This document shows positions 1 through 64,000 of a DNA stretch of 64,000 bases, in pieces. The stretch covers positions 1 to 64,000 of the forward strand of contig JALHMS010000005.1 in the NCBI GenBank assembly GCA_022843925.1, read 5' to 3'. How positions within the stretch are numbered: position 1 is the first letter of the stretch; every line of letters starts with the position of its first letter. Under the pieces are notes generated by a model, which saw only the letters and a list, made by a program, of their open reading frames with translations, ran no database searches and was not told the origin of the DNA. Both the position numbers and the translations under genes were made by a program. Origin of the DNA: Burkholderiales bacterium. GTDB lineage: Bacteria; Pseudomonadota; Gammaproteobacteria; Burkholderiales; Ga0077523.

Positions 1-629
1 GCAACCGGCATGGGCGTCGGGCGGAGCCCGACCCACGGAGGGCGAAAGAGGCTCGAGCGCACGGAGGGCGAAAGAGGCTCGAGCGCACAGAGGGCGAAAG
101 ACGCTCGCGTGAACGGAGGTGACATCGCCCGCGATGACTGCATTGCGCGGCCTTTTCGTGGGTTGGGCTCCGCCCGACGCGGCCGCTCGGGGATGCGACT
201 TCGCCGGCAACCGGCATGGGCGTCGGGCGGAGCCCGACCCACGGAGGGCGAAAGAGGCTCGAGCGCACGGAGGGCGAAAGAGGCTCGAGCGCACAGAGGG
301 CGAAAGACGCTCGCGTGAACGGAGGCGACATCGCCCGCGATGACTGCATTGCGCGGCCTTTTCGTGGGTCGGGCTCCGCCCGACGCGGCCGCTCGGGGAT
401 GCGACTTCGCCGGCAACCGGCATGGGCGTCGGGCGGAGCCCGACCCACGGAGGGCGAAAGAGGCTCGAGCGCACGGAGGGCGAAAGACGCTCGAGCGAAT
501 GGAGGTGACATCGCCCGCGATGGCTGCATTGCGCGGCCTTTTCGTGGGTCGGGCTCCGCCCGACGCGGCCGCTCGGGGACGCGGTGTCGCCGGCAACCGG
601 CATGGGCCTCGGGCGGAGCCCGACCCACG
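1..629. repeat. Nested tandem repeat array, 206-bp unit
   Basis: Units begin at about 1, 207, 413 and 593, so the spacings are 206, 206 and 180 bp, and the array probably continues past the left edge. Each unit holds two palindromic cores of the type GTCGGGC-NNN-GCCCGAC, in opposite orientations, flanked by GTGGG/CCCAC. Inside each unit is a 26-bp sub-repeat (acggagggcgaaagaggctc followed by gagcgc). It occurs three times in the first two units and twice in the third, which exactly explains the 26-bp shorter spacing. Open frames across it are low-complexity and I regard none as a gene. The same palindrome recurs at 17195-18060 and 35531-35616, so it is a dispersed REP/BIME-like family. Confidence 0.85.
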
Positions 630-635
630 TATGGA

Positions 636-1073
636 TCACGCCGCCGGTGCCAGGTCTCCACTCGATAGCAGTGGCCCCAGTTCGGTGACGAAGGCCAGCG
701 CAGCGTCCGGGGCGGAGGCGAACCCCACGAAGTCGCCGCTCGGGCTGTGCTTCGCAACGATGTCGTTCGTGATCTCGGCGACCCCGGCGAAGCCCATGGT
801 CCAGTCGTCGAAGAGCCGGTTCGCCGTGTGCCTGAAGTCGAGCAGCCGGATCTCGCAGTGGCGGCTATCCCGGAGGAGGCGGTAGAAGGTTTCGCAGACG
901 GCCTCGGGCGGGCCTTCGAGCACCTGCAGGAACCGCCTGTCCGCATAGCAGAGCAGCCCCGTGATGCCGTCCTTCCGATTGCGGAAGCGGGCGACCTCGA
1001 GGATCTCCATCAGGTCTCGGCTGGAGACCGGTGCCGGGGTGAGGCTCGCGTAGACGAGGCGTGCGAGGGGCAT
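636..1073 (-). CDS. BLUF-domain blue-light sensor protein
   Basis: This 145-residue protein is essentially a single BLUF domain, which binds FAD and senses blue light through rearranged hydrogen bonds around the flavin. The expected residues are visible: Tyr8 near the start of strand 1, Asn32 in the RNRKDGITG segment, Gln50 in FLQVLEG, and a Trp91-x-Met93 pair near the end of the core. There is no fused output domain, so it is a short-type BLUF protein that would have to signal through a partner. The stop codon lies only a few bases from the repeat array. Its 5' end faces the divergent CoA-binding gene across about 135 bp. Family assignment is confident; the output partner is unknown. Confidence 0.9.
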   Translation of the reverse strand: MPLARLVYASLTPAPVSSRDLMEILEVARFRNRKDGITGLLCYADRRFLQVLEGPPEAVCETFYRLLRDSRHCEIRLLDFRHTANRLFDDWTMGFAGVAEITNDIVAKHSPSGDFVGFASAPDAALAFVTELGPLLSSGDLAPAA

Positions 1074-1209
1074 GTGTTCATTCCGATGACGGCGATATCC
1101 TGGCGGGCGAGCCGGGTTGCAGCGCCAGCGGCCGCAGGCGTGTCCGCCCGACCAGTGTGGGGTAGAGTAACTCCAACCGCCCGCTGGGCTTCACGAGAAG
1201 CAACGAGCC

Positions 1210-1689
1210 ATGTCCGACGACACCGATATCGCCACCCTTCGACGCATGCTTCACGACTGCCGCACCATCGCCGTCGTGGGTCTCTCCGCGAACTGGTACC
1301 GCCCCAGCTACTTCGCGGCGAAGTACATGCTCGATCACGGCTACACGATCATCCCCGTGAACCCGGCCTACCAGGAGGTCTTGGGGCAGAAATGCTACCC
1401 GTCCCTCAAGGACATTCCCGTTCGAGTCGATATGGTCGACTGCTTCCGCAAGAGCGAGGAGATCCCCGCCCTGGCGGCCGATGCCATCGCCATCGGCGCC
1501 CGCGTCCTCTGGATGCAGCTGGGGGTGGTGAACGAAGCCGCCAGGCGCACGGCCCGCGATGCCGGTCTCGAAGTCGTGATGGACCGCTGCGTGAAGATCG
1601 AACATGCCCGTCTGTTCGGCGGGCTCAACTGGATCGGAGTGAACACCAGGGTCATCTCCAGCAAGCGACCCCGCTGGCTGCCCTACTGA
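1210..1689 (+). CDS. CoA-binding domain protein (YccU-like)
   Basis: The 159-residue product is a stand-alone Rossmann-type CoA-binding domain of the succinyl-CoA-synthetase alpha-subunit type, often called YccU. After a short N-terminal helix, the strand-loop TIAVVGLSANWYRPSY gives the nucleotide-binding turn. VIPVNP-like (IIPVNPAYQEV), LWMQLGVVNEAA and MDRCVKIEH are the other conserved blocks. Members bind CoA or acyl-CoA, but their physiological role is not settled. The ATG is the first in frame and follows a 136-bp gap shared with the divergent BLUF gene. The downstream GGDEF gene starts 99 bp later and need not be co-transcribed. Confidence 0.85.
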   Translation: MSDDTDIATLRRMLHDCRTIAVVGLSANWYRPSYFAAKYMLDHGYTIIPVNPAYQEVLGQKCYPSLKDIPVRVDMVDCFRKSEEIPALAADAIAIGARVLWMQLGVVNEAARRTARDAGLEVVMDRCVKIEHARLFGGLNWIGVNTRVISSKRPRWLPY

Positions 1690-1788
1690 CAAGGCGCGCG
1701 ACGCACCCGAGCGGGGCTTCGCGGGCCCGCCCGGAGTGCCCTTCCTGACTGCCCAGAGATCCATCCGCCGACGGACGTCCGCTTCGCC

Positions 1789-5557
<3,769 letters not shown>

Positions 5558-5634
5558 GCACGGCGCCCGCGGGCGTCTGGGACACATCCCCGGGGCATCG
5601 CCCCCGCCCCTGGAGGCGTTCTCCTCGAGAATCC

Positions 5635-6804
5635 ATGTCCCCCCTCGTCGTCTCCGTTCTCGTCACGCTCGCCATCCAGGCGCTCGCGTCGATGGCCGTG
5701 TTCGCCCCGCCGGTCTTCGCGCCGGAAGCGTCGCGCGATCTCGCCATCGGGGCCGCGGCCGCAGGGATCTCGACGGCGATCATGTATGCCTCGGCCGTCG
5801 TGTCCGCCCTCGCGAGCGGCGGCTTCATCGCGCGCTTCGGACCGATGCGCGTGAGCCAGGCGAGTCTCGCGCTCGCGGGTGCAGGCATGCTGTCGATGGC
5901 GCTCGGGCACCTCGCCACCGTCGCCATCGGCGCGCTGCTCGTGGGCCTCGGTTATGGCTTCGTCACCCCGGCGTCGTCGGCGATCCTCAACGAGCGGACG
6001 CCGGCCCGCTGGCGCGCGCTCGTCTTCTCCGTCAAGCAGACCGGCGTGCCGGTCGGTGGTGCGCTCGCCGGTGCTCTGGTACCGACGCTCATGGTGCTGG
6101 GCGGATGGCGGGGCGCCTGCGTCGGGACAGGTGCAGCGTGTTTCGTGCTGATGGTGATGGTGCAGCCGTTCCGCGCCGATGCCGACGGCGGTGCGAACGC
6201 CACGGCGCGCCTCGGGCGCATCCGGCTGCGCGAACCGATGCGCCTAGTGTGGTCGTCCCGCGGGCTGCGCGACATGGCGCTGGCGTCGTTCACCTACTCG
6301 GGCATGCAGATGTGTCTCGGGTCCTACCTCGTCGTGTGCCTGCACGACGTCGCGGGGGCGAGTGTCAGCGCGGCCGGAGCAGCACTGTCGGTCGCGATGG
6401 CGGGCGGCATCATCGGCCGCATCGGCTGGGGCGTCGTGGCGGACCGCTTCGTCACGCCGCGCCACATGCTCGGGCTGCTCGGCGTGGGCATGTCGCTCGC
6501 GGCCTTCACCGTCCCTCTGCTCGGCAGCCAGTGGCCGTGGCTCGTCATCCTCGTCTTCTCGTTCGTCTTCGGCGCCACGGCGGTGGGATGGAACGGCGTC
6601 TACCTGTCACAGGTGGCGCTCGTCGCACCGCCTGGCCGGACGGCCGAGGCGACCGGCGCGTCGCTCGCGATGACGTATCTCGGGGTCGTCGTCACGCCGC
6701 TCGTCATCTGGAGCATCAACGCGCTGGGTCTCGGCTACGGCGCCGGCTTCGTCGCCGTCGGCGGCCTCTCGCTCTGGCGGGCGACCGCGTTCTTCCGCCG
6801 CTGA
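5635..6804 (+). CDS. Major facilitator superfamily transporter
   Basis: The 389-residue protein is nearly all hydrophobic helices, consistent with 12 transmembrane segments in two six-helix halves. The cytoplasmic loop after helix 2 (ARFGPMRVSQ) and the helix 5 region (SVKQTGVPVGGALAGALVP) resemble sugar-phosphate/cyanate-type MFS permeases; the KQTGVPVG segment is common in that group. The second half repeats the loop as DRFVTPRHMLG. The substrate cannot be read from the sequence. It follows metY in the same direction after 77 bp and may share its transcript. The start ATG is the first one not inside metY. Confidence 0.85.
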   Translation: MSPLVVSVLVTLAIQALASMAVFAPPVFAPEASRDLAIGAAAAGISTAIMYASAVVSALASGGFIARFGPMRVSQASLALAGAGMLSMALGHLATVAIGALLVGLGYGFVTPASSAILNERTPARWRALVFSVKQTGVPVGGALAGALVPTLMVLGGWRGACVGTGAACFVLMVMVQPFRADADGGANATARLGRIRLREPMRLVWSSRGLRDMALASFTYSGMQMCLGSYLVVCLHDVAGASVSAAGAALSVAMAGGIIGRIGWGVVADRFVTPRHMLGLLGVGMSLAAFTVPLLGSQWPWLVILVFSFVFGATAVGWNGVYLSQVALVAPPGRTAEATGASLAMTYLGVVVTPLVIWSINALGLGYGAGFVAVGGLSLWRATAFFRR

Positions 6805-6813
6805 CGCGGCGCC

Positions 6814-7599
6814 TCAGGCCGGCACGACGGCGTCGCCGGTGCCGAGCCGACCGCCCGCATCGATCTCGACGTAGATGCCCAGATCGCGATGCCCGAAGTG
6901 CTTCTCGATCGCCGCCGGCACGTCGAAGTCGCGGATCGCCGTCGCGGGATTCACACTCGTGGCGGGGCACCGCTGCGTGCGCAGGACCACCCGGCCCCGT
7001 ACCGGACCCAGCGAGATCTCGCGGCCCACCCAGTCGTTCTCCTCGTAGGCAGAACCGCCATCGAAGTAGATGTTCGCGCGGAAGCGCATCGGATCGAGCA
7101 TCACGCCCGTGGCCGCCTCGAGCGCCCGCACCGACGCGAGATTCACGAGGGACACCGCGTGCATCATCGATTCGGACACCACGCTCACGTCGGTGAACCT
7201 GTGCGAGGGATGCGACACCACTTTCGGCGCCCCGGCGCCGACGGCATCCCACAGGAAGTCCGAGAAGAACGCCTCGACGGCCGCGCGCCCCTCGGGCGTC
7301 TCGAGGGAAGCTTCCAGCGACGTGCCATCGGGGGCGTCGATCACCAGCTGCGACCGGGTGTCCGCGAACCGCGTACGGAGTGTGGCGAGGCGCTCGTGCA
7401 GCATCAACACCAGGAAGTCCGTCTTCGGCATCGGCGACGGGTGCGCCACGTCGAACACGGCCGTTCCGTTCGTGATGGCCCACGCCCGGTCCAGCGGAAA
7501 GCCGCGCCCCGGCGTGAGGGCGACGGCGTCCAGCGGTTGCGGCGAGAGACCCTTGAACGGATAGCGAAAGAGCGATCGGATCGTGCGGGCGGTGGTCAT
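6814..7599 (-). CDS. MOSC-domain protein with N-terminal beta-barrel domain
   Basis: This 261-residue protein has the two-domain layout of the YcbX/mARC family. A MOSC N-terminal barrel (IRSLFRYPFKGLSPQPL at the start, which carries the typical YPxKG motif) is followed by a MOSC domain. The likely molybdenum-ligand cysteine is Cys211 in TQRCPATSVNP. Related enzymes use molybdenum cofactor to reduce N-hydroxylated compounds, with electrons from a redox partner. There is no fused ferredoxin domain here, unlike E. coli YcbX. It converges on the MFS gene with a 9-bp gap, and its 5' side borders the 195-bp repeat array. The substrate is unknown. Confidence 0.85.
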   Translation of the reverse strand: MTTARTIRSLFRYPFKGLSPQPLDAVALTPGRGFPLDRAWAITNGTAVFDVAHPSPMPKTDFLVLMLHERLATLRTRFADTRSQLVIDAPDGTSLEASLETPEGRAAVEAFFSDFLWDAVGAGAPKVVSHPSHRFTDVSVVSESMMHAVSLVNLASVRALEAATGVMLDPMRFRANIYFDGGSAYEENDWVGREISLGPVRGRVVLRTQRCPATSVNPATAIRDFDVPAAIEKHFGHRDLGIYVEIDAGGRLGTGDAVVPA

Positions 7600-7746
7600 G
7601 GCGGAAGGCGCTTGTCGTGGCGGAGAGCCCGACTATAGAGAGCGATGCCGGGGCGCGACATCGGCGCACCTCGACGGCGCACGGTGCGGCATTGCGGTGC
7701 GGGTGGGTCGGGCGCCTCCTGCACGCCATTCTGGGCAGTGAATCTG

Positions 7747-8600
7747 TAGGAGCAGGCCATGGCCGCCTCTCGGGCCGCTGGCCCGCGGCGGCTTGGCCGC
7801 AGGGCGTACCAACAAGGGGAGGCCCCCTTGTATATCCCCCGTTGATGCGCCACCAGTCTTGGCAAAGGGTGCTGATTCTGTAGGAGCGGCCCATGGCCGC
7901 GAAAGCGACTGTCCCGGGTGAAGCGCGTCCTTGCATCGACCGCTTTCGGGGCCATGGCCGCCTCTCGGGCCGCTGGCCCGCGGCGGCTTGGCCGCAGGGC
8001 GTACCAACAAGGGGAGGCCCCCTTGTATATCCCCCGTTGATGCGCCACCAGTCTTGGCAAAGGGTGCTGATTCTGTAGGAGCGGCCCATGGCCGCGAAAG
8101 CGACTGTCCCGGGTGAAGCGCGTCCTTGCATCGACCGCTTTCGGGGCCATGGCCGCCTCTCGGGCCGCTGGCCCGCGGCGGCTTGGCCGCAGGGCGTACC
8201 AACAAGGGGAGGCCCCCTTGTATATCCCCCGTTGATGCGCCACCAGTCTTGGCAAAGGGTGCCGATTCTGTAGGAGCGGCCCATGGCCGCGAAAGCGGTC
8301 GACGCACGCAAACGCTTCACCCGGAACAGTCGCCTTCGCGGCCATGGGCCGCTCCTACAAGGGCGGTGGATGCGCCACCCGCCGTGGGGATGGACGAGCA
8401 TTTGTAGGAGCGGGCCATGCCCGCGAGAGCGATGGTTCCGCTCGATACGTTTCCTTGAATCCACCGCTTTCGGGGCCATGGCCGCCTCTCGGGCCGCTGG
8501 CCCGCGGCGGCTTGGCCGCAGGGCGTACCAACAAGGGGAGGGCCCCTTGTACATCCCCCGTGGTCCGCCACCCGCTGCCGGAATGGGCCCCTCCTACAAC
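7747..8600. repeat. REP-like tandem array, 195-bp unit
   Basis: This region separates the starts or ends of two minus-strand genes and holds no credible gene. A palindromic element, TAGGAGCGGCCCATGGCCGC, begins at 7747, 7881, 8076 and 8271, with a diverged copy at 8405. The spacing from 7881 is exactly 195 bp twice; the first copy is a shortened unit. Between the palindromes lie a second GC-rich palindromic block (around gggccgctggcccgcggc), a CAAGGGGAGG block and a conserved tail. An inverted copy of the palindrome ends near 8360, forming a large inverted pair with the 8271 copy. The core resembles the GTAGGAGCG-type REP sequences common in Pseudomonas and relatives. It shares no core with the array at 1-629. 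Confidence 0.85.
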
Positions 8601-8652
8601 GGCGCGCTGGGTGGACCTTGCAGGCGCGGTTCGTGACCTCGGGAGCGATGCC

Positions 8653-9918
8653 CTAACCTTTGCTCGCCAGCCTCGCGTTCGTGAACGTCAGCCGCTCCGC
8701 GAGCACGCGCAGCAGGGTGCGGGCGAGCTTCAGTTGCGTGCCGGGCGAGAGCTGGGCGATCAGTTCCGGCGTGAACTCCGCGACGAGCGTGTCGGTGAGG
8801 GTCTGCACGGTGGCGCTGCGGCGGGCTTCGGGGCCCTGGGCGTAGCCCATCTCCCCGAAACAGTCGCCGGTCCGCAGCACGTTCAGCATGCGGCCCTGCG
8901 TGGTCACGGCGGCTTCCCCGCGCGCGATGATGAGGAGGCTGTCGCCCGGGTCGCCCTCGCGCACGACGACCTCCTGCGGGCGGAGGCGGCGCCAACGTCC
9001 GTGGCGCACGGCGTCCCAGGCCTCGACGTCGTCGAACTCCCGGGTGAGGGACGACTCCCGGAGCGCGGTGAACTTCTCGCTGTCGGGCACGGCCATGTCG
9101 TAGATGCTGAGGCGGCCGGCGTCGGCCAGGGCCAGCGCCGCCTCTGCCCAGTTGGCGTAGCGCTCCTGCGGCCACTTGCGCAGGAAGCGGTCGAGGATCG
9201 CATCGAAGATCGGGGGGAGATCCGGGCGCAGTTGCGACGGCGGCACGTGGCTCTCCTGCAGGATGCTCTGCAGGCGCGCCTCGACCGTGTCGCCGCGGAA
9301 CGGCTTCACGCCCGTGAGCAGCTCGTAGAGCGTGACGCCCAGCGAGAACATGTCGCCCTGGGCCGAGGGCGGCTCCTCGCGGATCTGCTCCGGTGGCGTG
9401 TAGGAGGGGGAGGACAGCTTGAAGCGTTCGGTGGTGCGCACGCCGCGCACGAAGGCGGCTCCGAAGTCCGCGAGCTTCATGTCGCCCGCGCCGTCCAGCA
9501 GGATGTTCGAGGGCTTGATGTCGCGGTGGACGATGCCGAGGCGCGACGCGTAGTCCAGCGCCCCGCAGCACTTGAACGCGATCTGCACGAGGTCGGCCAC
9601 GGGCATCAGACGTTCCTTCGCGCTGTAGCGGACCAGGCTGCCGCCGGCCACGTACTCCATCGCCACGTAGCGCCGCCCGGGTTCCGCGACGGCGTCGACG
9701 ATCGTCACGATGTGCGGGTGTTCCAGCCGGCCGGCGAGTGCCGCCTCGCTCACGAACTGCACGTCGGCGGTCATCGCGCGCTCGGCCGAGCTTTCGGGCA
9801 GATAGACCTTGAGCGCGAGATCCGCGTTGAGGAAATCGTCGAAGGCGAGATAGACGATGCTCGACGCGCCTCGCCCGATCTCGCTGCGCAACTGGTACTT
9901 CCCGACCCTTTCCTCCAT
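8653..9918 (-). CDS. Ser/Thr protein kinase with C-terminal cyclic-nucleotide-binding domain
   Basis: The 421-residue protein starts with a complete eukaryotic-type kinase domain. It shows a glycine-rich loop GRGASS (15-20), catalytic Lys37 in LALKVYL, HRDIKPSN from 131, DFG at 151-153 and the APE equivalent PPE at 175-177. The last 120 residues form a cyclic-nucleotide-binding domain, with a phosphate-binding cassette around GDCFGEMGYAQ followed by RRSATV. No membrane segment is visible, so the kinase should be cytoplasmic and could be switched directly by cAMP or cGMP. I start it at the ATG at 9918, because the frame further upstream runs over the divergent NADH dehydrogenase gene. The substrate is unknown. 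Confidence 0.9.
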   Translation of the reverse strand: MEERVGKYQLRSEIGRGASSIVYLAFDDFLNADLALKVYLPESSAERAMTADVQFVSEAALAGRLEHPHIVTIVDAVAEPGRRYVAMEYVAGGSLVRYSAKERLMPVADLVQIAFKCCGALDYASRLGIVHRDIKPSNILLDGAGDMKLADFGAAFVRGVRTTERFKLSSPSYTPPEQIREEPPSAQGDMFSLGVTLYELLTGVKPFRGDTVEARLQSILQESHVPPSQLRPDLPPIFDAILDRFLRKWPQERYANWAEAALALADAGRLSIYDMAVPDSEKFTALRESSLTREFDDVEAWDAVRHGRWRRLRPQEVVVREGDPGDSLLIIARGEAAVTTQGRMLNVLRTGDCFGEMGYAQGPEARRSATVQTLTDTLVAEFTPELIAQLSPGTQLKLARTLLRVLAERLTFTNARLASKG

Positions 9919-10059
9919 GACTGCCGCCGCCTCCGATGAGCGAGGCCCATTGTACCGGCCGCACCGGGGACGCCCGGGCGCCGGAACCAGATATGCATGT
10001 GGCTTCCTCTTGCCCATGCGGCGCTTTCCACTATCCTCCGGAGCAAAGGGAGATTCCGG

Positions 10060-11400
10060 ATGACATCCACGCAAACCGCGGCCGCGGCCGGCGTCCATCG
10101 CATCGTCGTCGTCGGTGGTGGCGCCGGCGGGCTGGAACTGGCCACCCAACTCGGTGACAAGCTCGGCCGTCGCGGCCGTGCGCAGATCACGCTCGTTGAC
10201 CGGGCCCGCACGCATCTCTGGAAGCCGCTGTTGCACCAGGTGGCCGCGGGCTGCATGGACATGAACGACCACGCGCTCGACTATCTCGCCCAGGCGCGCT
10301 GGCACCACTTCCAGTTCCAGCTCGGGCACATGACCGGCCTGGACCGCGACGCGAAGTGCATCTGGCTCGCGCCGCTCATGGACCCCGAGTCGGGCGAGGA
10401 GGTCCTCCCCGCACGGCCGTTGCACTACGACACGCTCGTCATGTCCGTCGGCAGCCAGACCAACGACTTCGGCACCCCAGGCGCCCAGGCCCACGCGATC
10501 GCGCTCGACATGCCGGAGCAGGCGGAGCGGTTCCGGTCGCGGCTGCTGAACGCCTGCCTGCGGGCCAACGCCCAGGGCGGCCCCAAGGAACCCTGGCAAC
10601 TGCACGTGGCGATCATCGGTGCCGGTGCGACCGGCGTCGAGCTTGCCGCGGAGCTGCACAACTCGACCCGCGAGCTGGTCTCATTCGGCCTGGACCACAT
10701 CGACCCCGAGCGCGACCTGCGCATCAGCATCATCGAAGCGGCTCCCCGCGTGCTGCCGGCGCTGCCCGAACGACTCTCGCAGGCCACGCTGGCGCTGCTC
10801 GAGAAGCTGCACATCGAGGTGCTCACCAACGAGCGCGTGACCGAGGTCACCGCCCACGGCGTACGCACGCAGAGCGGCCGCGAGGTGCCTGCGGAGATCA
10901 CCGTGTGGGCGGCCGGCATCAAGGCTCCGGAGTTCCTGCGCGATATCGCCGGGCTCGAGACCAACCGCCTCAACCAGCTCGTCGTGAACCAGACACTGCA
11001 GACGACACGGGACCCCTCGATCTTCGCGATGGGCGATTGCGCGGCCTGCCCCTGGCCCGAGAAGCAGGGATGGATCCCCCCGCGCGCCCAGTCTGCCCAT
11101 CAGCAGGCCTCGCACCTGCTCGCCCACCTGCCCGGTCACATCGAGGGCCGCCCGGTCCCGCCGTGGAAGTACAAGGACTTCGGATCGCTCGTCTCGCTCG
11201 GCAGCTACAGCACCGTCGGCAGCCTGATGGGCAGCATCACCCGCGGCAGCCTGATGATCGAGGGCTACTTCGCGGGGATGATGTACGCGTCCCTGTACAA
11301 GATGCACGAGTACGCCCTGCACGGCTTCGCGAAGGTGTTCCTCGACACGCTGGCGCGGCTGATCATCCGGCGGACGGAGCCGCATGTGAAGTTGCATTGA
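10060..11400 (+). CDS. ndh: Type II NADH:quinone oxidoreductase
   Basis: The 446-residue flavoprotein carries two Rossmann nucleotide-binding motifs. An N-terminal FAD site reads RIVVVGGGAGGLELA, and an NAD(P)H site reads VAIIGAGATGVELAAEL near the middle. The conserved FAIFAMGDC-like segment (SIFAMGDCAACP) contacts FAD. A C-terminal amphipathic region, with GSYSTVGSLMG and GYFAGMMYASLYKMHEY, is the usual membrane anchor and quinone-side element. It should transfer electrons from NADH to quinone without pumping protons. The start at 10060 places the first Rossmann strand about 13 residues in; an upstream in-frame start would add a non-conserved tail. The gene is divergent from the kinase. Confidence 0.9.
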   Translation: MTSTQTAAAAGVHRIVVVGGGAGGLELATQLGDKLGRRGRAQITLVDRARTHLWKPLLHQVAAGCMDMNDHALDYLAQARWHHFQFQLGHMTGLDRDAKCIWLAPLMDPESGEEVLPARPLHYDTLVMSVGSQTNDFGTPGAQAHAIALDMPEQAERFRSRLLNACLRANAQGGPKEPWQLHVAIIGAGATGVELAAELHNSTRELVSFGLDHIDPERDLRISIIEAAPRVLPALPERLSQATLALLEKLHIEVLTNERVTEVTAHGVRTQSGREVPAEITVWAAGIKAPEFLRDIAGLETNRLNQLVVNQTLQTTRDPSIFAMGDCAACPWPEKQGWIPPRAQSAHQQASHLLAHLPGHIEGRPVPPWKYKDFGSLVSLGSYSTVGSLMGSITRGSLMIEGYFAGMMYASLYKMHEYALHGFAKVFLDTLARLIIRRTEPHVKLH

Positions 11401-11485
11401 TCCGAGGGGCGCCTGCCCGGGCCACCCGGCACCCGCCGCCGCTTCCATGGGCACCGGCCCGCCACCCGGCTACACTCCGGCCGCC

Positions 11486-12949
11486 ATGCCCAATACAACA
11501 ATCACACGCATGGGCCGGTTCGCGTCGGGAGGGATCGCGATCCTGTGGCTCGCATGCGCCACCGGATGCGGCCGCGAGAGCTACCGGCCCAGCCCGCTGG
11601 AACCGGAGGCGACACACCTCGCCTACGAGGCGCGCACGCTCGACGCTGCCGATCTCCGGGAGGCGTTGCAGGCGCACGGCGAGGACGTCACCGTCTGGCC
11701 GCCGGCGGCGTGGAGCCTGCCGGCATTGACGGCCGTCGCGCTCCACCATCATCCCGAGATCGCACTCGCCCGCGCCCGTGCGAAGGTCGCCGGCGCCGAG
11801 AAGGCGACGTCCACGACGCGGGTGCCCTACACCCTCACCGGGCGTCCCGAGTACAACGGCAAGAGCGGTGACGACACCCCCTGGGGGCTCGGCGTCCTGG
11901 TCGGCTTCACCATCGACGTGGGAGGCAAGCGCGACATCCGGACCGAGCAGCTCGCGCGGCTGGAAGAGGCCGCGCAGCTCGAGATCGCCGTCACGTCGTG
12001 GCGGGTGCGAAGCCGCCTGCGCCGGCATTTCGTCGATCTCCACGTCGCGATCCGCACGGCCGAGGCGCTCGAGGCCGAGCAGGCGGAGCGCCTGCGCCTC
12101 GTCGCGCTCATGGAGAAGCGTGCGGCGGTCGGCTACGCGTCGTCGAACGAGGCGGGCGTGCTGCGGCTGCGCGCGGCCGAGGGGGATCTCGCGCTGGCCC
12201 GGGCGGCCGTGCGGCGCGACCAGGCGCTGGCGGGCGTCGCCGAGGCCATCGGGGTGCCGCTCGCCGTGCTCGAGACCGTGCGTTTCGACTTCGGGATCCT
12301 CGATCATCCGATGGCACCGCCCGAGGCCCGGGACGTGCGGCGCGTCGCGCTCCAGAACCGCATCGATCTGCGGCGCAAGCTGGCCGACTACGCGGCGGCG
12401 GAGGCAGCGGTCAAGCTCGAGGTGGCGCGGCAGTACCCCGATGTGACGGTGTTGCCCGGCTACTTCTGGGATGCGGACGAGAGCATCTGGTCGATCTCGT
12501 TCTTCGGCCTGCTGACACCCCAGGCCCGCGCGCGCGCGCTGATCCGCGAAGCCGAGGCGCGCCGCGAGGTCGAGGAGAAGGCCTTCAACGCGCTCCAGGC
12601 CGCGGTGATCGCGGAGGCCGCGGCGGCGGCATCGCGATACCGTCATGCGTTCGACGCCCACCGCGCCGCCCGCCAGCAGATCGAGGTGGCGCGTGGCCGT
12701 CACGACCGCGTCCGCCGGCAGTTCGACCGCGGTCACGCCGATCGCGTCGAGCTGGTCCAGGCGAAGCTCGAGATGGCGATGGCCGAGCGCACCGCCACCA
12801 TCTCCATGCTCGAACTCCAGCAGGGACTCTCGGCGCTGGAGGACGCGCTGCAGCGCCCGCTCGACAATCCCGACCTCGCCACCACGCCCGCACCGACCGC
12901 CGCCCCGGCCGGTGCGCCCATCGATCCGGCGCTTCTCGACTATGACTGA
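11486..12949 (+). CDS. TolC-family outer membrane efflux lipoprotein
   Basis: This 487-residue protein is the outer-membrane channel of a tripartite RND pump. A signal peptide (residues 9-27) ends in a slightly atypical lipobox, Ala-Thr-Gly-Cys28, so it is probably lipidated. The body consists of long alanine- and arginine-rich helices in two structural repeats, as in TolC/OprM/CusC proteins, which form trimeric tunnels. I chose the ATG at 11486 because it directly precedes the basic n-region; the longer frame at 11447 adds a proline-rich tail without function. Its last 8 bases overlap the adaptor gene, so the two are translationally linked. It is the first gene of the efflux operon. Confidence 0.85.
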   Translation: MPNTTITRMGRFASGGIAILWLACATGCGRESYRPSPLEPEATHLAYEARTLDAADLREALQAHGEDVTVWPPAAWSLPALTAVALHHHPEIALARARAKVAGAEKATSTTRVPYTLTGRPEYNGKSGDDTPWGLGVLVGFTIDVGGKRDIRTEQLARLEEAAQLEIAVTSWRVRSRLRRHFVDLHVAIRTAEALEAEQAERLRLVALMEKRAAVGYASSNEAGVLRLRAAEGDLALARAAVRRDQALAGVAEAIGVPLAVLETVRFDFGILDHPMAPPEARDVRRVALQNRIDLRRKLADYAAAEAAVKLEVARQYPDVTVLPGYFWDADESIWSISFFGLLTPQARARALIREAEARREVEEKAFNALQAAVIAEAAAAASRYRHAFDAHRAARQQIEVARGRHDRVRRQFDRGHADRVELVQAKLEMAMAERTATISMLELQQGLSALEDALQRPLDNPDLATTPAPTAAPAGAPIDPALLDYD

Positions 12950-14015
12950 TTCCCGCAGCAGGACCTTCACGATGGCCGTGCTCGTGGCGCTGGTGATGGC
13001 GCTCGTCGCGGGCGTCATCTACCTCGGTCGCGACGAGTACCACCAGCTTTCCCGCGAGAACGGCGCGACGATCGGATCGCAGACGTCCGCCGACGAACTG
13101 GTCGGGCCCGGCCGCCTGAAGATCGGCGAGGCCGAGCGGCGTGCGAGCGGCATCGAGGTCGCACCGCTGGAAGCCGCCGAGGCTGACCAATTGGTCGACA
13201 TACAGGGCGAGGTGGTCGATCTCCGTCCGCTCGTGGAGGCGCGTGCGCGGTACGCAACGCAGTCGGCGGAGATCCGCGCCCTGCGGAGCGCCGCCCTTGC
13301 GGCGAAGGCCGAGGCCGAGCGCGCCCGCGCGCTGTTCCGGGACGACCGCAACGTTTCGGAGCGGGCGATGCAGGTGGCCGAGGCCGAGTCGCGGGCGGCG
13401 GCGGAGCGACTTGCCGCGGCCGAGACGATGCTCCGGGGTCAGGTCGACACCCTGCGGGCCACCTGGGGGGCGACGCTCGCCGACATGGCCGTGAACGTGG
13501 AGAGCGCGGGCTTCGTGCCGCTGGCGAAGGGCGACGAGGTGCTCGTCCAGGTGACGCTGCCCTACGAGGCCGAGGCCGCCGCGGCGAACCGGCTGCTCAC
13601 GCTCGCGCCCGTCGGCGGACAGGGCCGCAGCCGCGCGCGCCTGGTCTCCGCGGCGCCCATCGCCGGACTAGGGGGCGCCGTGGGCGCTGCGTACTTCTAT
13701 CGCGCCCCGGCGGCGGGCTTGCGCGTCGGCAACCGCGTGGTGGGCCACCTGGCCAGCGCGGGTGGATCCGCCGCCGGGGTCGTCGTGCCCGAGCGCGCCG
13801 TCGTGTGGTTCGCGGCGCGTCCCTGGATCTACGTGCGCGACGAGAAGGAGGCGGATATCTTCGAACGCACCTCCGTGTCGGCGACCCGCCTCGTGCCGGG
13901 TGGCTGGTTCAACGCCGCAGGCCTCGAACCCGGACAGCAGGTCGTGGTCACGGGTGCGCAGCTCCTGCTTTCGGAGGAACTGGAGTTCCAGATCCGGAAC
14001 GAGAATGAGGACTGA
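12942..14015 (+). CDS. RND efflux periplasmic adaptor (HlyD/CzcB-like)
   Basis: The 357-residue product has an N-terminal membrane anchor (TFTMAVLVALVMALVAGVIY region, residues 9-28) and then a periplasmic body. A central alpha-helical hairpin rich in alanine, arginine and glutamate (about 95-190) and C-terminal beta domains ending at VVVTGAQLLLSEELEF complete the membrane-fusion-protein layout. It should bridge the pump and the outer-membrane channel. The gene starts at the ATG inside the stop region of the previous gene (ATGACTGA overlap). The pump gene follows after 36 bp. The sequence is diverged, and I see no clear metal-binding Met or His cluster, so the substrate stays open. Confidence 0.82.
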   Translation: MTDSRSRTFTMAVLVALVMALVAGVIYLGRDEYHQLSRENGATIGSQTSADELVGPGRLKIGEAERRASGIEVAPLEAAEADQLVDIQGEVVDLRPLVEARARYATQSAEIRALRSAALAAKAEAERARALFRDDRNVSERAMQVAEAESRAAAERLAAAETMLRGQVDTLRATWGATLADMAVNVESAGFVPLAKGDEVLVQVTLPYEAEAAAANRLLTLAPVGGQGRSRARLVSAAPIAGLGGAVGAAYFYRAPAAGLRVGNRVVGHLASAGGSAAGVVVPERAVVWFAARPWIYVRDEKEADIFERTSVSATRLVPGGWFNAAGLEPGQQVVVTGAQLLLSEELEFQIRNENED

Positions 14016-14051
14016 GTCCGCCGCGCCGTCCTGCATCGAGCGGGGCGCACG

Positions 14052-17000
14052 ATGATCTCCGCGATCGTCCGCTTCTCGATCCGCTTCCCCGGTGTCGTCG
14101 TCGCCGTGGCGTTGATGCTCATCGCGTACGGCATCTTCACCCTCGGCCGCGCGCGGCTCGACGTGTTCCCGGAGTTCTCGCCCACCCAGGTCGTGATCCA
14201 GACCGAGGCGCCAGGGCTGTCCGCCGAGATCGTCGAGACGCAGGTCACGCAGCCCATCGAGAACGCGGTGTCCGGCGTTTCCGGGGTCGAGACGCTGCGG
14301 TCGCAATCCATCCCCGGCCTGTCGGTGGTGACGCTGCTCTTCGAGGAGGGCTCCGACATCCACCGGAACCGGCAGGTGGTCGCGGAGCGCATCACGTCGC
14401 TCGCGAGCCGCATGCCGGTGGGCGTGGCCGCACCGGCGATCACGCCGCTGACATCCTCCGCCAGCACGGTGATGGTCGTCGGCCTCACGGCAGCGGACCG
14501 TTCGCTCGCCGACGTGCGCACGCTCGCCGACACCGTGTTCCGGCCCCACCTGATGGCAGTCGAGGGGGTCGCCGAGGTCAACGTGTTCGGCGGCCGCGTG
14601 CGCGAGTGGCAGATCCGCGTGGATCCGCAGCGCCTCGTGCGGCACGGGCTCGCGCTCGCCGACGTGGTCGAGGCGGCGCGCAAGGCGACCGGCGTCGTGT
14701 CGGCGGGCTATCTGCCGGGTCCGAACCAGCGGATCGCGATCGTCACCGACGGGCAGCCCGGGAACGTCGCGGTGCTGGGTCGCGTGCTGCTCAGGCTGGA
14801 GGACGGCGGAGTCCTGCGGCTCGCGGACGTGGCCGACGTGGTCGAAGGCGAGGCCGCCCCCATCAGCGCGGCTGCGATCAACGGGACCCCGGGCGTCCTG
14901 CTGATGGTGCAGGGCCAGCTCGGCAGCAACACCCGCGCCGTGTCCGTCGGCCTGGAGCGCGCGCTCACCGATCTGGACGCGCTGGTCGCCCGCGAGAAGG
15001 TCGGCTTGCACCGCGGGCTGTTCCGCCCGGCCAAGTTCATCGACACGGCCATCTCGAACGTGCGATTCGACATCCTGGTCGGCTCGGCGCTCGTGATCGG
15101 TGTGCTGTTCCTCTTCCTGTACAACGCGCGTACCGCGTTCATCTGCGCGATGGCGATCCCCGTGTCGCTGCTGGGTGCGGTGGTGCTCCTCACCGCGTTC
15201 GACCAGCCGATCAACATCATGGTGCTGGGCGGCCTCGCGATTGCACTGGGCGAGGTGGTCGACGACGCGATCATCGACACCGAGAACATCTTCCGGCGCC
15301 TGCGCGAGAACCGCCTGGCGGGCAATCCGAAGTCCGCAGCCGAAGTGGCGCTCGACGCCTCCGTCGAGGTGCGCGGGTCGGTCGTGTATGCGACCTTCAT
15401 CGTCGCGCTCGTGTTCGTGCCGCTGCTGACATTCGGCGGGATCGGCGGCAAGCTCTTCGCACCGCTCGGGGTCGCGTACATCCTCGCCATCCTGTCGTCG
15501 CTCGTCGTCGCGATGACGCTCACGCCGGCGCTCTGCCTGCTGTTGTTGTCGCGCGGTCGCCTTGCGGTCGAGGCCCCCCCGTTCGTCCGCCGGATGACGC
15601 CCCCGTACCTTGCGGTGCTCCGCCGCATCGAGCGTCGGCCCGCGGGGGTGCTCGCCGCCACCGCGATCGTGATCGCCGGTGGACTCTCGACGATCCCCTT
15701 GCTGTCGGGCGAGTTCGTGCCGTCGCTGAAGGAGGGCCATTACGTCGTGCACATGACCGCCGTCCCGGGCACCTCCGAGGACGAGACGCTGCGCATCGGC
15801 ACGCAGCTCACCCGTGCACTGCTGAAGGTCGACGGCGTGCAGTCCGTGGCGCAGTGGGTCGGTCGCTCCCAGAACGGGGCCGACACGTTCGGGCCGCACT
15901 ACAGCGAGTTCGAGGTCGAGGTGGGTGCCCTGGGCGGTCGCGAGCAGACCCGGGTGCTGCGCGAGGTCCGCGAGATCCTCGCCGGGCAGCGGGGCGCGTT
16001 CCCCGGGGTGACCTTCTCGGTGAACACGTTCCTCACCGAGCGCATCGAGGAGACCATCTCGGGATTCCCGGCGGCGCTCGCCGTCAACATCTTCGGTCCT
16101 GATCTCGACGCCCTCGATCGCGATGCCCGCGAGGTTGCCGAAGTGGTCGGCGCGGTGCCGGGCGCGCGGGACGTCCAGGTGCAGTCGCCGCCGGGGACCC
16201 CGCAGTTGTACGTGCGCCTCAAGCACGACCGCGTCGCCGCTTACGGGCTGACGCCTCGCGACGTGCTCGATGCCGTGCAGACCGCCTACGAGGGCACGCG
16301 CGTCGCCCAGGTCCAGACCGGCAACCACTTCGTCGATCTCACGGTGATCCTGACCCCCGAGCTGCGACGGGCGCCGGTGCAGGTGGAGGTCCTGCCGCTG
16401 CGGGCGGCCGACGGGACGATGGTCCGGCTGCGGGACGCGGCCGACATCGCCGTCGGCGCGGGCCGCTACAAGATCCTCCACGAGGGCAGCAAGCGCATCC
16501 AGTCGGTGACCGCGAACGTGGACGATCGCGACGCCGAGGACTTCGCCGAGGACGTGCGACAGGCCCTTGCGAAGCAGGTGAAGCTCTCCCCGGGCAACTA
16601 TCTCGTGCTGACCGGCGAGGCCGAGGCGGCGGTGAATGCGCGCGAAACGCTGATCTTCCACTCGTTGCTCGCCGGGGCCGGCGTCTTCGTGTTCCTGTAT
16701 CTCGCCTTCGCCAACCTGCGGAATCTGGCGCTTGCCTTCCTGAACCTGCCGTTCGCCCTCGTCGGCGGCGTCGCAGCCGTGCTGTTCACCGGTGGCTGGA
16801 TGACGCTCGGGTCCCTTGTGGGCTTCGTCACGCTCTTCGGGATCACGCTGCGCAATTCGATCATGCTCGTGTCGCACTACCAGCATCTGGTGCAGACGGA
16901 AGGGCTGGCGTGGAACGCGGAGACGATGCTGCGCGGGGCCGCGGAACGCCTGCCGTCCATCCTCATGACCGCGCTCGTGACGGCGCTGGGTCTGATGCCG

Positions 17001-17189
17001 ATCGCGCTCGGTTCGGGCGAGCCGGGTCGCGAGATCGAAGGTCCGATGGCGATGATCATCGTCGGTGGTCTCGTGACATCGACGGTGTTGAACCTGCTCA
17101 TTCTTCCGGTGGTGATGTTGCGGTTCGGGCGGTTCGCGCCACCCGTCGCGTCGTCGGTGCGGCCGGAGGGCGATGGTTCGGCGCTGTGA
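14052..17189 (+). CDS. RND efflux pump, heavy-metal (CusA/CzcA) class
   Basis: This 1045-residue inner-membrane pump has the RND layout: helix 1, a large periplasmic domain, helices 2-6, a second periplasmic domain and helices 8-12. The N-terminal SPTQVVIQTEAPGLSAEIVE and the QPIENAVSGVSGV segment are typical of the CusA/CzcA class. The proton-relay acidic pair is in helix 4 at Asp404-Asp405 (GEVVDDAIIDTEN), a variant of the more usual class motif with a single Asp. It should export its substrate by proton antiport, trimerised with the adaptor and channel encoded just upstream. I could not identify the methionine relay needed to call copper or silver. The gene ends at the 130-bp repeat array. 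Confidence 0.88.
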   Translation: MISAIVRFSIRFPGVVVAVALMLIAYGIFTLGRARLDVFPEFSPTQVVIQTEAPGLSAEIVETQVTQPIENAVSGVSGVETLRSQSIPGLSVVTLLFEEGSDIHRNRQVVAERITSLASRMPVGVAAPAITPLTSSASTVMVVGLTAADRSLADVRTLADTVFRPHLMAVEGVAEVNVFGGRVREWQIRVDPQRLVRHGLALADVVEAARKATGVVSAGYLPGPNQRIAIVTDGQPGNVAVLGRVLLRLEDGGVLRLADVADVVEGEAAPISAAAINGTPGVLLMVQGQLGSNTRAVSVGLERALTDLDALVAREKVGLHRGLFRPAKFIDTAISNVRFDILVGSALVIGVLFLFLYNARTAFICAMAIPVSLLGAVVLLTAFDQPINIMVLGGLAIALGEVVDDAIIDTENIFRRLRENRLAGNPKSAAEVALDASVEVRGSVVYATFIVALVFVPLLTFGGIGGKLFAPLGVAYILAILSSLVVAMTLTPALCLLLLSRGRLAVEAPPFVRRMTPPYLAVLRRIERRPAGVLAATAIVIAGGLSTIPLLSGEFVPSLKEGHYVVHMTAVPGTSEDETLRIGTQLTRALLKVDGVQSVAQWVGRSQNGADTFGPHYSEFEVEVGALGGREQTRVLREVREILAGQRGAFPGVTFSVNTFLTERIEETISGFPAALAVNIFGPDLDALDRDAREVAEVVGAVPGARDVQVQSPPGTPQLYVRLKHDRVAAYGLTPRDVLDAVQTAYEGTRVAQVQTGNHFVDLTVILTPELRRAPVQVEVLPLRAADGTMVRLRDAADIAVGAGRYKILHEGSKRIQSVTANVDDRDAEDFAEDVRQALAKQVKLSPGNYLVLTGEAEAAVNARETLIFHSLLAGAGVFVFLYLAFANLRNLALAFLNLPFALVGGVAAVLFTGGWMTLGSLVGFVTLFGITLRNSIMLVSHYQHLVQTEGLAWNAETMLRGAAERLPSILMTALVTALGLMPIALGSGEPGREIEGPMAMIIVGGLVTSTVLNLLILPVVMLRFGRFAPPVASSVRPEGDGSAL

Positions 17190-17194
17190 TTGCC

Positions 17195-18060
17195 GCGATG
17201 TTCACGCGGCGATGGACGTCGGGCGAAGCCCGACCCACGGGATAGCTTTCAGGGACCAGGCATCCAGTGGCGACGTTGATCGTGGGTCGAGCTGCCGCTC
17301 GACGCGGCGATGGCTTGGGCTCTTCGATGAGTCCAGGAACGCGGGCGTCGGGCGGAGCCCGACCCACGGGGGTTGTTTCCAGCGACCAGGCATCCAGTGG
17401 CGACGTCGTTCGTGGGTCGAGCTGCAGCTCGACGCGGCGATGGCTTGGGCTCCTCGATGAGTCCAGGAACGCGGGCGTCAAGCGGAGCCCGACCCACGGG
17501 GGTTGTTTCCAGCGACCAGGCATCCAGTAGCGACGTTGTTCGTGGGTCGAGCTGCAGCTCGACGCGGCGATGGCTTGGGCTCTTCGATGAGTCCAGGAAC
17601 GCGGGCGTCGGGCGGAGCCCGACCCACGGGGGTTGTTTCCAGCGACCAGGCATCCAGTAGCGACGTTGTTCGTGGGTCGAGCTGCCGCTCGACGCGGCGA
17701 TGGCTTGGGCTCTTCGATGAGTCCAGGAACGCGGGCGTCGGGCGGAGCCCGACCCACGGGGGTTGTTTCCAGCGACCAGGCATCCAGTAGTGACGTTGTT
17801 CGTGGGTCGAGCTACCGCTCGACGCGGCGATGGCTTGGGCGCATCGACGAATCCAGGAACGCGGGCGTCAGGCGAAGCCCGACCCACGGGGGTTGTTTCC
17901 AGCGACCAGGCATCCAGTAGCGACGTTGTTCGTGGGTAGAGCTGCAGCTCGACGCGGCGATGGCTCGGGCTCCTCGATGAGTCCAGGAACGCGGGCGTCA
18001 GGCGAAGCCCGACCCACGGGGGTTGTTTCCATCGCTGAGGCATCCAGTGGCGATTGCTCG
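17195..18060. repeat. Tandem array of 130-bp palindrome-containing units
   Basis: Six near-identical units follow each other at exactly 130 bp (the marker cgtgggtcgagctg recurs at 17281, 17411, 17541, 17671, 17801 and 17931). Partial units lie at both ends. Each unit contains two palindromes: CGTCGGGC-NNN-GCCCGACCCACG, shared with the arrays at 1-629 and 35531-35616, and a shorter GTCGAGCTGC-xGCTCGAC element. Differences are scattered single bases such as cag/ccg in the loop or tag/tgg in the linker. The array sits between two co-directional genes. All open frames here are short, repetitive and lack start signals, so the stretch is non-coding. Confidence 0.88.
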
Positions 18061-18099
18061 ACCCACGACGCTGCACACTCCCGGAGTGGCATCATCTAT

Positions 18100-18127
18100 C
18101 CCCAGCCCCAGCCCCAGCCCCAGCCCC
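18100..18127 (+). repeat. CCCCAG hexanucleotide microsatellite
   Basis: Four perfect CCCCAG units followed by CCCC occupy the leader just upstream of the dehydratase ATG at 18143. A 6-bp unit in an untranslated leader could vary by slippage and change spacing to a promoter or ribosome site; that is inference. Confidence 0.8.
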
Positions 18128-18142
18128 TACACCGAGGCCCCC

Positions 18143-19690
18143 ATGATCGAACTCCACGACAAGCCCGCCACCGGCCCCACCATCCGTCTGCATCCGGCAG
18201 ACAACGTCGTTGTCGCGCGCATCGATGTCGCCCTCGGCGCGCGGCTCGAGACGGAGGGCATCACGAGCCGCAGTCAGGTCCCGTCGGGGCACAAGATCGC
18301 CGCGCGTGCCATCGCGAAGGGTGAACCGATCCGGAAGTACAACGTGGTGATCGGGTTCGCCAGTGCGGACATCCCCGCGGGCACCTACGTGCACTCCCAC
18401 AACATGGAGTTCCGCGAGTTCCAGCGCGACTACGCGCCGTCGCGCGACTACCGGCCGGTGGAGATGATCCCCGAGGCCGAGCGCGCCACGTTCCAGGGGA
18501 TCGTCCGCGAGAACGGCGACGTCGGCACGCGCAACTACGTCGCGATCATCGCGACCGTGAACTGCTCCGCAACCGTCGTGCATCGCATCGCGGCTTGGTT
18601 CACGCCCGAACGCCTCGCGGCGTTCCCGAACGTCGACGGCGTCGTGGCCTTCGCCCACGGATCGGGTTGCGGCATGGAGCAGACGGGCGAGCCGATGGAC
18701 CTTCTCCGCCGCACGCTCGCCGGCTATGCGACGCACGCGAATGTGGCGGCGTGTCTGGTGGTGGGCCTCGGCTGCGAGCGGAACCAGGTCGCCAAGCTGC
18801 TGGAGGCGCAGGGGCTCGCGGCCGGGGCGCGCTTGAAGACCTTCGTGATGCAGGACACCGGCGGCACCCGCAGGACGATCGAGGCCGGCGTCGCGGCCGT
18901 GCAGGAGCTGCTGCCCGAAGCGAACCGCGTGTCGCGATCCGAGGTGCCGGCGAGTCACATCACCGTGGGGTTGCAGTGCGGTGGTTCCGATGGCTTCTCG
19001 TCGATCACCGCCAACCCCGCGCTCGGCGCGGCGATGGACCTGCTGGTGCGCCACGGCGGCACGGCGGTGCTGTCCGAGACACCCGAGATCTACGGCGTCG
19101 AGCACACCCTCACCTGCCGCGCACGTACGCCCGAGGTCGCGCAGAAACTGATCGATCGCATCCGCTGGTGGAAGGAGGAGTACACCGTCGGTCGCGACAC
19201 GCAGATCAACGGCAAGGTGAGCCCGGGCAATCAGTCGGGCGGCCTCGCGAACATCTTCGAGAAGTCGCTCGGATCCTCGATGAAGGGCGGCACCGGCCCG
19301 CTGATGGAGGTCTACCGCTACGCGGAGCGGATCACGCAGAAGGGCTTCGTGTTCATGGACACCCCGGGCTTCGACCCTTGTTCCGCCACCGGCCAGATCG
19401 CGGGCGGTGCGAACGTGATCCTGTTCACCACCGGTCGTGGCTCCATGTTCGGTGCCAAGCCCGTGCCCTCGGCGAAGCTCGCCACCAACACGCCGATGTA
19501 CCTGCGCCTCGAGGAGGACATGGACATCAACTGCGGCGAGATCCTCGACGGGACCGCGTCGCTCGGCCAGATGGCCGAGAAGATCTTCCGCCACACGCTT
19601 CGCATCGCGTCGGGCGAACCGACGAAGAGCGAACTGCTCGGGCTCGGCGATCACGAGTTCGTGCCATGGAACATCGGCGTGGTCGGTTGA
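18143..19690 (+). CDS. UxaA-family sugar-acid dehydratase (altronate/galactarate type)
   Basis: The 515-residue protein matches the UxaA/GarD layout: an N-terminal SAF domain (residues 1-95) and a large C-terminal catalytic domain with conserved cysteines. Visible blocks are GTRNYVAIIATVNCSATVV, FAHGSGCGM, GLGCERNQ, GLQCGGSDGFS, TPGFDPCSATGQ and the metal/cluster-type DINCGEILDG near the C-terminus. Family enzymes dehydrate D-altronate or galactarate to 2-keto-3-deoxy sugar acids. No uxaB, uxaC or kdgK neighbour is present, so the precise substrate is uncertain. The ATG at 18143 is the first with conserved sequence after it; the leader holds a CCCCAG microsatellite. An ABM-domain gene follows 61 bp later. 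Confidence 0.85.
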   Translation: MIELHDKPATGPTIRLHPADNVVVARIDVALGARLETEGITSRSQVPSGHKIAARAIAKGEPIRKYNVVIGFASADIPAGTYVHSHNMEFREFQRDYAPSRDYRPVEMIPEAERATFQGIVRENGDVGTRNYVAIIATVNCSATVVHRIAAWFTPERLAAFPNVDGVVAFAHGSGCGMEQTGEPMDLLRRTLAGYATHANVAACLVVGLGCERNQVAKLLEAQGLAAGARLKTFVMQDTGGTRRTIEAGVAAVQELLPEANRVSRSEVPASHITVGLQCGGSDGFSSITANPALGAAMDLLVRHGGTAVLSETPEIYGVEHTLTCRARTPEVAQKLIDRIRWWKEEYTVGRDTQINGKVSPGNQSGGLANIFEKSLGSSMKGGTGPLMEVYRYAERITQKGFVFMDTPGFDPCSATGQIAGGANVILFTTGRGSMFGAKPVPSAKLATNTPMYLRLEEDMDINCGEILDGTASLGQMAEKIFRHTLRIASGEPTKSELLGLGDHEFVPWNIGVVG

Positions 19691-19751
19691 CCCGCCGCGC
19701 CGTCATGCCCCACCACGCGGATGCACAACAACTTCGAACGAGGAGAATCTC

Positions 19752-20060
19752 TTGGTCCACGTCATTGCCACCATCGAGCTGAAGCCCGGCGTCCGCGATG
19801 CATTCCTGGCGGCATTCCGCGCGCTCATCCCCCTGGTGAAGAATGAAGCCGGCTGCATCGAGTACGGCGCCGCCGTCGACGTGGCGAGCGGCTCGCCGGC
19901 GCAGATTCCGATGCGTCCCGACGTCGTGACCGTCGTCGAAAAGTGGGCCGATCTCGATGCCCTGCGGGCGCACGCCGTGGCGCCGCACATGGGCGCCTAT
20001 CGGGCGCAGGTGAAGGACCTCGTGGTCCGCACGACGCTGCAGGTGCTCGATCCGGCGTGA
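19752..20060 (+). CDS. Antibiotic-biosynthesis-monooxygenase (ABM) domain protein
   Basis: This 102-residue protein is a single ABM-type ferredoxin-like barrel. It opens with VHVIATIELKPGVRDAFL, followed by NEAGCIEYG and VVEKWADLDALRAHAVAPHM, where the histidines typical of the family occur. Relatives include YgiN-type quinol monooxygenases and small dimeric oxygenases that act without cofactors. The start is a TTG, chosen because an AGGAGA ribosome site (19741-19746) lies at ideal spacing and because residue 2 begins the first conserved strand; no ATG is available. It may be co-transcribed with the dehydratase gene and work on a related catabolite, but the substrate is unknown. Confidence 0.8.
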   Translation: MVHVIATIELKPGVRDAFLAAFRALIPLVKNEAGCIEYGAAVDVASGSPAQIPMRPDVVTVVEKWADLDALRAHAVAPHMGAYRAQVKDLVVRTTLQVLDPA

Positions 20061-20061
20061 G

Positions 20062-21088
20062 TCAGGACGTCCTGGCGTACCGTCGACGATTGCGCCAGCG
20101 CTTCCACCCCGCCCACGGCAGCACGACCACCGGCACCAGCGCCGAGAACGCGAGTGTGCCGACGATGCCGTCCGGCAGTCCGGCGTCGGCGGGTGGGAGG
20201 TCCTGCAGCGATTCGGGGAAGGGCCATGGTTCGACGGGGATGATCTTCCAGTCCTTGCGGTCTGCCGGCACCCGCGCCATGTACTCGTCGAAGCTCGCGA
20301 CCGGCTCGCGGCCGAACGCGCGGCTGGACGGATCTCGCGCCGCCGCCGTCGGCCGCGATCAGCGTCGCGAGCGCCTGCCCCGCGGGCAATGCCGACACCG
20401 GCAGCGATGCCGGGACGATGCGCTGATCTTCCGGCCACAGCGTGCGCGCGACGAAACGCCGGGTCCCGTCGGGCGCCTGCCGGGACTCGCCGCGCAGGCG
20501 CAACGGGCGGCCCGCGAAATGGCGCGTCGTGGAGGCGTCGTAGTAGGCCTGGTTCGTGGCGATGCGCGAGACGATGCCGAATGCGGCGCTGCTGCCGTCG
20601 GCGAACGAGAGTGGCGTGCCGTCTGCGGAAAGTCGCGCGCCGGTCGCGATGTGCGGGGCGCCTAGCCGGAGCAGGAAGGGCGGGCCTGCGAAATCGGCAT
20701 CCGCCGTGCGGATCCAGCGGCCGATGTCCTCGCGGACGCCGTCGTGCGAGGGACGGGTCCCGGGCGGTGCGCCGGTCGTGGGCACGGCGACGGTCTCGTC
20801 GCGGAAGTAGAAGAGGGCCTGCGGGGCAACGGCGCAGTCCGAGCAACGTCCGTCGGCCCGCCGGAAGGCGCCGACCTCGTGCAGGCCGAGATGGCCCTCC
20901 GAGAGCGCCTCGCGTATCGGGGGAGATCCGATCGCCGGGGCTTGCTGGGCAAGGCAGCCGAGCACCAGGATCCGCCACAGGACGGCGGAGAGGGACGGCT
21001 GCCGGGTCGGCAGGGAAGCGCGGGTGGCGCCGCTGAAAACTGCGGCGCGTTCGGGCGCCGGTGTCGTGCATGGATGCGCTACGGGCAT
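20062..21088 (-). pseudogene. Secreted/membrane protein of unknown function, broken by a frameshift
   Basis: A frame begins at the ATG at 21088 after a strong GGAGGAAACACG ribosome site, with an N-terminal hydrophobic segment (SAVLWRILVLGCLAQQAPA). It remains protein-like until a GGCGGCGGCG run near 20338-20345. From there the coding signal continues one base out of phase, through a segment with RKDWKIIPVEPWPFPES and a C-terminal membrane helix (LAFSALVPVVVLPWAG) ending at a stop at 20062. Joined, the protein would be about 340 residues with a signal peptide, a periplasmic body and a C-terminal anchor. I do not recognise the family. The shift may be a real mutation or a one-base error in the GC run. 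Confidence 0.6.
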
Positions 21089-21167
21089 CGTGTTTCCTCC
21101 GGGGTGGTGGTGACACCACATTTCGGCGGCGAGACTATCGCGGCGCCCCGGGCGCGGGAAGACCATG

Positions 21168-21203
21168 AAAAAAGGGCGGTCGCGACCCGAGTCGCAACCG
21201 CCC
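21168..21203 (-). terminator. Intrinsic terminator of the yceI-like gene
   Basis: On the minus strand a GC-rich stem (GGGCGGT, mismatch, GTCGC paired with GCGAC, mismatch, ACCGCCC) with a four-base loop is followed by six T residues. It lies 25 bp beyond the yceI stop. Confidence 0.8.
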
Positions 21204-21228
21204 CGCAGTGCCGGAACTGCGTTGCCGA

Positions 21229-21840
21229 TTACTTCTTCTGGCGCATCTCCGATTCGATCGCGATGTCGATCGTGTCGGACGTGAGCGGCGCATACAGGCC
21301 GAGGTCGAAGTCGGTGCGGCGGATGCGCGTCCTGGCGGACCAGCCGAGGTAGTTCGCGCCGGCCAGGGCCTTCACGAAACCGGCCAGCGGGTGGTCACCC
21401 GAGTAGTTCAGGGTGCTGTCGAGCACGACGGGCATGGTCTTGCCCTTGATCGTGAGATTGCCGGTGATCTGGTACGTGTTCTTGCCGGTCTTGCGGACCT
21501 CCGTGCTCACGAACGTGGCCTTCGGAAACTTGGCGACGTTGAAGAAATCTTCGCCCTTGAAGTGGTCGTCGAGCGCCTTCCAGTCCGACGCGACGCTGGC
21601 CGGATCGATGGTGACGCTCACCTTGCTGTTCTCGGCCTTCTCGGCATCGAAGACGATGTCGCCATCGAAGCTCAGGAAGCGGGCCGACTGGTTCGACATG
21701 CCGACATGGTTCCAGGTGAAGACGATGCGGCTGTGGCTCTTGTCGAACGTGTAGGCGTCCGCGGCGAAGGCGCTGGAGAACGTGGTGGAGGCGGCAAGGG
21801 CGAGCATCGCGATGGATGCTCCGAGCATGCGACGGATCAT
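21229..21840 (-). CDS. YceI-family periplasmic lipid-binding protein
   Basis: This 203-residue protein has a clear Sec signal peptide (MIRRMLGASIAMLALAA, cleavage near SAFA-AD). The mature part opens with YTFDKSHSRIVFTWNHVGMS, the hallmark of YceI lipocalin-like proteins that bind polyisoprenoid lipids. Conserved FDGDIVFD, DFFNVAKFPKATF and TGNLTIKGKTMPV follow. The gene is preceded by a GGAGACATCC-ATG ribosome site and ends at an intrinsic terminator, so it is probably monocistronic. It is divergent from a LysR-type gene. The intergenic region carries a perfect 7-bp inverted repeat that could be the regulator's site. Confidence 0.93.
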   Translation of the reverse strand: MIRRMLGASIAMLALAASTTFSSAFAADAYTFDKSHSRIVFTWNHVGMSNQSARFLSFDGDIVFDAEKAENSKVSVTIDPASVASDWKALDDHFKGEDFFNVAKFPKATFVSTEVRKTGKNTYQITGNLTIKGKTMPVVLDSTLNYSGDHPLAGFVKALAGANYLGWSARTRIRRTDFDLGLYAPLTSDTIDIAIESEMRQKK

Positions 21841-21879
21841 GGATGTCTCCGGAGTGGGGTAAGGACCGCTGATTCTAGG

Positions 21880-21908
21880 CTTGCATCGTTGCAGGCGGAA
21901 CATGCAAG
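21880..21908. promoter_or_regulatory. Inverted repeat CTTGCAT-N15-ATGCAAG in the yceI/lysR intergenic region
   Basis: Perfect 7-bp arms (21880-21886 and 21902-21908) lie between the divergent yceI-type and LysR genes. On the minus strand TAGAAT (21877-21872) would be a fair -10 for yceI, and the repeat would cover its -35 zone. LysR regulators usually bind such dyads between divergent genes, so it is a candidate operator. Confidence 0.45.
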
Positions 21909-21998
21909 ATCGAGAAACAACCTTGCGTGAGTGCACGGCGGTCGCCACTCGCGACGCGCACGTTCGCCGCATCTGCCCATCCGACTCCCGCATCCCGC

Positions 21999-22919
21999 AT
22001 GCTCGAATCCCGTGACCTGCAACTCGTGGCCGCACTGGTGCGGGGGCGGTCCATGCGAAAGGCGGCCGACCAGCTCGCCGTGCATCAGTCGACCGTCTTC
22101 CGGCGGCTCGAGCAGCTCGAGAGCGATCTGGGCGTCCGGCTGTTCGAGCGCCTGCGCGACGGCTACCTGCCGACGCCCGCAGGCGAGGAACTCTTCGCGC
22201 TCGCCCGCCGCACCGAGGACGAACTCCTGCAGATGGAGAGCCGCCTCCAGGGGCGCGACATGCGGCCGTCGGGCCTCGTCCGCGTCACCACCACCGATAC
22301 CGTGCTCGCCGCCGTACTGGGCCCCGTGATCGCCGGCTTCCGTGCGCAGCACCCGGAGGTGGAACTCGAGATCGCCGTGTCCAACCAGCCCTTCGATCTG
22401 ATGCGCCGCGATGCCGACGTGGCTGTCCGGCCGACGTCGACACCGCCCCAGAACGTCGTCGGCCGCCGCCTCGCCCCTCTGGGGTTCGCGGGCTACGCGG
22501 CGGTGGGGACGGCGCCCGCCGTGGCGCTCGGGTCCGCCTGGATCGGGTTCGATGCGAGCCTGGCGCACATCGGCCCCGCCCAATGGCTTGCGCAATTGCC
22601 GGAGGGGCCGCCGGCGGTGCGCGTGAACAGCCTTCTCGGCGCCTACCAGCTCGCCCGGGCCGGTCTCGGGTGCGCACTGATTCCCACCTACCTCGGGGAC
22701 GGCGATCCCGGCCTCTTCCGCGCGGCGGGCCCGTTTCCGGAGATGGTGTCGGCCATCTGGCTGCTGACGCATCCCGACCTGCGTCGGGTGGCGCGGGTGA
22801 AGGTCTTCATGGATTTCGTCGCGGCCGCGCTGCAATCGGAAGCCCCGGGCCGCGCGGCGAGCCATGCCACCGGTGCGGCGGGGTCGGCCAGCCGACGTCC
22901 CCGCCGCAAGACCGGCTGA
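21999..22919 (+). CDS. LysR-family transcriptional regulator
   Basis: The 306-residue protein opens with a winged helix-turn-helix (LQLVAALVRGRSMRKAADQLAVHQSTVFRRLEQLE region, residues 5-40; the recognition helix is HQSTVFRRLEQLE). A linker helix and a periplasmic-binding-protein-like effector domain (about 90-290) follow. The C-terminus is a basic tail (SRRPRRKTG). The ATG at 21999 sits four residues before the conserved DNA-binding helix; an upstream start would add a non-conserved extension. It is divergent from the yceI-like gene, and the inverted repeat between them suggests autoregulation or control of yceI. The ligand is unknown. Confidence 0.9.
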   Translation: MLESRDLQLVAALVRGRSMRKAADQLAVHQSTVFRRLEQLESDLGVRLFERLRDGYLPTPAGEELFALARRTEDELLQMESRLQGRDMRPSGLVRVTTTDTVLAAVLGPVIAGFRAQHPEVELEIAVSNQPFDLMRRDADVAVRPTSTPPQNVVGRRLAPLGFAGYAAVGTAPAVALGSAWIGFDASLAHIGPAQWLAQLPEGPPAVRVNSLLGAYQLARAGLGCALIPTYLGDGDPGLFRAAGPFPEMVSAIWLLTHPDLRRVARVKVFMDFVAAALQSEAPGRAASHATGAAGSASRRPRRKTG

Positions 22920-22957
22920 TCCGCGGCAGCCCCGCGCAACTTTTTCCCGCTCCCGGG

Positions 22958-22986
22958 TTGCAGCGTCCGACGGCTGCCCCTATGTT
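22958..22986 (+). promoter_or_regulatory. Candidate sigma-70 promoter of the thioredoxin gene
   Basis: TTGCAG (22958-22963) and TATGTT (22981-22986) are separated by exactly 17 bp and lie 73 bp upstream of the thioredoxin ATG. Each hexamer has four matches to consensus. Confidence 0.45.
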
Positions 22987-23059
22987 CGCTCCTCAGGACC
23001 GGCGGGCGCCGCGTCGCGCGTTGCCCCGGTCCACCGATTCCTCTGCCAGGAGCCCTTGC

Positions 23060-23446
23060 ATGGCCACCGTGAACCTCACCCGGGAGAACTTTGAGTCCGT
23101 CGTCACCGGGAACGACATCGTAGTAGTCGACTTCTGGGCACCCTGGTGCGGACCCTGCCGGCAGTTCGCTCCCACCTTCGAGAAGGCGTCCGAGAAGCAC
23201 GAAGGCGTCGTCTTCGCCAAGGTGAACACCGAGGACGAACCCGAGATCGCGCAGCAGTTCTCGATCCGTGCGATCCCGACACTCATGGTCTTCCGCGAGA
23301 AGGTCATCCTGTACTCCGAGGCCGGCGCGATGTCCGGTGGGCAGTTCGACAGCCTGGTCGAGCAGGTGAAGGGTCTCGACATGGAGAAGGTGCATGCCGA
23401 CATCGCCGCCGAGGCCAAGGCCGAGGCGGGCAGCGCCTCCGCCTGA
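23060..23446 (+). CDS. Thioredoxin
   Basis: The 128-residue protein is a classical thioredoxin with the redox motif WCGPC (Cys30, Cys33) in VVVDFWAPWCGPCRQF. It also has the cis-proline loop AIPTLMVF and a C-terminal charged helix slightly longer than in E. coli TrxA. It should reduce protein disulfides in the cytoplasm using electrons from thioredoxin reductase. A candidate sigma-70 promoter lies 73 bp upstream. The ATG at 23060 starts right before conserved VNLTRENFESVV. A second, cysteine-less thioredoxin-like gene begins 7 bp after its stop, which suggests one transcript. Confidence 0.92.
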   Translation: MATVNLTRENFESVVTGNDIVVVDFWAPWCGPCRQFAPTFEKASEKHEGVVFAKVNTEDEPEIAQQFSIRAIPTLMVFREKVILYSEAGAMSGGQFDSLVEQVKGLDMEKVHADIAAEAKAEAGSASA

Positions 23447-23453
23447 CCGCCCG

Positions 23454-23876
23454 ATGGAAGCGATCCGCCGCCGCGCAGACCTCGATCGCCTCGTGGCGGC
23501 GGGCGGGTCGCTCGTGGTGTCCGTCGTGGACGGGGCCGACAGTGCAGCCATGGCGTTCACGGGCAACGTCAAGGCGGTGAGCGGGCGCTTACCGCGCATG
23601 ACTGTAGCCGTCATCGACCGACTCGAGTCCCCCGATCTTCCCGCCCTGTTCGGGATCACGCAGGTTCCCGCGCTGGTGGTGTTCCGGGCCGGCGTGGGCC
23701 TCTTCGCCGGCCCCGCGCCGAGCACGGAAGCCCTGCTCGAAGCGCTCCTGCGGCGCGCGATGGCGCTCGACATGGATGCCGTGCGCACCGAGATGTCCCG
23801 CGAACGGGCCGAGACCGAAGGCACCATGGCGCACCGGGCCTGCCCGACCAGCCAGCGGGTTCCTCCCGAGGCGTGA
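23454..23876 (+). CDS. Thioredoxin-fold protein lacking the CxxC motif
   Basis: This 140-residue protein keeps the thioredoxin pattern of strands (LVVSVVDG, MTVAVIDRL, then the cis-proline loop ITQVPALVVFRAG), and its C-terminal helix LLRRAMALDMDAVR matches the end of the upstream thioredoxin. The position of the redox motif reads VDGADSAA, with no cysteine. The only cysteine is near the C-terminus (HRACPTS). It therefore cannot act as a dithiol reductase and may be a binding or chaperone-like paralogue. It starts 7 bp after the thioredoxin stop, so co-expression is likely. The fold assignment rests on pattern similarity. Confidence 0.7.
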   Translation: MEAIRRRADLDRLVAAGGSLVVSVVDGADSAAMAFTGNVKAVSGRLPRMTVAVIDRLESPDLPALFGITQVPALVVFRAGVGLFAGPAPSTEALLEALLRRAMALDMDAVRTEMSRERAETEGTMAHRACPTSQRVPPEA

Positions 23877-24156
23877 CCGCGCGCCGGTTGCCGTTCGCAG
23901 CCCGGTCCAGGGCCGCGCCAACGTCTCCGGGTGCACTCGTATGCCGTGAGCAGGGCCGAAATTCCAAATGACCGCCGGAAGGAACAGATTTATCATGTGG
24001 TCCGATAACTGACCCGCCAGTCAGCTAGCGACACACCGGCGTCGGGTTTCGAGCGCCGCACCCGGGGTTGCACGGGCGCACGGCGGGTCACCGGGCCCGA
24101 GGCGGAGACTGACGGCCCGGCTCCCATCACGTTTCCCGTTTCGCCCGAGGTCCGCC

Positions 24157-25314
24157 TTGAACAGTCTGCGCATTGCATTGGTCGCTCTGGCCGTTTTCCT
24201 TTCGCTCGCCGCCGGGTGCGGTTCGAAGTCCGAGAGCGAGGCGCCCGCCGCTGGCGGCAAGCCGGCCGATGCCAAGGATGCCAAGGCCCCCGGCGGCGGT
24301 GCACCCGGCGGAGGCAAACCGATGGGTCTGCCGGTGAAGGCGGTGCAGGTGTCGATGGGCGAGATGCTCCAGGAAGTGACGGCCGTGGGTTCGCTCATCG
24401 CCGACGAGAGCGTCATGATCCGGCCCGAGATCGACGGTCGGCTCGTCGGCATCCACTTCGAGGAAGGCCAGACGATCGCGAAGGGCGCAAAGCTCGTCAC
24501 GCTCGATCCGGCCGAGCTGCAGGCACAACTCGCCCAGGCCCAGGCCCAGGCCCGCACCGAACTCCAGCGCTACGAGCGCGCCAAGGAACTCCTGGCGCAG
24601 CAGTTCGTGTCGCGCGAGGCCGTCGATCTCGCCAAGAACAACCTCGACCGCGCCGACGCCCTGCGTCGGGAAGCGGAGGCCCGTCTCAGCAAGACGGAGA
24701 TCCGCGCACCGTTCTCCGGCACGGTGGGCCTGCGGTCCGTGAGCCCCGGGGCCTACGTCAAGAAGGGCGACGACATCGCGCGGCTCGAGAACCTCGGCGC
24801 CATCAAGGTCGACTTCCGGGTGCCCGAGGGTTACGTATCGAAGCTGCACGCGGGTCAGGAGATCGCCGTGCGTCTCGACGCCTTCCCCGGCGAGGCCTTC
24901 ACCGGCCGCATCTTCGCCGTGGAACCAGTGGTCGACGAACGCACCCGCACCGTCGTCCTGCGGGGCCGCATCCGCAACGACGGCATGAAGCTGAAGCCCG
25001 GCATGTTCGTGCGCGTGGTCCTCGTCACCGACAAGCGGCAGAACGCCATCACCGTCCCGGAGCAGGCGATCTGGCCCATCGGGCAGGACAACTTCGTCTA
25101 CCGGGTGCAGGATGGCAAGGCCATCCAGACCAAGATCGCGATCACGAGCCGCCGCCCCGGCAGCGTCGAGATCGGCACCGGGCTCTCGGCCGGCGACGTC
25201 GTCGTGACCGAAGGCCAGATGAAGCTGAAGGATGGCGCGCCGGTCATGGTCCTGCCCTCCGCACCGCCCGCACCGTCGGCCGCCGCCGACGCGCCGCAGA
25301 AGCAAGGGAGCTGA
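24157..25314 (+). CDS. RND efflux periplasmic adaptor lipoprotein (AcrA/MexA-like)
   Basis: The 385-residue membrane-fusion protein has a signal peptide ending in lipobox Leu-Ala-Ala-Gly-Cys21 and then a glycine/proline-rich linker (residues 33-55). The lipoyl-like and hairpin region follows (VMIRPEIDGRLVGIHFEEGQ, KTEIRAPFSGTVGLRSVSPG), then beta-barrel and membrane-proximal domains ending in EGQMKLKDGAPV. It should couple the HAE1 pump to an outer-membrane channel; no channel gene is next to it. The start is a TTG at 24157. No ATG precedes the signal peptide, and starting at the first internal ATG would remove it. The pump gene begins 1 bp after its stop. Confidence 0.88.
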   Translation: MNSLRIALVALAVFLSLAAGCGSKSESEAPAAGGKPADAKDAKAPGGGAPGGGKPMGLPVKAVQVSMGEMLQEVTAVGSLIADESVMIRPEIDGRLVGIHFEEGQTIAKGAKLVTLDPAELQAQLAQAQAQARTELQRYERAKELLAQQFVSREAVDLAKNNLDRADALRREAEARLSKTEIRAPFSGTVGLRSVSPGAYVKKGDDIARLENLGAIKVDFRVPEGYVSKLHAGQEIAVRLDAFPGEAFTGRIFAVEPVVDERTRTVVLRGRIRNDGMKLKPGMFVRVVLVTDKRQNAITVPEQAIWPIGQDNFVYRVQDGKAIQTKIAITSRRPGSVEIGTGLSAGDVVVTEGQMKLKDGAPVMVLPSAPPAPSAAADAPQKQGS

Positions 25315-25315
25315 C

Positions 25316-28435
<3,120 letters not shown>

Positions 28436-28460
28436 GTCTGCCGGTGCACGTATCGATGAT

Positions 28461-28487
28461 CGAAACCCGGCCCTGCGCCGGGTTTCG
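28461..28487 (+). terminator. Terminator after the RND pump gene
   Basis: A perfect 10-bp stem (CGAAACCCGG paired with CCGGGTTTCG) with a 7-base loop lies 25 bp beyond the pump stop. The downstream T-run is short (ACTTT), so termination may be partial, before the thioesterase ATG at 28503. Confidence 0.6.
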
Positions 28488-28502
28488 ACTTTGGGAGACC
28501 CC

Positions 28503-28988
28503 ATGAACGAACGGATAGACCCCGCGCCGGCCACCGGTGTGGTTCCGCGCGAGGTGGCGCAGTCGATGAGCGGCCTCGACCTACTCGAGGGCTGGCTCGC
28601 CGGGCGTTTCCCGCCACCGCCGATCCAGGCGGTGTTCGACTTCCGCCTCGTCGAGGCGGCGCACGGCCGGGTCGTCTTCTCCGGCACGCCCGACGACCGC
28701 TATTTCAACCCGCTCGGCACGGTTCACGGCGGCTACGCCGCCACCCTTCTCGACTCATGCATGGGCTGCGCAGTGCACTCGGTGCTCGCACCCGGCCAGG
28801 GCTACACCACCCTCGAGATCAAGGTGAACTACGTGCGCGCCATGACGCCGCAGACCGGACCCGTGTTCGCCGAAGGGCGCGTGCTCCACGCCGGGCGCCA
28901 GGCCGCGACCGCCGAAGGGTTCCTGCGCGATGCCGCCGGGAAGCTCCTCGCGCACGGCACCACCACCTGCATCGTGTTCACGCCGTGA
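28503..28988 (+). CDS. PaaI-family hotdog-fold thioesterase
   Basis: The 161-residue protein is a hotdog-fold acyl-CoA thioesterase of the PaaI/YdiI type. The signature RYFNPLGTVHGGYAATLLDSCMG covers the loop and helix that hold the substrate. TTLEIKVNYVRAM is the paired strand, and the C-terminus ends ACG-like (AHGTTTCIVF). It should hydrolyse aromatic or medium-chain acyl-CoA, but specificity is not readable. The ATG at 28503 lies just after the hairpin terminating the pump gene. Its stop codon overlaps the GTG start of the GNAT gene (GTGA), which indicates translational coupling. Confidence 0.88.
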   Translation: MNERIDPAPATGVVPREVAQSMSGLDLLEGWLAGRFPPPPIQAVFDFRLVEAAHGRVVFSGTPDDRYFNPLGTVHGGYAATLLDSCMGCAVHSVLAPGQGYTTLEIKVNYVRAMTPQTGPVFAEGRVLHAGRQAATAEGFLRDAAGKLLAHGTTTCIVFTP

Positions 28989-29491
28989 CGTCGTCGCCCA
29001 GCCATCGCATCGCCACGCGCGATGATCTCCCGGCGATCGTCGCGATCTACAACGAGACGATCCCGTCGCGCATGGTGACGGCGGACCTCGAACCCGTCAG
29101 CGTGGAATCGCGCATCGCGTGGTTCGAGGCGCACGCGCCCGACCGGCATCCGATGTGGGTCGCCGAGCGGGATGGTGAAGTCGCCGCGTGGCTCAGCTAC
29201 TCGAAGTTCCACCCCCGCGCCGCGTACGACGGCACCGCCGAGATCTCGCTCTACGTCGGCAGCCGGTTCCACCGCGCGGGGCTGGGAGGGCGGCTGCTCG
29301 CCGAGGCGATCGATGCCGCGCCCGGCCTCGGATTCCACACGCTGGTGGGGCTCGTCTTCGGCCACAACGCCCCGAGTCTCGCGCTCTTCGAGCGTTTCGG
29401 ATTCGCCCGCTGGGGGCACATGCCGCGCGTGGCGATCCTCGACGGCGTCGATCGGGATCTCGTCTTCCTGGGGAGGCGTATCACCGGGTGA
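28985..29491 (+). CDS. GNAT-family N-acetyltransferase (phosphinothricin-acetyltransferase-like)
   Basis: The 168-residue protein has the GNAT fold. It opens with RIATRDDLPAIVAIYNETI, the start typical of the Pat/YncA group. The acetyl-CoA-binding motif is RFHRAGLGGRLLAEAID, and the C-terminal block is GHNAPSLALFERFGFARWG. Close relatives acetylate phosphinothricin, methionine sulfoximine or related amino acids, although the natural substrate often differs. The GTG at 28985 overlaps the thioesterase stop. Starting there leaves three residues before the conserved core; a longer frame upstream is inside the thioesterase gene. Its stop likewise overlaps a possible GTG start of the ABC ATPase gene. 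Confidence 0.87.
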   Translation: MTSSPSHRIATRDDLPAIVAIYNETIPSRMVTADLEPVSVESRIAWFEAHAPDRHPMWVAERDGEVAAWLSYSKFHPRAAYDGTAEISLYVGSRFHRAGLGGRLLAEAIDAAPGLGFHTLVGLVFGHNAPSLALFERFGFARWGHMPRVAILDGVDRDLVFLGRRITG

Positions 29492-29520
29492 GTGGCGCGT
29501 CGGCGGGCGACACTCCCGGT

Positions 29521-30201
29521 ATGCTGCGTCCCATGCTCTCGCTGCACGATCTCGCCCGCCGGTTTCCCGGCCCGCCGCCCCGCCCGCTCTTCGCAGGCGT
29601 GAACCTCGAACTGGCCAGCGGCGAGTTCGTGGCGATCATCGGAGATTCCGGCGTGGGCAAGAGCACGCTGCTCCACTGCATCGCCGGCCTCGATCGACCG
29701 GACGCCGGTCGCGTCGTGGTCGATGGCGTCGACCTCATGACCCTCGACGACGACGGGGCGACGATCCTGCGCCGGCAGAAGCTCGGGTTCGTCTTCCAGG
29801 CCTTCCACATCCTGCCGTGGCTGGACCTCGCAGCGAACGTGGCGCTGCCGCTGGGCCTGCTCGGCCACGGTGCCGCAGAGAGCCGCCGACAGGCGACCGC
29901 GATGCTCGATGCCGTCGGGCTCGGCGATCGCGCCGCGAGTCATCCGCGGGAATTGTCGGGCGGCGAACTCCAGCGCGTGGCCATCGCACGCGCGCTCGCG
30001 CATTCGCCGAAGCTGCTGCTGGCCGACGAGCCCACCGGCAACCTCGACCCCGACAACGCCTCGCGCGTGCTCGATCTGCTCGCCACGCAGGTCCGGCAGC
30101 GCGGCGCGGCGTGCATCCTGGTCACGCACTCCCGACGCGCCGCGGCCGTGGCGGACCGCGTGCTGCGTCTGACCGCCGTCGGTCTCGTCCCCGCCGGCTG
30201 A
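29521..30201 (+). CDS. ABC transporter ATP-binding protein (LolD/YbbA type)
   Basis: The 226-residue ATPase has all ABC motifs: Walker A GDSGVGKST, Q-loop FVFQAFHIL, signature LSGGELQRVAIARAL, Walker B LLLADEPTGNLD and the switch His in VTHSRR. The ADEPTGNLD form and short length are typical of the LolD/MacB/YbbA group that serves FtsX-type permeases. I start it at ATG 29521; a GTG at 29488 overlaps the GNAT stop and is a real alternative that would add 11 residues and couple translation. Its likely permease partner is the FtsX-type gene at 33002, beyond the opposed phosphorylase gene. A 5-bp gap separates its stop from the phosphorylase stop. Confidence 0.88.
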   Translation: MLRPMLSLHDLARRFPGPPPRPLFAGVNLELASGEFVAIIGDSGVGKSTLLHCIAGLDRPDAGRVVVDGVDLMTLDDDGATILRRQKLGFVFQAFHILPWLDLAANVALPLGLLGHGAAESRRQATAMLDAVGLGDRAASHPRELSGGELQRVAIARALAHSPKLLLADEPTGNLDPDNASRVLDLLATQVRQRGAACILVTHSRRAAAVADRVLRLTAVGLVPAG

Positions 30202-30206
30202 CCGCG

Positions 30207-32735
<2,529 letters not shown>

Positions 32736-32899
32736 GGTCGCGTCTCCCTGGTGAGCGGTTCGGGCACTCCGGGTCGTGTCGCAAGATGTGTGCGGTGTGT
32801 CGCGGCGGAGCTCCGCGGCGCGCTCCGCCACGGGCAGCAGCACCGGTCCGTCGTCGGTGCGAAGATCGATGCACCATGTCGGGTCCGCACCGTCCGGCC

Positions 32900-32960
32900 G
32901 TGCGTCGCGAATGTGCGTCCCGAATTTGCGTTCCGACGGTGCGTCCCGACTGTGCGCCGA
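32900..32960. repeat. 13-bp tandem repeats in the glgP/permease divergent region
   Basis: Four 13-bp units of the type GTGCGTCCCGAAT begin at 32900, 32913, 32926 and 32939, and a partial fifth starts at 32952. They differ by one to four bases. They lie between the start of glgP (32735, minus) and the start of the ABC permease (33002, plus), where promoters of both genes should be. They could be a minisatellite or repeated operator sites. Confidence 0.75.
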
Positions 32961-33001
32961 CGAGGGTGTGCCGTGGCCGCACGGTGCAGTACCCTCGGGG
33001 C

Positions 33002-35515
33002 ATGCCGTCCTCGTCGTTCGCCGCCATGCCCCTGTGGCTCGCACTGTTGCGCGGGCCGCTCCTCCAGCATCCCGCCCGGTTCGCGCTGTCGGTGCTCGCC
33101 ATCGCGCTCGGCGTCGCGCTGGGTCTTGCGGTGCGCGTGATCAACGCGTCGGCCGTCGACGAGTTCGCCGCCGCCTCCCGCGCACTCTCGGGCGAGGCGG
33201 ATCTCGTGGTGCGCGGCGCCCGCGAAGGCTTCGACGAGGCGCTCTATCCGGTGCTCGCGCGCACGCCGGGCGTGCGGCTCGCGAGTCCGGTGATCGAGGT
33301 CGACGCGCCGCTCGCCGATTCCCGCGAGGTGCTGCACGTCATGGGGATCGACCTCTTCCGCGCGCTTTCGCTCCAGCCGGGCCTGGTGGGCGAAGGCACC
33401 GACCGTCTCGATCTGCTGCGCCCCGACACCGTCTTCCTCTCGCCGATGGCCGCCGCGTCCCTCGGACTCTCCGTCGGGGGGACGCTCCGCGTGCAGGCCG
33501 GCGTCGCCGTGCGCGAACTGCGCGTCGTCGGCAGTGCCGGCGGGGACGCTGCGCGCGGTCGCTGGGCGATCATGGACATCGCCGCAGCGCAGACGCTCTT
33601 CGGGCGCGAAGGCCTCGTCTCCCGCGTGGATCTCCGGCTGGATCCGGAGACGGACGTGGCCACCGTGCTCGCCGCACTCGCCCTGCCCCCAGGCGTGGTG
33701 GCGGAGCGCCCCGACGCGGGCGCGCAGACGACCGCGAGGATGACGCGCGCGTATCGCGTGAACCTCGAAGTGCTCGCGCTGGTGGCCCTGTTCACCGGCG
33801 GGCTGCTGGTGCTGACGACGCAGGCGCTCGCCGTCGCCCAGCGGCGCGCGCAGATCGCGCTGCTGCGGGTCATCGGATTCACGCGTCGCCAGGTCGTGCT
33901 GCTGCTCGCCGCGGAAGGGTTGGTCGTGGGTATGCTGGGCGCACTGGCGGGGACGCTGATCGGGCTCGTCGCGGCCCGCCTCATCCTCGGCGCCTTCGGC
34001 GGCGACCTCGGCGCCGGCTTCTACGACGCAGCCTCGGCGCCGCTGCGCGTGGACGGTGGCGCCATCGCGCTCTTCGCCCTGCTGGGTGTCTGCGCGGCGT
34101 TGGCCGGCAGTCTGGCACCGGCGTTCGAGGTCGCGCGAGCTGCTCCCGCGCAGGCCCTGAAGAGCGGCGACGATCAGCGCGCGTTCTCGGCGCTGCGTCC
34201 CGCGTGGCCGGGGCTGCTCGCGATCGGGCTCGGCGTCGCGATGACGCGCCTGCCGCCGGTCGGCGGCCTGCCGGTCTTCGGGTATCTCGCCATCGTGGCG
34301 CTGCTGGGCGGCACCCTCGCGTTGCTGCCGAGGATCGCGCGACTCGTCGCGATCCGTCTGCCCATGACCGCCACCGACGCGGCGTCGCTCGCCGTCGCCC
34401 GGCTTCGCGCGTATCCGACCCAGGCCGCGCTCAGCGTCGCGGCGGTCGTGGCGGCGGTGAGTCTCGTGACCGCGATGGCGATCATGGTCGCGAGCTTCCG
34501 TCATTCGCTGGACGAGTGGCTCGGCGCGATGCTGCCGGCCGATCTGTACCTCCGCGCGGCGACCGATGGCGACGCCGCCTTCCTCTCACCGGAACTCCAG
34601 CAGGCGATCCGTGCGACGCCCGGCCTTGATCGCGTCGAGTTCCTGCGCTGGCAGCAGGTGCTGACGGATCCGGCCCTGCCGCGCACGACCGTGCTCGCGC
34701 GGGACGGTGTCGCGGGCGATGCGGCGTTGCGACTTCCACTCGTATCGGGGCCGGTGGCAGGCCCGAAGGATCTCCCGGAGGCGTGGCTGTCCGAGCCCGC
34801 CTCGACGCTTCTGAACCGCGTACCCGGTGACCGTCTGACGCTGCCGCTCGACGGGCGCGCACACGTGTTCCACGTCGCCGGGATCTGGCGCGACTACGCG
34901 CGGCAGAACGGCGCGGTACTCGTCGATCGCGACGTGTATCGGCGCCTCACGGGCGATGCAACGGCGAACGATGCCGGGCTGTGGATGGCCCCGGGCGTCG
35001 GCGCGGGCGAGATCATCGAGGCGATCCGCCGGCTGCCGGGCGTGGATCGCATGGTCTTCTCGACACCGCTCGACATCCGCGCGCTGTCGCTCTCGATCTT
35101 CGACCGGACGTTCGCCGTGACCTATGCGCTGGAGGCGGCGGCCGTCGTGATCGGACTGCTGGGTCTTTCGAGCGCGATCGGCGGGCAGGTGATCTCACGG
35201 CGCCGCGAGTTCGGAATGCTGCGACACCTCGGCGTGACGCGCCGGCAGATCGCGACGATGCTCGCGGCCGAGGGGCTGACCGCGACGGCGGCGGGATTGC
35301 TGGTGGGCTACGGGCTCGGCTTCGCGATCGGGCTGGTGCTGATCCACGTGGTGAACCGGCAGTCGTTCCACTGGGGGATGGAACTGCAGATGCCGTGGAG
35401 CACGCTGGCGATCTTCGGGATCGCGATGCTCGCGTCTGCGGCGATCACGTCCGTGGTGAGCGGACGACGGGCACTCGCGACGGACGCGGTGCGGGCGGTG
35501 CGGGAGGATTGGTGA
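33002..35515 (+). CDS. ABC transporter permease, FtsX type with two FtsX domains
   Basis: This 837-residue protein has the YbbP-like layout. One N-terminal helix (FALSVLAIALGVALGLAV) and a periplasmic domain lead into a first FtsX block (VNLEVLALVALFTGGLLVLT, QIALLRVIGFTRRQV). A second set repeats the arrangement, ending in EFGMLRHLGVTRRQIATML and AITSVVSGRRALATDAVRAV. Such permeases pair with a LolD/YbbA-type ATPase for lipoprotein, lipid or peptide handling. The ATPase at 29521 is the obvious partner, although glgP lies between them. The start at 33002 is used; Met9 is an alternative. A REP-like inverted pair follows the stop. Confidence 0.88.
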   Translation: MPSSSFAAMPLWLALLRGPLLQHPARFALSVLAIALGVALGLAVRVINASAVDEFAAASRALSGEADLVVRGAREGFDEALYPVLARTPGVRLASPVIEVDAPLADSREVLHVMGIDLFRALSLQPGLVGEGTDRLDLLRPDTVFLSPMAAASLGLSVGGTLRVQAGVAVRELRVVGSAGGDAARGRWAIMDIAAAQTLFGREGLVSRVDLRLDPETDVATVLAALALPPGVVAERPDAGAQTTARMTRAYRVNLEVLALVALFTGGLLVLTTQALAVAQRRAQIALLRVIGFTRRQVVLLLAAEGLVVGMLGALAGTLIGLVAARLILGAFGGDLGAGFYDAASAPLRVDGGAIALFALLGVCAALAGSLAPAFEVARAAPAQALKSGDDQRAFSALRPAWPGLLAIGLGVAMTRLPPVGGLPVFGYLAIVALLGGTLALLPRIARLVAIRLPMTATDAASLAVARLRAYPTQAALSVAAVVAAVSLVTAMAIMVASFRHSLDEWLGAMLPADLYLRAATDGDAAFLSPELQQAIRATPGLDRVEFLRWQQVLTDPALPRTTVLARDGVAGDAALRLPLVSGPVAGPKDLPEAWLSEPASTLLNRVPGDRLTLPLDGRAHVFHVAGIWRDYARQNGAVLVDRDVYRRLTGDATANDAGLWMAPGVGAGEIIEAIRRLPGVDRMVFSTPLDIRALSLSIFDRTFAVTYALEAAAVVIGLLGLSSAIGGQVISRRREFGMLRHLGVTRRQIATMLAAEGLTATAAGLLVGYGLGFAIGLVLIHVVNRQSFHWGMELQMPWSTLAIFGIAMLASAAITSVVSGRRALATDAVRAVREDW

Positions 35516-35530
35516 GGGGCGGTTGGTGGT

Positions 35531-35616
35531 GTGGGTCGGGCTTCAGCCCGACGCGGCGTCTGAATTGGCACCGCGACGAATCCTGGAGCCAGGGCGTCGG
35601 GCGTAGCCCGACCCAC
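35531..35616. repeat. BIME-like inverted pair of REP palindromes
   Basis: Two copies of the palindrome found at 1-629 and 17195-18060 face each other: gtgggtcgggcttcagcccg at the left and the mirror cgtagcccgacccac at the right, with about 40 bp between. They lie between the converging ABC permease and valS genes and could also end transcription from both sides. Confidence 0.85.
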
Positions 35617-35627
35617 GCCACTACCAC

Positions 35628-38429
35628 CTACCCCGACAGCTTCGCCAGCTGCGGCTTCAGCCGCGCGAGCGTCGCTTCGAATCCTGCGAGGCGTTCACGC
35701 TCCTGCTCCACCACCTTCGCCGGCGCGCGGGCCACGAACGATTCGTTGCCGAGCTTCGCCTGCGCCTTCGTGATTTCGCCTTCGAGCCGCGCGATCTCCT
35801 TGCCGAGGCGCTCGCGTTCCGCTGCGACATCGACCTCCACGTGCAGCATCAGGCGGACTTCGCCCACCACCGCGACCGGCGCGTCGGCATCCGGCAGGTT
35901 GGCTTCGAGCTTGGTGTCCGACAGACGGGCGAGCGCGCGCAGGTAGGGGAAGTGCGGTTCGATCTGGGCCGTTTCACCGGCGGCGATGAGCGGGATGCGT
36001 TCACCGGGCCCGATGTTCATCTCGCCGCGCAGGTTCCGGCAGGCGTCGACCAGTGACTTCAGTTGGGTGACGTGGGCCTCGGCGGCAGCGTCGATCTTCT
36101 CGGGCTGGCTCTTCGGGAACGGCGCGATGCTGATGCTCTCGCCGGTCTTGCCGGCGAGCGGCGCGACGGAGTGCCACAGCTCCTCGGTGATGAATGGGAT
36201 CACCGGATGCGCGAGCCGCAGCACGGCTTCGAGCACGCGCACGAGCGTGCGGCGCGTGCCGCGCTGCTGCGCCTCGTCGCCGCTCTGCAACTGCACCTTC
36301 GCGAGTTCCACGTACCAGTCGCAGTACTCGTCCCACACGAAGCGGTAGACGGCGGTGGCGACGTTGTCGAGGCGGTACTCCGCGAAGCCCTTCGCGACTT
36401 CCGCTTCGGTGCGCTGGAGCAGACTGACGATCCAGCGGTCCACCGGCGAGAGTTCTACCGGCAGCGACTCGTCGACGCCGCAGTCCTTGCCCTCGGTGTT
36501 CATCAGCACGAAGCGCGTGGCGTTCCACAGCTTGTTGCAGAAGTTGCGATAGCCCTCGCAGCGCTTCAGGTCGAAGTTGATGTTGCGGCCGAGCGTCGCG
36601 TAGGCGGCCATCGTGAAGCGCAGCGCGTCGGTGCCGAACGCGGGGATGCCGTCGGGGAACTCGCGGCGGGTCTTCGCTTCGATGCGCGGGGCGTCTTCCG
36701 GCTTGCGGAGGCCGGTGGTGCGCTTGACCAGCAGCTGGTCGAGGGCGATGCCGTCGATGAGGTCCACGGGGTCCAGCGTGTTGCCTTCGGACTTCGACAT
36801 CTTCTTGCCTTCCGCGTCGCGGATGAGGCCGTGGATGTACACGTCGCGGAACGGCACGCGGCCCGTGAAGTGCGTCGTCATCATGATCATCCGGGCGACC
36901 CAGAAGAAGATGATGTCGAAGCCGGTGACGAGCACGGTCGACGGCAGGTAGAGGTCGTACGCGGAGACGTCATCGCCTTCGGGCTCGGGCCAGCCGAGCG
37001 TGGAGTGGCACACCAGCGCCGACGAGAACCACGTGTCGAGGACGTCCTCGTCGCGCGTGACCGCGGCGCCACCGGCCTGGGCCTTCGCCTCCTCCTCGGT
37101 GCGCGCGACATAGACGCGGCCCTCGGCGTCGTACCACGCGGGGATCCGGTGTCCCCACCAGAGCTGCCGCGAGATGCACCAGTCCTGGATGTTCGCGAGC
37201 CACTGGTTGTACGTGTTGACCCAGTTCTCGGGGTGGAACTTCACGTCGCCGCGGGCGACGACGTCGATGGCCACCTCGGCGATGGAGCGGCCCGGATGCA
37301 TCGCATCGGCGGGCGCCGGCTTCGTCATCGCGACGAACCACTGGTCGGTGAGCATCGGCTCCACGGCGGCCCCGGTCCGGGCGCAGCGCGGGACCATCAT
37401 CTTGTGCGGCTTGGCGGCCACCAGCAGGCCGAGCGCTTCGAGGTCGGCGACGATGCGCTTGCGGGCGTCGTAGCGGTCGAGGCCGCGGTACTTCTCGGGG
37501 CCGTTCTCGTTGATCTTCGCGTCGAGCGTGAGGACGTTGATCTGCGCGAGCGCATGGCGCTGGCCCACGGCGTAGTCGTTGAAGTCGTGTGCCGGCGTGA
37601 TCTTCACGCAGCCCGTGCCGAACTCGCGATCGACGTAGTCGTCGGCGATGATCGGAATCGTGCGGCCGCACAGCGGCAGCGTGAGCTGTTTGCCGACGAG
37701 GTGCCGGTAGCGCTCGTCCTCCGGATGCACGGCGACGGCGGAGTCACCCAACAAGGTCTCCGGCCGCGTGGTCGCGACGACGAGACCCTTCACATCGCCC
37801 ACGGGCCCGTCGGCGAACGGGTAGAGGATCTCCCAGATCCGGCCGTCCTCCTCCTCGCTCTCCACTTCGAGGTCCGAGACGGCGCTCTGGAGGACGGGGT
37901 CCCAGTTCACGAGCCGCTTGCCGCGGTAGATGAGGCCCTGCTCGTGGAGGCGCACGAAGGTCTCGGTGACCACCTTCGAGAGCTTCGCGTCCATCGTGAA
38001 GTATTCGCGGCCCCAGTCGCAGGAGTCGCCGATGCGACGCATCTGACCGGTGATCGTCGAGCCCGACTGCTCCTTCCACGCCCACACCTTCTCGGTGAAG
38101 GCCTCGCGCCCCATCTCGCGCCGCACGAGGCCCTGGGCCTCCAGCTGACGCTCCACGACGATCTGCGTCGCGATGCCTGCATGGTCGGTGCCGGGCAGCC
38201 ACAGCGTGTTGTACCCGGCCATGCGGTGGTAGCGGGTGAGCGCATCCATGATGGTCTGGTTGAACGCGTGCCCCATGTGCAGGGTGCCCGTGACGTTCGG
38301 CGGAGGCAGTTGCACGCAGAAGGCGGGCTTCGACCGGTCGGTGCCGGCGGTGAAGTAGCCCTTCGATTCCCAGAACGGGTACCACCGGCGCTCGATCTCG
38401 GCCGGTTCGAAACTCTTCGGAAGGTCCAT
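35628..38429 (-). CDS. valS: Valyl-tRNA synthetase
   Basis: The 933-residue class I synthetase charges tRNA-Val with valine. The HIGH motif is HMGH at 51-54 in [13 protein letters not shown], and the KMSKS motif is at 543-547 in [15 protein letters not shown]. The editing domain, with [19 protein letters not shown], lies between them. The C-terminal anticodon-binding domain is followed by a coiled-coil arm, about the last 65 residues ([21 protein letters not shown] region), as usual for ValS. It is the last gene of a pepA-holC-DUF2486-like-valS series on the minus strand, an order known from Betaproteobacteria. It converges on the ABC permease gene across a REP-like pair. Confidence 0.97.
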
Positions 38430-38492
38430 GGCGGGGCTGGGTGAGGCGGGAAAGCGGGCGATTATGCGGGAAACCGGGGCGCAGCCCGGAGA

Positions 38493-39065
38493 TCAGCGTT
38501 CGGGCGGTGCGGCTCCGGGCTCCGCAGAATCACCGTCGGGGGATGCCTCGGCCGCGAGAGGCAGGCGGAGATTGCGCACTTGCTGGTGCAGCGTCTCCTC
38601 GATGGTCTCCCGCACGAGCTGCCGGAGGCTGCCCTTGATCTCGGTGGCCACCTGGGCGAGCGCATGGTCGAGCGAGACGGCGAGTTCGGGCATCACGCGA
38701 CGCTCCAGGAGCGTACCCACCTCGTGGTCCAGGCGGTCGCCGAGGCGGCGGTAGACCTCGCGTTCGAGATCGTCGACGTTCGGCAGCGGGAGATCGTCCG
38801 CCCTGTCGGGTGGGGGCGGCGGGGCGGGGCGGACGGTGACAGGGCCCAGGCTCACGACGTCCGTCAGGATCGGGATCTCGCCCGGGGGAGACGGTGCGCG
38901 CACCGGGGCGACCGGTTGCGGCGCGGTCGGGACGACCGGAGCCACGAAGGTGGGCACCGACACCGCGGGCCGCAGCCGGGCCATCAGGGAATCGACGCTT
39001 CCGAGCACCGCGTCGTGGTCGTCTGCGGCGTCGTCACTGTCGACGGGAGGCTGGGTGTCGGGCAT
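38493..39065 (-). CDS. DUF2486-like protein of unknown function
   Basis: The 190-residue protein has a disordered, proline-rich N-terminal half with the short conserved block EIPILTDVV. Its C-terminal half is helical and charged (YRRLGDRLDHEVGTLLERRV, IKGSLRQLVRETIEETLHQQVRN). The EIPxLTDVV block and the place between holC and valS match a family annotated DUF2486 in Burkholderia-type genomes, where it has no assigned role. I see no signal peptide or membrane helix. The ATG at 39065 lies 4 bp after the holC stop, so the two are probably co-translated. Family assignment is from memory of context and motif. Confidence 0.7.
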   Translation of the reverse strand: MPDTQPPVDSDDAADDHDAVLGSVDSLMARLRPAVSVPTFVAPVVPTAPQPVAPVRAPSPPGEIPILTDVVSLGPVTVRPAPPPPPDRADDLPLPNVDDLEREVYRRLGDRLDHEVGTLLERRVMPELAVSLDHALAQVATEIKGSLRQLVRETIEETLHQQVRNLRLPLAAEASPDGDSAEPGAAPPER

Positions 39066-39069
39066 CGGG

Positions 39070-39501
39070 TCACCCGGGGGCCGTCTGGCCGAGATCGTGG
39101 AGGGTGATGTCGTAGCCCCGGTCGCGATAGAACCGATAGCGGACCCGGCCGGCCCGCGTGTCTTCTTCATCCTGTCCGACGATCTCGATCACGCGCTGGA
39201 AGCGGCTGAAGATGTCCGGTGTGTCGGGTCGGAGGTTCAGCAGCAGGTCGTCGCGTTCCACCGCGCCCGGATCGTGATCGACGACGATCGGCGTCACCGC
39301 CGCGAGGCGATGGCCGGCCCGCACATGGGGCAGGAAACCCACCGGTGGGTGGGTCCAGAGCAGGCGGTCCATGCGTTCCGTGGCCTCCGCGTCGGCCGTG
39401 AGCACGAGTACCCGCATCCGCCGCGCAACCGCCTTCCCGCACAGCGTGCAGGCGGTCTGGAGGCGGTCGGCGACCTTCGTGTAGAAGTCGATGCGGGTCA
39501 T
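39070..39501 (-). CDS. holC: DNA polymerase III chi subunit
   Basis: The 143-residue protein matches HolC, which links the clamp loader to single-strand-binding protein during replication. It opens with TRIDFYTKVADRLQTACTL, and the conserved middle block RMDRLLWTHPPVGFLPHV is typical. The C-terminal YRFYRDRGYDITLHDL is the usual end. It lies 34 bp after pepA and 4 bp before the DUF2486-like gene, all on the minus strand. The pepA-holC-valS linkage is also seen in Gammaproteobacteria, which supports the call. The start ATG directly precedes conserved sequence. Confidence 0.9.
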   Translation of the reverse strand: MTRIDFYTKVADRLQTACTLCGKAVARRMRVLVLTADAEATERMDRLLWTHPPVGFLPHVRAGHRLAAVTPIVVDHDPGAVERDDLLLNLRPDTPDIFSRFQRVIEIVGQDEEDTRAGRVRYRFYRDRGYDITLHDLGQTAPG

Positions 39502-39535
39502 GGTCGGGTCGCGGCGGGAGCGGGAGGCGAGCGCT

Positions 39536-41023
39536 TCAGCGTTGCGTCCGGCGGATCAGGAACTCCGTCAGCAGCGGCACCGGGCGCCCGGTGGAGCCCT
39601 TCTCGCGCCCGGACTTCCACGCGATGCCGGCGATGTCGAGGTGGGCCCACGGGTACTTCTTCGCATAGCGCGCGAGGAAGCAGGCTGCCGTCACGCTGCC
39701 CGCCGGACGGCCGCCGATGTTCGCCATGTCGGCGAAGTTGCTCTTCAACTGCTCCTGGTAGTCGTCCCACAGCGGCATGCGCCACACGCGGTCCCACGAG
39801 GCGTGACCGGCGTCTTCCAGCGCCTTCGCGAGGTCATCGCGGTTCGCGTACATGCCCGTGGCCACGTTGCCCAGCGCGACGACGCAGGCGCCTGTGAGCG
39901 TCGCGATGTCGACCACCGCGGCGGGGTCGTAGCGCTCGGCGTAGGTGAGGGCGTCGCACAGGATGAGGCGGCCTTCGGCGTCGGTGTTGAGGATCTCGAT
40001 CGTCTGGCCGGACATCGAGGTGACGATGTCACCCGGCTTGATCGCCGTGCCGCTCGGCATGTTCTCGCACGTCGGGATCAGGCCCACGAGGTTGACCGGC
40101 AGTGCCATGCCGACCACCGCGCGGAAGGTGCCAAGGACGCTGCCGGCGCCGGACATGTCGTACTTCATCTCGTCCATGCCCTCGCCGGGCTTCAGCGAGA
40201 TGCCGCCCGTGTCGAACGTGATGCCCTTGCCGACGAGCACCACGGGCTTTTCCTTCTTGGTGCCGCCCGAGTACTCCATCACGATGAACTTCGGTGGCTC
40301 GGCCGTGCCCTTGGTGACGGAGAGGAAGGACCCCATGCCGAGCTTGAGTATGTCCTTGTACTCCAGCACGGTGACCTTGAACTTGTGCGCCTTGCCCAGA
40401 TCGCGTGCCGTCGATGCGAGGTAGCCCGGTGTGCAGACGTTGCTGGGAAGGTTGCCGAGATCCTTGGCGAGCGCCACGCCCGCCGCGAGCGCCGTGCCCT
40501 GCTGGAGGGCGCGTTCCTCCGCGGCCGTCGGGCGGGAGGACACGCCCAGCGCGAGCTTGGCGAGACCGCCCCGCGCCGGTTCCTTGATGCTCTTCAGGCT
40601 GTCGAAGCGATAGGCGCATTCCGCCGCGACCTCGACCGCGTGGCGCGTGCGATCGGTGACGCTGGTGCCGTCGACTTCCCACTCGGTGCAATAGATCAAC
40701 GCTTCCCGGGCGCCACCACTGCCGGCGGCGCGGACCGCGGCGGAAACGGCATCGCGATAGCCCTTCAGGGTGAGACTGCCGGCGGCGCCGAGGCCGACGA
40801 CGACGACGCGCGTGGCAGCGATGCCGTCCACTGCGTGGAGGAGGGTGCACGAGCCGGCCTTCGCGGGAAGATCGTCGCGCTTCGCGAGCTGCGTGAGGTA
40901 TCCGGAGGAGGCCTTGTCGAGCGCCTGACCGGCGGGCGAGAACTTGCCGCCCTCTTGAAGCCCCACGATGACGCAGGCGCTACGCGCACGTTCCGGCTGG
41001 CTCTGCTTCAGGCTGAATTCCAC
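39536..41023 (-). CDS. pepA: Leucyl aminopeptidase (M17)
   Basis: The 495-residue enzyme is a dizinc/manganese M17 aminopeptidase that releases N-terminal residues; in E. coli it also binds DNA. The family signature NTDAEGRL is at 346-353, and the metal- and substrate-binding region VLVGKGITFDTGGISLKPG is upstream of it. The N-terminal half, MEFSLKQSQPERARSACV, is the variable hexamer-forming domain. The gene heads the pepA-holC-DUF2486-like-valS series and is divergent from lptF across 190 bp that hold a 15-bp tandem repeat array. The start at 41023 follows an AGGAGAG-type ribosome site. Confidence 0.96.
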   Translation of the reverse strand: MEFSLKQSQPERARSACVIVGLQEGGKFSPAGQALDKASSGYLTQLAKRDDLPAKAGSCTLLHAVDGIAATRVVVVGLGAAGSLTLKGYRDAVSAAVRAAGSGGAREALIYCTEWEVDGTSVTDRTRHAVEVAAECAYRFDSLKSIKEPARGGLAKLALGVSSRPTAAEERALQQGTALAAGVALAKDLGNLPSNVCTPGYLASTARDLGKAHKFKVTVLEYKDILKLGMGSFLSVTKGTAEPPKFIVMEYSGGTKKEKPVVLVGKGITFDTGGISLKPGEGMDEMKYDMSGAGSVLGTFRAVVGMALPVNLVGLIPTCENMPSGTAIKPGDIVTSMSGQTIEILNTDAEGRLILCDALTYAERYDPAAVVDIATLTGACVVALGNVATGMYANRDDLAKALEDAGHASWDRVWRMPLWDDYQEQLKSNFADMANIGGRPAGSVTAACFLARYAKKYPWAHLDIAGIAWKSGREKGSTGRPVPLLTEFLIRRTQR

Positions 41024-41045
41024 GGACTCTCCTGTTAGTATCGAT

Positions 41046-41150
41046 TGAGGTGCTGTCGAATGATGTGGTGGCGCGTGATGTACTTCCGCACGAGGTACTT
41101 CCGCATGATGTACTACTGAATCACGTGCTGCCGAATGAAGTGATACCGAC
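41046..41150. repeat. Seven 15-bp degenerate tandem repeats between pepA and lptF
   Basis: Consecutive 15-bp units begin at 41046, 41061, 41076, 41091, 41106, 41121 and 41136, with consensus near TGATGTACTNCCGAA. The third and fourth are most alike. The array fills most of the divergent pepA/lptF gap. Because 15 is a multiple of three, one plus-strand frame stays open through all units, reads as a five-residue pattern (DVLPH, EVLPH, DVLLN, HVLPN, EVIPT) and ends in a TGA overlapping the lptF GTG. That frame has no ATG or obvious ribosome site, so I do not call it a gene. Confidence 0.8.
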
Positions 41151-41213
41151 TGACGCTGCGGGGGGTGAGCGCCCGAAAATTATCCCCGCCCGATCCGAGA
41201 AAAGTCAAAAGCC

Positions 41214-42296
41214 GTGATCTTCCAGCGGTCCCTCCTGCGAGAGTTCGCGAACACCGGTCTCGTGGTGTTCGTGGTCCTGCTGATGATCACGATCACCACC
41301 CAGCTCATCCGCATGCTGGGCTGGGCCGCACAGGGCGTCATCCCGCCCGACGGCGTGCTGATCCTGCTGGGCCTCGCTGCGTTGCGTTATACCCCGATCC
41401 TGCTTTCCCTCACCGTTTTCATTGCGGTGCTGATGGCGCTCACCCGCAGCTATCGCGATTCCGAGATGGTGGTGTGGTTCGCCTCCGGCCGCAGCCTGCT
41501 CTCGTGGATCCGTCCCGTCCTCACCTTCGCACTGCCTCTCGTGTTCACGATCGGACTGTTGTCCTTCGCGCTGTCGCCCTGGGCCGTGCAGAAGTCCGAG
41601 GAGTTCCGGCAGCAGCTGGAGAGCCGTGACGACGTCTCGGCCGTGTCGCCCGGCGTGTTCAAGGAATCGAAGCAGGCCGACCGCGTCTATTTCGTCGAGA
41701 AGCTCACGACCGATCTTTCCATGGTGGCGAACATCTTCGTGCACTCCAAGCAGAACGGCCGCGACGGCGTGATGGTGGCGGAACGGGGTTTCTCCGAGAC
41801 CGCGGAGAACGGCGATCGATTCCTGGTGCTCCAGAACGGTCGCCGCTACGAAGGTGAGCCCGGTTCGGCCGAGTATCGCGTCACCGAGTTCGAGCGCTAC
41901 GCCCTGCGCATCGAGGCGAAGGAGGCGGGCAAGCTCATGACATCGATCAGCGCCGTGCCGTCCCTCGATCTGCTGCGCGATCCCACGCGCGAGCATCAGG
42001 CGGAACTCATCTGGCGCACCGGCATTCCGCTCTCGGCCCTCGTGCTGTCGCTGCTAGCGGTGCCCATGAGCTTCGTGAATCCGCGCGCCGGAAGGTCGCT
42101 CAATCTGGTGCTCGCGGTGCTGCTCTACATGGTCTACAGCAATCTGCTGTCGATCTTCCAGTCGTGGGTCGGGCAGGGCCGCGTCGTGCCTGCCGTCGGC
42201 TGGCTCACCGTGCACGGACTCATGCTCGGCCTGCTCGCGTTCATGCTCTGGCGCCGGATGTCGGTCGTGCCGCTCGTTCGCTGGCGACGCGGATGA
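41214..42296 (+). CDS. lptF: LPS export permease LptF
   Basis: The 360-residue protein is one of two permeases of the LptB2FG complex, which extracts lipopolysaccharide from the inner membrane. It opens with IFQRSLLREFANTG, the usual LptF N-terminus. Three N-terminal helices follow, then a periplasmic beta-jellyroll domain (about 125-255) and three C-terminal helices (including LSALVLSLLAVPMSFVNPRAGRS). The start is a GTG at 41214, immediately before the conserved N-terminus. Its stop overlaps the lptG start (ATGA). It is divergent from pepA, a common arrangement in Proteobacteria. Confidence 0.93.
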   Translation: MIFQRSLLREFANTGLVVFVVLLMITITTQLIRMLGWAAQGVIPPDGVLILLGLAALRYTPILLSLTVFIAVLMALTRSYRDSEMVVWFASGRSLLSWIRPVLTFALPLVFTIGLLSFALSPWAVQKSEEFRQQLESRDDVSAVSPGVFKESKQADRVYFVEKLTTDLSMVANIFVHSKQNGRDGVMVAERGFSETAENGDRFLVLQNGRRYEGEPGSAEYRVTEFERYALRIEAKEAGKLMTSISAVPSLDLLRDPTREHQAELIWRTGIPLSALVLSLLAVPMSFVNPRAGRSLNLVLAVLLYMVYSNLLSIFQSWVGQGRVVPAVGWLTVHGLMLGLLAFMLWRRMSVVPLVRWRRG

Positions 42297-43369
42297 AGAC
42301 GCTCCGGCGCTACGTGGGCCGCCAGATCCTGGGCGCCACGGTCCTCGTGATCGTGGCGTTGCTCATGCTGTTCTCGTTCTTCGATCTCATCCAGGAGCTG
42401 GGTGATGTCGGCAAGGGGCGGTACCGGCTGTCGCTCGCGCTCCTGAAGGTGACCCTTGCCATTCCGAGCCACGTGTACGAGCTGTTTCCCGTGGCCGCCC
42501 TGCTCGGCACCCTCTTCGCCCTGGCGCAGATGGTGGCCCACTCGGAATACACGGTGATGCGGGTGTCCGGCGTGTCGGCGCGATCGATGCTGTCGATCAT
42601 CCTGCCGCTCGGGCTCTCGTTCGCCGCCTTCACGTTCGTCATCGGCGAGTTCGTCACGCCGCTCTCCGAGAACGCCGCCCAGCGTCTGCTGCTGAAGGCC
42701 ACGAACACCGGCGTGGTGGCGCAGGAGTTCCGGTCCGGGCTCTGGGTGAAGGACGACCGGAGTTTCGTGAACGTCACCCAGGTGAGCACCGATGCGGATC
42801 TCACCGGCGTGCGCATCTACGAGTTCGACGACCGGTCGCGTCTCGTGTCGATCAGTTCGGCCCTGAGCGGCGAGTTCCGGGGCAGCGATCGATGGAAGCT
42901 GAGGGATGTCTCGAAGACGGAGTTCCTGCCGGAGGGCACGCGCGCCACGCGCGAAGCGGAGGTCGACTGGCGATCGGTCCTCAACCCGGCGATCCTTTCC
43001 GTGCTGATGGTCGTGCCGGAGCGGATGTCGGTGGCCGATCTCTACAATTACATCGGGCACCTCCGCGACAACCGGCAGGCCACCGAACGCCACGAGATCG
43101 CGCTCTATTCGAAGATCACCTACCCGGTGGCCGTGATCGTGATGATGATCATCGCCCTGCCGTTCGCGTACTCCCGGTCACGGGAGGGGGGCATCAGCGC
43201 CAAGCTGTTCATCGGGATCATGCTGGGGCTCGGGTTCCACCTCGCGTCGCGCCTCTTCGGCCACCTCGGTCTGCTGAACGCTTGGCCACCGCTCTTCAGT
43301 GCGGCGTTCCCCACGGCGCTCTTCATGCTGGGCGGGTTCGGAATGCTGTGGTGGGTGGAGCGCCGCTGA
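42293..43369 (+). CDS. lptG: LPS export permease LptG
   Basis: The 358-residue protein is the partner permease of LptF in the lipopolysaccharide transporter. It begins MKTLRRYVGRQILGATVLV, with the typical basic start and first helix. It has a periplasmic domain with FVNVTQVSTDADLTGVRIYEFD, and ends in three helices (ITYPVAVIVMMIIALPFAYSR). The ATG overlaps the lptF stop by 4 bp, so translation is coupled. It converges on the RDD-protein gene with a 30-bp gap. Confidence 0.93.
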   Translation: MKTLRRYVGRQILGATVLVIVALLMLFSFFDLIQELGDVGKGRYRLSLALLKVTLAIPSHVYELFPVAALLGTLFALAQMVAHSEYTVMRVSGVSARSMLSIILPLGLSFAAFTFVIGEFVTPLSENAAQRLLLKATNTGVVAQEFRSGLWVKDDRSFVNVTQVSTDADLTGVRIYEFDDRSRLVSISSALSGEFRGSDRWKLRDVSKTEFLPEGTRATREAEVDWRSVLNPAILSVLMVVPERMSVADLYNYIGHLRDNRQATERHEIALYSKITYPVAVIVMMIIALPFAYSRSREGGISAKLFIGIMLGLGFHLASRLFGHLGLLNAWPPLFSAAFPTALFMLGGFGMLWWVERR

Positions 43370-43399
43370 CCGGGCGCAGCGCCGGGCCGATCAGGCGGG

Positions 43400-43846
43400 T
43401 CAGAACGGGGCGCGGAGGATGCGCGTACCCATCAGCCGGTCGTGCAGGAACTGGCGATCCCGATCGACGAGGGCCCAGAGGAACCCCGCACCGATGCACA
43501 GCAGGCCTGCCACGGCGAGCACGTAGCGGCCGACGGCGACCGGCAGGGTCAGCGGCTGTCCGTCGGCACGCCGCAGCCGGAGCCCCCAGGTCTTCATCGC
43601 GAGGGTCTGGCCGCTCAGGCGCCAGCAGTAGATGAAGTAGATCCCGAACACGGCGAGCAGATAGCCGCGGTAGGCGGCGAGGGTCGCTCCGCCCGCCGCA
43701 TCGCCCAGCAGCGGGACCACGACCCACGATGCGATGAACGACACGCCGAAGAGCAGCACCGATTCGTAGACGAATGCCCCGAAGCGTGGCCACAGCTGGG
43801 CGATCTGGAGTGGGGCGTCCTGCAGCGGGGCTTCCGGCGTGCTCAC
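43400..43846 (-). CDS. RDD-family membrane protein
   Basis: The 148-residue protein is an RDD domain with three to four membrane helices: WPRFGAFVYESVLLFGVSFIAS at the start (with the R-x-x-A element), a hydrophobic middle, and the C-terminal VDRDRQFLHDRLMGTRI, which contains the conserved aspartates. Function of the family is largely unknown; transport and stress roles have been proposed. The start is a GTG at 43846 that overlaps the DUF3106 stop (GTGA). It is the last gene of the sigma factor-DUF3619-DUF3106-RDD operon, so it may belong to that sigma factor's regulon. Confidence 0.82.
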   Translation of the reverse strand: MSTPEAPLQDAPLQIAQLWPRFGAFVYESVLLFGVSFIASWVVVPLLGDAAGGATLAAYRGYLLAVFGIYFIYCWRLSGQTLAMKTWGLRLRRADGQPLTLPVAVGRYVLAVAGLLCIGAGFLWALVDRDRQFLHDRLMGTRILRAPF

Positions 43847-44259
43847 TTGCGCTCCCGTGCTGCGCGCAGGGCGTCCTTCAGCGCAGACGGGAACTGTTCG
43901 TACTCCGACCACTTCTGGAGGATCTCCCGCCGCCGCTCGGGCGGGAGCTGCTGGATCTGCTTGTAGAGCTCCTTCACTTCGGCCCGCTGCGCCGGCGACA
44001 GTGCCGCCCAGTGCTTCATGCGTTGGTGGACGCGATCCTGCTGGTCTGGGGGGAGGGTTGGATACTTCCGGGCGATGGCGATCCAGCGTTCCCGACGATC
44101 CGGTTCGAGGCTGTCCCATTCCTTTGCGAGGGGCTGCAGGATCTCGCGCTGCGAGGCGGAGAGCTGGTTCCATGTCAACGCGTCGTCCGCCCGTGCGCAG
44201 GCCGGAGCGAAGACGAGAAGGGCGGCGAGCAGGGCGGTGACAAGCCCGACCCTCGCCAC
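43843..44259 (-). CDS. DUF3106 exported protein
   Basis: The 138-residue protein has an N-terminal signal peptide (residues 1-26, LVTALLAALLVFAPACARA). A charged helical domain of the DUF3106 type follows, with the repeating pattern LSASQREILQPLAKEWDSL, LPPDQQDRVHQRMKHWAALS and LPPERRREILQKWSEY. The proline-spaced helices resemble the CpxP/Spy-type periplasmic stress proteins in general style; that is inference. The GTG start at 44259 overlaps the DUF3619 stop by one base, and its stop overlaps the RDD start. The whole cluster is translationally linked. Confidence 0.8.
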   Translation of the reverse strand: MARVGLVTALLAALLVFAPACARADDALTWNQLSASQREILQPLAKEWDSLEPDRRERWIAIARKYPTLPPDQQDRVHQRMKHWAALSPAQRAEVKELYKQIQQLPPERRREILQKWSEYEQFPSALKDALRAARERK

Positions 44260-44636
44260 TACCGCTGCATGGCGGGGGTGATCCACTGCTGGAAACCTTT
44301 GTCGAGGTAGGCGTTGATCGGAAGTTCGTCGCCGAGGAGTTCCAGCTCCTCGCCGTCGTTGGCGGAGGTCCCCGCGCCCTGCCAGAGGTAGATGGTGACG
44401 AGACCCAGCAGGAGAACAGCCGCCGGCAGGAACAGCCGGTGGCGGAAGGCGCCCGTCAACGGGCCCGGCATTCGGGCGGTGCCACCCGCGGTGGCCAGGG
44501 CCGCGACGGGCTCGCGCAGATGCTCCATCGCCAGCTCGCGGCCGGCCTCGAGTCGACGCAGGACGCGCGGATCGAGGTTGTCGACGCAGGGGTCGAGGCG
44601 GCGGGCGAGCCGCTGACCCAGTTCGGTGTCGTTCAC
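44259..44636 (-). CDS. DUF3619 single-pass membrane protein
   Basis: The 125-residue protein has a soluble N-terminal part (NDTELGQRLARRLD and a helical RVLRRLEAGRELAM segment), one membrane helix (FLPAAVLLLGLVTIYLW, about 70-86) and a short periplasmic tail. This shape, and its place directly after an ECF-type sigma factor gene with a 4-bp overlap, fits an anti-sigma-like role. I infer this from context and not from a known motif. The GTG start at 44636 has an AAGGGGAA ribosome site 7 bp upstream. The family (DUF3619) is typical of Betaproteobacteria. Confidence 0.78.
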   Translation of the reverse strand: MNDTELGQRLARRLDPCVDNLDPRVLRRLEAGRELAMEHLREPVAALATAGGTARMPGPLTGAFRHRLFLPAAVLLLGLVTIYLWQGAGTSANDGEELELLGDELPINAYLDKGFQQWITPAMQR

Positions 44637-45298
44637 GGTGTGATTCCCCTTCTGCGCAGATAGGCCGCAATGGTGTGGGTGGCTCGCGAGCAGTGCGTCT
44701 TGACGCTGCCCTCCGAGCATCCCATTGCCTGCGCTGTCTCGGCCACGTCGAATTCCTCCCAGTAACGGAGCAGGAAAGCCTCTTGTTGACGCTTGGGCAG
44801 CCGCGTCACGGCATCCCCGATCAGCGCCGCGATCTGCGCACGCTCGGCCTGATCCTCCGGAGTGCCCTCGTTGTCCTCGACCCGGATCCGTTCGAGGGGA
44901 TCGCTCTCCTCGCCGTCATCGGGAGACAGCGAGGACAGCAGCGTCGTCCATAGATTCCGGACCTTCTGCCGCCGATAGTGATCACGGATTGTATTCTGAA
45001 GGATGCGGTGGAAGAGCAGCGGAAGTTCCTCGGGCGGCTTGTCCGAGTACTTCTCCGTGAGGCGCAGCATCGATTCCTGCACGAGATCGAGGGCGAGGTG
45101 CTCATCCCGCAGCGCGAACATCGCATGCCGGTAGGCGCGGCGCTCGACTTCGGCGAGAAAACGGGCGATTTCCTGCTCGGTGGCCAGGGTGCGGACCTCG
45201 TGGACTGGGCGCGCCGCCGCGGGCGGTGCAGACCTCGTGGGATGGGGCGTCGCCGTGGGATCGGCGCCACGCTTCGTGAGAGGGCCGGATGGTAGCAT
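44633..45298 (-). CDS. ECF-type RNA polymerase sigma factor
   Basis: The 221-residue product has sigma region 2 (HAMFALRDEHLALDLVQESM, LPLLFHRILQNTIRDHYRRQKVRN) and region 4 (LPKRQQEAFLLRYWEEFDVA, ETAQAMGCSEGSVKTHCSRA), with the helix-turn-helix in the second. It should direct transcription of a stress or envelope regulon and probably its own operon with DUF3619, DUF3106 and RDD genes. The start is uncertain: ATG 45298 and ATG 45337 give a disordered proline/alanine-rich extension, while conserved sequence starts near ATEQEIARFL, preceded only by a CTG (45187). The stop overlaps the DUF3619 GTG. Confidence 0.88.
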   Translation of the reverse strand: MLPSGPLTKRGADPTATPHPTRSAPPAAARPVHEVRTLATEQEIARFLAEVERRAYRHAMFALRDEHLALDLVQESMLRLTEKYSDKPPEELPLLFHRILQNTIRDHYRRQKVRNLWTTLLSSLSPDDGEESDPLERIRVEDNEGTPEDQAERAQIAALIGDAVTRLPKRQQEAFLLRYWEEFDVAETAQAMGCSEGSVKTHCSRATHTIAAYLRRRGITP

Positions 45299-45395
45299 CG
45301 GCGCATTCCCGTCCCGACGCGTCGACCGATGCATCATGCCGCCCGGGAGTGCCGATCGCCGTGCCGATCGGCGCCTGTCCCGCCGCTGTAAGGGC

Positions 45396-45401
45396 TAAAA
45401 T
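45396..45401 (+). promoter_or_regulatory. Possible -10 box of the yqgE-ruvX-pyr operon
   Basis: TAAAAT in gggctaaaatccgg lies 19 bp before the yqgE ATG. It has five of six consensus positions, but I see no good -35 hexamer, so the call is tentative. Confidence 0.35.
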
Positions 45402-45419
45402 CCGGTCCGGAGCGAACCC

Positions 45420-45980
45420 ATGCAGACCGTCGATCTCACCCATCATTTCCTCATCGCCATGCCCGGCATGGTCGATCCGAACTTCGCCCGCACGCTCACG
45501 TACATCTGCGAGCACAACGAGCAGGGAGCGCTGGGTGTCGTCGTCAACCGGCCCATCGACATGACGCTGGGCGACCTCTTCGGTCGCGTCGGTCTCTCGC
45601 TCCACGACCCGGCGCTCGCCGCGCATCCCGTGTACTTCGGCGGTCCGGTCCAGGTGGACCGGGGGTTCGTGCTGCACCGGCCGCTGGGCGAGTGGAGTTC
45701 CACGCTCGTCGTCCGCGACGGGGTCGGATTCACGACTTCCAAGGACATCCTCGAAGCGGTCGCCGCCGGCGGCGGACCCGGGAACCTGCTCGTGTCCCTC
45801 GGGTACGCCGGCTGGGCGCCGGGGCAGATCGAGGAAGAGCTGCTGCAGAACGCCTGGCTGACGGTGGCCGCCGAGGCCAGCGTGATCTTCGACCTGCCGA
45901 GCGAGGATCGTTTCGATGCCGCCATGCGCATCCTCGGCGTGAATCCGGCGAGCCTCTCCGAGGCCGCGGGTCACGCGTGA
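45420..45980 (+). CDS. yqgE: YqgE/AlgH family protein
   Basis: The 186-residue protein is a DUF179 (YqgE/AlgH) member. It opens with [38 protein letters not shown] in the classical arrangement; the later blocks are [16 protein letters not shown] and [15 protein letters not shown]. The biochemical role is unknown; AlgH was named from alginate regulation in Pseudomonas. It is the first gene of a tight series with ruvX, pyrR, pyrB and pyrC'. Its stop overlaps the ruvX GTG start (GTGA). The yqgE-ruvX pair is widely conserved. Confidence 0.92.
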
Positions 45981-46441
45981 CCATCGCCACCCAGGCAGCC
46001 CGCTCCCCACCCGCGACCGGCACGGTGCTCGCACTGGACTTCGGTCTTCGCCGGACAGGGGTTGCCGTGGGCGAGATGGCGCTCGGCATCGCGCATCCGC
46101 TCAAGCTCGTCGACACGCCGGATCCCGAGGTGCGCCTGTCCCGCGTCGGCGAATACGTGAAGGAGTGGCAACCTGCCTTGCTCGTGATCGGCTGGCCCGT
46201 GCGCGACGACGGCGCCGAGCATCCGATGGCCGCGGCGGTGGGAGCCTTCCAGCAGGCGCTCGAGGATCGGTTCGGTCTGCCCGTGCGTCGCGTGGACGAA
46301 CGCTTCAGTTCCCACGCGGCGAGCCAGGCCCTCGGCGAGGCCGGGGTGCGGGGGCGCCGCCAGAAGGCACACCTCGACAGCGTCGCCGCCAGCGAAATAC
46401 TTCAAGGGTTCTTCGATGCCTACACCGCCGACTCTGCCTGA
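45977..46441 (+). CDS. ruvX: Holliday junction resolvase-like RuvX/YqgF
   Basis: The 154-residue protein has the RNase H-like fold of RuvX. The first catalytic acidic residue lies in [17 protein letters not shown], and [17 protein letters not shown] is the second strand. [17 protein letters not shown] gives the conserved DERFS(T) motif, and the C-terminal [15 protein letters not shown] gives the last Asp. It is thought to process 5' ends of pre-16S rRNA and/or Holliday junctions. The start is a GTG at 45977 overlapping the yqgE stop; its end overlaps pyrR by 26 bp. The frame upstream is inside yqgE and is not used. Confidence 0.92.
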
Positions 46442-46937
46442 CGCAGAGCTATCGCTCGACCATCTCGTCAGCCGCATGCGAGGCGCCATCGGCGCCGACA
46501 CCGCGCTGGTGGGCATCCACACCGGAGGCGTGTGGGTCGCGGAACGCCTGCACGCCGCGCTCGGGCTTCCGACGCCGCTCGGGACCCTCGACGTGGCCTT
46601 CTACCGGGACGACTTCCGCCAGCGCGGGTTGAAGCCGGATGTCCGGCCGTCCGACCTCCCGTTCGAGATCCCGGGCCGCGACATCGTGCTCGTGGACGAC
46701 GTCCTCTACACCGGCCGCACCGTGCGTGCCGCCGTGAACCTGCTGTTCGACTACGGCCGGCCGGGCCGGGTGCGGCTCGCCGCCCTGCTCGATCGCGGCG
46801 GCCGCCAGTTGCCCATCGCGGCCGAGTGGGTCGGCGATGTCGTCGACGTGCCCGCCGACCGCGGCATGATCGTGCTCGAACGCGACGCCTCCGGCAGGCT
46901 GTCGCTCACCATGGAGGAAGCCGGTGGCGGCGCATAA
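46416..46937 (+). CDS. pyrR: Bifunctional pyr operon regulator / uracil phosphoribosyltransferase
   Basis: The 173-residue protein is a PyrR-type phosphoribosyltransferase. The PRPP-binding motif is [18 protein letters not shown], preceded by [13 protein letters not shown] and [14 protein letters not shown], both typical of PyrR. In Bacillus PyrR binds RNA and attenuates transcription. In Pseudomonas-type pyrR-pyrB-pyrC' operons its role is regulatory but less defined. It lies directly in front of pyrB with a 14-bp overlap and overlaps ruvX by 26 bp. I see no attenuator structure upstream of it, because the upstream sequence is coding. Confidence 0.92.
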
Positions 46938-47880
46938 CCCCCAGCTGGGCCCGGACGGCGAACTGCGGCATCTGCTCTCGATCGAGGGTCTGCCGCGGGC
47001 GACGTTGATGCAGATCCTCGACACCGCCCGCTCGTTCGTCTCGGTCACCGAGCGCGAGATCAAGAAGGTCCCGCTGCTGCGCGGCAAGTCGGTGTTCAAC
47101 CTGTTCTTCGAATCGTCCACGCGCACCCGCACGACCTTCGAGATCGCGGCGAAGCGGCTTTCGGCCGACGTCGTCAATCTCAACATCGCGACCTCGTCGC
47201 AGAGCAAGGGCGAGACGCTGCTCGACACCGTCGCGAACCTCTCGGCCATGCACGCCGACATGTTCGTGGTGCGGCACGCGTCCAGCGGCGCACCGCACCT
47301 CATCGCACGGCACGTCGGCCCCGAGATCCACGTGATCAACGCCGGTGACGGCCGGCATGCGCATCCGACGCAGGGTCTGCTCGACGTATACACGATCCGC
47401 CACTACAAGACGGATTTCACCGACCTCACGGTCGCGATCGTGGGCGATCTGCTGCATTCGCGCGTGGCGCGCTCCGAGATCCATGCACTCACGACCCTCG
47501 GGGTCCCGGAGGTCCGGGTGGTCGGGCCGCGCACGCTGATGCCGCCCGACATCGAGAAGCTCGGGGTGCGCGTCTTTCACGACATGCGCGAGGGCTTGCG
47601 GGGGGTGGACGTGGTGATGATGCTGCGCCTGCAGAACGAGCGCATGAGCGGTGCGCTCCTGCCTTCGTCGCAGGAGTACTTCCGCAGCTACGGGCTCACA
47701 CCCGCGCGGCTCGCACTGGCGAAGCCGGACGCCATCGTGATGCACCCGGGGCCGATGAACCGCGGGGTCGAGATCGACTCCGCGGTGGCCGACGGGCCGC
47801 AGTCGGTGATCCTGCCGCAGGTGACCTTCGGCATCGCGGTCCGCATGGCCGTGATGGCCATCCTCGCCGGGAACGGGTGA
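46924..47880 (+). CDS. pyrB: Aspartate carbamoyltransferase catalytic subunit
   Basis: The 318-residue enzyme catalyses the first committed step of pyrimidine synthesis, carbamoyl phosphate plus aspartate. The carbamoyl-phosphate motif [19 protein letters not shown] (containing STRTR) and the second-loop [13 protein letters not shown] are intact. [14 protein letters not shown] holds further active-site residues. The GTG start at 46924 overlaps pyrR by 14 bp. The N-terminus ([20 protein letters not shown]) is longer than in E. coli PyrB, as in the class of aspartate transcarbamoylases that associate with a dihydroorotase-like subunit. That subunit's gene follows after 4 bp, and there is no pyrI. 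Confidence 0.96.
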
Positions 47881-47884
47881 CGCC

Positions 47885-49165
47885 ATGAAACTGCATATCC
47901 GATCCGGTCGCCTGGTCGACCCGACGCTCGGCACCGACGCCATGGCGGACCTCTTCATCGCCGATGGCCTGATCGCCGCCGTGGGCGCCCCGCCGCCGGG
48001 ATTCGTCGCCGACCGCGTCATCGAGGCGGCCGGCCAGGTCGTCTGCCCGGGCCTCGTGGATCTCTCGGTGCGCCTGCGTGAACCGGGCTTCGAGTTCCGC
48101 GCAACGCTCGACAGCGAACTCGCGGCCGCCGTCTCGGGCGGCATCACCCGCATCGTCTGCCCGCCGGACACCGACCCGCCGCTCGACGAGCCCGGGCTCG
48201 TCGAGATGTTGACCCGGCGTGCGTCCAGTCTTGCGCTCGCCCGCGTCCATCCGCTCGGGGCCCTGACCCACGGACTCGGCGGCGACCGCCTCACAGGCAT
48301 GGTCGAGCTGTCGGAGGCCGGCTGCGTCGGCTTCTCGCAGGGCGATGCCCCCCTTCCCGACCAGCAGGTGCTCATGCGGGCGATGGCCTACGCGTCCACC
48401 TTCGATCTGCCCGTCTGGCTGCGTCCGCAGGAGGAAAGCCTGGCGCGCGGCGGCGTCGCGCACGACGGCGAGGTCGCGACGCGGCTGGGCCTGCCCGGCA
48501 TCCCCGCCGTCGCGGAGACGGTGGCCCTGGCGGGCATCCTCCTACTCGCGCGGGCCACGGGCGTGCGGGTGCACATCTGCCGGCTGTCCACCGCCGAAGG
48601 CGTCGATATGGTCCGGCGCGCGCGGTCGGACGGCATGCGGATCACGTGCGACGTGTCCGCCCTGCACGTGCATCTGAGCGAAATGGACATCGGCTATTTC
48701 GATGCGCGATGCCGCCTGACGCCGCCCCTGCGCAGCGGACGGGACCGCGCGGCCCTCGCCCGTGGGCTGCAGGACGGCACGATCGATGCCATGTGCTCCG
48801 ACCACACGCCCGTGGACGACGACGGCAAGCAGGTCCCATTCGCCGAGGCCGCAAACGGTGCGACCGGCGTCGAGACGCTGCTCTCCCTGGCGCTGCGAGC
48901 AGGCGACGACGGCAGCCTCGCGCAGGCGCTCGCGCCGGTGACCACCGGCCCGAGCCGCGCGCTGGGGTTGCCGGCGCCGACGCTGGCGCCGGGCGCCACC
49001 GCAGACCTGTGCATCTTCGATCCGGAGCTCTGGTGGAAACCCTCGCTGGCCGCGCTGGTCAGTTCGGGCAAGAGCACGCCGTTCGCCGACTACGAACTGC
49101 GCGGACGGACCGTCCACACCATCATCGACGGCCGTCCGGTGTTCGACGCCGGCACGCGCGCCTGA
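47885..49165 (+). CDS. Non-catalytic dihydroorotase-like subunit PyrC'
   Basis: The 426-residue protein is homologous to dihydroorotases but has lost key metal ligands. The motif DxHVHLREPG reads DLSVRLREPG, so Ser61 and Arg63 replace the two histidines. The segment that should carry the carboxylated lysine reads GCVGFSQGDA, and PVWLRPQEES lacks the usual ligand histidine. The late SDHTPVDDDGK block is preserved. In Pseudomonas such an inactive dihydroorotase (PyrC') is needed to assemble active aspartate transcarbamoylase; the same is likely here because it follows pyrB by 4 bp. A separate active PyrC must then lie elsewhere. Alternatively it could be annotated simply as dihydroorotase. Confidence 0.9.
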   Translation: MKLHIRSGRLVDPTLGTDAMADLFIADGLIAAVGAPPPGFVADRVIEAAGQVVCPGLVDLSVRLREPGFEFRATLDSELAAAVSGGITRIVCPPDTDPPLDEPGLVEMLTRRASSLALARVHPLGALTHGLGGDRLTGMVELSEAGCVGFSQGDAPLPDQQVLMRAMAYASTFDLPVWLRPQEESLARGGVAHDGEVATRLGLPGIPAVAETVALAGILLLARATGVRVHICRLSTAEGVDMVRRARSDGMRITCDVSALHVHLSEMDIGYFDARCRLTPPLRSGRDRAALARGLQDGTIDAMCSDHTPVDDDGKQVPFAEAANGATGVETLLSLALRAGDDGSLAQALAPVTTGPSRALGLPAPTLAPGATADLCIFDPELWWKPSLAALVSSGKSTPFADYELRGRTVHTIIDGRPVFDAGTRA

Positions 49166-49226
49166 CACCCAACGCCGACCCCCAACCCTGACACGCCAAC
49201 CCACCTCTTCCCGGAAACGCCACCCG

Positions 49227-51257
49227 ATGAATCCCCTGCTCGATTTCTCCGGCCTGCCGCGGTTCGCGGAATTCCAGCCGGCGTTCGTGACGCCCGCCGT
49301 CGATCAATTGCTCGCCGAGAACCGTGCCCTCGTGGCGCGCATCGCCGCGGACGCCGCCGAGCCCGACTGGGACGGCTTCGCCCAGCCGCTCGACGACGCG
49401 AACGAGCGCCTGTACCGCGCCTGGGGGCAGGTCTCCCACATGAATGCGGTCATGAACAGCCCGGCGCTGCGCGAGGTCTACAACGCGAACCTGCCGAAGA
49501 TCTCGCAGTACGGCACCGAGATCTCGCAGCACGAGGGTCTGTACCGCAAGTACCGCGCGCTGCGGTCGGGTCCGGTGTTCGAGACGCTCTCACCCACCCG
49601 GCAGCGGATCGTCGAGAACCGGTTGCGGGATTTCCGGCTGGGCGGCGCGGAACTCTCCGACGATCGCAAGGCGCGCTTCAAGGCCGTGGCCGAGCGGCTC
49701 GCCGAGCTGTCCTCGAAGTTCAGCGACAACGTCCTCGACGCGACGAACGCCTTCGCCCACTACGTCGAGGCGGAGCCCGAGTTGCGCGGACTGCCGGCCG
49801 ACGTGATCTCCGCCGCGCGGTCCGCCGCGGAGGCCGACGGGAAGACGGGGTGGAAGTTCACGCTGCACATGCCCTCGTATCTTCCGGTGCTGCAGTACGC
49901 AGAGCACCGGCCGCTGCGCGAAGTGCTCTACCGCGCGTACGCCACGCGGGCATCCGAATTCGGTCCCGCCGATCTGGACAACACCGGCCCGATGGCCGAG
50001 ATCCTCGCGCTCCGCCGCGAGGAGGCTTCGCTCCTCGGTTACGCCAACTTCGCGGAACTGTCGCTCGTGCCGAAGATGGCCGAGACGCCGGCGCAGGTCA
50101 TCGCCTTCCTGCGCGACATCGCGGGTCGCGCCAGGCCGTTCGCGGAGCGCGATCTCGTCGACCTGCAGGCCTTCGCCCGGGACCAGCTCGGGCTGGAGAA
50201 GATGGAGCCGTGGGACATCACGTGGGCGAGCGAGAAGCTGCGCGGCGCGCGATACAGCTTCTCGGAGCAGGAGGTGAAGCAGTACTTCCCCGAGCAGCGG
50301 GTCATCGACGGCATGTTCAAGGTGGTCGAGACCCTCTTCGGCCTCGTGATCGAGACCGAGGACGCTACGGTGTGGCATCCGGACGTGCGCTTCCATCGCA
50401 TCACCGATCGCAACGGCCAGGTGGTCGGTCGGTTCTACATGGATCTCTACGCGCGGAGTTCCAAGCGCGGCGGGGCATGGATGGACGACGCCATGGGGCG
50501 CCGTCGCATCCCGTCCGGCATCCAGACACCGGTGGCCTACCTCAACTGCAATTTCTCGGGTCCGGTCGACGGCAAGCCGGCCCTCTTCACCCACGACGAG
50601 GTGATCACGCTCTTCCACGAGTTCGGCCATGGCCTGCATCATCTGCTGACGCGCGTGGAGGATCTCCCCGTATCCGGCATCAACGGTGTCGAGTGGGATG
50701 CCGTCGAACTGCCGAGCCAGTTCATGGAGAACTTCTGCTGGGAGTGGGACGTCCTGCGCCACATGACCGCGCACGTGGAAACCGGGGAACCGCTGCCGCG
50801 CGCGCTCTACGACCGCATGGTCGCCGCCCGCAATTTCCAGAGCGGCATGCAGACCGTCCGCCAGCTCGAGTTCGCGCTCTTCGACATGCGCGTCCACAGC
50901 GATTTCGAGCCGGGCGGCAAGCAGGGCGTCATGGACCTGCTGGCCGAGGTCCGTCGGGAGGTCGCGGTGGTCATCCCGCCGCCGTTCAACCGGTTCCCCC
51001 ACAGCTTCTCGCACATCTTCGCGGGGGGATACGGGGCGGGCTACTACAGCTACAAGTGGGCCGAGGTGCTCTCTGCCGACGCGTACAGCCTGTTCGAGGA
51101 GCGCGGTGTACTCGACGCGGCCACCGGCCGGCGGTTCCGCGAGGAGATCCTGGGCACCGGTGGCAGCCGTCCCGCGATGGAATCGTTCGTCGCATTCCGC
51201 GGCCGCGAACCGTCCATCGACGCGCTCCTGCGGCACAATGGGATGGTCGCTGCCTGA
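49227..51257 (+). CDS. prlC: Oligopeptidase A (M3 metallopeptidase)
   Basis: The 676-residue cytoplasmic zinc peptidase belongs to the thimet/oligopeptidase A group. The zinc motif HEFGHGLHH lies in TLFHEFGHGLHHLL near residue 467, and the third-ligand glutamate region is VEWDAVELPSQFMENF. The C-terminal substrate-binding block is FAGGYGAGYYSYKWAEVLSA. It cleaves short peptides, including signal-peptide fragments. N-terminal MNPLLDFSGLPRFAEF matches the family, so the ATG at 49227 is secure. It lies 61 bp after pyrC' and may be transcribed separately. A DUF4124-glutaredoxin gene follows. Confidence 0.95.
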   Translation: MNPLLDFSGLPRFAEFQPAFVTPAVDQLLAENRALVARIAADAAEPDWDGFAQPLDDANERLYRAWGQVSHMNAVMNSPALREVYNANLPKISQYGTEISQHEGLYRKYRALRSGPVFETLSPTRQRIVENRLRDFRLGGAELSDDRKARFKAVAERLAELSSKFSDNVLDATNAFAHYVEAEPELRGLPADVISAARSAAEADGKTGWKFTLHMPSYLPVLQYAEHRPLREVLYRAYATRASEFGPADLDNTGPMAEILALRREEASLLGYANFAELSLVPKMAETPAQVIAFLRDIAGRARPFAERDLVDLQAFARDQLGLEKMEPWDITWASEKLRGARYSFSEQEVKQYFPEQRVIDGMFKVVETLFGLVIETEDATVWHPDVRFHRITDRNGQVVGRFYMDLYARSSKRGGAWMDDAMGRRRIPSGIQTPVAYLNCNFSGPVDGKPALFTHDEVITLFHEFGHGLHHLLTRVEDLPVSGINGVEWDAVELPSQFMENFCWEWDVLRHMTAHVETGEPLPRALYDRMVAARNFQSGMQTVRQLEFALFDMRVHSDFEPGGKQGVMDLLAEVRREVAVVIPPPFNRFPHSFSHIFAGGYGAGYYSYKWAEVLSADAYSLFEERGVLDAATGRRFREEILGTGGSRPAMESFVAFRGREPSIDALLRHNGMVAA

Positions 51258-51290
51258 ACCTGACGGGTGGTGCGAGCAAGGAGGGCGATC

Positions 51291-51899
51291 GTGAATGCGA
51301 ATGGGATCCTGGCTCTGTGCATGACGGCGTGCTTCGTGGTGGCGGGAGCGGATGCGGACCAGAAGCTGTATCGGTGGACCGATGCGAACGGGCGGATCTT
51401 CTACACCGACACGCCGCCACCGGCCGATGCCCGCAACGTCGAACGGAAGAGTCTCGGCGACCGCGCCGGTTCGGGACCGCTGCCGTATGCCACGCAGATG
51501 GCGGCGAAGAGTTTCCCGGTCACCCTCTATACGTCCGATTGCGGTGAGGCGTGCGACGACGGTCGCAAGCTCCTGGAGGCGCGCGGTGTCCCGTTCGCCG
51601 AGAAAGCGGCCCGCGACCAGAACGTCCAGGCCGAACTGCTGAAGCTGACGGGTGGGACGTCCGTCGAGGTGCCGGTGCTGGTCGTCGGGCGGACGATCGT
51701 GCGCGGGTGGGAAGCCACGCAATGGCATTCGACGCTCGATGCGGCCGGCTACCCGAAGTCGTCGCCCGTCCGCCGGCCCGTGGCGGGCCCCGCCCGGAAG
51801 AGCGCGTCCGGCACGTCCTCGGAGCTGTCACGCAACGCGGGTGAGCGCGCAGTTCCCCAGCCCGTAGTTCCCCGGCCAGAGCCCGACGACAAGCCCTGA
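51291..51899 (+). CDS. DUF4124 and glutaredoxin-like exported protein
   Basis: The 202-residue protein has a signal peptide (about 1-22). A DUF4124 segment (KLYRWTDANGRIFYTDTPPP) follows, and then a glutaredoxin-like domain (PVTLYTSDCGEACDDGRKLL, EVPVLVVGRTIVRGW). Cys84 and Cys88 form CGEAC, i.e. CxxxC in place of the usual CxxC. The tail is disordered. It should be a periplasmic or envelope redox protein, but activity is not certain with this spacing. The start is a GTG at 51291 with an AAGGAGGG ribosome site 6 bp upstream, which outranks an in-frame start 24 bp earlier. Confidence 0.82.
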   Translation: MNANGILALCMTACFVVAGADADQKLYRWTDANGRIFYTDTPPPADARNVERKSLGDRAGSGPLPYATQMAAKSFPVTLYTSDCGEACDDGRKLLEARGVPFAEKAARDQNVQAELLKLTGGTSVEVPVLVVGRTIVRGWEATQWHSTLDAAGYPKSSPVRRPVAGPARKSASGTSSELSRNAGERAVPQPVVPRPEPDDKP

Positions 51900-51928
51900 C
51901 CCGCAGATCCGCGCGGGTCGCCTGCGCA

Positions 51929-53005
51929 TCACCCCGATCGCTTCTCGCCGCCCCCCGACGTCGACCGGCTGCAGGCGCGGTCTGGCGGGGCCAGCAGCGC
52001 GCGAACGGACGACATCGAGACCTGACCGACGATGACACTGCCGCGCCGAACGGCGAGCGGATCGGTGCGACCTACCAGCCGGTGCAGCACCTGCTCGATC
52101 GAGGCGTCGGCGTCGACGGCGTCCGTGGTATTCCCTGGGGCCGGCATCGGCAGATCGGCCGGCCAGGGTGCCAACGCCGAACCGATGGCGAGTGCCCGGG
52201 CCCGGTTCACGTGGCGGGCGAAGTCGGCCGTCGGGTCGTCCGCCGGCCGGGTCAGCACCTCCCACGGCGTGCCCACTTGCACCACTGCCCCGTCGCACAG
52301 GATCGCGAGGCGGCTGCCCAGGCGCAGCGCCTCGTCCAGGTCATGGGTGACGAACACCACCGTCCGACCCTGCTCGGCCTGCAGGGCGAGCAGCTCCTGC
52401 TGCAACTGCGCCCGGATCGGCGGATCGAGCGCCGAGAAGGGTTCGTCCATCAGGACGATGTCGGTCTCGCTGGCGAGCGCGCGGGCGAGCCCGACCCTTT
52501 GCCGCATGCCGCCGGACAACTGCTCCGGCAGGTGCTGTTCGTAGCCTGACAGGCCGACACGCTCGATCCACTGCATGGCGCGGGTCCGGCGCTCCCGTTG
52601 ACCCACGCCGCGCAGTTCGAGACCGAGCGCCACGTTGTCGACGACACTGCGATGGTCCAGCAGCCCGAAGCCCTGGAACACCATGGCCATCCGCCTGCGG
52701 CGAAGCGCGACGAGTTCGCGAGGACCCAGTGCCATGACGTCCGTCCCGTCGACGAACACCCGACCCGCGGTGGGTTCTATCAAGCGGTTGATGTGGCGCA
52801 ACAGCGTCGATTTTCCGGACCCCGACGGACCCATCACCACGAAGATCTCGCCCGCGCGGATGTCGAGATCGACATCGTCCAGCCCCAGCGTATGGCCGCT
52901 GGCGAGCAACGCCGCCTTGTCCAATCCCGAGCGCAGCTTCCGCAGGGCCGTGGGCGGCGCCGGGCCGAAGATCGTGGTGACCCCGCGGATCTCGATCAGC
53001 GCCAT
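51929..53005 (-). CDS. proV: Glycine betaine/proline-type ABC transporter ATP-binding protein
   Basis: The 358-residue ATPase is of the quaternary-amine-uptake (ProV/OpuAA) group. After [20 protein letters not shown] comes Walker [12 protein letters not shown], then Q-loop VFQGFGLL, signature [15 protein letters not shown], Walker [12 protein letters not shown] and the switch histidine VTHDLDEAL. The C-terminal part (about 260-340, [19 protein letters not shown] and [12 protein letters not shown]) resembles a reduced CBS module, used by relatives to sense ionic strength. The gene is the last of proX-proW-proV, overlapping proW by 10 bp. The ATG at 53005 starts at the conserved first strand. 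Confidence 0.9.
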
Positions 53006-53898
53006 GGGGCGATCCAGGAGGAGCGAACCGGCCGGCGCGGCTGAAGACGAACGCCGCAAGCCTGCAGCAGACGGTCGAGCAGGATCGCCAGGATCACGAT
53101 GGCCAGCCCGCCCACCAGTCCCATCCCGGGGTCGTTGCGCTGAAGGCCCACCAGCACGGTCTCGCCCACACCGCGCGCGCCGATCATCGAGGCGATCACG
53201 ACCATGGCGAGGGCCATCATCGTCGTCTGGTTGATGCCCTGCATGATCGAGGGCAGGGCGAGGGGCAGCTGGACTTTCGTCAGGGTCTGCCACCGCGTCG
53301 CGCCGAACGCCCGCGCAGCCTCCGTCACTTCCGCGTTCACCTGGGAGACGCCGAGCGCCGTCAGGCGGACGAGCGGCGGTGCGGCATAGATGACCGTCGC
53401 CAGGATGGCAGGCACCTTCCCGAGGCCGAACAGCATCGCCGCGGGAATGAGATACACGAAGCTGGGGATGGTCTGCATGAGATCGAGGGTCGGCGAGACG
53501 ACGCGCTGCACCCAGCGCGAACGCGCGCTCCAGACGCCGAGCGGGAGGCCGACGACGAGGCAGACCAGCACCGCCACGAGGATCAGTGCGAGCGTCTGCA
53601 TGGCCGGGTCCCACTGCCCGAGCGCACCGATCGCCCAGAGGCCCCCACCGGTGCCAAGGGCGAACTGCCAGCGGCGGCTCGCGGCGAACGCCAGTGTCGA
53701 CGCGATCGCGAGCACCAGCCACGGCGCTGCACTCCGGAGTGCCTGTTCCAGGGGCAGGAGGACGGCGAGCAGTGCCTGCGACACGGCCTCGAACTCGTCA
53801 CCGAACCCGATCACCAGCGCGTCGATGGCCGTGTTGGTGGCTTCCTGCAGCGGCGTCTGCCAGTCGGGGAAGAGGGTAGGTGGGACCCCGTCACCCAT
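52996..53898 (-). CDS. proW: Glycine betaine/proline-type ABC transporter permease
   Basis: The 300-residue permease has an N-terminal soluble tail and helix pair, then the binding-protein-dependent transport core. The coupling segment is EAARAFGATRWQTLTKVQLP followed by LALPSIMQGINQTTMMAL, the classical EAA loop of ProW. Six to seven helices are visible, including LALILVAVLVCLVVGLPLG. The ATG at 53898 shares one base with the proX stop (TGATG), and the end overlaps proV by 10 bp, so translation is coupled. It should import an osmoprotectant such as glycine betaine, choline or proline betaine. Confidence 0.9.
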   Translation of the reverse strand: MGDGVPPTLFPDWQTPLQEATNTAIDALVIGFGDEFEAVSQALLAVLLPLEQALRSAAPWLVLAIASTLAFAASRRWQFALGTGGGLWAIGALGQWDPAMQTLALILVAVLVCLVVGLPLGVWSARSRWVQRVVSPTLDLMQTIPSFVYLIPAAMLFGLGKVPAILATVIYAAPPLVRLTALGVSQVNAEVTEAARAFGATRWQTLTKVQLPLALPSIMQGINQTTMMALAMVVIASMIGARGVGETVLVGLQRNDPGMGLVGGLAIVILAILLDRLLQACGVRLQPRRPVRSSWIAPWR

Positions 53899-54929
53899 CA
53901 GAGGGACGCCCGCACACGTTGCGCGATCTCGGGCGGCACCCAGTCCTGCCAGACGTCCGGACGCGTCTCGAGGAAGTGCCGCGCGGCATCGTCGGGACTC
54001 GCGCGCTTCTCCCGCATGCGGGCCAGGGCCTCCGACACGACCTTGGCCGATGTGCGATAGCGCTGCAGGAACGCGCGGATGGTTGGTGCCCGGTCGATGA
54101 AGGGCTTGTGGGCGCCGATCGACACGGCGACCACGGGATAGGCCGTGGCCCTGCGCACGCGGCGGGGATCGCTTTCCTGGATCAGTGCCTGCCAGGCGTC
54201 GGGGTCGTGCGGCGGCTCCTCGAGCATCACGACCGCCTCGCCGATCTGCCCCAGCAGCCACGTCGGACCCCAGTAGTAGAAGAGCACCGGACGCCCGCGC
54301 TTGATGGCCGAGAGGATCGCCGCGTCGAGCGCGGCGCCGGTACCGGGACGGAAGTTCGTGAAGTGTTCGAGCAGTCCGTATGCATGCAGCTTCTTGGTGT
54401 TCGTGACCTCGCATTGCCAGCCGGCGATGCAGTTGAGGAACCGCCCCTTGCCGGGTTCCTCAGGGTCGCGGAAGAGCGCCTTGTGGCGCGGCAGATCGGT
54501 CACGGACACGAGATCCGGCGCCGCGGCCCTGTCGCCGCGGACGAGGTACTTCGGCACGAACCATCCCTGCACGGCGTCGGGGAAGTTCACGCCCAGGGCC
54601 ACCAACCGGCCCGCGGCCACGCCGGCATCCCAGCTCGGCGGCGTGTTGGACCCCCAGACCTCCATCATGATGTGGACGTCGCCACGCGCGAGGCCGTTGT
54701 GGAGCGGGATGGTCGCGCCGGGCAGCACGTCCACCGCGCAGCCCATGCCGTCGCGCAGGATGCGCCGGGCCACTGCGGTGTGGAAGGCGTTCGAGTCCCA
54801 GTCGAGGCCGGCGAACATCACCTTGTGGGTGACGTCGCAGGCCTCGGCCGAGACTCCGTGCAGCACCGCCAGGAGCATTGCACCCAGGCTTCGAGTCAGA
54901 AACCTGCCGACCCCGCGGGCGACGGCCAT
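53898..54929 (-). CDS. proX: Glycine betaine/choline-type ABC substrate-binding protein
   Basis: The 343-residue protein has a Sec signal peptide (MAVARGVGRFLTRSLGAMLLAVLH, cleavage near SAEA-CD). A type II periplasmic-binding fold of the OpuAC/ProX family follows: VMFAGLDWDSNAFHTAVARR, GDVHIMMEVWGSNT, VLFYYWGPTWLLG and the C-terminal WQDWVPPEIAQRV. Aromatic residues in the WGPTW and LDWDSN blocks probably form the cation box for quaternary amines. It is the first gene of the transporter operon. The ATG at 54929 begins right at the signal peptide; the frame stays open upstream but becomes non-secretory. Confidence 0.88.
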   Translation of the reverse strand: MAVARGVGRFLTRSLGAMLLAVLHGVSAEACDVTHKVMFAGLDWDSNAFHTAVARRILRDGMGCAVDVLPGATIPLHNGLARGDVHIMMEVWGSNTPPSWDAGVAAGRLVALGVNFPDAVQGWFVPKYLVRGDRAAAPDLVSVTDLPRHKALFRDPEEPGKGRFLNCIAGWQCEVTNTKKLHAYGLLEHFTNFRPGTGAALDAAILSAIKRGRPVLFYYWGPTWLLGQIGEAVVMLEEPPHDPDAWQALIQESDPRRVRRATAYPVVAVSIGAHKPFIDRAPTIRAFLQRYRTSAKVVSEALARMREKRASPDDAARHFLETRPDVWQDWVPPEIAQRVRASL

Positions 54930-55432
54930 CGCTCGTGCCAGTCGAGGGGCAGGCCGTCGAGCGCGGTGAAGCCCCAGAGGATGGCCCTGGAGGCAGTCGC
55001 TCCCCAGCCGCTGCTTCGGCGGATGCGAGAAGCCCGATCGATTGCGCTCGTGCAGGAACGTCTCCTTGGTGGCGAACGCCGCCCAGCCATCCACCGGGAT
55101 GCCGTGCGGTGCCGGGACGGTGGAACGAGCGCGGAGGACCAGAGTCTCCCTGGTCGATCATTGCACGCCACTGCTTCACCGGTGACTTGTCGGGGCTGCG
55201 CCGCGGCCTTGCCGCGAGAAGCAGGGCACGGTGCCCCGATGAACACGTACGCGGGGATGCACCCGCGCGACGGCAACCCCACCCGAGTGCCGACCGTACC
55301 GCAGAAGCGGGCTCGCGATCCAGCCCTGTGATCCTGATGGCGGTCATTCCGAAAGTCCACGCGGGAGTCGGTGGCTGACCGCTGCCGATATGCGATCCTG
55401 TCGGGTCCTGCAGAACGTATCGGAGCCGACCC
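54930..55432. other. Gap between proX and xth with a possible gene remnant
   Basis: About 500 bp without a complete gene. On the minus strand, two stretches show the codon bias of real genes in different phases: one around 55150-55020 (reading VDGWAAFATKETFLHERNR) and one ending at a stop at 54896 (reading AILWGFTALDGLPLDWHERW). Neither has a good start, and they would need a frameshift to join, so they may be an eroded gene, or chance. I do not recognise the sequence. The proX and xth promoters must lie here too; I see no strong boxes. Confidence 0.35.
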
Positions 55433-56197
55433 ATGAAGATCGCCACGTGGAACGTGAACTCGCTCAAGGTCCGGTTGGGACACCTTCTCGAGTGGCTCGG
55501 CCGCGAGACCCCCGATGTGGTCTGCCTCCAGGAGACCAAGCTCGAAGACGCCGTGTTCCCTGCGGCGGAACTGCTTGCGGCGGGCTACGCCTCGGTCTTC
55601 TCGGGTCAGAAAACCTACAACGGCGTGGCCATCGTCTCGCGGCTGCCGATGAGCGATGTGGTCGCGGGCATCCCAGGGTATGCGGACGAGCAGAAGCGCG
55701 TCATCTCCGCGACCGTCGCCGGTTCGCGCATCGTATGCGCCTACATCCCGAACGGACAGAGTGTCGATTCCGACAAGTATCAGTACAAGCTGCAGTGGCT
55801 GACGGCCCTGACGGCCTGGTTGCAGTCGGAGATCGCCGGCCATCCGCGGTTGGCTCTCCTCGGCGACTACAACATCGCGCCGGAGGACATCGATGTCCAT
55901 GATCCGGCGGCGTGGGCGGGACAGGTGCTCTGCAGCGGGCCGGAGCGCGACGCCTTCCGGGGGTTGATCGCACTCGGCCTCAGCGACAGCTTCCGAAGGT
56001 TCCCGCAGCCGGAGCGCTCCTTCACCTGGTGGGACTACCGGATGAATGCGTTCCGCCGGAAGATGGGTCTGCGCATCGATCACATCCTGCTGACGACGCC
56101 GCTGGCCGAGACCTGCACGGCCTGCCGGGTGGATGTCTCCCTGCGCGGGCTCGAGCGTCCATCGGACCACGCACCGGTGATCGCCGAACTGGCCTGA
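55433..56197 (+). CDS. xth: Exodeoxyribonuclease III / AP endonuclease
   Basis: The 254-residue enzyme is an ExoIII-family nuclease that removes 3' blocks and cuts at abasic sites. MKIATWNVNSLKVRL gives the N-terminal metal/active-site Asn, and VVCLQETKLED carries the metal-binding Glu. LLGDYNIAPEDIDVHDP holds the catalytic Asp-x-Asn, and RIDHILLTTPLAE and SDHAPVIAEL give the final Asp-His pair. The ATG at 55433 precedes conserved sequence directly. It stands alone between the divergent proX operon and the convergent ntrC gene. Confidence 0.94.
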   Translation: MKIATWNVNSLKVRLGHLLEWLGRETPDVVCLQETKLEDAVFPAAELLAAGYASVFSGQKTYNGVAIVSRLPMSDVVAGIPGYADEQKRVISATVAGSRIVCAYIPNGQSVDSDKYQYKLQWLTALTAWLQSEIAGHPRLALLGDYNIAPEDIDVHDPAAWAGQVLCSGPERDAFRGLIALGLSDSFRRFPQPERSFTWWDYRMNAFRRKMGLRIDHILLTTPLAETCTACRVDVSLRGLERPSDHAPVIAELA

Positions 56198-56314
56198 GCG
56201 GGTCAGGTCCTGCCTCCGCCGACGTGCAATGTCCCGGGCGCCGGCGCCTGTCGCATTCGTCCCTTCGGAGACTCCGATCGCCTCGCGTGTTGGCGCGCAG
56301 AAATCGGCGTCTCC

Positions 56315-57742
56315 CTACAAGGCTTCCCTCTCGTGGTCGAGATGGTCGGCGCGCCCCTTGTCCTCCAGACCCAGCTCCTGGATCTTCCGGGTGAGCGTGT
56401 TGCGTCCGAGGCCCAGGAGGTTGGCAGCCTCGATGCGTCGGCCGCCGGTGTGCGCCAATGCCTTCAGGATGAGCGCCTTCTCGAAGGACCGCGTCATCTC
56501 GTCCATGATCCGCCGCTCGCCGCGGTTCAATGCGCTCTCGGCCTCGCGTTCCAGCGCGGAAATCCAGCTTTCGGTCACGGTGCGGGTGTCGCGCTCGCGG
56601 ATCTCCGCGGGGAGATCCGCGACATCCACGTTGACCCCCGGGGCCATGACCGTGACCCAGTGGCAGATGTTCTCCAGCTGGCGCACGTTGCCCGGCCAGT
56701 CCAGCGCCGAGAGGTACTTCATGGCGGGCTCGGTGAGCCGCTTCGACTCGACGCCGAGATCGCGCGCGCTCTTCGAGAGGAAGTGGCGGGCGAGCAGTGC
56801 GATGTCCTCGCGCCGTTCGCGCAGGCTGGGGAGCTTCAACCGGATGACATTGAGACGGTGGAACAAGTCCTCGCGGAAGAGCCCCTGCTTCACGCGCACC
56901 TCGAGATCCTGGTGGGTCGCGGCGATGATCCGCACGTTCGCACGGATCGGCTGATGCCCGCCCACGCGGTAGTACTGACCATCGGACAGCACGCGGAGGA
57001 GACGCGTCTGAAGGTCGGGCGGCATGTCCCCGATCTCATCGAGGAAGAGGGTGCCGCCTTCGGCCTGTTCGAAACGCCCGCGACGCATCGTCTGCGCGCC
57101 GGTGAAGGCGCCCCGCTCGTGGCCGAAGAGCTCGGACTCGAGGAGATCCTTGGGAATGGCGGCCGTGTTGATCGCGATGAAGGGGCGCGGCGAGCGTGGA
57201 CTGTGGCGGTGCAGCGCACGTGCGACCAGTTCCTTGCCCGTTCCCGATTCGCCGTTGATGAGCACCGTGGCCTGCGATTGCGCGAGTCGGCCGATGGCAC
57301 GGAAGACCTCCTGCATCGAAGGCGCCTGCCCGAGGATCTCGGGCGCCGACTCGGGCGCCTGCTCGACCTCCTCCTGCTGCTGGCTCTCGGACATCGCGCG
57401 ACGGATGAGATCCACCGCCTGATCGACGTCGAACGGCTTCGGCAGGTACTCGAACGCGCCGCTCTGGAACGCCGACACCGCGCTGTCGAGGTCCGAGTAG
57501 GCCGTCATGATGATGACGGGCAGGCTCGGATGCTGTTCCTTGATCTGCTGAAGCAGATCGATACCCGTGCTGCCCGGCATGCGGATGTCGCTGACCACCA
57601 CCTGGGGGGGCGAGCCGGCGAGGGCCGCGAGGGCTTCCTGTGCACTGGAGAATGTCTTGAAGGGGATGTCCTCGCGGGCGAGGGCCTTCTCGAACACCCA
57701 GCGGATGGAGCGGTCGTCGTCGATGATCCAGACGGGTTTCAT
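56315..57742 (-). CDS. ntrC: Nitrogen regulation response regulator NtrC
   Basis: The 475-residue sigma-54 activator has a receiver domain with phosphoacceptor Asp52 (VVVSDIRMPGSTG). An AAA+ domain follows, with Walker A NGESGTGKELVARAL, the sigma-54-contacting loop GAFTGA near residue 211 and Walker B GTLFLDEIGDM. It ends with a Fis-type helix-turn-helix (AANLLGLGRNTLTRKIQELG). It should be phosphorylated by NtrB and activate nitrogen-scarcity genes, including glnA, whose upstream region has matching sites. The gene starts 5 bp after ntrB. The frame continues upstream over ntrB, but the ATG at 57742 is right at the receiver domain. Confidence 0.96.
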   Translation of the reverse strand: MKPVWIIDDDRSIRWVFEKALAREDIPFKTFSSAQEALAALAGSPPQVVVSDIRMPGSTGIDLLQQIKEQHPSLPVIIMTAYSDLDSAVSAFQSGAFEYLPKPFDVDQAVDLIRRAMSESQQQEEVEQAPESAPEILGQAPSMQEVFRAIGRLAQSQATVLINGESGTGKELVARALHRHSPRSPRPFIAINTAAIPKDLLESELFGHERGAFTGAQTMRRGRFEQAEGGTLFLDEIGDMPPDLQTRLLRVLSDGQYYRVGGHQPIRANVRIIAATHQDLEVRVKQGLFREDLFHRLNVIRLKLPSLRERREDIALLARHFLSKSARDLGVESKRLTEPAMKYLSALDWPGNVRQLENICHWVTVMAPGVNVDVADLPAEIRERDTRTVTESWISALEREAESALNRGERRIMDEMTRSFEKALILKALAHTGGRRIEAANLLGLGRNTLTRKIQELGLEDKGRADHLDHEREAL

Positions 57743-57747
57743 GGGAG

Positions 57748-58842
57748 TCAGTGCTTCGATGAGGGAATGTCTTCGCCGCTGGAAACGGCCGTGTCGCGCA
57801 GGGGGAGCAGCAGCGTGAAGCTCGTGCGCCCCGGCTGGCTCTCGACCTCGATCAACCCGTGGTGCTGGTTGACGAAGGTCTGCGCGATGGTGAGTCCGAG
57901 TCCGGTGCCGCCTTCGCGGCCGGAGACGAGCGGGAAGAACACGCGCTCGCGGATGTCTTCCGGAATGCCCGGGCCGTCGTCGATCACGTCGAGGGCGATG
58001 GCGAGGCGGTAGAGCTTCTTCGCGAGCGTCACGCGCCGGACGACCCGCGAACGAAACGTGATCGTGCCCCGGCCCTTCATGGCCTGGGCCGCGTTCTTCG
58101 CGACGTTGAGCACGGCCTGGATGAGCTGTTCGCGATCGCCCTCGAGCGGCGGCAGGCTGGTGTCGTAGTCGCGGCGGATCTGGATGCCCGGGAACTCGGC
58201 GAGGATGAGGCTGCGGACGCGCTCGGTGATCTCGTGCACGTTCAGCATCGACACTTGCGGCAGCCGGTGCGGCGTGAGGAGGCGATCCATCAGTGCCTGA
58301 AGGCGGTCGGCCTCCATCATGATCACCTGCGTGTACTCGCGCAGCTCGGGCCGATCGAGTTCGCGTTCGAGCAACTGGGCCGCGCCGCGCAGGGCGCCCA
58401 GAGGATTCTTGATCTCGTGGGCGAGGTTGCGCACCAGTTCGCGATTGGCCTGGCTCTGGTCGAGCAGGCGTTCCTCCCGGGCAATCCGCAGCTGTTGCTG
58501 GATCGGAGCGAACTCGAGCATGAAGCCGCTGCGTTCGGAGTGGTCCTCCGGGGTCACGGTGCACGTCAGCAGGAGCTTCTGCATCTGGTTGCCCGCGGTC
58601 ACGACGACCGCGAGGTCGTGCTGGGTGAAGCTGCAGCGGTCACGCTGCGCGAGCGCCACGGCGGCATCGAGCGCTGTGCACTCCGCGAACACGTCGTGTA
58701 GTGATTGACCCACCATGCTCTTGTGACTCACCCGGAAGAGGTTTTCGGCGGCTGGATTCAGATACCGGACGCGCTGCGTGGCGTCGATGAGAACGACGGC
58801 CGTCGACAGCAGATCCAGTCCCTCGCGTGCGTCGGGGTTCAT
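57748..58842 (-). CDS. glnL: Nitrogen regulation sensor kinase NtrB
   Basis: The 364-residue cytoplasmic histidine kinase has a PAS domain (about 8-115). The H-box is VRNLAHEIKNPLGALRGAAQ with phosphorylated His142. The N-box lies in VLNVAKNAAQAM, and the G-boxes are DVIDDGPGIPEDIRERVF and GREGGTGLGLTIA. There is no membrane segment, as in other NtrB proteins. It should phosphorylate NtrC under nitrogen limitation and be controlled by a PII protein. It lies 5 bp upstream of ntrC and 116 bp downstream of the DUF4124 gene, in the glnA-DUF4124-ntrB-ntrC order known in Betaproteobacteria. Confidence 0.95.
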   Translation of the reverse strand: MNPDAREGLDLLSTAVVLIDATQRVRYLNPAAENLFRVSHKSMVGQSLHDVFAECTALDAAVALAQRDRCSFTQHDLAVVVTAGNQMQKLLLTCTVTPEDHSERSGFMLEFAPIQQQLRIAREERLLDQSQANRELVRNLAHEIKNPLGALRGAAQLLERELDRPELREYTQVIMMEADRLQALMDRLLTPHRLPQVSMLNVHEITERVRSLILAEFPGIQIRRDYDTSLPPLEGDREQLIQAVLNVAKNAAQAMKGRGTITFRSRVVRRVTLAKKLYRLAIALDVIDDGPGIPEDIRERVFFPLVSGREGGTGLGLTIAQTFVNQHHGLIEVESQPGRTSFTLLLPLRDTAVSSGEDIPSSKH

Positions 58843-58958
58843 GTTCTAGGTTTCCGAATGGAGGCAAGCGTTCGCAATAAGCGCGCCACTGCGTGGTGCG
58901 CCGGAGAGTCTCCGGACGATGGTCGGGCGGACTGCGATCCTGGCAACTGCGCGTGGTG

Positions 58959-59441
58959 CTAGCGAACCGAAAGCAGTTCTCGCTGGATCGCCTCGACGTT
59001 CTTCGAATGACGCGCGACCGCCTCTTCGAAGGCTCGAACGCGGCTCTGGCCCTGGGCGGACGTGTCGTAGCGACCGGCGGAAGCATTGCGGTTGGCTTCG
59101 TCGAGGAGGGCGCGCTCTTCGGCGAGTTCGCGCTCGAGGATCCCGCGCCGGTCGAGATCCCGGCGGCGCTGTGTTTCGGGATCGATCTTCACGTTGCCGG
59201 AGGTGTCCGGAGATGCACGCCGCGGTGGTGCGTCCGCGCGCTGTTTTGGTGCTGGTGCGCGATCCGGCACCGGATCGAAGCAGAGGACGCGGCGGGCGTT
59301 CTTGATAGGAACGTTCGCGAAGGTGACCCGACCTTCCGCATCGATGTACTTGCAGGTCGCATCGGCCCGTGCGCCTTCGCATGCGCTCACGATGGCAAGT
59401 GCGGTGGCGGCGAACGAAAGATACCTGCGGCGCGAATGCAT
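58959..59441 (-). CDS. DUF4124 exported protein
   Basis: The 160-residue protein has a signal peptide (RRRYLSFAATALAIVSACEG, cleavage near ARA-DA). A DUF4124 segment (CKYIDAEGRVTFANVPIKNA) follows, then a charged linker and a coiled-coil-like C-terminal half (LERELAEERALLDEANRN, AFEEAVARHSKNVEAIQREL). DUF4124 domains are envelope-located and their function is unknown. It sits between glnA and ntrB, as in related genomes, but shows no feature linked to nitrogen control. A second DUF4124 protein is encoded at 51291 in a different context. Confidence 0.82.
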   Translation of the reverse strand: MHSRRRYLSFAATALAIVSACEGARADATCKYIDAEGRVTFANVPIKNARRVLCFDPVPDRAPAPKQRADAPPRRASPDTSGNVKIDPETQRRRDLDRRGILERELAEERALLDEANRNASAGRYDTSAQGQSRVRAFEEAVARHSKNVEAIQRELLSVR

Positions 59442-59585
59442 GGACGGCGATGGATCCTGTCAGTCCGGAAGTTTCGTCGAGTCTAGGCGAGAGGTCCGCG
59501 ACCGGCAATGCGGTTGGGGCGGTGCCGAACGATCACGGCCTCGGTGGGGGCCGGATCGCTGCGTTGCCCGCCATCGGGCGGTGCG

Positions 59586-59616
59586 AAAAAAGAAAAAGGG
59601 CGGGATGAACCCGCCC
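59586..59616 (-). terminator. Intrinsic terminator of glnA
   Basis: On the minus strand a perfect 7-bp stem (GGGCGGG paired with CCCGCCC, loop TTCAT) is followed by TTTTTCTTTTTT. It lies 23 bp after the glnA stop, so most glnA transcripts should end before the DUF4124-ntrB-ntrC genes. Confidence 0.9.
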
Positions 59617-59639
59617 TCTTCTGCCCGTGACCGTTCGGA

Positions 59640-61049
59640 TCAGAGGCTGTAGTACATGTCGAACTCGACCGGGTGGGTCGTCATGCGGAAGCGGGTGACC
59701 TCCTCCATCTTCAGCTCGATGTAGGCATCGATCATGTCGTTGGAGAACACTCCGCCGCGCGTGAGGAACTCGCGGTCCTTGTCGAGATGCTCCAGCGCCA
59801 TGTCGAGCGACGAGCACACGTTCGGAACCTTCTTGGCTTCTTCCGGCGGGAGGTCGTACAGGTTCTTGTCGATGGCCTCACCGGGGTGGATCTTGTTCTG
59901 CACGCCGTCTAGGCCGGCCATCAGCATCGCCGCGAACGCGAGGTACGGGTTGGCCGTGGGATCGGGGAAGCGCACTTCGATCCGGCGGGCCTTGTCGCTC
60001 TGCACGAACGGGATGCGGATGGAGGCCGAGCGGTTACGGGCGGAATACGCGAGGTTGATCGGTGCCTCGAAGCCGGGTACGAGACGCTTGTACGAGTTGG
60101 TGCCGGGGTTCGTGATGGCGTTGAGCGCCTTCGCGTGCTTGATGATGCCGCCGATGTAGAAGAGCGCGAACTCGGACAGGCCGGCGTAGCCGTTTCCTGC
60201 GAAGAGGTTCTTGCCGTCCTTCCACACGGACTGGTGGACGTGCATGCCCGAACCGTTGTCGCCCACGACAGGCTTCGGCATGAACGTCGCCGTCTTGCCG
60301 AACTGATGCGCGACGTTGTGGATCGTGTACTTCATGATCTGGAGCCAGTCGGCCCGCTGCACCAGCGGCGCGAACTTGGTACCGATCTCGCACTGGCCGG
60401 GCGCTGCCACTTCGTGGTGATGCACTTCGACTTCGACACCCTGTTCCTCGAGGGCGAGGCACATGGCGGACCGGAGGTCCTGGAGGGAATCCACCGGAGG
60501 CACGGGGAAGTAACCACCCTTCACTGCGGGTCGGTGACCCATGTTGCCGCCGTCCATGTCGAGGCCGGTGGACCAGGGCGCTTCGGAAGAATTGATCTTC
60601 ACGAAGCAGCCCGACATGTCGACGTTCCAGGTGATGGAATCGAACACGAAGAACTCGGGTTCGGGGCCGAAGTAGGCGACGTCACCGATGCCGGAGGACT
60701 TCAGGTAGGCCTCGGCGCGCTTGGCGATGGAGCGCGGATCCCGGTCGTAGCCCTTGCCGTCGGCCGGTTCGATCACGTCGCACGTGATGATGAGGGTCGG
60801 TTCGTCGGTGAAGGGGTCCATGCGGGCGCTGCTGGCATCCGGCATCAGCAGCATGTCGGACGCCTGGATGCCCTTCCAACCGGCGATGGAGGAACCGTCG
60901 AAGGCATGCCCGTCCTCGAACTTCGAGTTGTCGAACTGCTTGGACGGAACGGTGACGTGCTGTTCCTTGCCACGGGTATCCGTGAAGCGGAAGTCAACGA
61001 ACTTCACTTCGTTGTCTTTCACCAGTTGAAGGACTTCGGCTGGGGACAT
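59640..61049 (-). CDS. glnA: Glutamine synthetase, type I
   Basis: The 469-residue enzyme makes glutamine from glutamate and ammonia, as a dodecamer. The N-terminal [21 protein letters not shown] and [13 protein letters not shown], the metal-site EFFVFDS, and the ATP-binding [16 protein letters not shown] are all typical. Tyr398 in NLYDLPPEE is the adenylylation site of beta-type enzymes, so activity is likely controlled by GlnE. The gene has a sigma-54-type promoter and NtrC-like sites upstream and an intrinsic terminator downstream. The ntrBC genes lie downstream on the same strand. The ATG at 61049 precedes the conserved start. Confidence 0.97.
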
Positions 61050-61132
61050 CCTTGTTTCTCCTCAGGACGGAAATTCGGGGGGAGTTGGGGGTCGCGATCG
61101 CCCCCGGAAATCAAGCTCGAGTACCGGAAGGG

Positions 61133-61148
61133 TGCAGATTCCATGCCA
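61133..61148 (-). promoter_or_regulatory. Sigma-54 promoter of glnA
   Basis: On the minus strand TGGCATGGAATCTGCA matches TGGCACG-N4-TTGCA with the invariant GG-N10-GC spacing. The expected transcription start is near 61122, about 73 bp before the glnA ATG. It fits a gene linked to ntrBC. Confidence 0.85.
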
Positions 61149-61211
61149 CGGCTTCTGGACGAAAAAGCATTGTGCCACAATTCGTTAGCACTCTCATACC
61201 CACCCGGACCG

Positions 61212-61255
61212 AGCCACTTTGGTGCGTATTCTTGCGGTTTGCACCATCATGGATC
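61212..61255 (-). promoter_or_regulatory. Two NtrC-like binding sites upstream of glnA
   Basis: Around 61212-61226 (gagccactttggtgc) and 61241-61255 (gcaccatcatggatc) are two half-conserved dyads of the GCAC-N6-GGTGC type. Their centres are 29 bp apart, about 97 and 126 bp upstream of the predicted start, close to the E. coli glnA arrangement. Each has one intact half-site, so they are candidates only. Confidence 0.55.
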
Positions 61256-61332
61256 GTTGTTTTTTGGGGTTTTCGTCCGATGCATCCCTCCCTGGGTGCA
61301 CGGAAAACCTGACTCAAAAGGAGGACTCCCCC

Positions 61333-61785
61333 ATGGGACGCTTGACCGAGATTCTCGAAACAGCGCAGGAAAGGGCTGCCGCCCAGGGACTTCCCTACGA
61401 CGGCGCCCTGAAGCCCGCCGAAGCGCATGAACTGCTGAGCCTGGCGCCGGGGGCGAAGCTGATCGACGTGAGGACCCGGGCGGAGTGGGATTGGGTCGGG
61501 CGCATTCCAGGTAGCGTCGAGATCGAATGGCAGACCTACCCTGGAGGCCATCCGAACGCCAGTTTCCAGTCCCAGCTCAGCCAGCAGGTGGATCCGGAAG
61601 CGCTCACGATGTTCCTGTGCCGGAGCGGTGGGCGTTCCCACGCGGCGGCTGCGACTGCGAAGCAGGCCGGATACACCGCCGTCTACAACGTGCTCGAGGG
61701 ATTCGAGGGCGATCGCGATGGGCAAGGGCAGCGGAACACCGTGGGCGGGTGGCGGCGTGCGGGTCTGCCCTGGACACAGTCCTGA
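61333..61785 (+). CDS. Rhodanese-like protein
   Basis: The 150-residue protein is a single rhodanese domain. LIDVRTRAEWDWVGRIPGSV is the first half, and the active-site cysteine is Cys96 in MFLCRSGGRSHAAA. VYNVLEGFEGDRDGQGQRNT and WRRAGLPW end the domain in the way seen in a Proteobacterial subgroup. It probably transfers sulfane sulfur or persulfide in the cytoplasm. The ATG at 61333 follows an AAAGGAGG ribosome site at good spacing. It is divergent from glnA, and the shared 283-bp region holds the sigma-54 promoter and NtrC-like sites. Confidence 0.88.
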   Translation: MGRLTEILETAQERAAAQGLPYDGALKPAEAHELLSLAPGAKLIDVRTRAEWDWVGRIPGSVEIEWQTYPGGHPNASFQSQLSQQVDPEALTMFLCRSGGRSHAAAATAKQAGYTAVYNVLEGFEGDRDGQGQRNTVGGWRRAGLPWTQS

Positions 61786-61868
61786 GAGGCTGCCGTCCCC
61801 GAACCTCGGGAGATTCTGGCGGGGTCCGCTTTTCGGCACGCGCGTTTCACGACGCGCGTCGCTGAACG

Positions 61869-62693
61869 TCAGTGACTCGACCAGTCGATCAGGCCCGACC
61901 AGTCCGTCAGCAGCACCAGCGCACCGAAGGCGATCCGGTACCAGGCGAACACGGTGAAATCATGGTGGGCCACGTATCGGATCAGTCCGCGCACCGCGAT
62001 CAGGGCGCTGAAGAACGCCGCCGCGAATCCGACGCCGAACAACGCGATGTCTTCCGTGCCGAGAAGGTCTCGGTGCTTGATGAGGTCGTAGACGGCTGCC
62101 GCGGTGAGGGTCGGAATGGCCAGGAAGAACGAGAACTCGGTCGCCGACCGGCGCGACAGCCCGAAGAACATCCCTCCGATGATCGTTGCTCCCGAGCGGG
62201 ATGTCCCGGGGATCAGCGCTAGCGCCTGCGCGAAGCCGACCTTGAGCGCGTCGGGGAGGCGGATCTGGTCGATGTCGTCGATGCGGGGGCGCCGGTAACG
62301 CCGTTCCAGCCACAGGATCAATATGCCGCCGACCACGAACGCCGTCGCGACCGGGACCGGCTTGAAGAGGTACGCCTTGATGTGCTTGCCGAAGGCCAGT
62401 CCGAGGATGGCCGCGGGGAGGAAGGCAACGAGGAGGTTGAGGGCGAAGCGTTGCTGGTCTCGATCGCGGGCGAGCCCCGAGACGGCCTGACCCAGCCTGT
62501 CCCGATACTCCCAGCAGACCGCGAGGATGGCGCCGAGCTGGATCGCGATCGCGAACGCCTTCTCCTTCTCGCCCGTGAATCCGAGCAACTGCTCGACGAT
62601 GATGAGGTGGCCGGTGCTCGAGATCGGCAGGAACTCGGTGAGCCCCTCCACGACGCCGAGGACCAGCGCCTTGAGGAGGGCGGTGGGATCCAT
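61869..62693 (-). CDS. uppP: Undecaprenyl-diphosphatase UppP (BacA)
   Basis: The 274-residue membrane enzyme dephosphorylates undecaprenyl diphosphate to recycle the lipid carrier of cell-wall synthesis. It opens with [20 protein letters not shown], in which the [15 protein letters not shown] motif is characteristic. The second signature, [16 protein letters not shown], lies near residue 160. About eight helices are visible. Its ATG at 62693 directly precedes the conserved start. It converges on the rhodanese gene across 83 bp and is divergent from the HD-GYP gene. Higher copy of such enzymes gives bacitracin resistance in other bacteria. Confidence 0.95.
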
Positions 62694-62840
62694 GAGCGGG
62701 GCGGATTATAGCCACTGAAGCCATCGCGAACAGCATCAAGAGGTCAGGGTTTCTGTCGCAAAGCGTTCACGAACCGAGCACGCACCTGGCACCGTACGCA
62801 CGACCACCGCTCACCGACGTCTCCTCGCCAGTCCGAACTC

Positions 62841-64000
62841 ATGATCAAGCTCATCGCGGCAGACCGATTGCGGCCAGGCATGTACCTCCACGATCTCAAC
62901 TGCGACTGGATGTCCCATCCGTTCGTCAGGAGTCGATTCCTCCTGGAGGACCCCGCGGACATCGCGAAGATCGTCTCGTCGGGGATCCGGGAGATCTACA
63001 TCGACACCTCCCGCGGCCTCGATGACGCCAGCGCGCCCACGGTCGAGGAAGTCCGTCAGCGGGTCGATGCGGACATGCTCCGGGCCGCGACCGCGAAGCC
63101 CGATGTGCCGATCCAGCGGACGGTCTCCGAAGAGATGGGCAAGGCGCGAAAGATCTACGAACAGACGGGTCGGGTGGTGCGCAACGTGATGAACGACGTG
63201 CGGCTCGGTCACGCGATCCACGTGGCCGACGTGGAAGCGGTCGTGGAGGACATCACGGCATCCGTGGCGCGAAGCAGCGGTGCACTCATCAGCCTACTGC
63301 GCCTGAAGCGCGCCGACGACTACACCTTCCAGCACTGCGTCGCAGTCGGAACACTCCTCGTGACCTTCGCGCGATCGATGGGGCTGGACCCGGAGACCGT
63401 TCGCGAGGCGGGTGTCGGCGGTCTGCTCCACGATGTCGGCAAGATGAAGGTGCCCGATGCGGTGCTGAACAAGCCGGGGCGTCTCACCGACGAGGAGTTC
63501 CTGCTCATCAAGCGTCATCCCTCCGACGGGCACGCAGCGCTCGTGGCGACCGGGTCCGTCGGGGACATCCCCCTCGACATCACCCTCCATCACCACGAGC
63601 GCATGGACGGCACCGGGTATCCGGAGAAGCTCGCCGGCGCCGACATCACGCTGCTCGCGCGGATGTCGGCGATCGTCGATGTCTACGACGCGATCACTTC
63701 CGATCGCTGCTATCACAAGGGCATGGAGCCGACCGAGGCGCTGCGCAAGATGTTCGAGTGGAGCAAGTTCCACTTCGACGAGAAGCTGGTGCAGCAATTC
63801 ATGCGCACCATCGGGATCTATCCGGTCGGGACCCTCGTGATGCTGGAGAGCGGCAGGCTCGGCGTCGTGACCGAGCAGACGGAAGGCAACCTCCTCGCGC
63901 CGAAGGTGTGCGCCTTCTTCAGCACCAGGCAGAACTGCTACATCAAGCCCGAGACGGTGGACCTCGCCAAGTCGATGGGGTGGGGCGGCGCCGATCGGAT
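62841..64000 (+). CDS. HD-GYP domain protein, c-di-GMP phosphodiesterase type (3' truncated)
   Basis: The gene runs off the window after 386 codons. The N-terminal part (IKLIAADRLRPGMYLHDLNC, residues 1-130) is a DUF3391-type domain. The HD-GYP domain has the metal-binding HD at 197-198 in GGLLHDVGKMKVPDAV. It continues with DITLHHHERMDGTGYPEKLA near 245-265 and VDVYDAITSDRCYHKGM. All signature residues seem intact, so c-di-GMP hydrolysis is plausible, which complements the GGDEF protein at 1789. The ATG at 62841 is the start of the conserved IKLIAADRLRPGM segment. The C-terminus is outside the window. Confidence 0.9.
   Translation, partial: MIKLIAADRLRPGMYLHDLNCDWMSHPFVRSRFLLEDPADIAKIVSSGIREIYIDTSRGLDDASAPTVEEVRQRVDADMLRAATAKPDVPIQRTVSEEMGKARKIYEQTGRVVRNVMNDVRLGHAIHVADVEAVVEDITASVARSSGALISLLRLKRADDYTFQHCVAVGTLLVTFARSMGLDPETVREAGVGGLLHDVGKMKVPDAVLNKPGRLTDEEFLLIKRHPSDGHAALVATGSVGDIPLDITLHHHERMDGTGYPEKLAGADITLLARMSAIVDVYDAITSDRCYHKGMEPTEALRKMFEWSKFHFDEKLVQQFMRTIGIYPVGTLVMLESGRLGVVTEQTEGNLLAPKVCAFFSTRQNCYIKPETVDLAKSMGWGGADR

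Follow-up and report, generated by a model that had tools for sequence, protein, structure and literature searches.

Tandem and regularly ordered clusters of REPs have been described in several bacteria, and they are summarized here as given in excerpts of the respective papers. In Escherichia coli, BIME-2 consists of tandem Y and Z2 REPs, and the RAYT gene yafM is itself flanked by BIME-2 (PMC2817692). In Pseudomonas fluorescens SBW25, 61% of the REPs occur as doublets, the tandem clusters of REPINs repeat the flanking DNA too, the largest ordered cluster comprises four REPINs and one REP, and rows of up to 12 GI and GIII REPs are found (PMC3116915). The SMAG elements of Stenotrophomonas maltophilia are GTAG-headed REPs amplified tandemly with flanking DNA to a copy number that varies among strains, and the excerpt on their amplification states that no rule is discernible in its pattern (PMC2613905). 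The REPs of Xanthomonas campestris form large, regularly spaced clusters of alternating orientation (PMC2817692). As far as excerpted, a 2010 survey placed the RAYTs meeting its criteria in gammaproteobacteria only (PMC2817692), and GTAG repeats of Thauera were listed later (PMC3733652).

Here, we describe a REP array in a 64,000-nucleotide stretch of DNA (hereafter, the window) from a Burkholderiales bacterium. Its anatomy, repetition and RAYT linkage indicate that it is in all likelihood a BIME-2-like tandem array of REPINs, which would be non-autonomous mobile elements seeded by a RAYT and amplified in place. Like E. coli BIME-2 as excerpted, the array is built of tandem units of two different inverted REPs, and the genome encodes a RAYT with arrays on both sides; unlike BIME-2, it has short, mostly perfect 7-bp palindromic stems, a GTGG head and a 130-bp period. 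The X. campestris clusters are similar by description, and their host and RAYT are different. Each ingredient is already present in the excerpted literature (PMC2817692, PMC3116915, PMC2613905, PMC3733652, PMC3686654, PMC8266576, PMC6379681). No report of a GTGGGTCGRGC REP family was found among the literature matches listed, from a coverage that mostly excludes subscription journals. Dense BIME-2-like arrays with a linked RAYT are now extended to a betaproteobacterium, the group to which Thauera also belongs. To our knowledge, the origin of tandem REP arrays from single REPINs is not settled. Because the arrays are regular, differ in copy number between sister species at each matched locus, can be compared with a REP-free site and have a likely cognate RAYT, they make up a natural test system in which array growth by chance duplication can be set against growth by a measured mechanism.

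Anatomy of the array

The array lies between a cusA-like RND efflux pump gene, so named by resemblance, and an altronate/galactarate dehydratase-like gene, and begins 28 bp past the stop of the former. The features of the window that are relevant here, with REPINs and spacers delimited by REP coordinates, are as follows.

14052-17189, plus strand: cusA-like RND efflux pump gene (from the ORF list; PF00873, 742 bits)
17218-18066, no strand: the entire tandem REPIN array, made up of one unpaired REP at the left, six complete REPINs and a truncated right end
17218-17238, minus strand: leading G-type REP without partner; its left flank is the DNA just past the cusA-like gene
17239-17281, no strand: first outer spacer, 43 bp
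17282-17367, plus strand: REPIN 1, 86 bp (A-type REP, 43-bp inner spacer, inverted G-type REP)
17412-17497, plus strand: REPIN 2
17542-17627, plus strand: REPIN 3
17672-17757, plus strand: REPIN 4
17802-17887, plus strand: REPIN 5
17932-18017, plus strand: REPIN 6
17368-17411, 17498-17541, 17628-17671, 17758-17801 and 17888-17931: five 44-bp outer spacers
18018-18066, no strand: outer spacer followed by the remnant of a truncated REP (18045-18066, minus orientation)
18143-19690, plus strand: altronate/galactarate dehydratase-like gene (PF20629, PF04295, PF08666)
16-628, no strand: another array of this REP family, its units 206 and 180 bp long
35531-35616, plus strand: single 86-bp REPIN belonging to this family

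Each unit consists of one 86-bp REPIN and a 43-44-bp outer spacer, and each REPIN of two inverted GTGG-headed REPs separated by 43 bp, with the GTGG ends outermost. Seven G-type REPs (GTGG head, GTCGGGC stem) on the minus strand, four of them exact to the pattern and three with one mismatch, alternate along 17218-18066 with six A-type REPs (GTCGAGC stem) on the plus strand, of which five are exact and one has one mismatch. An earlier sequence-only reading of this DNA had correctly counted one palindrome of each type per unit, and we agree with the REP-type nature that it implied. It had also described an exact period of 130 bp with only point differences between units, which is mostly accurate: among the steps of this array of about 6.4 units, five measure 130 bp and the first (17218 to 17347) measures 129 bp, and one single-base length difference accompanies the point differences. 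The bounds that it gave, 17195-18060, are corrected here to 17218-18066. That the array is real and far above chance was borne out, with TRF detecting it at 17217-18053 (period 130, 6.4 copies, 94% matches, 0% indels) and the exact REP pattern occurring 16 times in the window versus 0 times in 100 random windows of the same dinucleotide frequencies.

Among the best 80 loci from one collection, the relatives of the downstream dehydratase-like gene belong to uncultured Betaproteobacteria/Burkholderiales, the closest being Ga0077532 (LNEE01000050.1, L064) with 99% protein identity. In the array at 16-628, the outer spacer contains a 26-bp repeat in three or two copies, and the rest of it measures 43 bp. 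The window also contains a tandem array of 195 bp x 2.8 (7755-8297, 99% matches) centred on a GTAG-headed REP (TGTAGGAGCGG...) and a short tandem repeat of 13 bp x 4.4 at 32900-32956 (GTGCGTCCCGAAT).

Hairpin structure of the REPINs

All 12 REPINs subjected to folding as single-stranded DNA, which were selected for exact REPs so that the structure is partly given, and six of which have inner spacers outside the main family described below, form one long hairpin (z from -2.65 to -8.63, equalled by no more than 2 of 200 shuffles), as is characteristic of REPINs, in which two inverted REPs and their spacer make up a single hairpin. In the window, REPIN 1 (17282-17367) folds into a single long hairpin with a DNA z of -4.45, and REPIN 2 (17412-17497) has a DNA z of -3.24. 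The sequence-only reading had suggested folding one unit and had regarded the lack of a structure signal as a mark of a frozen duplication; the signal is present in the REPIN, and a 130-bp unit with arbitrarily chosen ends folds more weakly (DNA z -1.28; RNA z -2.58, with 3 of 200 shuffles as good). The REPINs of SBW25 are likewise inverted, hairpin-forming pairs, 89 bp long in the R0 family versus 86 bp here (excerpt of PMC2817692). The long hairpin is conserved in sequence; in the RNAalifold analysis, a two-sided change was found in just 1 of 23 pairs, a count that says little on covariation because exact-match REPs had been chosen. In 30 of the 37 aligned REPINs, an A-type REP is paired with a G-type REP; the long hairpin of such REPINs contains an A-C mismatch and a T-G wobble, and each REP alone is a perfect palindrome.

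It is conceivable, albeit very unlikely, that the array works as RNA, that is, as an attenuator or a 3'-end stabilizer between the cusA-like and dehydratase genes. This possibility would be in line with the RNA fold of the unit, which beats most shuffles, with the start of the array just 28 bp 3' of the cusA-like gene and with the location of 30 of the 33 placed arrays (5 more lie at the ends of stretches) between codirectional or convergent genes. However, the gene context, derived with a crude, home-made gene caller and with overlapping ORF calls counted as flanking genes, is not significantly biased (divergent, 3/33 vs 85/516, p = 0.33; convergent, 9/33 vs 86/516, p = 0.15). Furthermore, no Rfam family reaches the gathering score in the window, single-stranded DNA hairpins explain the palindromes equally well, the number of units differs between species, and one relative (L065) has no array at this place.

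A genome-wide REP family with strict spacing

REPs are short palindromes that follow a GTAG or GTGG head and are present in more than 100 copies; in the host genome (G000), the GTGG head with the GTCGRGC stem occurs in 779 exact copies, 399 forward and 380 reverse, versus 0 for the reversed-pattern control, and a search with the 130-bp unit yields 277 matches at E <= 0.001. Stem pair 5 is A-T in 266, G-C in 233 and different in 13 of 512 REPs, the search pattern having favoured A-T and G-C; in the counts by REP type, the type was taken from the left stem arm. The array is indeed a tandem repeat with few differences, but given the genome-wide unit matches, the linkage of a RAYT to the REPs and the different copy number in the sister species, it is hardly credible that it represents a local minisatellite that is frozen and did not originate from a mobile element.

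On contigs C1-C3 and on C4 up to position 194896, 100 REPs form 19 clusters, with 91 REPs in clusters of at least three, six in pairs and three single, which is unlike the situation in SBW25, as is the length of the arrays, which reach 20 REPs in the host genome. On the same contigs, all 81 steps shorter than 250 bp measure either 63-68 bp (72 steps) or 129-131 bp (9 steps), that is, one or two half-periods of about 65 bp. According to a crude gene caller, 30 of 40 arrays and pairs are free of ORF calls and 10 overlap them, at least one of these overlaps, that of the window array, resulting from a too-early start call.

Spacing was surveyed in about 0.86 Mb of the host genome and 0.26 Mb of the genome of the sister species (G003), in stretches that were partly array-selected and partly contig starts, for REPs with at most two mismatches. 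Different types adjoin each other in 186 of 227 pairs of inner neighbours and in 176 of 209 pairs of outer neighbours, which is the alternation of two types of inverted REPs typical of BIME-2-like arrays. The inner gap is 43 bp in 159/175 pairs of the host and 45/53 pairs of the sister, and the outer gap is 44-46 bp in 144/167 and 45/45 pairs, respectively. Single-linkage grouping lumped almost all spacers together, and they were compared with the consensus instead. A 43-bp inner gap is found in 198 of the 208 pairs that belong to the main family by their similarity to this consensus. Inner and outer spacers of the main family are both present in 37 of the 51 arrays, and the sharing of the outer spacer by so many arrays suggests that the spreading unit may exceed the REPIN. 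When each array is represented by one medoid, inner spacers have a length of 43 bp in 37/37 arrays and carry 159 substitutions and no indel relative to the consensus, versus 249 substitutions and 23 indels for the outer spacer medoids (Fisher p = 2e-5 for the contrast). Array-to-array distances for the inner spacers correlate weakly with those for the outer spacers (Mantel r = 0.24, p = 0.008), in keeping with the spread of at least one period as a whole.

Spacers that are dissimilar to the consensus largely keep these lengths: inner spacers without detectable similarity measure 40-45 bp (20 pairs, 10 arrays), and dissimilar outer spacers measure 38-46 bp in 38 of 41 pairs (15 arrays), with some of the arrays non-independent, in that they represent one locus in both species, and with the spacers perhaps distantly homologous. 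The remaining three outer spacers, of 121, 121 and 95 bp (window 1-629), correspond to a 43-bp spacer extended by three, three and two copies, respectively, of a 26-bp repeat. This conservation of length might be read as a physical ruler that sets the distance between neighbouring REPs. If so, the arrays would be produced by a fixed-geometry RAYT-DNA complex, or by amplification via a one-period (~130-nt) circle, and not by chance duplications in which a REPIN is copied in tandem along with the DNA that happens to flank it. We consider a ruler unlikely, given the 33-bp outer gaps on one side of the RAYT gene, the inclusion of some loci twice, once from each species, and the potential distant homology of the spacers.

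The sequence-only reading had considered head-to-tail amplification unusual for REPs. As a general statement, this holds only in part, since tandem or regular REP clusters are known in E. coli, X. campestris, S. maltophilia and SBW25; what is unusual, and in this the reading has a point, is that a single 65/130-bp spacing governs nearly all arrays seen in the genome. In contrast to the SMAG elements as excerpted, there is a clear rule here, and this unusually strict spacing is an unusual feature of an otherwise known kind of array.

A period of this size also brings to mind gyrase, because E. coli BIME-2 is enriched in gyrase cleavage sites and the gyrase motif is 130 bp long (excerpt of PMC6379681). 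The arrays could thus be kept as supercoiling or nucleoid sites, such as gyrase-binding stations, with a period of about 130 bp set by the wrap length of gyrase, and the mostly 129-131-bp period and the strictness of the spacing agree with this idea. Nevertheless, the spacers show no ~10.5-bp phasing of G+C, unlike the published gyrase motif (permutation p = 0.45 around A-type REPs in 36 arrays and 0.29 around G-type REPs in 35 arrays), and some arrays have other periods, namely 206/180 bp at window 1-629 and 119 bp beside the RAYT. Moreover, the absence of the exact REP from 10 of the 12 genomes of the genus implies that it serves no genus-wide need, and such a role appears quite improbable.

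The unit numbers are provisional and some may reflect assembly errors, as the assemblies are drafts in which contigs start inside arrays and one array contains Ns. The arrays L205:6838-7561, beside mutS-fahA, and L211:38-437, at the start of contig C24, are 0.99 alike, possibly as an assembly duplicate or an overlapping contig end.

A RAYT encoded between two arrays

Three Y1-type proteins are encoded in the host genome, among them the candidate mobilizer of the REPINs.

C33:35178-35627 (L003:1354-1803): RAYT, 150 aa; NF047646 REP_Tyr_transpos, 116.9 bits (cut-off 80)

Sequence matches place this protein in the RAYT family of Y1 HUH transposases: in addition to NF047646, it matches PF01797 (26.4 over 23), and its sole PDB match is the TnpArep chain 4er8. 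Its gene lies between two arrays of the same GTGG-headed REPs, as expected of a RAYT flanked by its REPs; in the array to the right, the outer gaps are 33 bp and the inner gaps 43 bp. Two histidines of the HUH motif, H72 and H74, and Y125 are invariant in the four aligned proteins and correspond to the catalytic residues of the RAYT family.

Homologues of this RAYT, both scoring above the NF047646 cut-off, are encoded in two genomes of other families, G319 (45% identity) and G077 (58%), and adjoin near-identical GT(G/A)GGTCGGGC REPs, which are found on both sides of the gene in G319 and, in the stretch examined, as two one-mismatch REPs on one side only in G077. A homologue of at least 45% identity, a cut-off set after the hits were seen, is present in 3 of 4 REP-rich genomes versus 0 of 11 genomes without the exact REP (p = 0.009), or in 2/3 versus 0/11 (p = 0.03) when the query genome is left out. 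In the sister genome G003 (521 REPs, 89% complete), no close homologue was found, and the best match, with 42% identity, is the orthologue of another RAYT. With G003 as the exception, these observations point to the protein encoded at C33:35178-35627 as the one that may move the REPINs.

The second RAYT of the host (L002) is flanked by GTAGGAGCGG REPs, and so is its orthologue (L196) in G003; motifs of the GTAGGAGCGG type around both genes may be compared with the GTAG-headed REP array at window 7755-8297. The third Y1-type protein (L001) scores 71.2 bits, below the NF047646 cut-off.

Comparison with the sister species and other relatives

The exact REP is present in 2 of the 12 genomes of the genus, which also represent the whole family in this analysis, with 779 copies in the host, 521 in the sister species and 0 in the other 10. 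Across the order, it was found in 10 of the 399 sampled genomes, and in numbers in only four, namely, G000 (779), G003 (521), G319 (195) and G077 (33).

At the window locus, 14 REPs in an intergenic region of 953 bp face 7 REPs in 513 bp in the sister species, so that the identical copy number in relatives that the sequence-only reading had associated with a frozen duplication is not observed. L064, which carries the closest relative of the dehydratase-like gene, gives figures identical to those of G003 at this locus, so G003 is probably the genome of L064. Among the 40 arrays and pairs tested, five loci had both flanks matched in G003, and the REP number differs at all five (14/7, 7/3, 4/6, 6/4 and 12/10 in host/sister). 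In a more distant relative (L065), the two genes flanking the array are 55 bp apart, with no REP between them.

The units of the window array are 0.958 identical within the host (5 units) and 0.969 within the sister (2 units), versus 0.814 between the species, in which the flanks are 93% alike. The three other arrays closest to the window array all belong to the host genome and are 0.86-0.87 identical to it, versus an orthologous maximum of 0.84. The contrast is weaker at mutS-fahA (0.883 and 0.875 within, 0.819 between species) and is lacking at two other loci: for L153/L176, the identity within G000 (0.748) is below that between species (0.794), and for L151/L166, the identity between species (0.877) exceeds that within G003 (0.823). 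Four of the five matched loci were compared in this way, L149/L173 giving no comparable units. Homogenization is clear at the window locus and modest at mutS-fahA, and the two other comparable loci show no sign of it. Over all arrays, the median identity is 0.908 within arrays (39 arrays) versus 0.752 between arrays of the host genome (630 pairs). As a possible source of the outer spacer, the pre-insertion sequence was sought at mutS-fahA in seven congener stretches, and in 7/7 fahA was not found in the DNA covered beside mutS; at cusA, the REP-free site measures only 55 bp.

The scenario that we favour for this BIME-2-like array is as follows. The mobile body would be the 86-bp pair of inverted GTGG-headed REPs, which would form one hairpin when single-stranded, and the likely mobilizer would be the RAYT whose gene, at another place in the genome, has arrays of these REPs on both sides. 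Either a REPIN or a larger segment of at least one 130-bp period would have been inserted between the cusA-like and dehydratase genes before the sister species split, and the array would then have grown, shrunk and homogenized independently in each species, with slippage or unequal recombination among the units as the mechanism. The host probably tolerates the array without needing it.

Among the matches listed, the REPs of G319 form rows of one orientation and those of G077 form close inverted pairs, and the REP sequence by itself therefore does not impose the 65-bp alternation. On one side of the RAYT homologue of G319 (L255, G319:C1, 1103-2655), same-orientation REP rows have alternating steps of about 35 and 77 bp.
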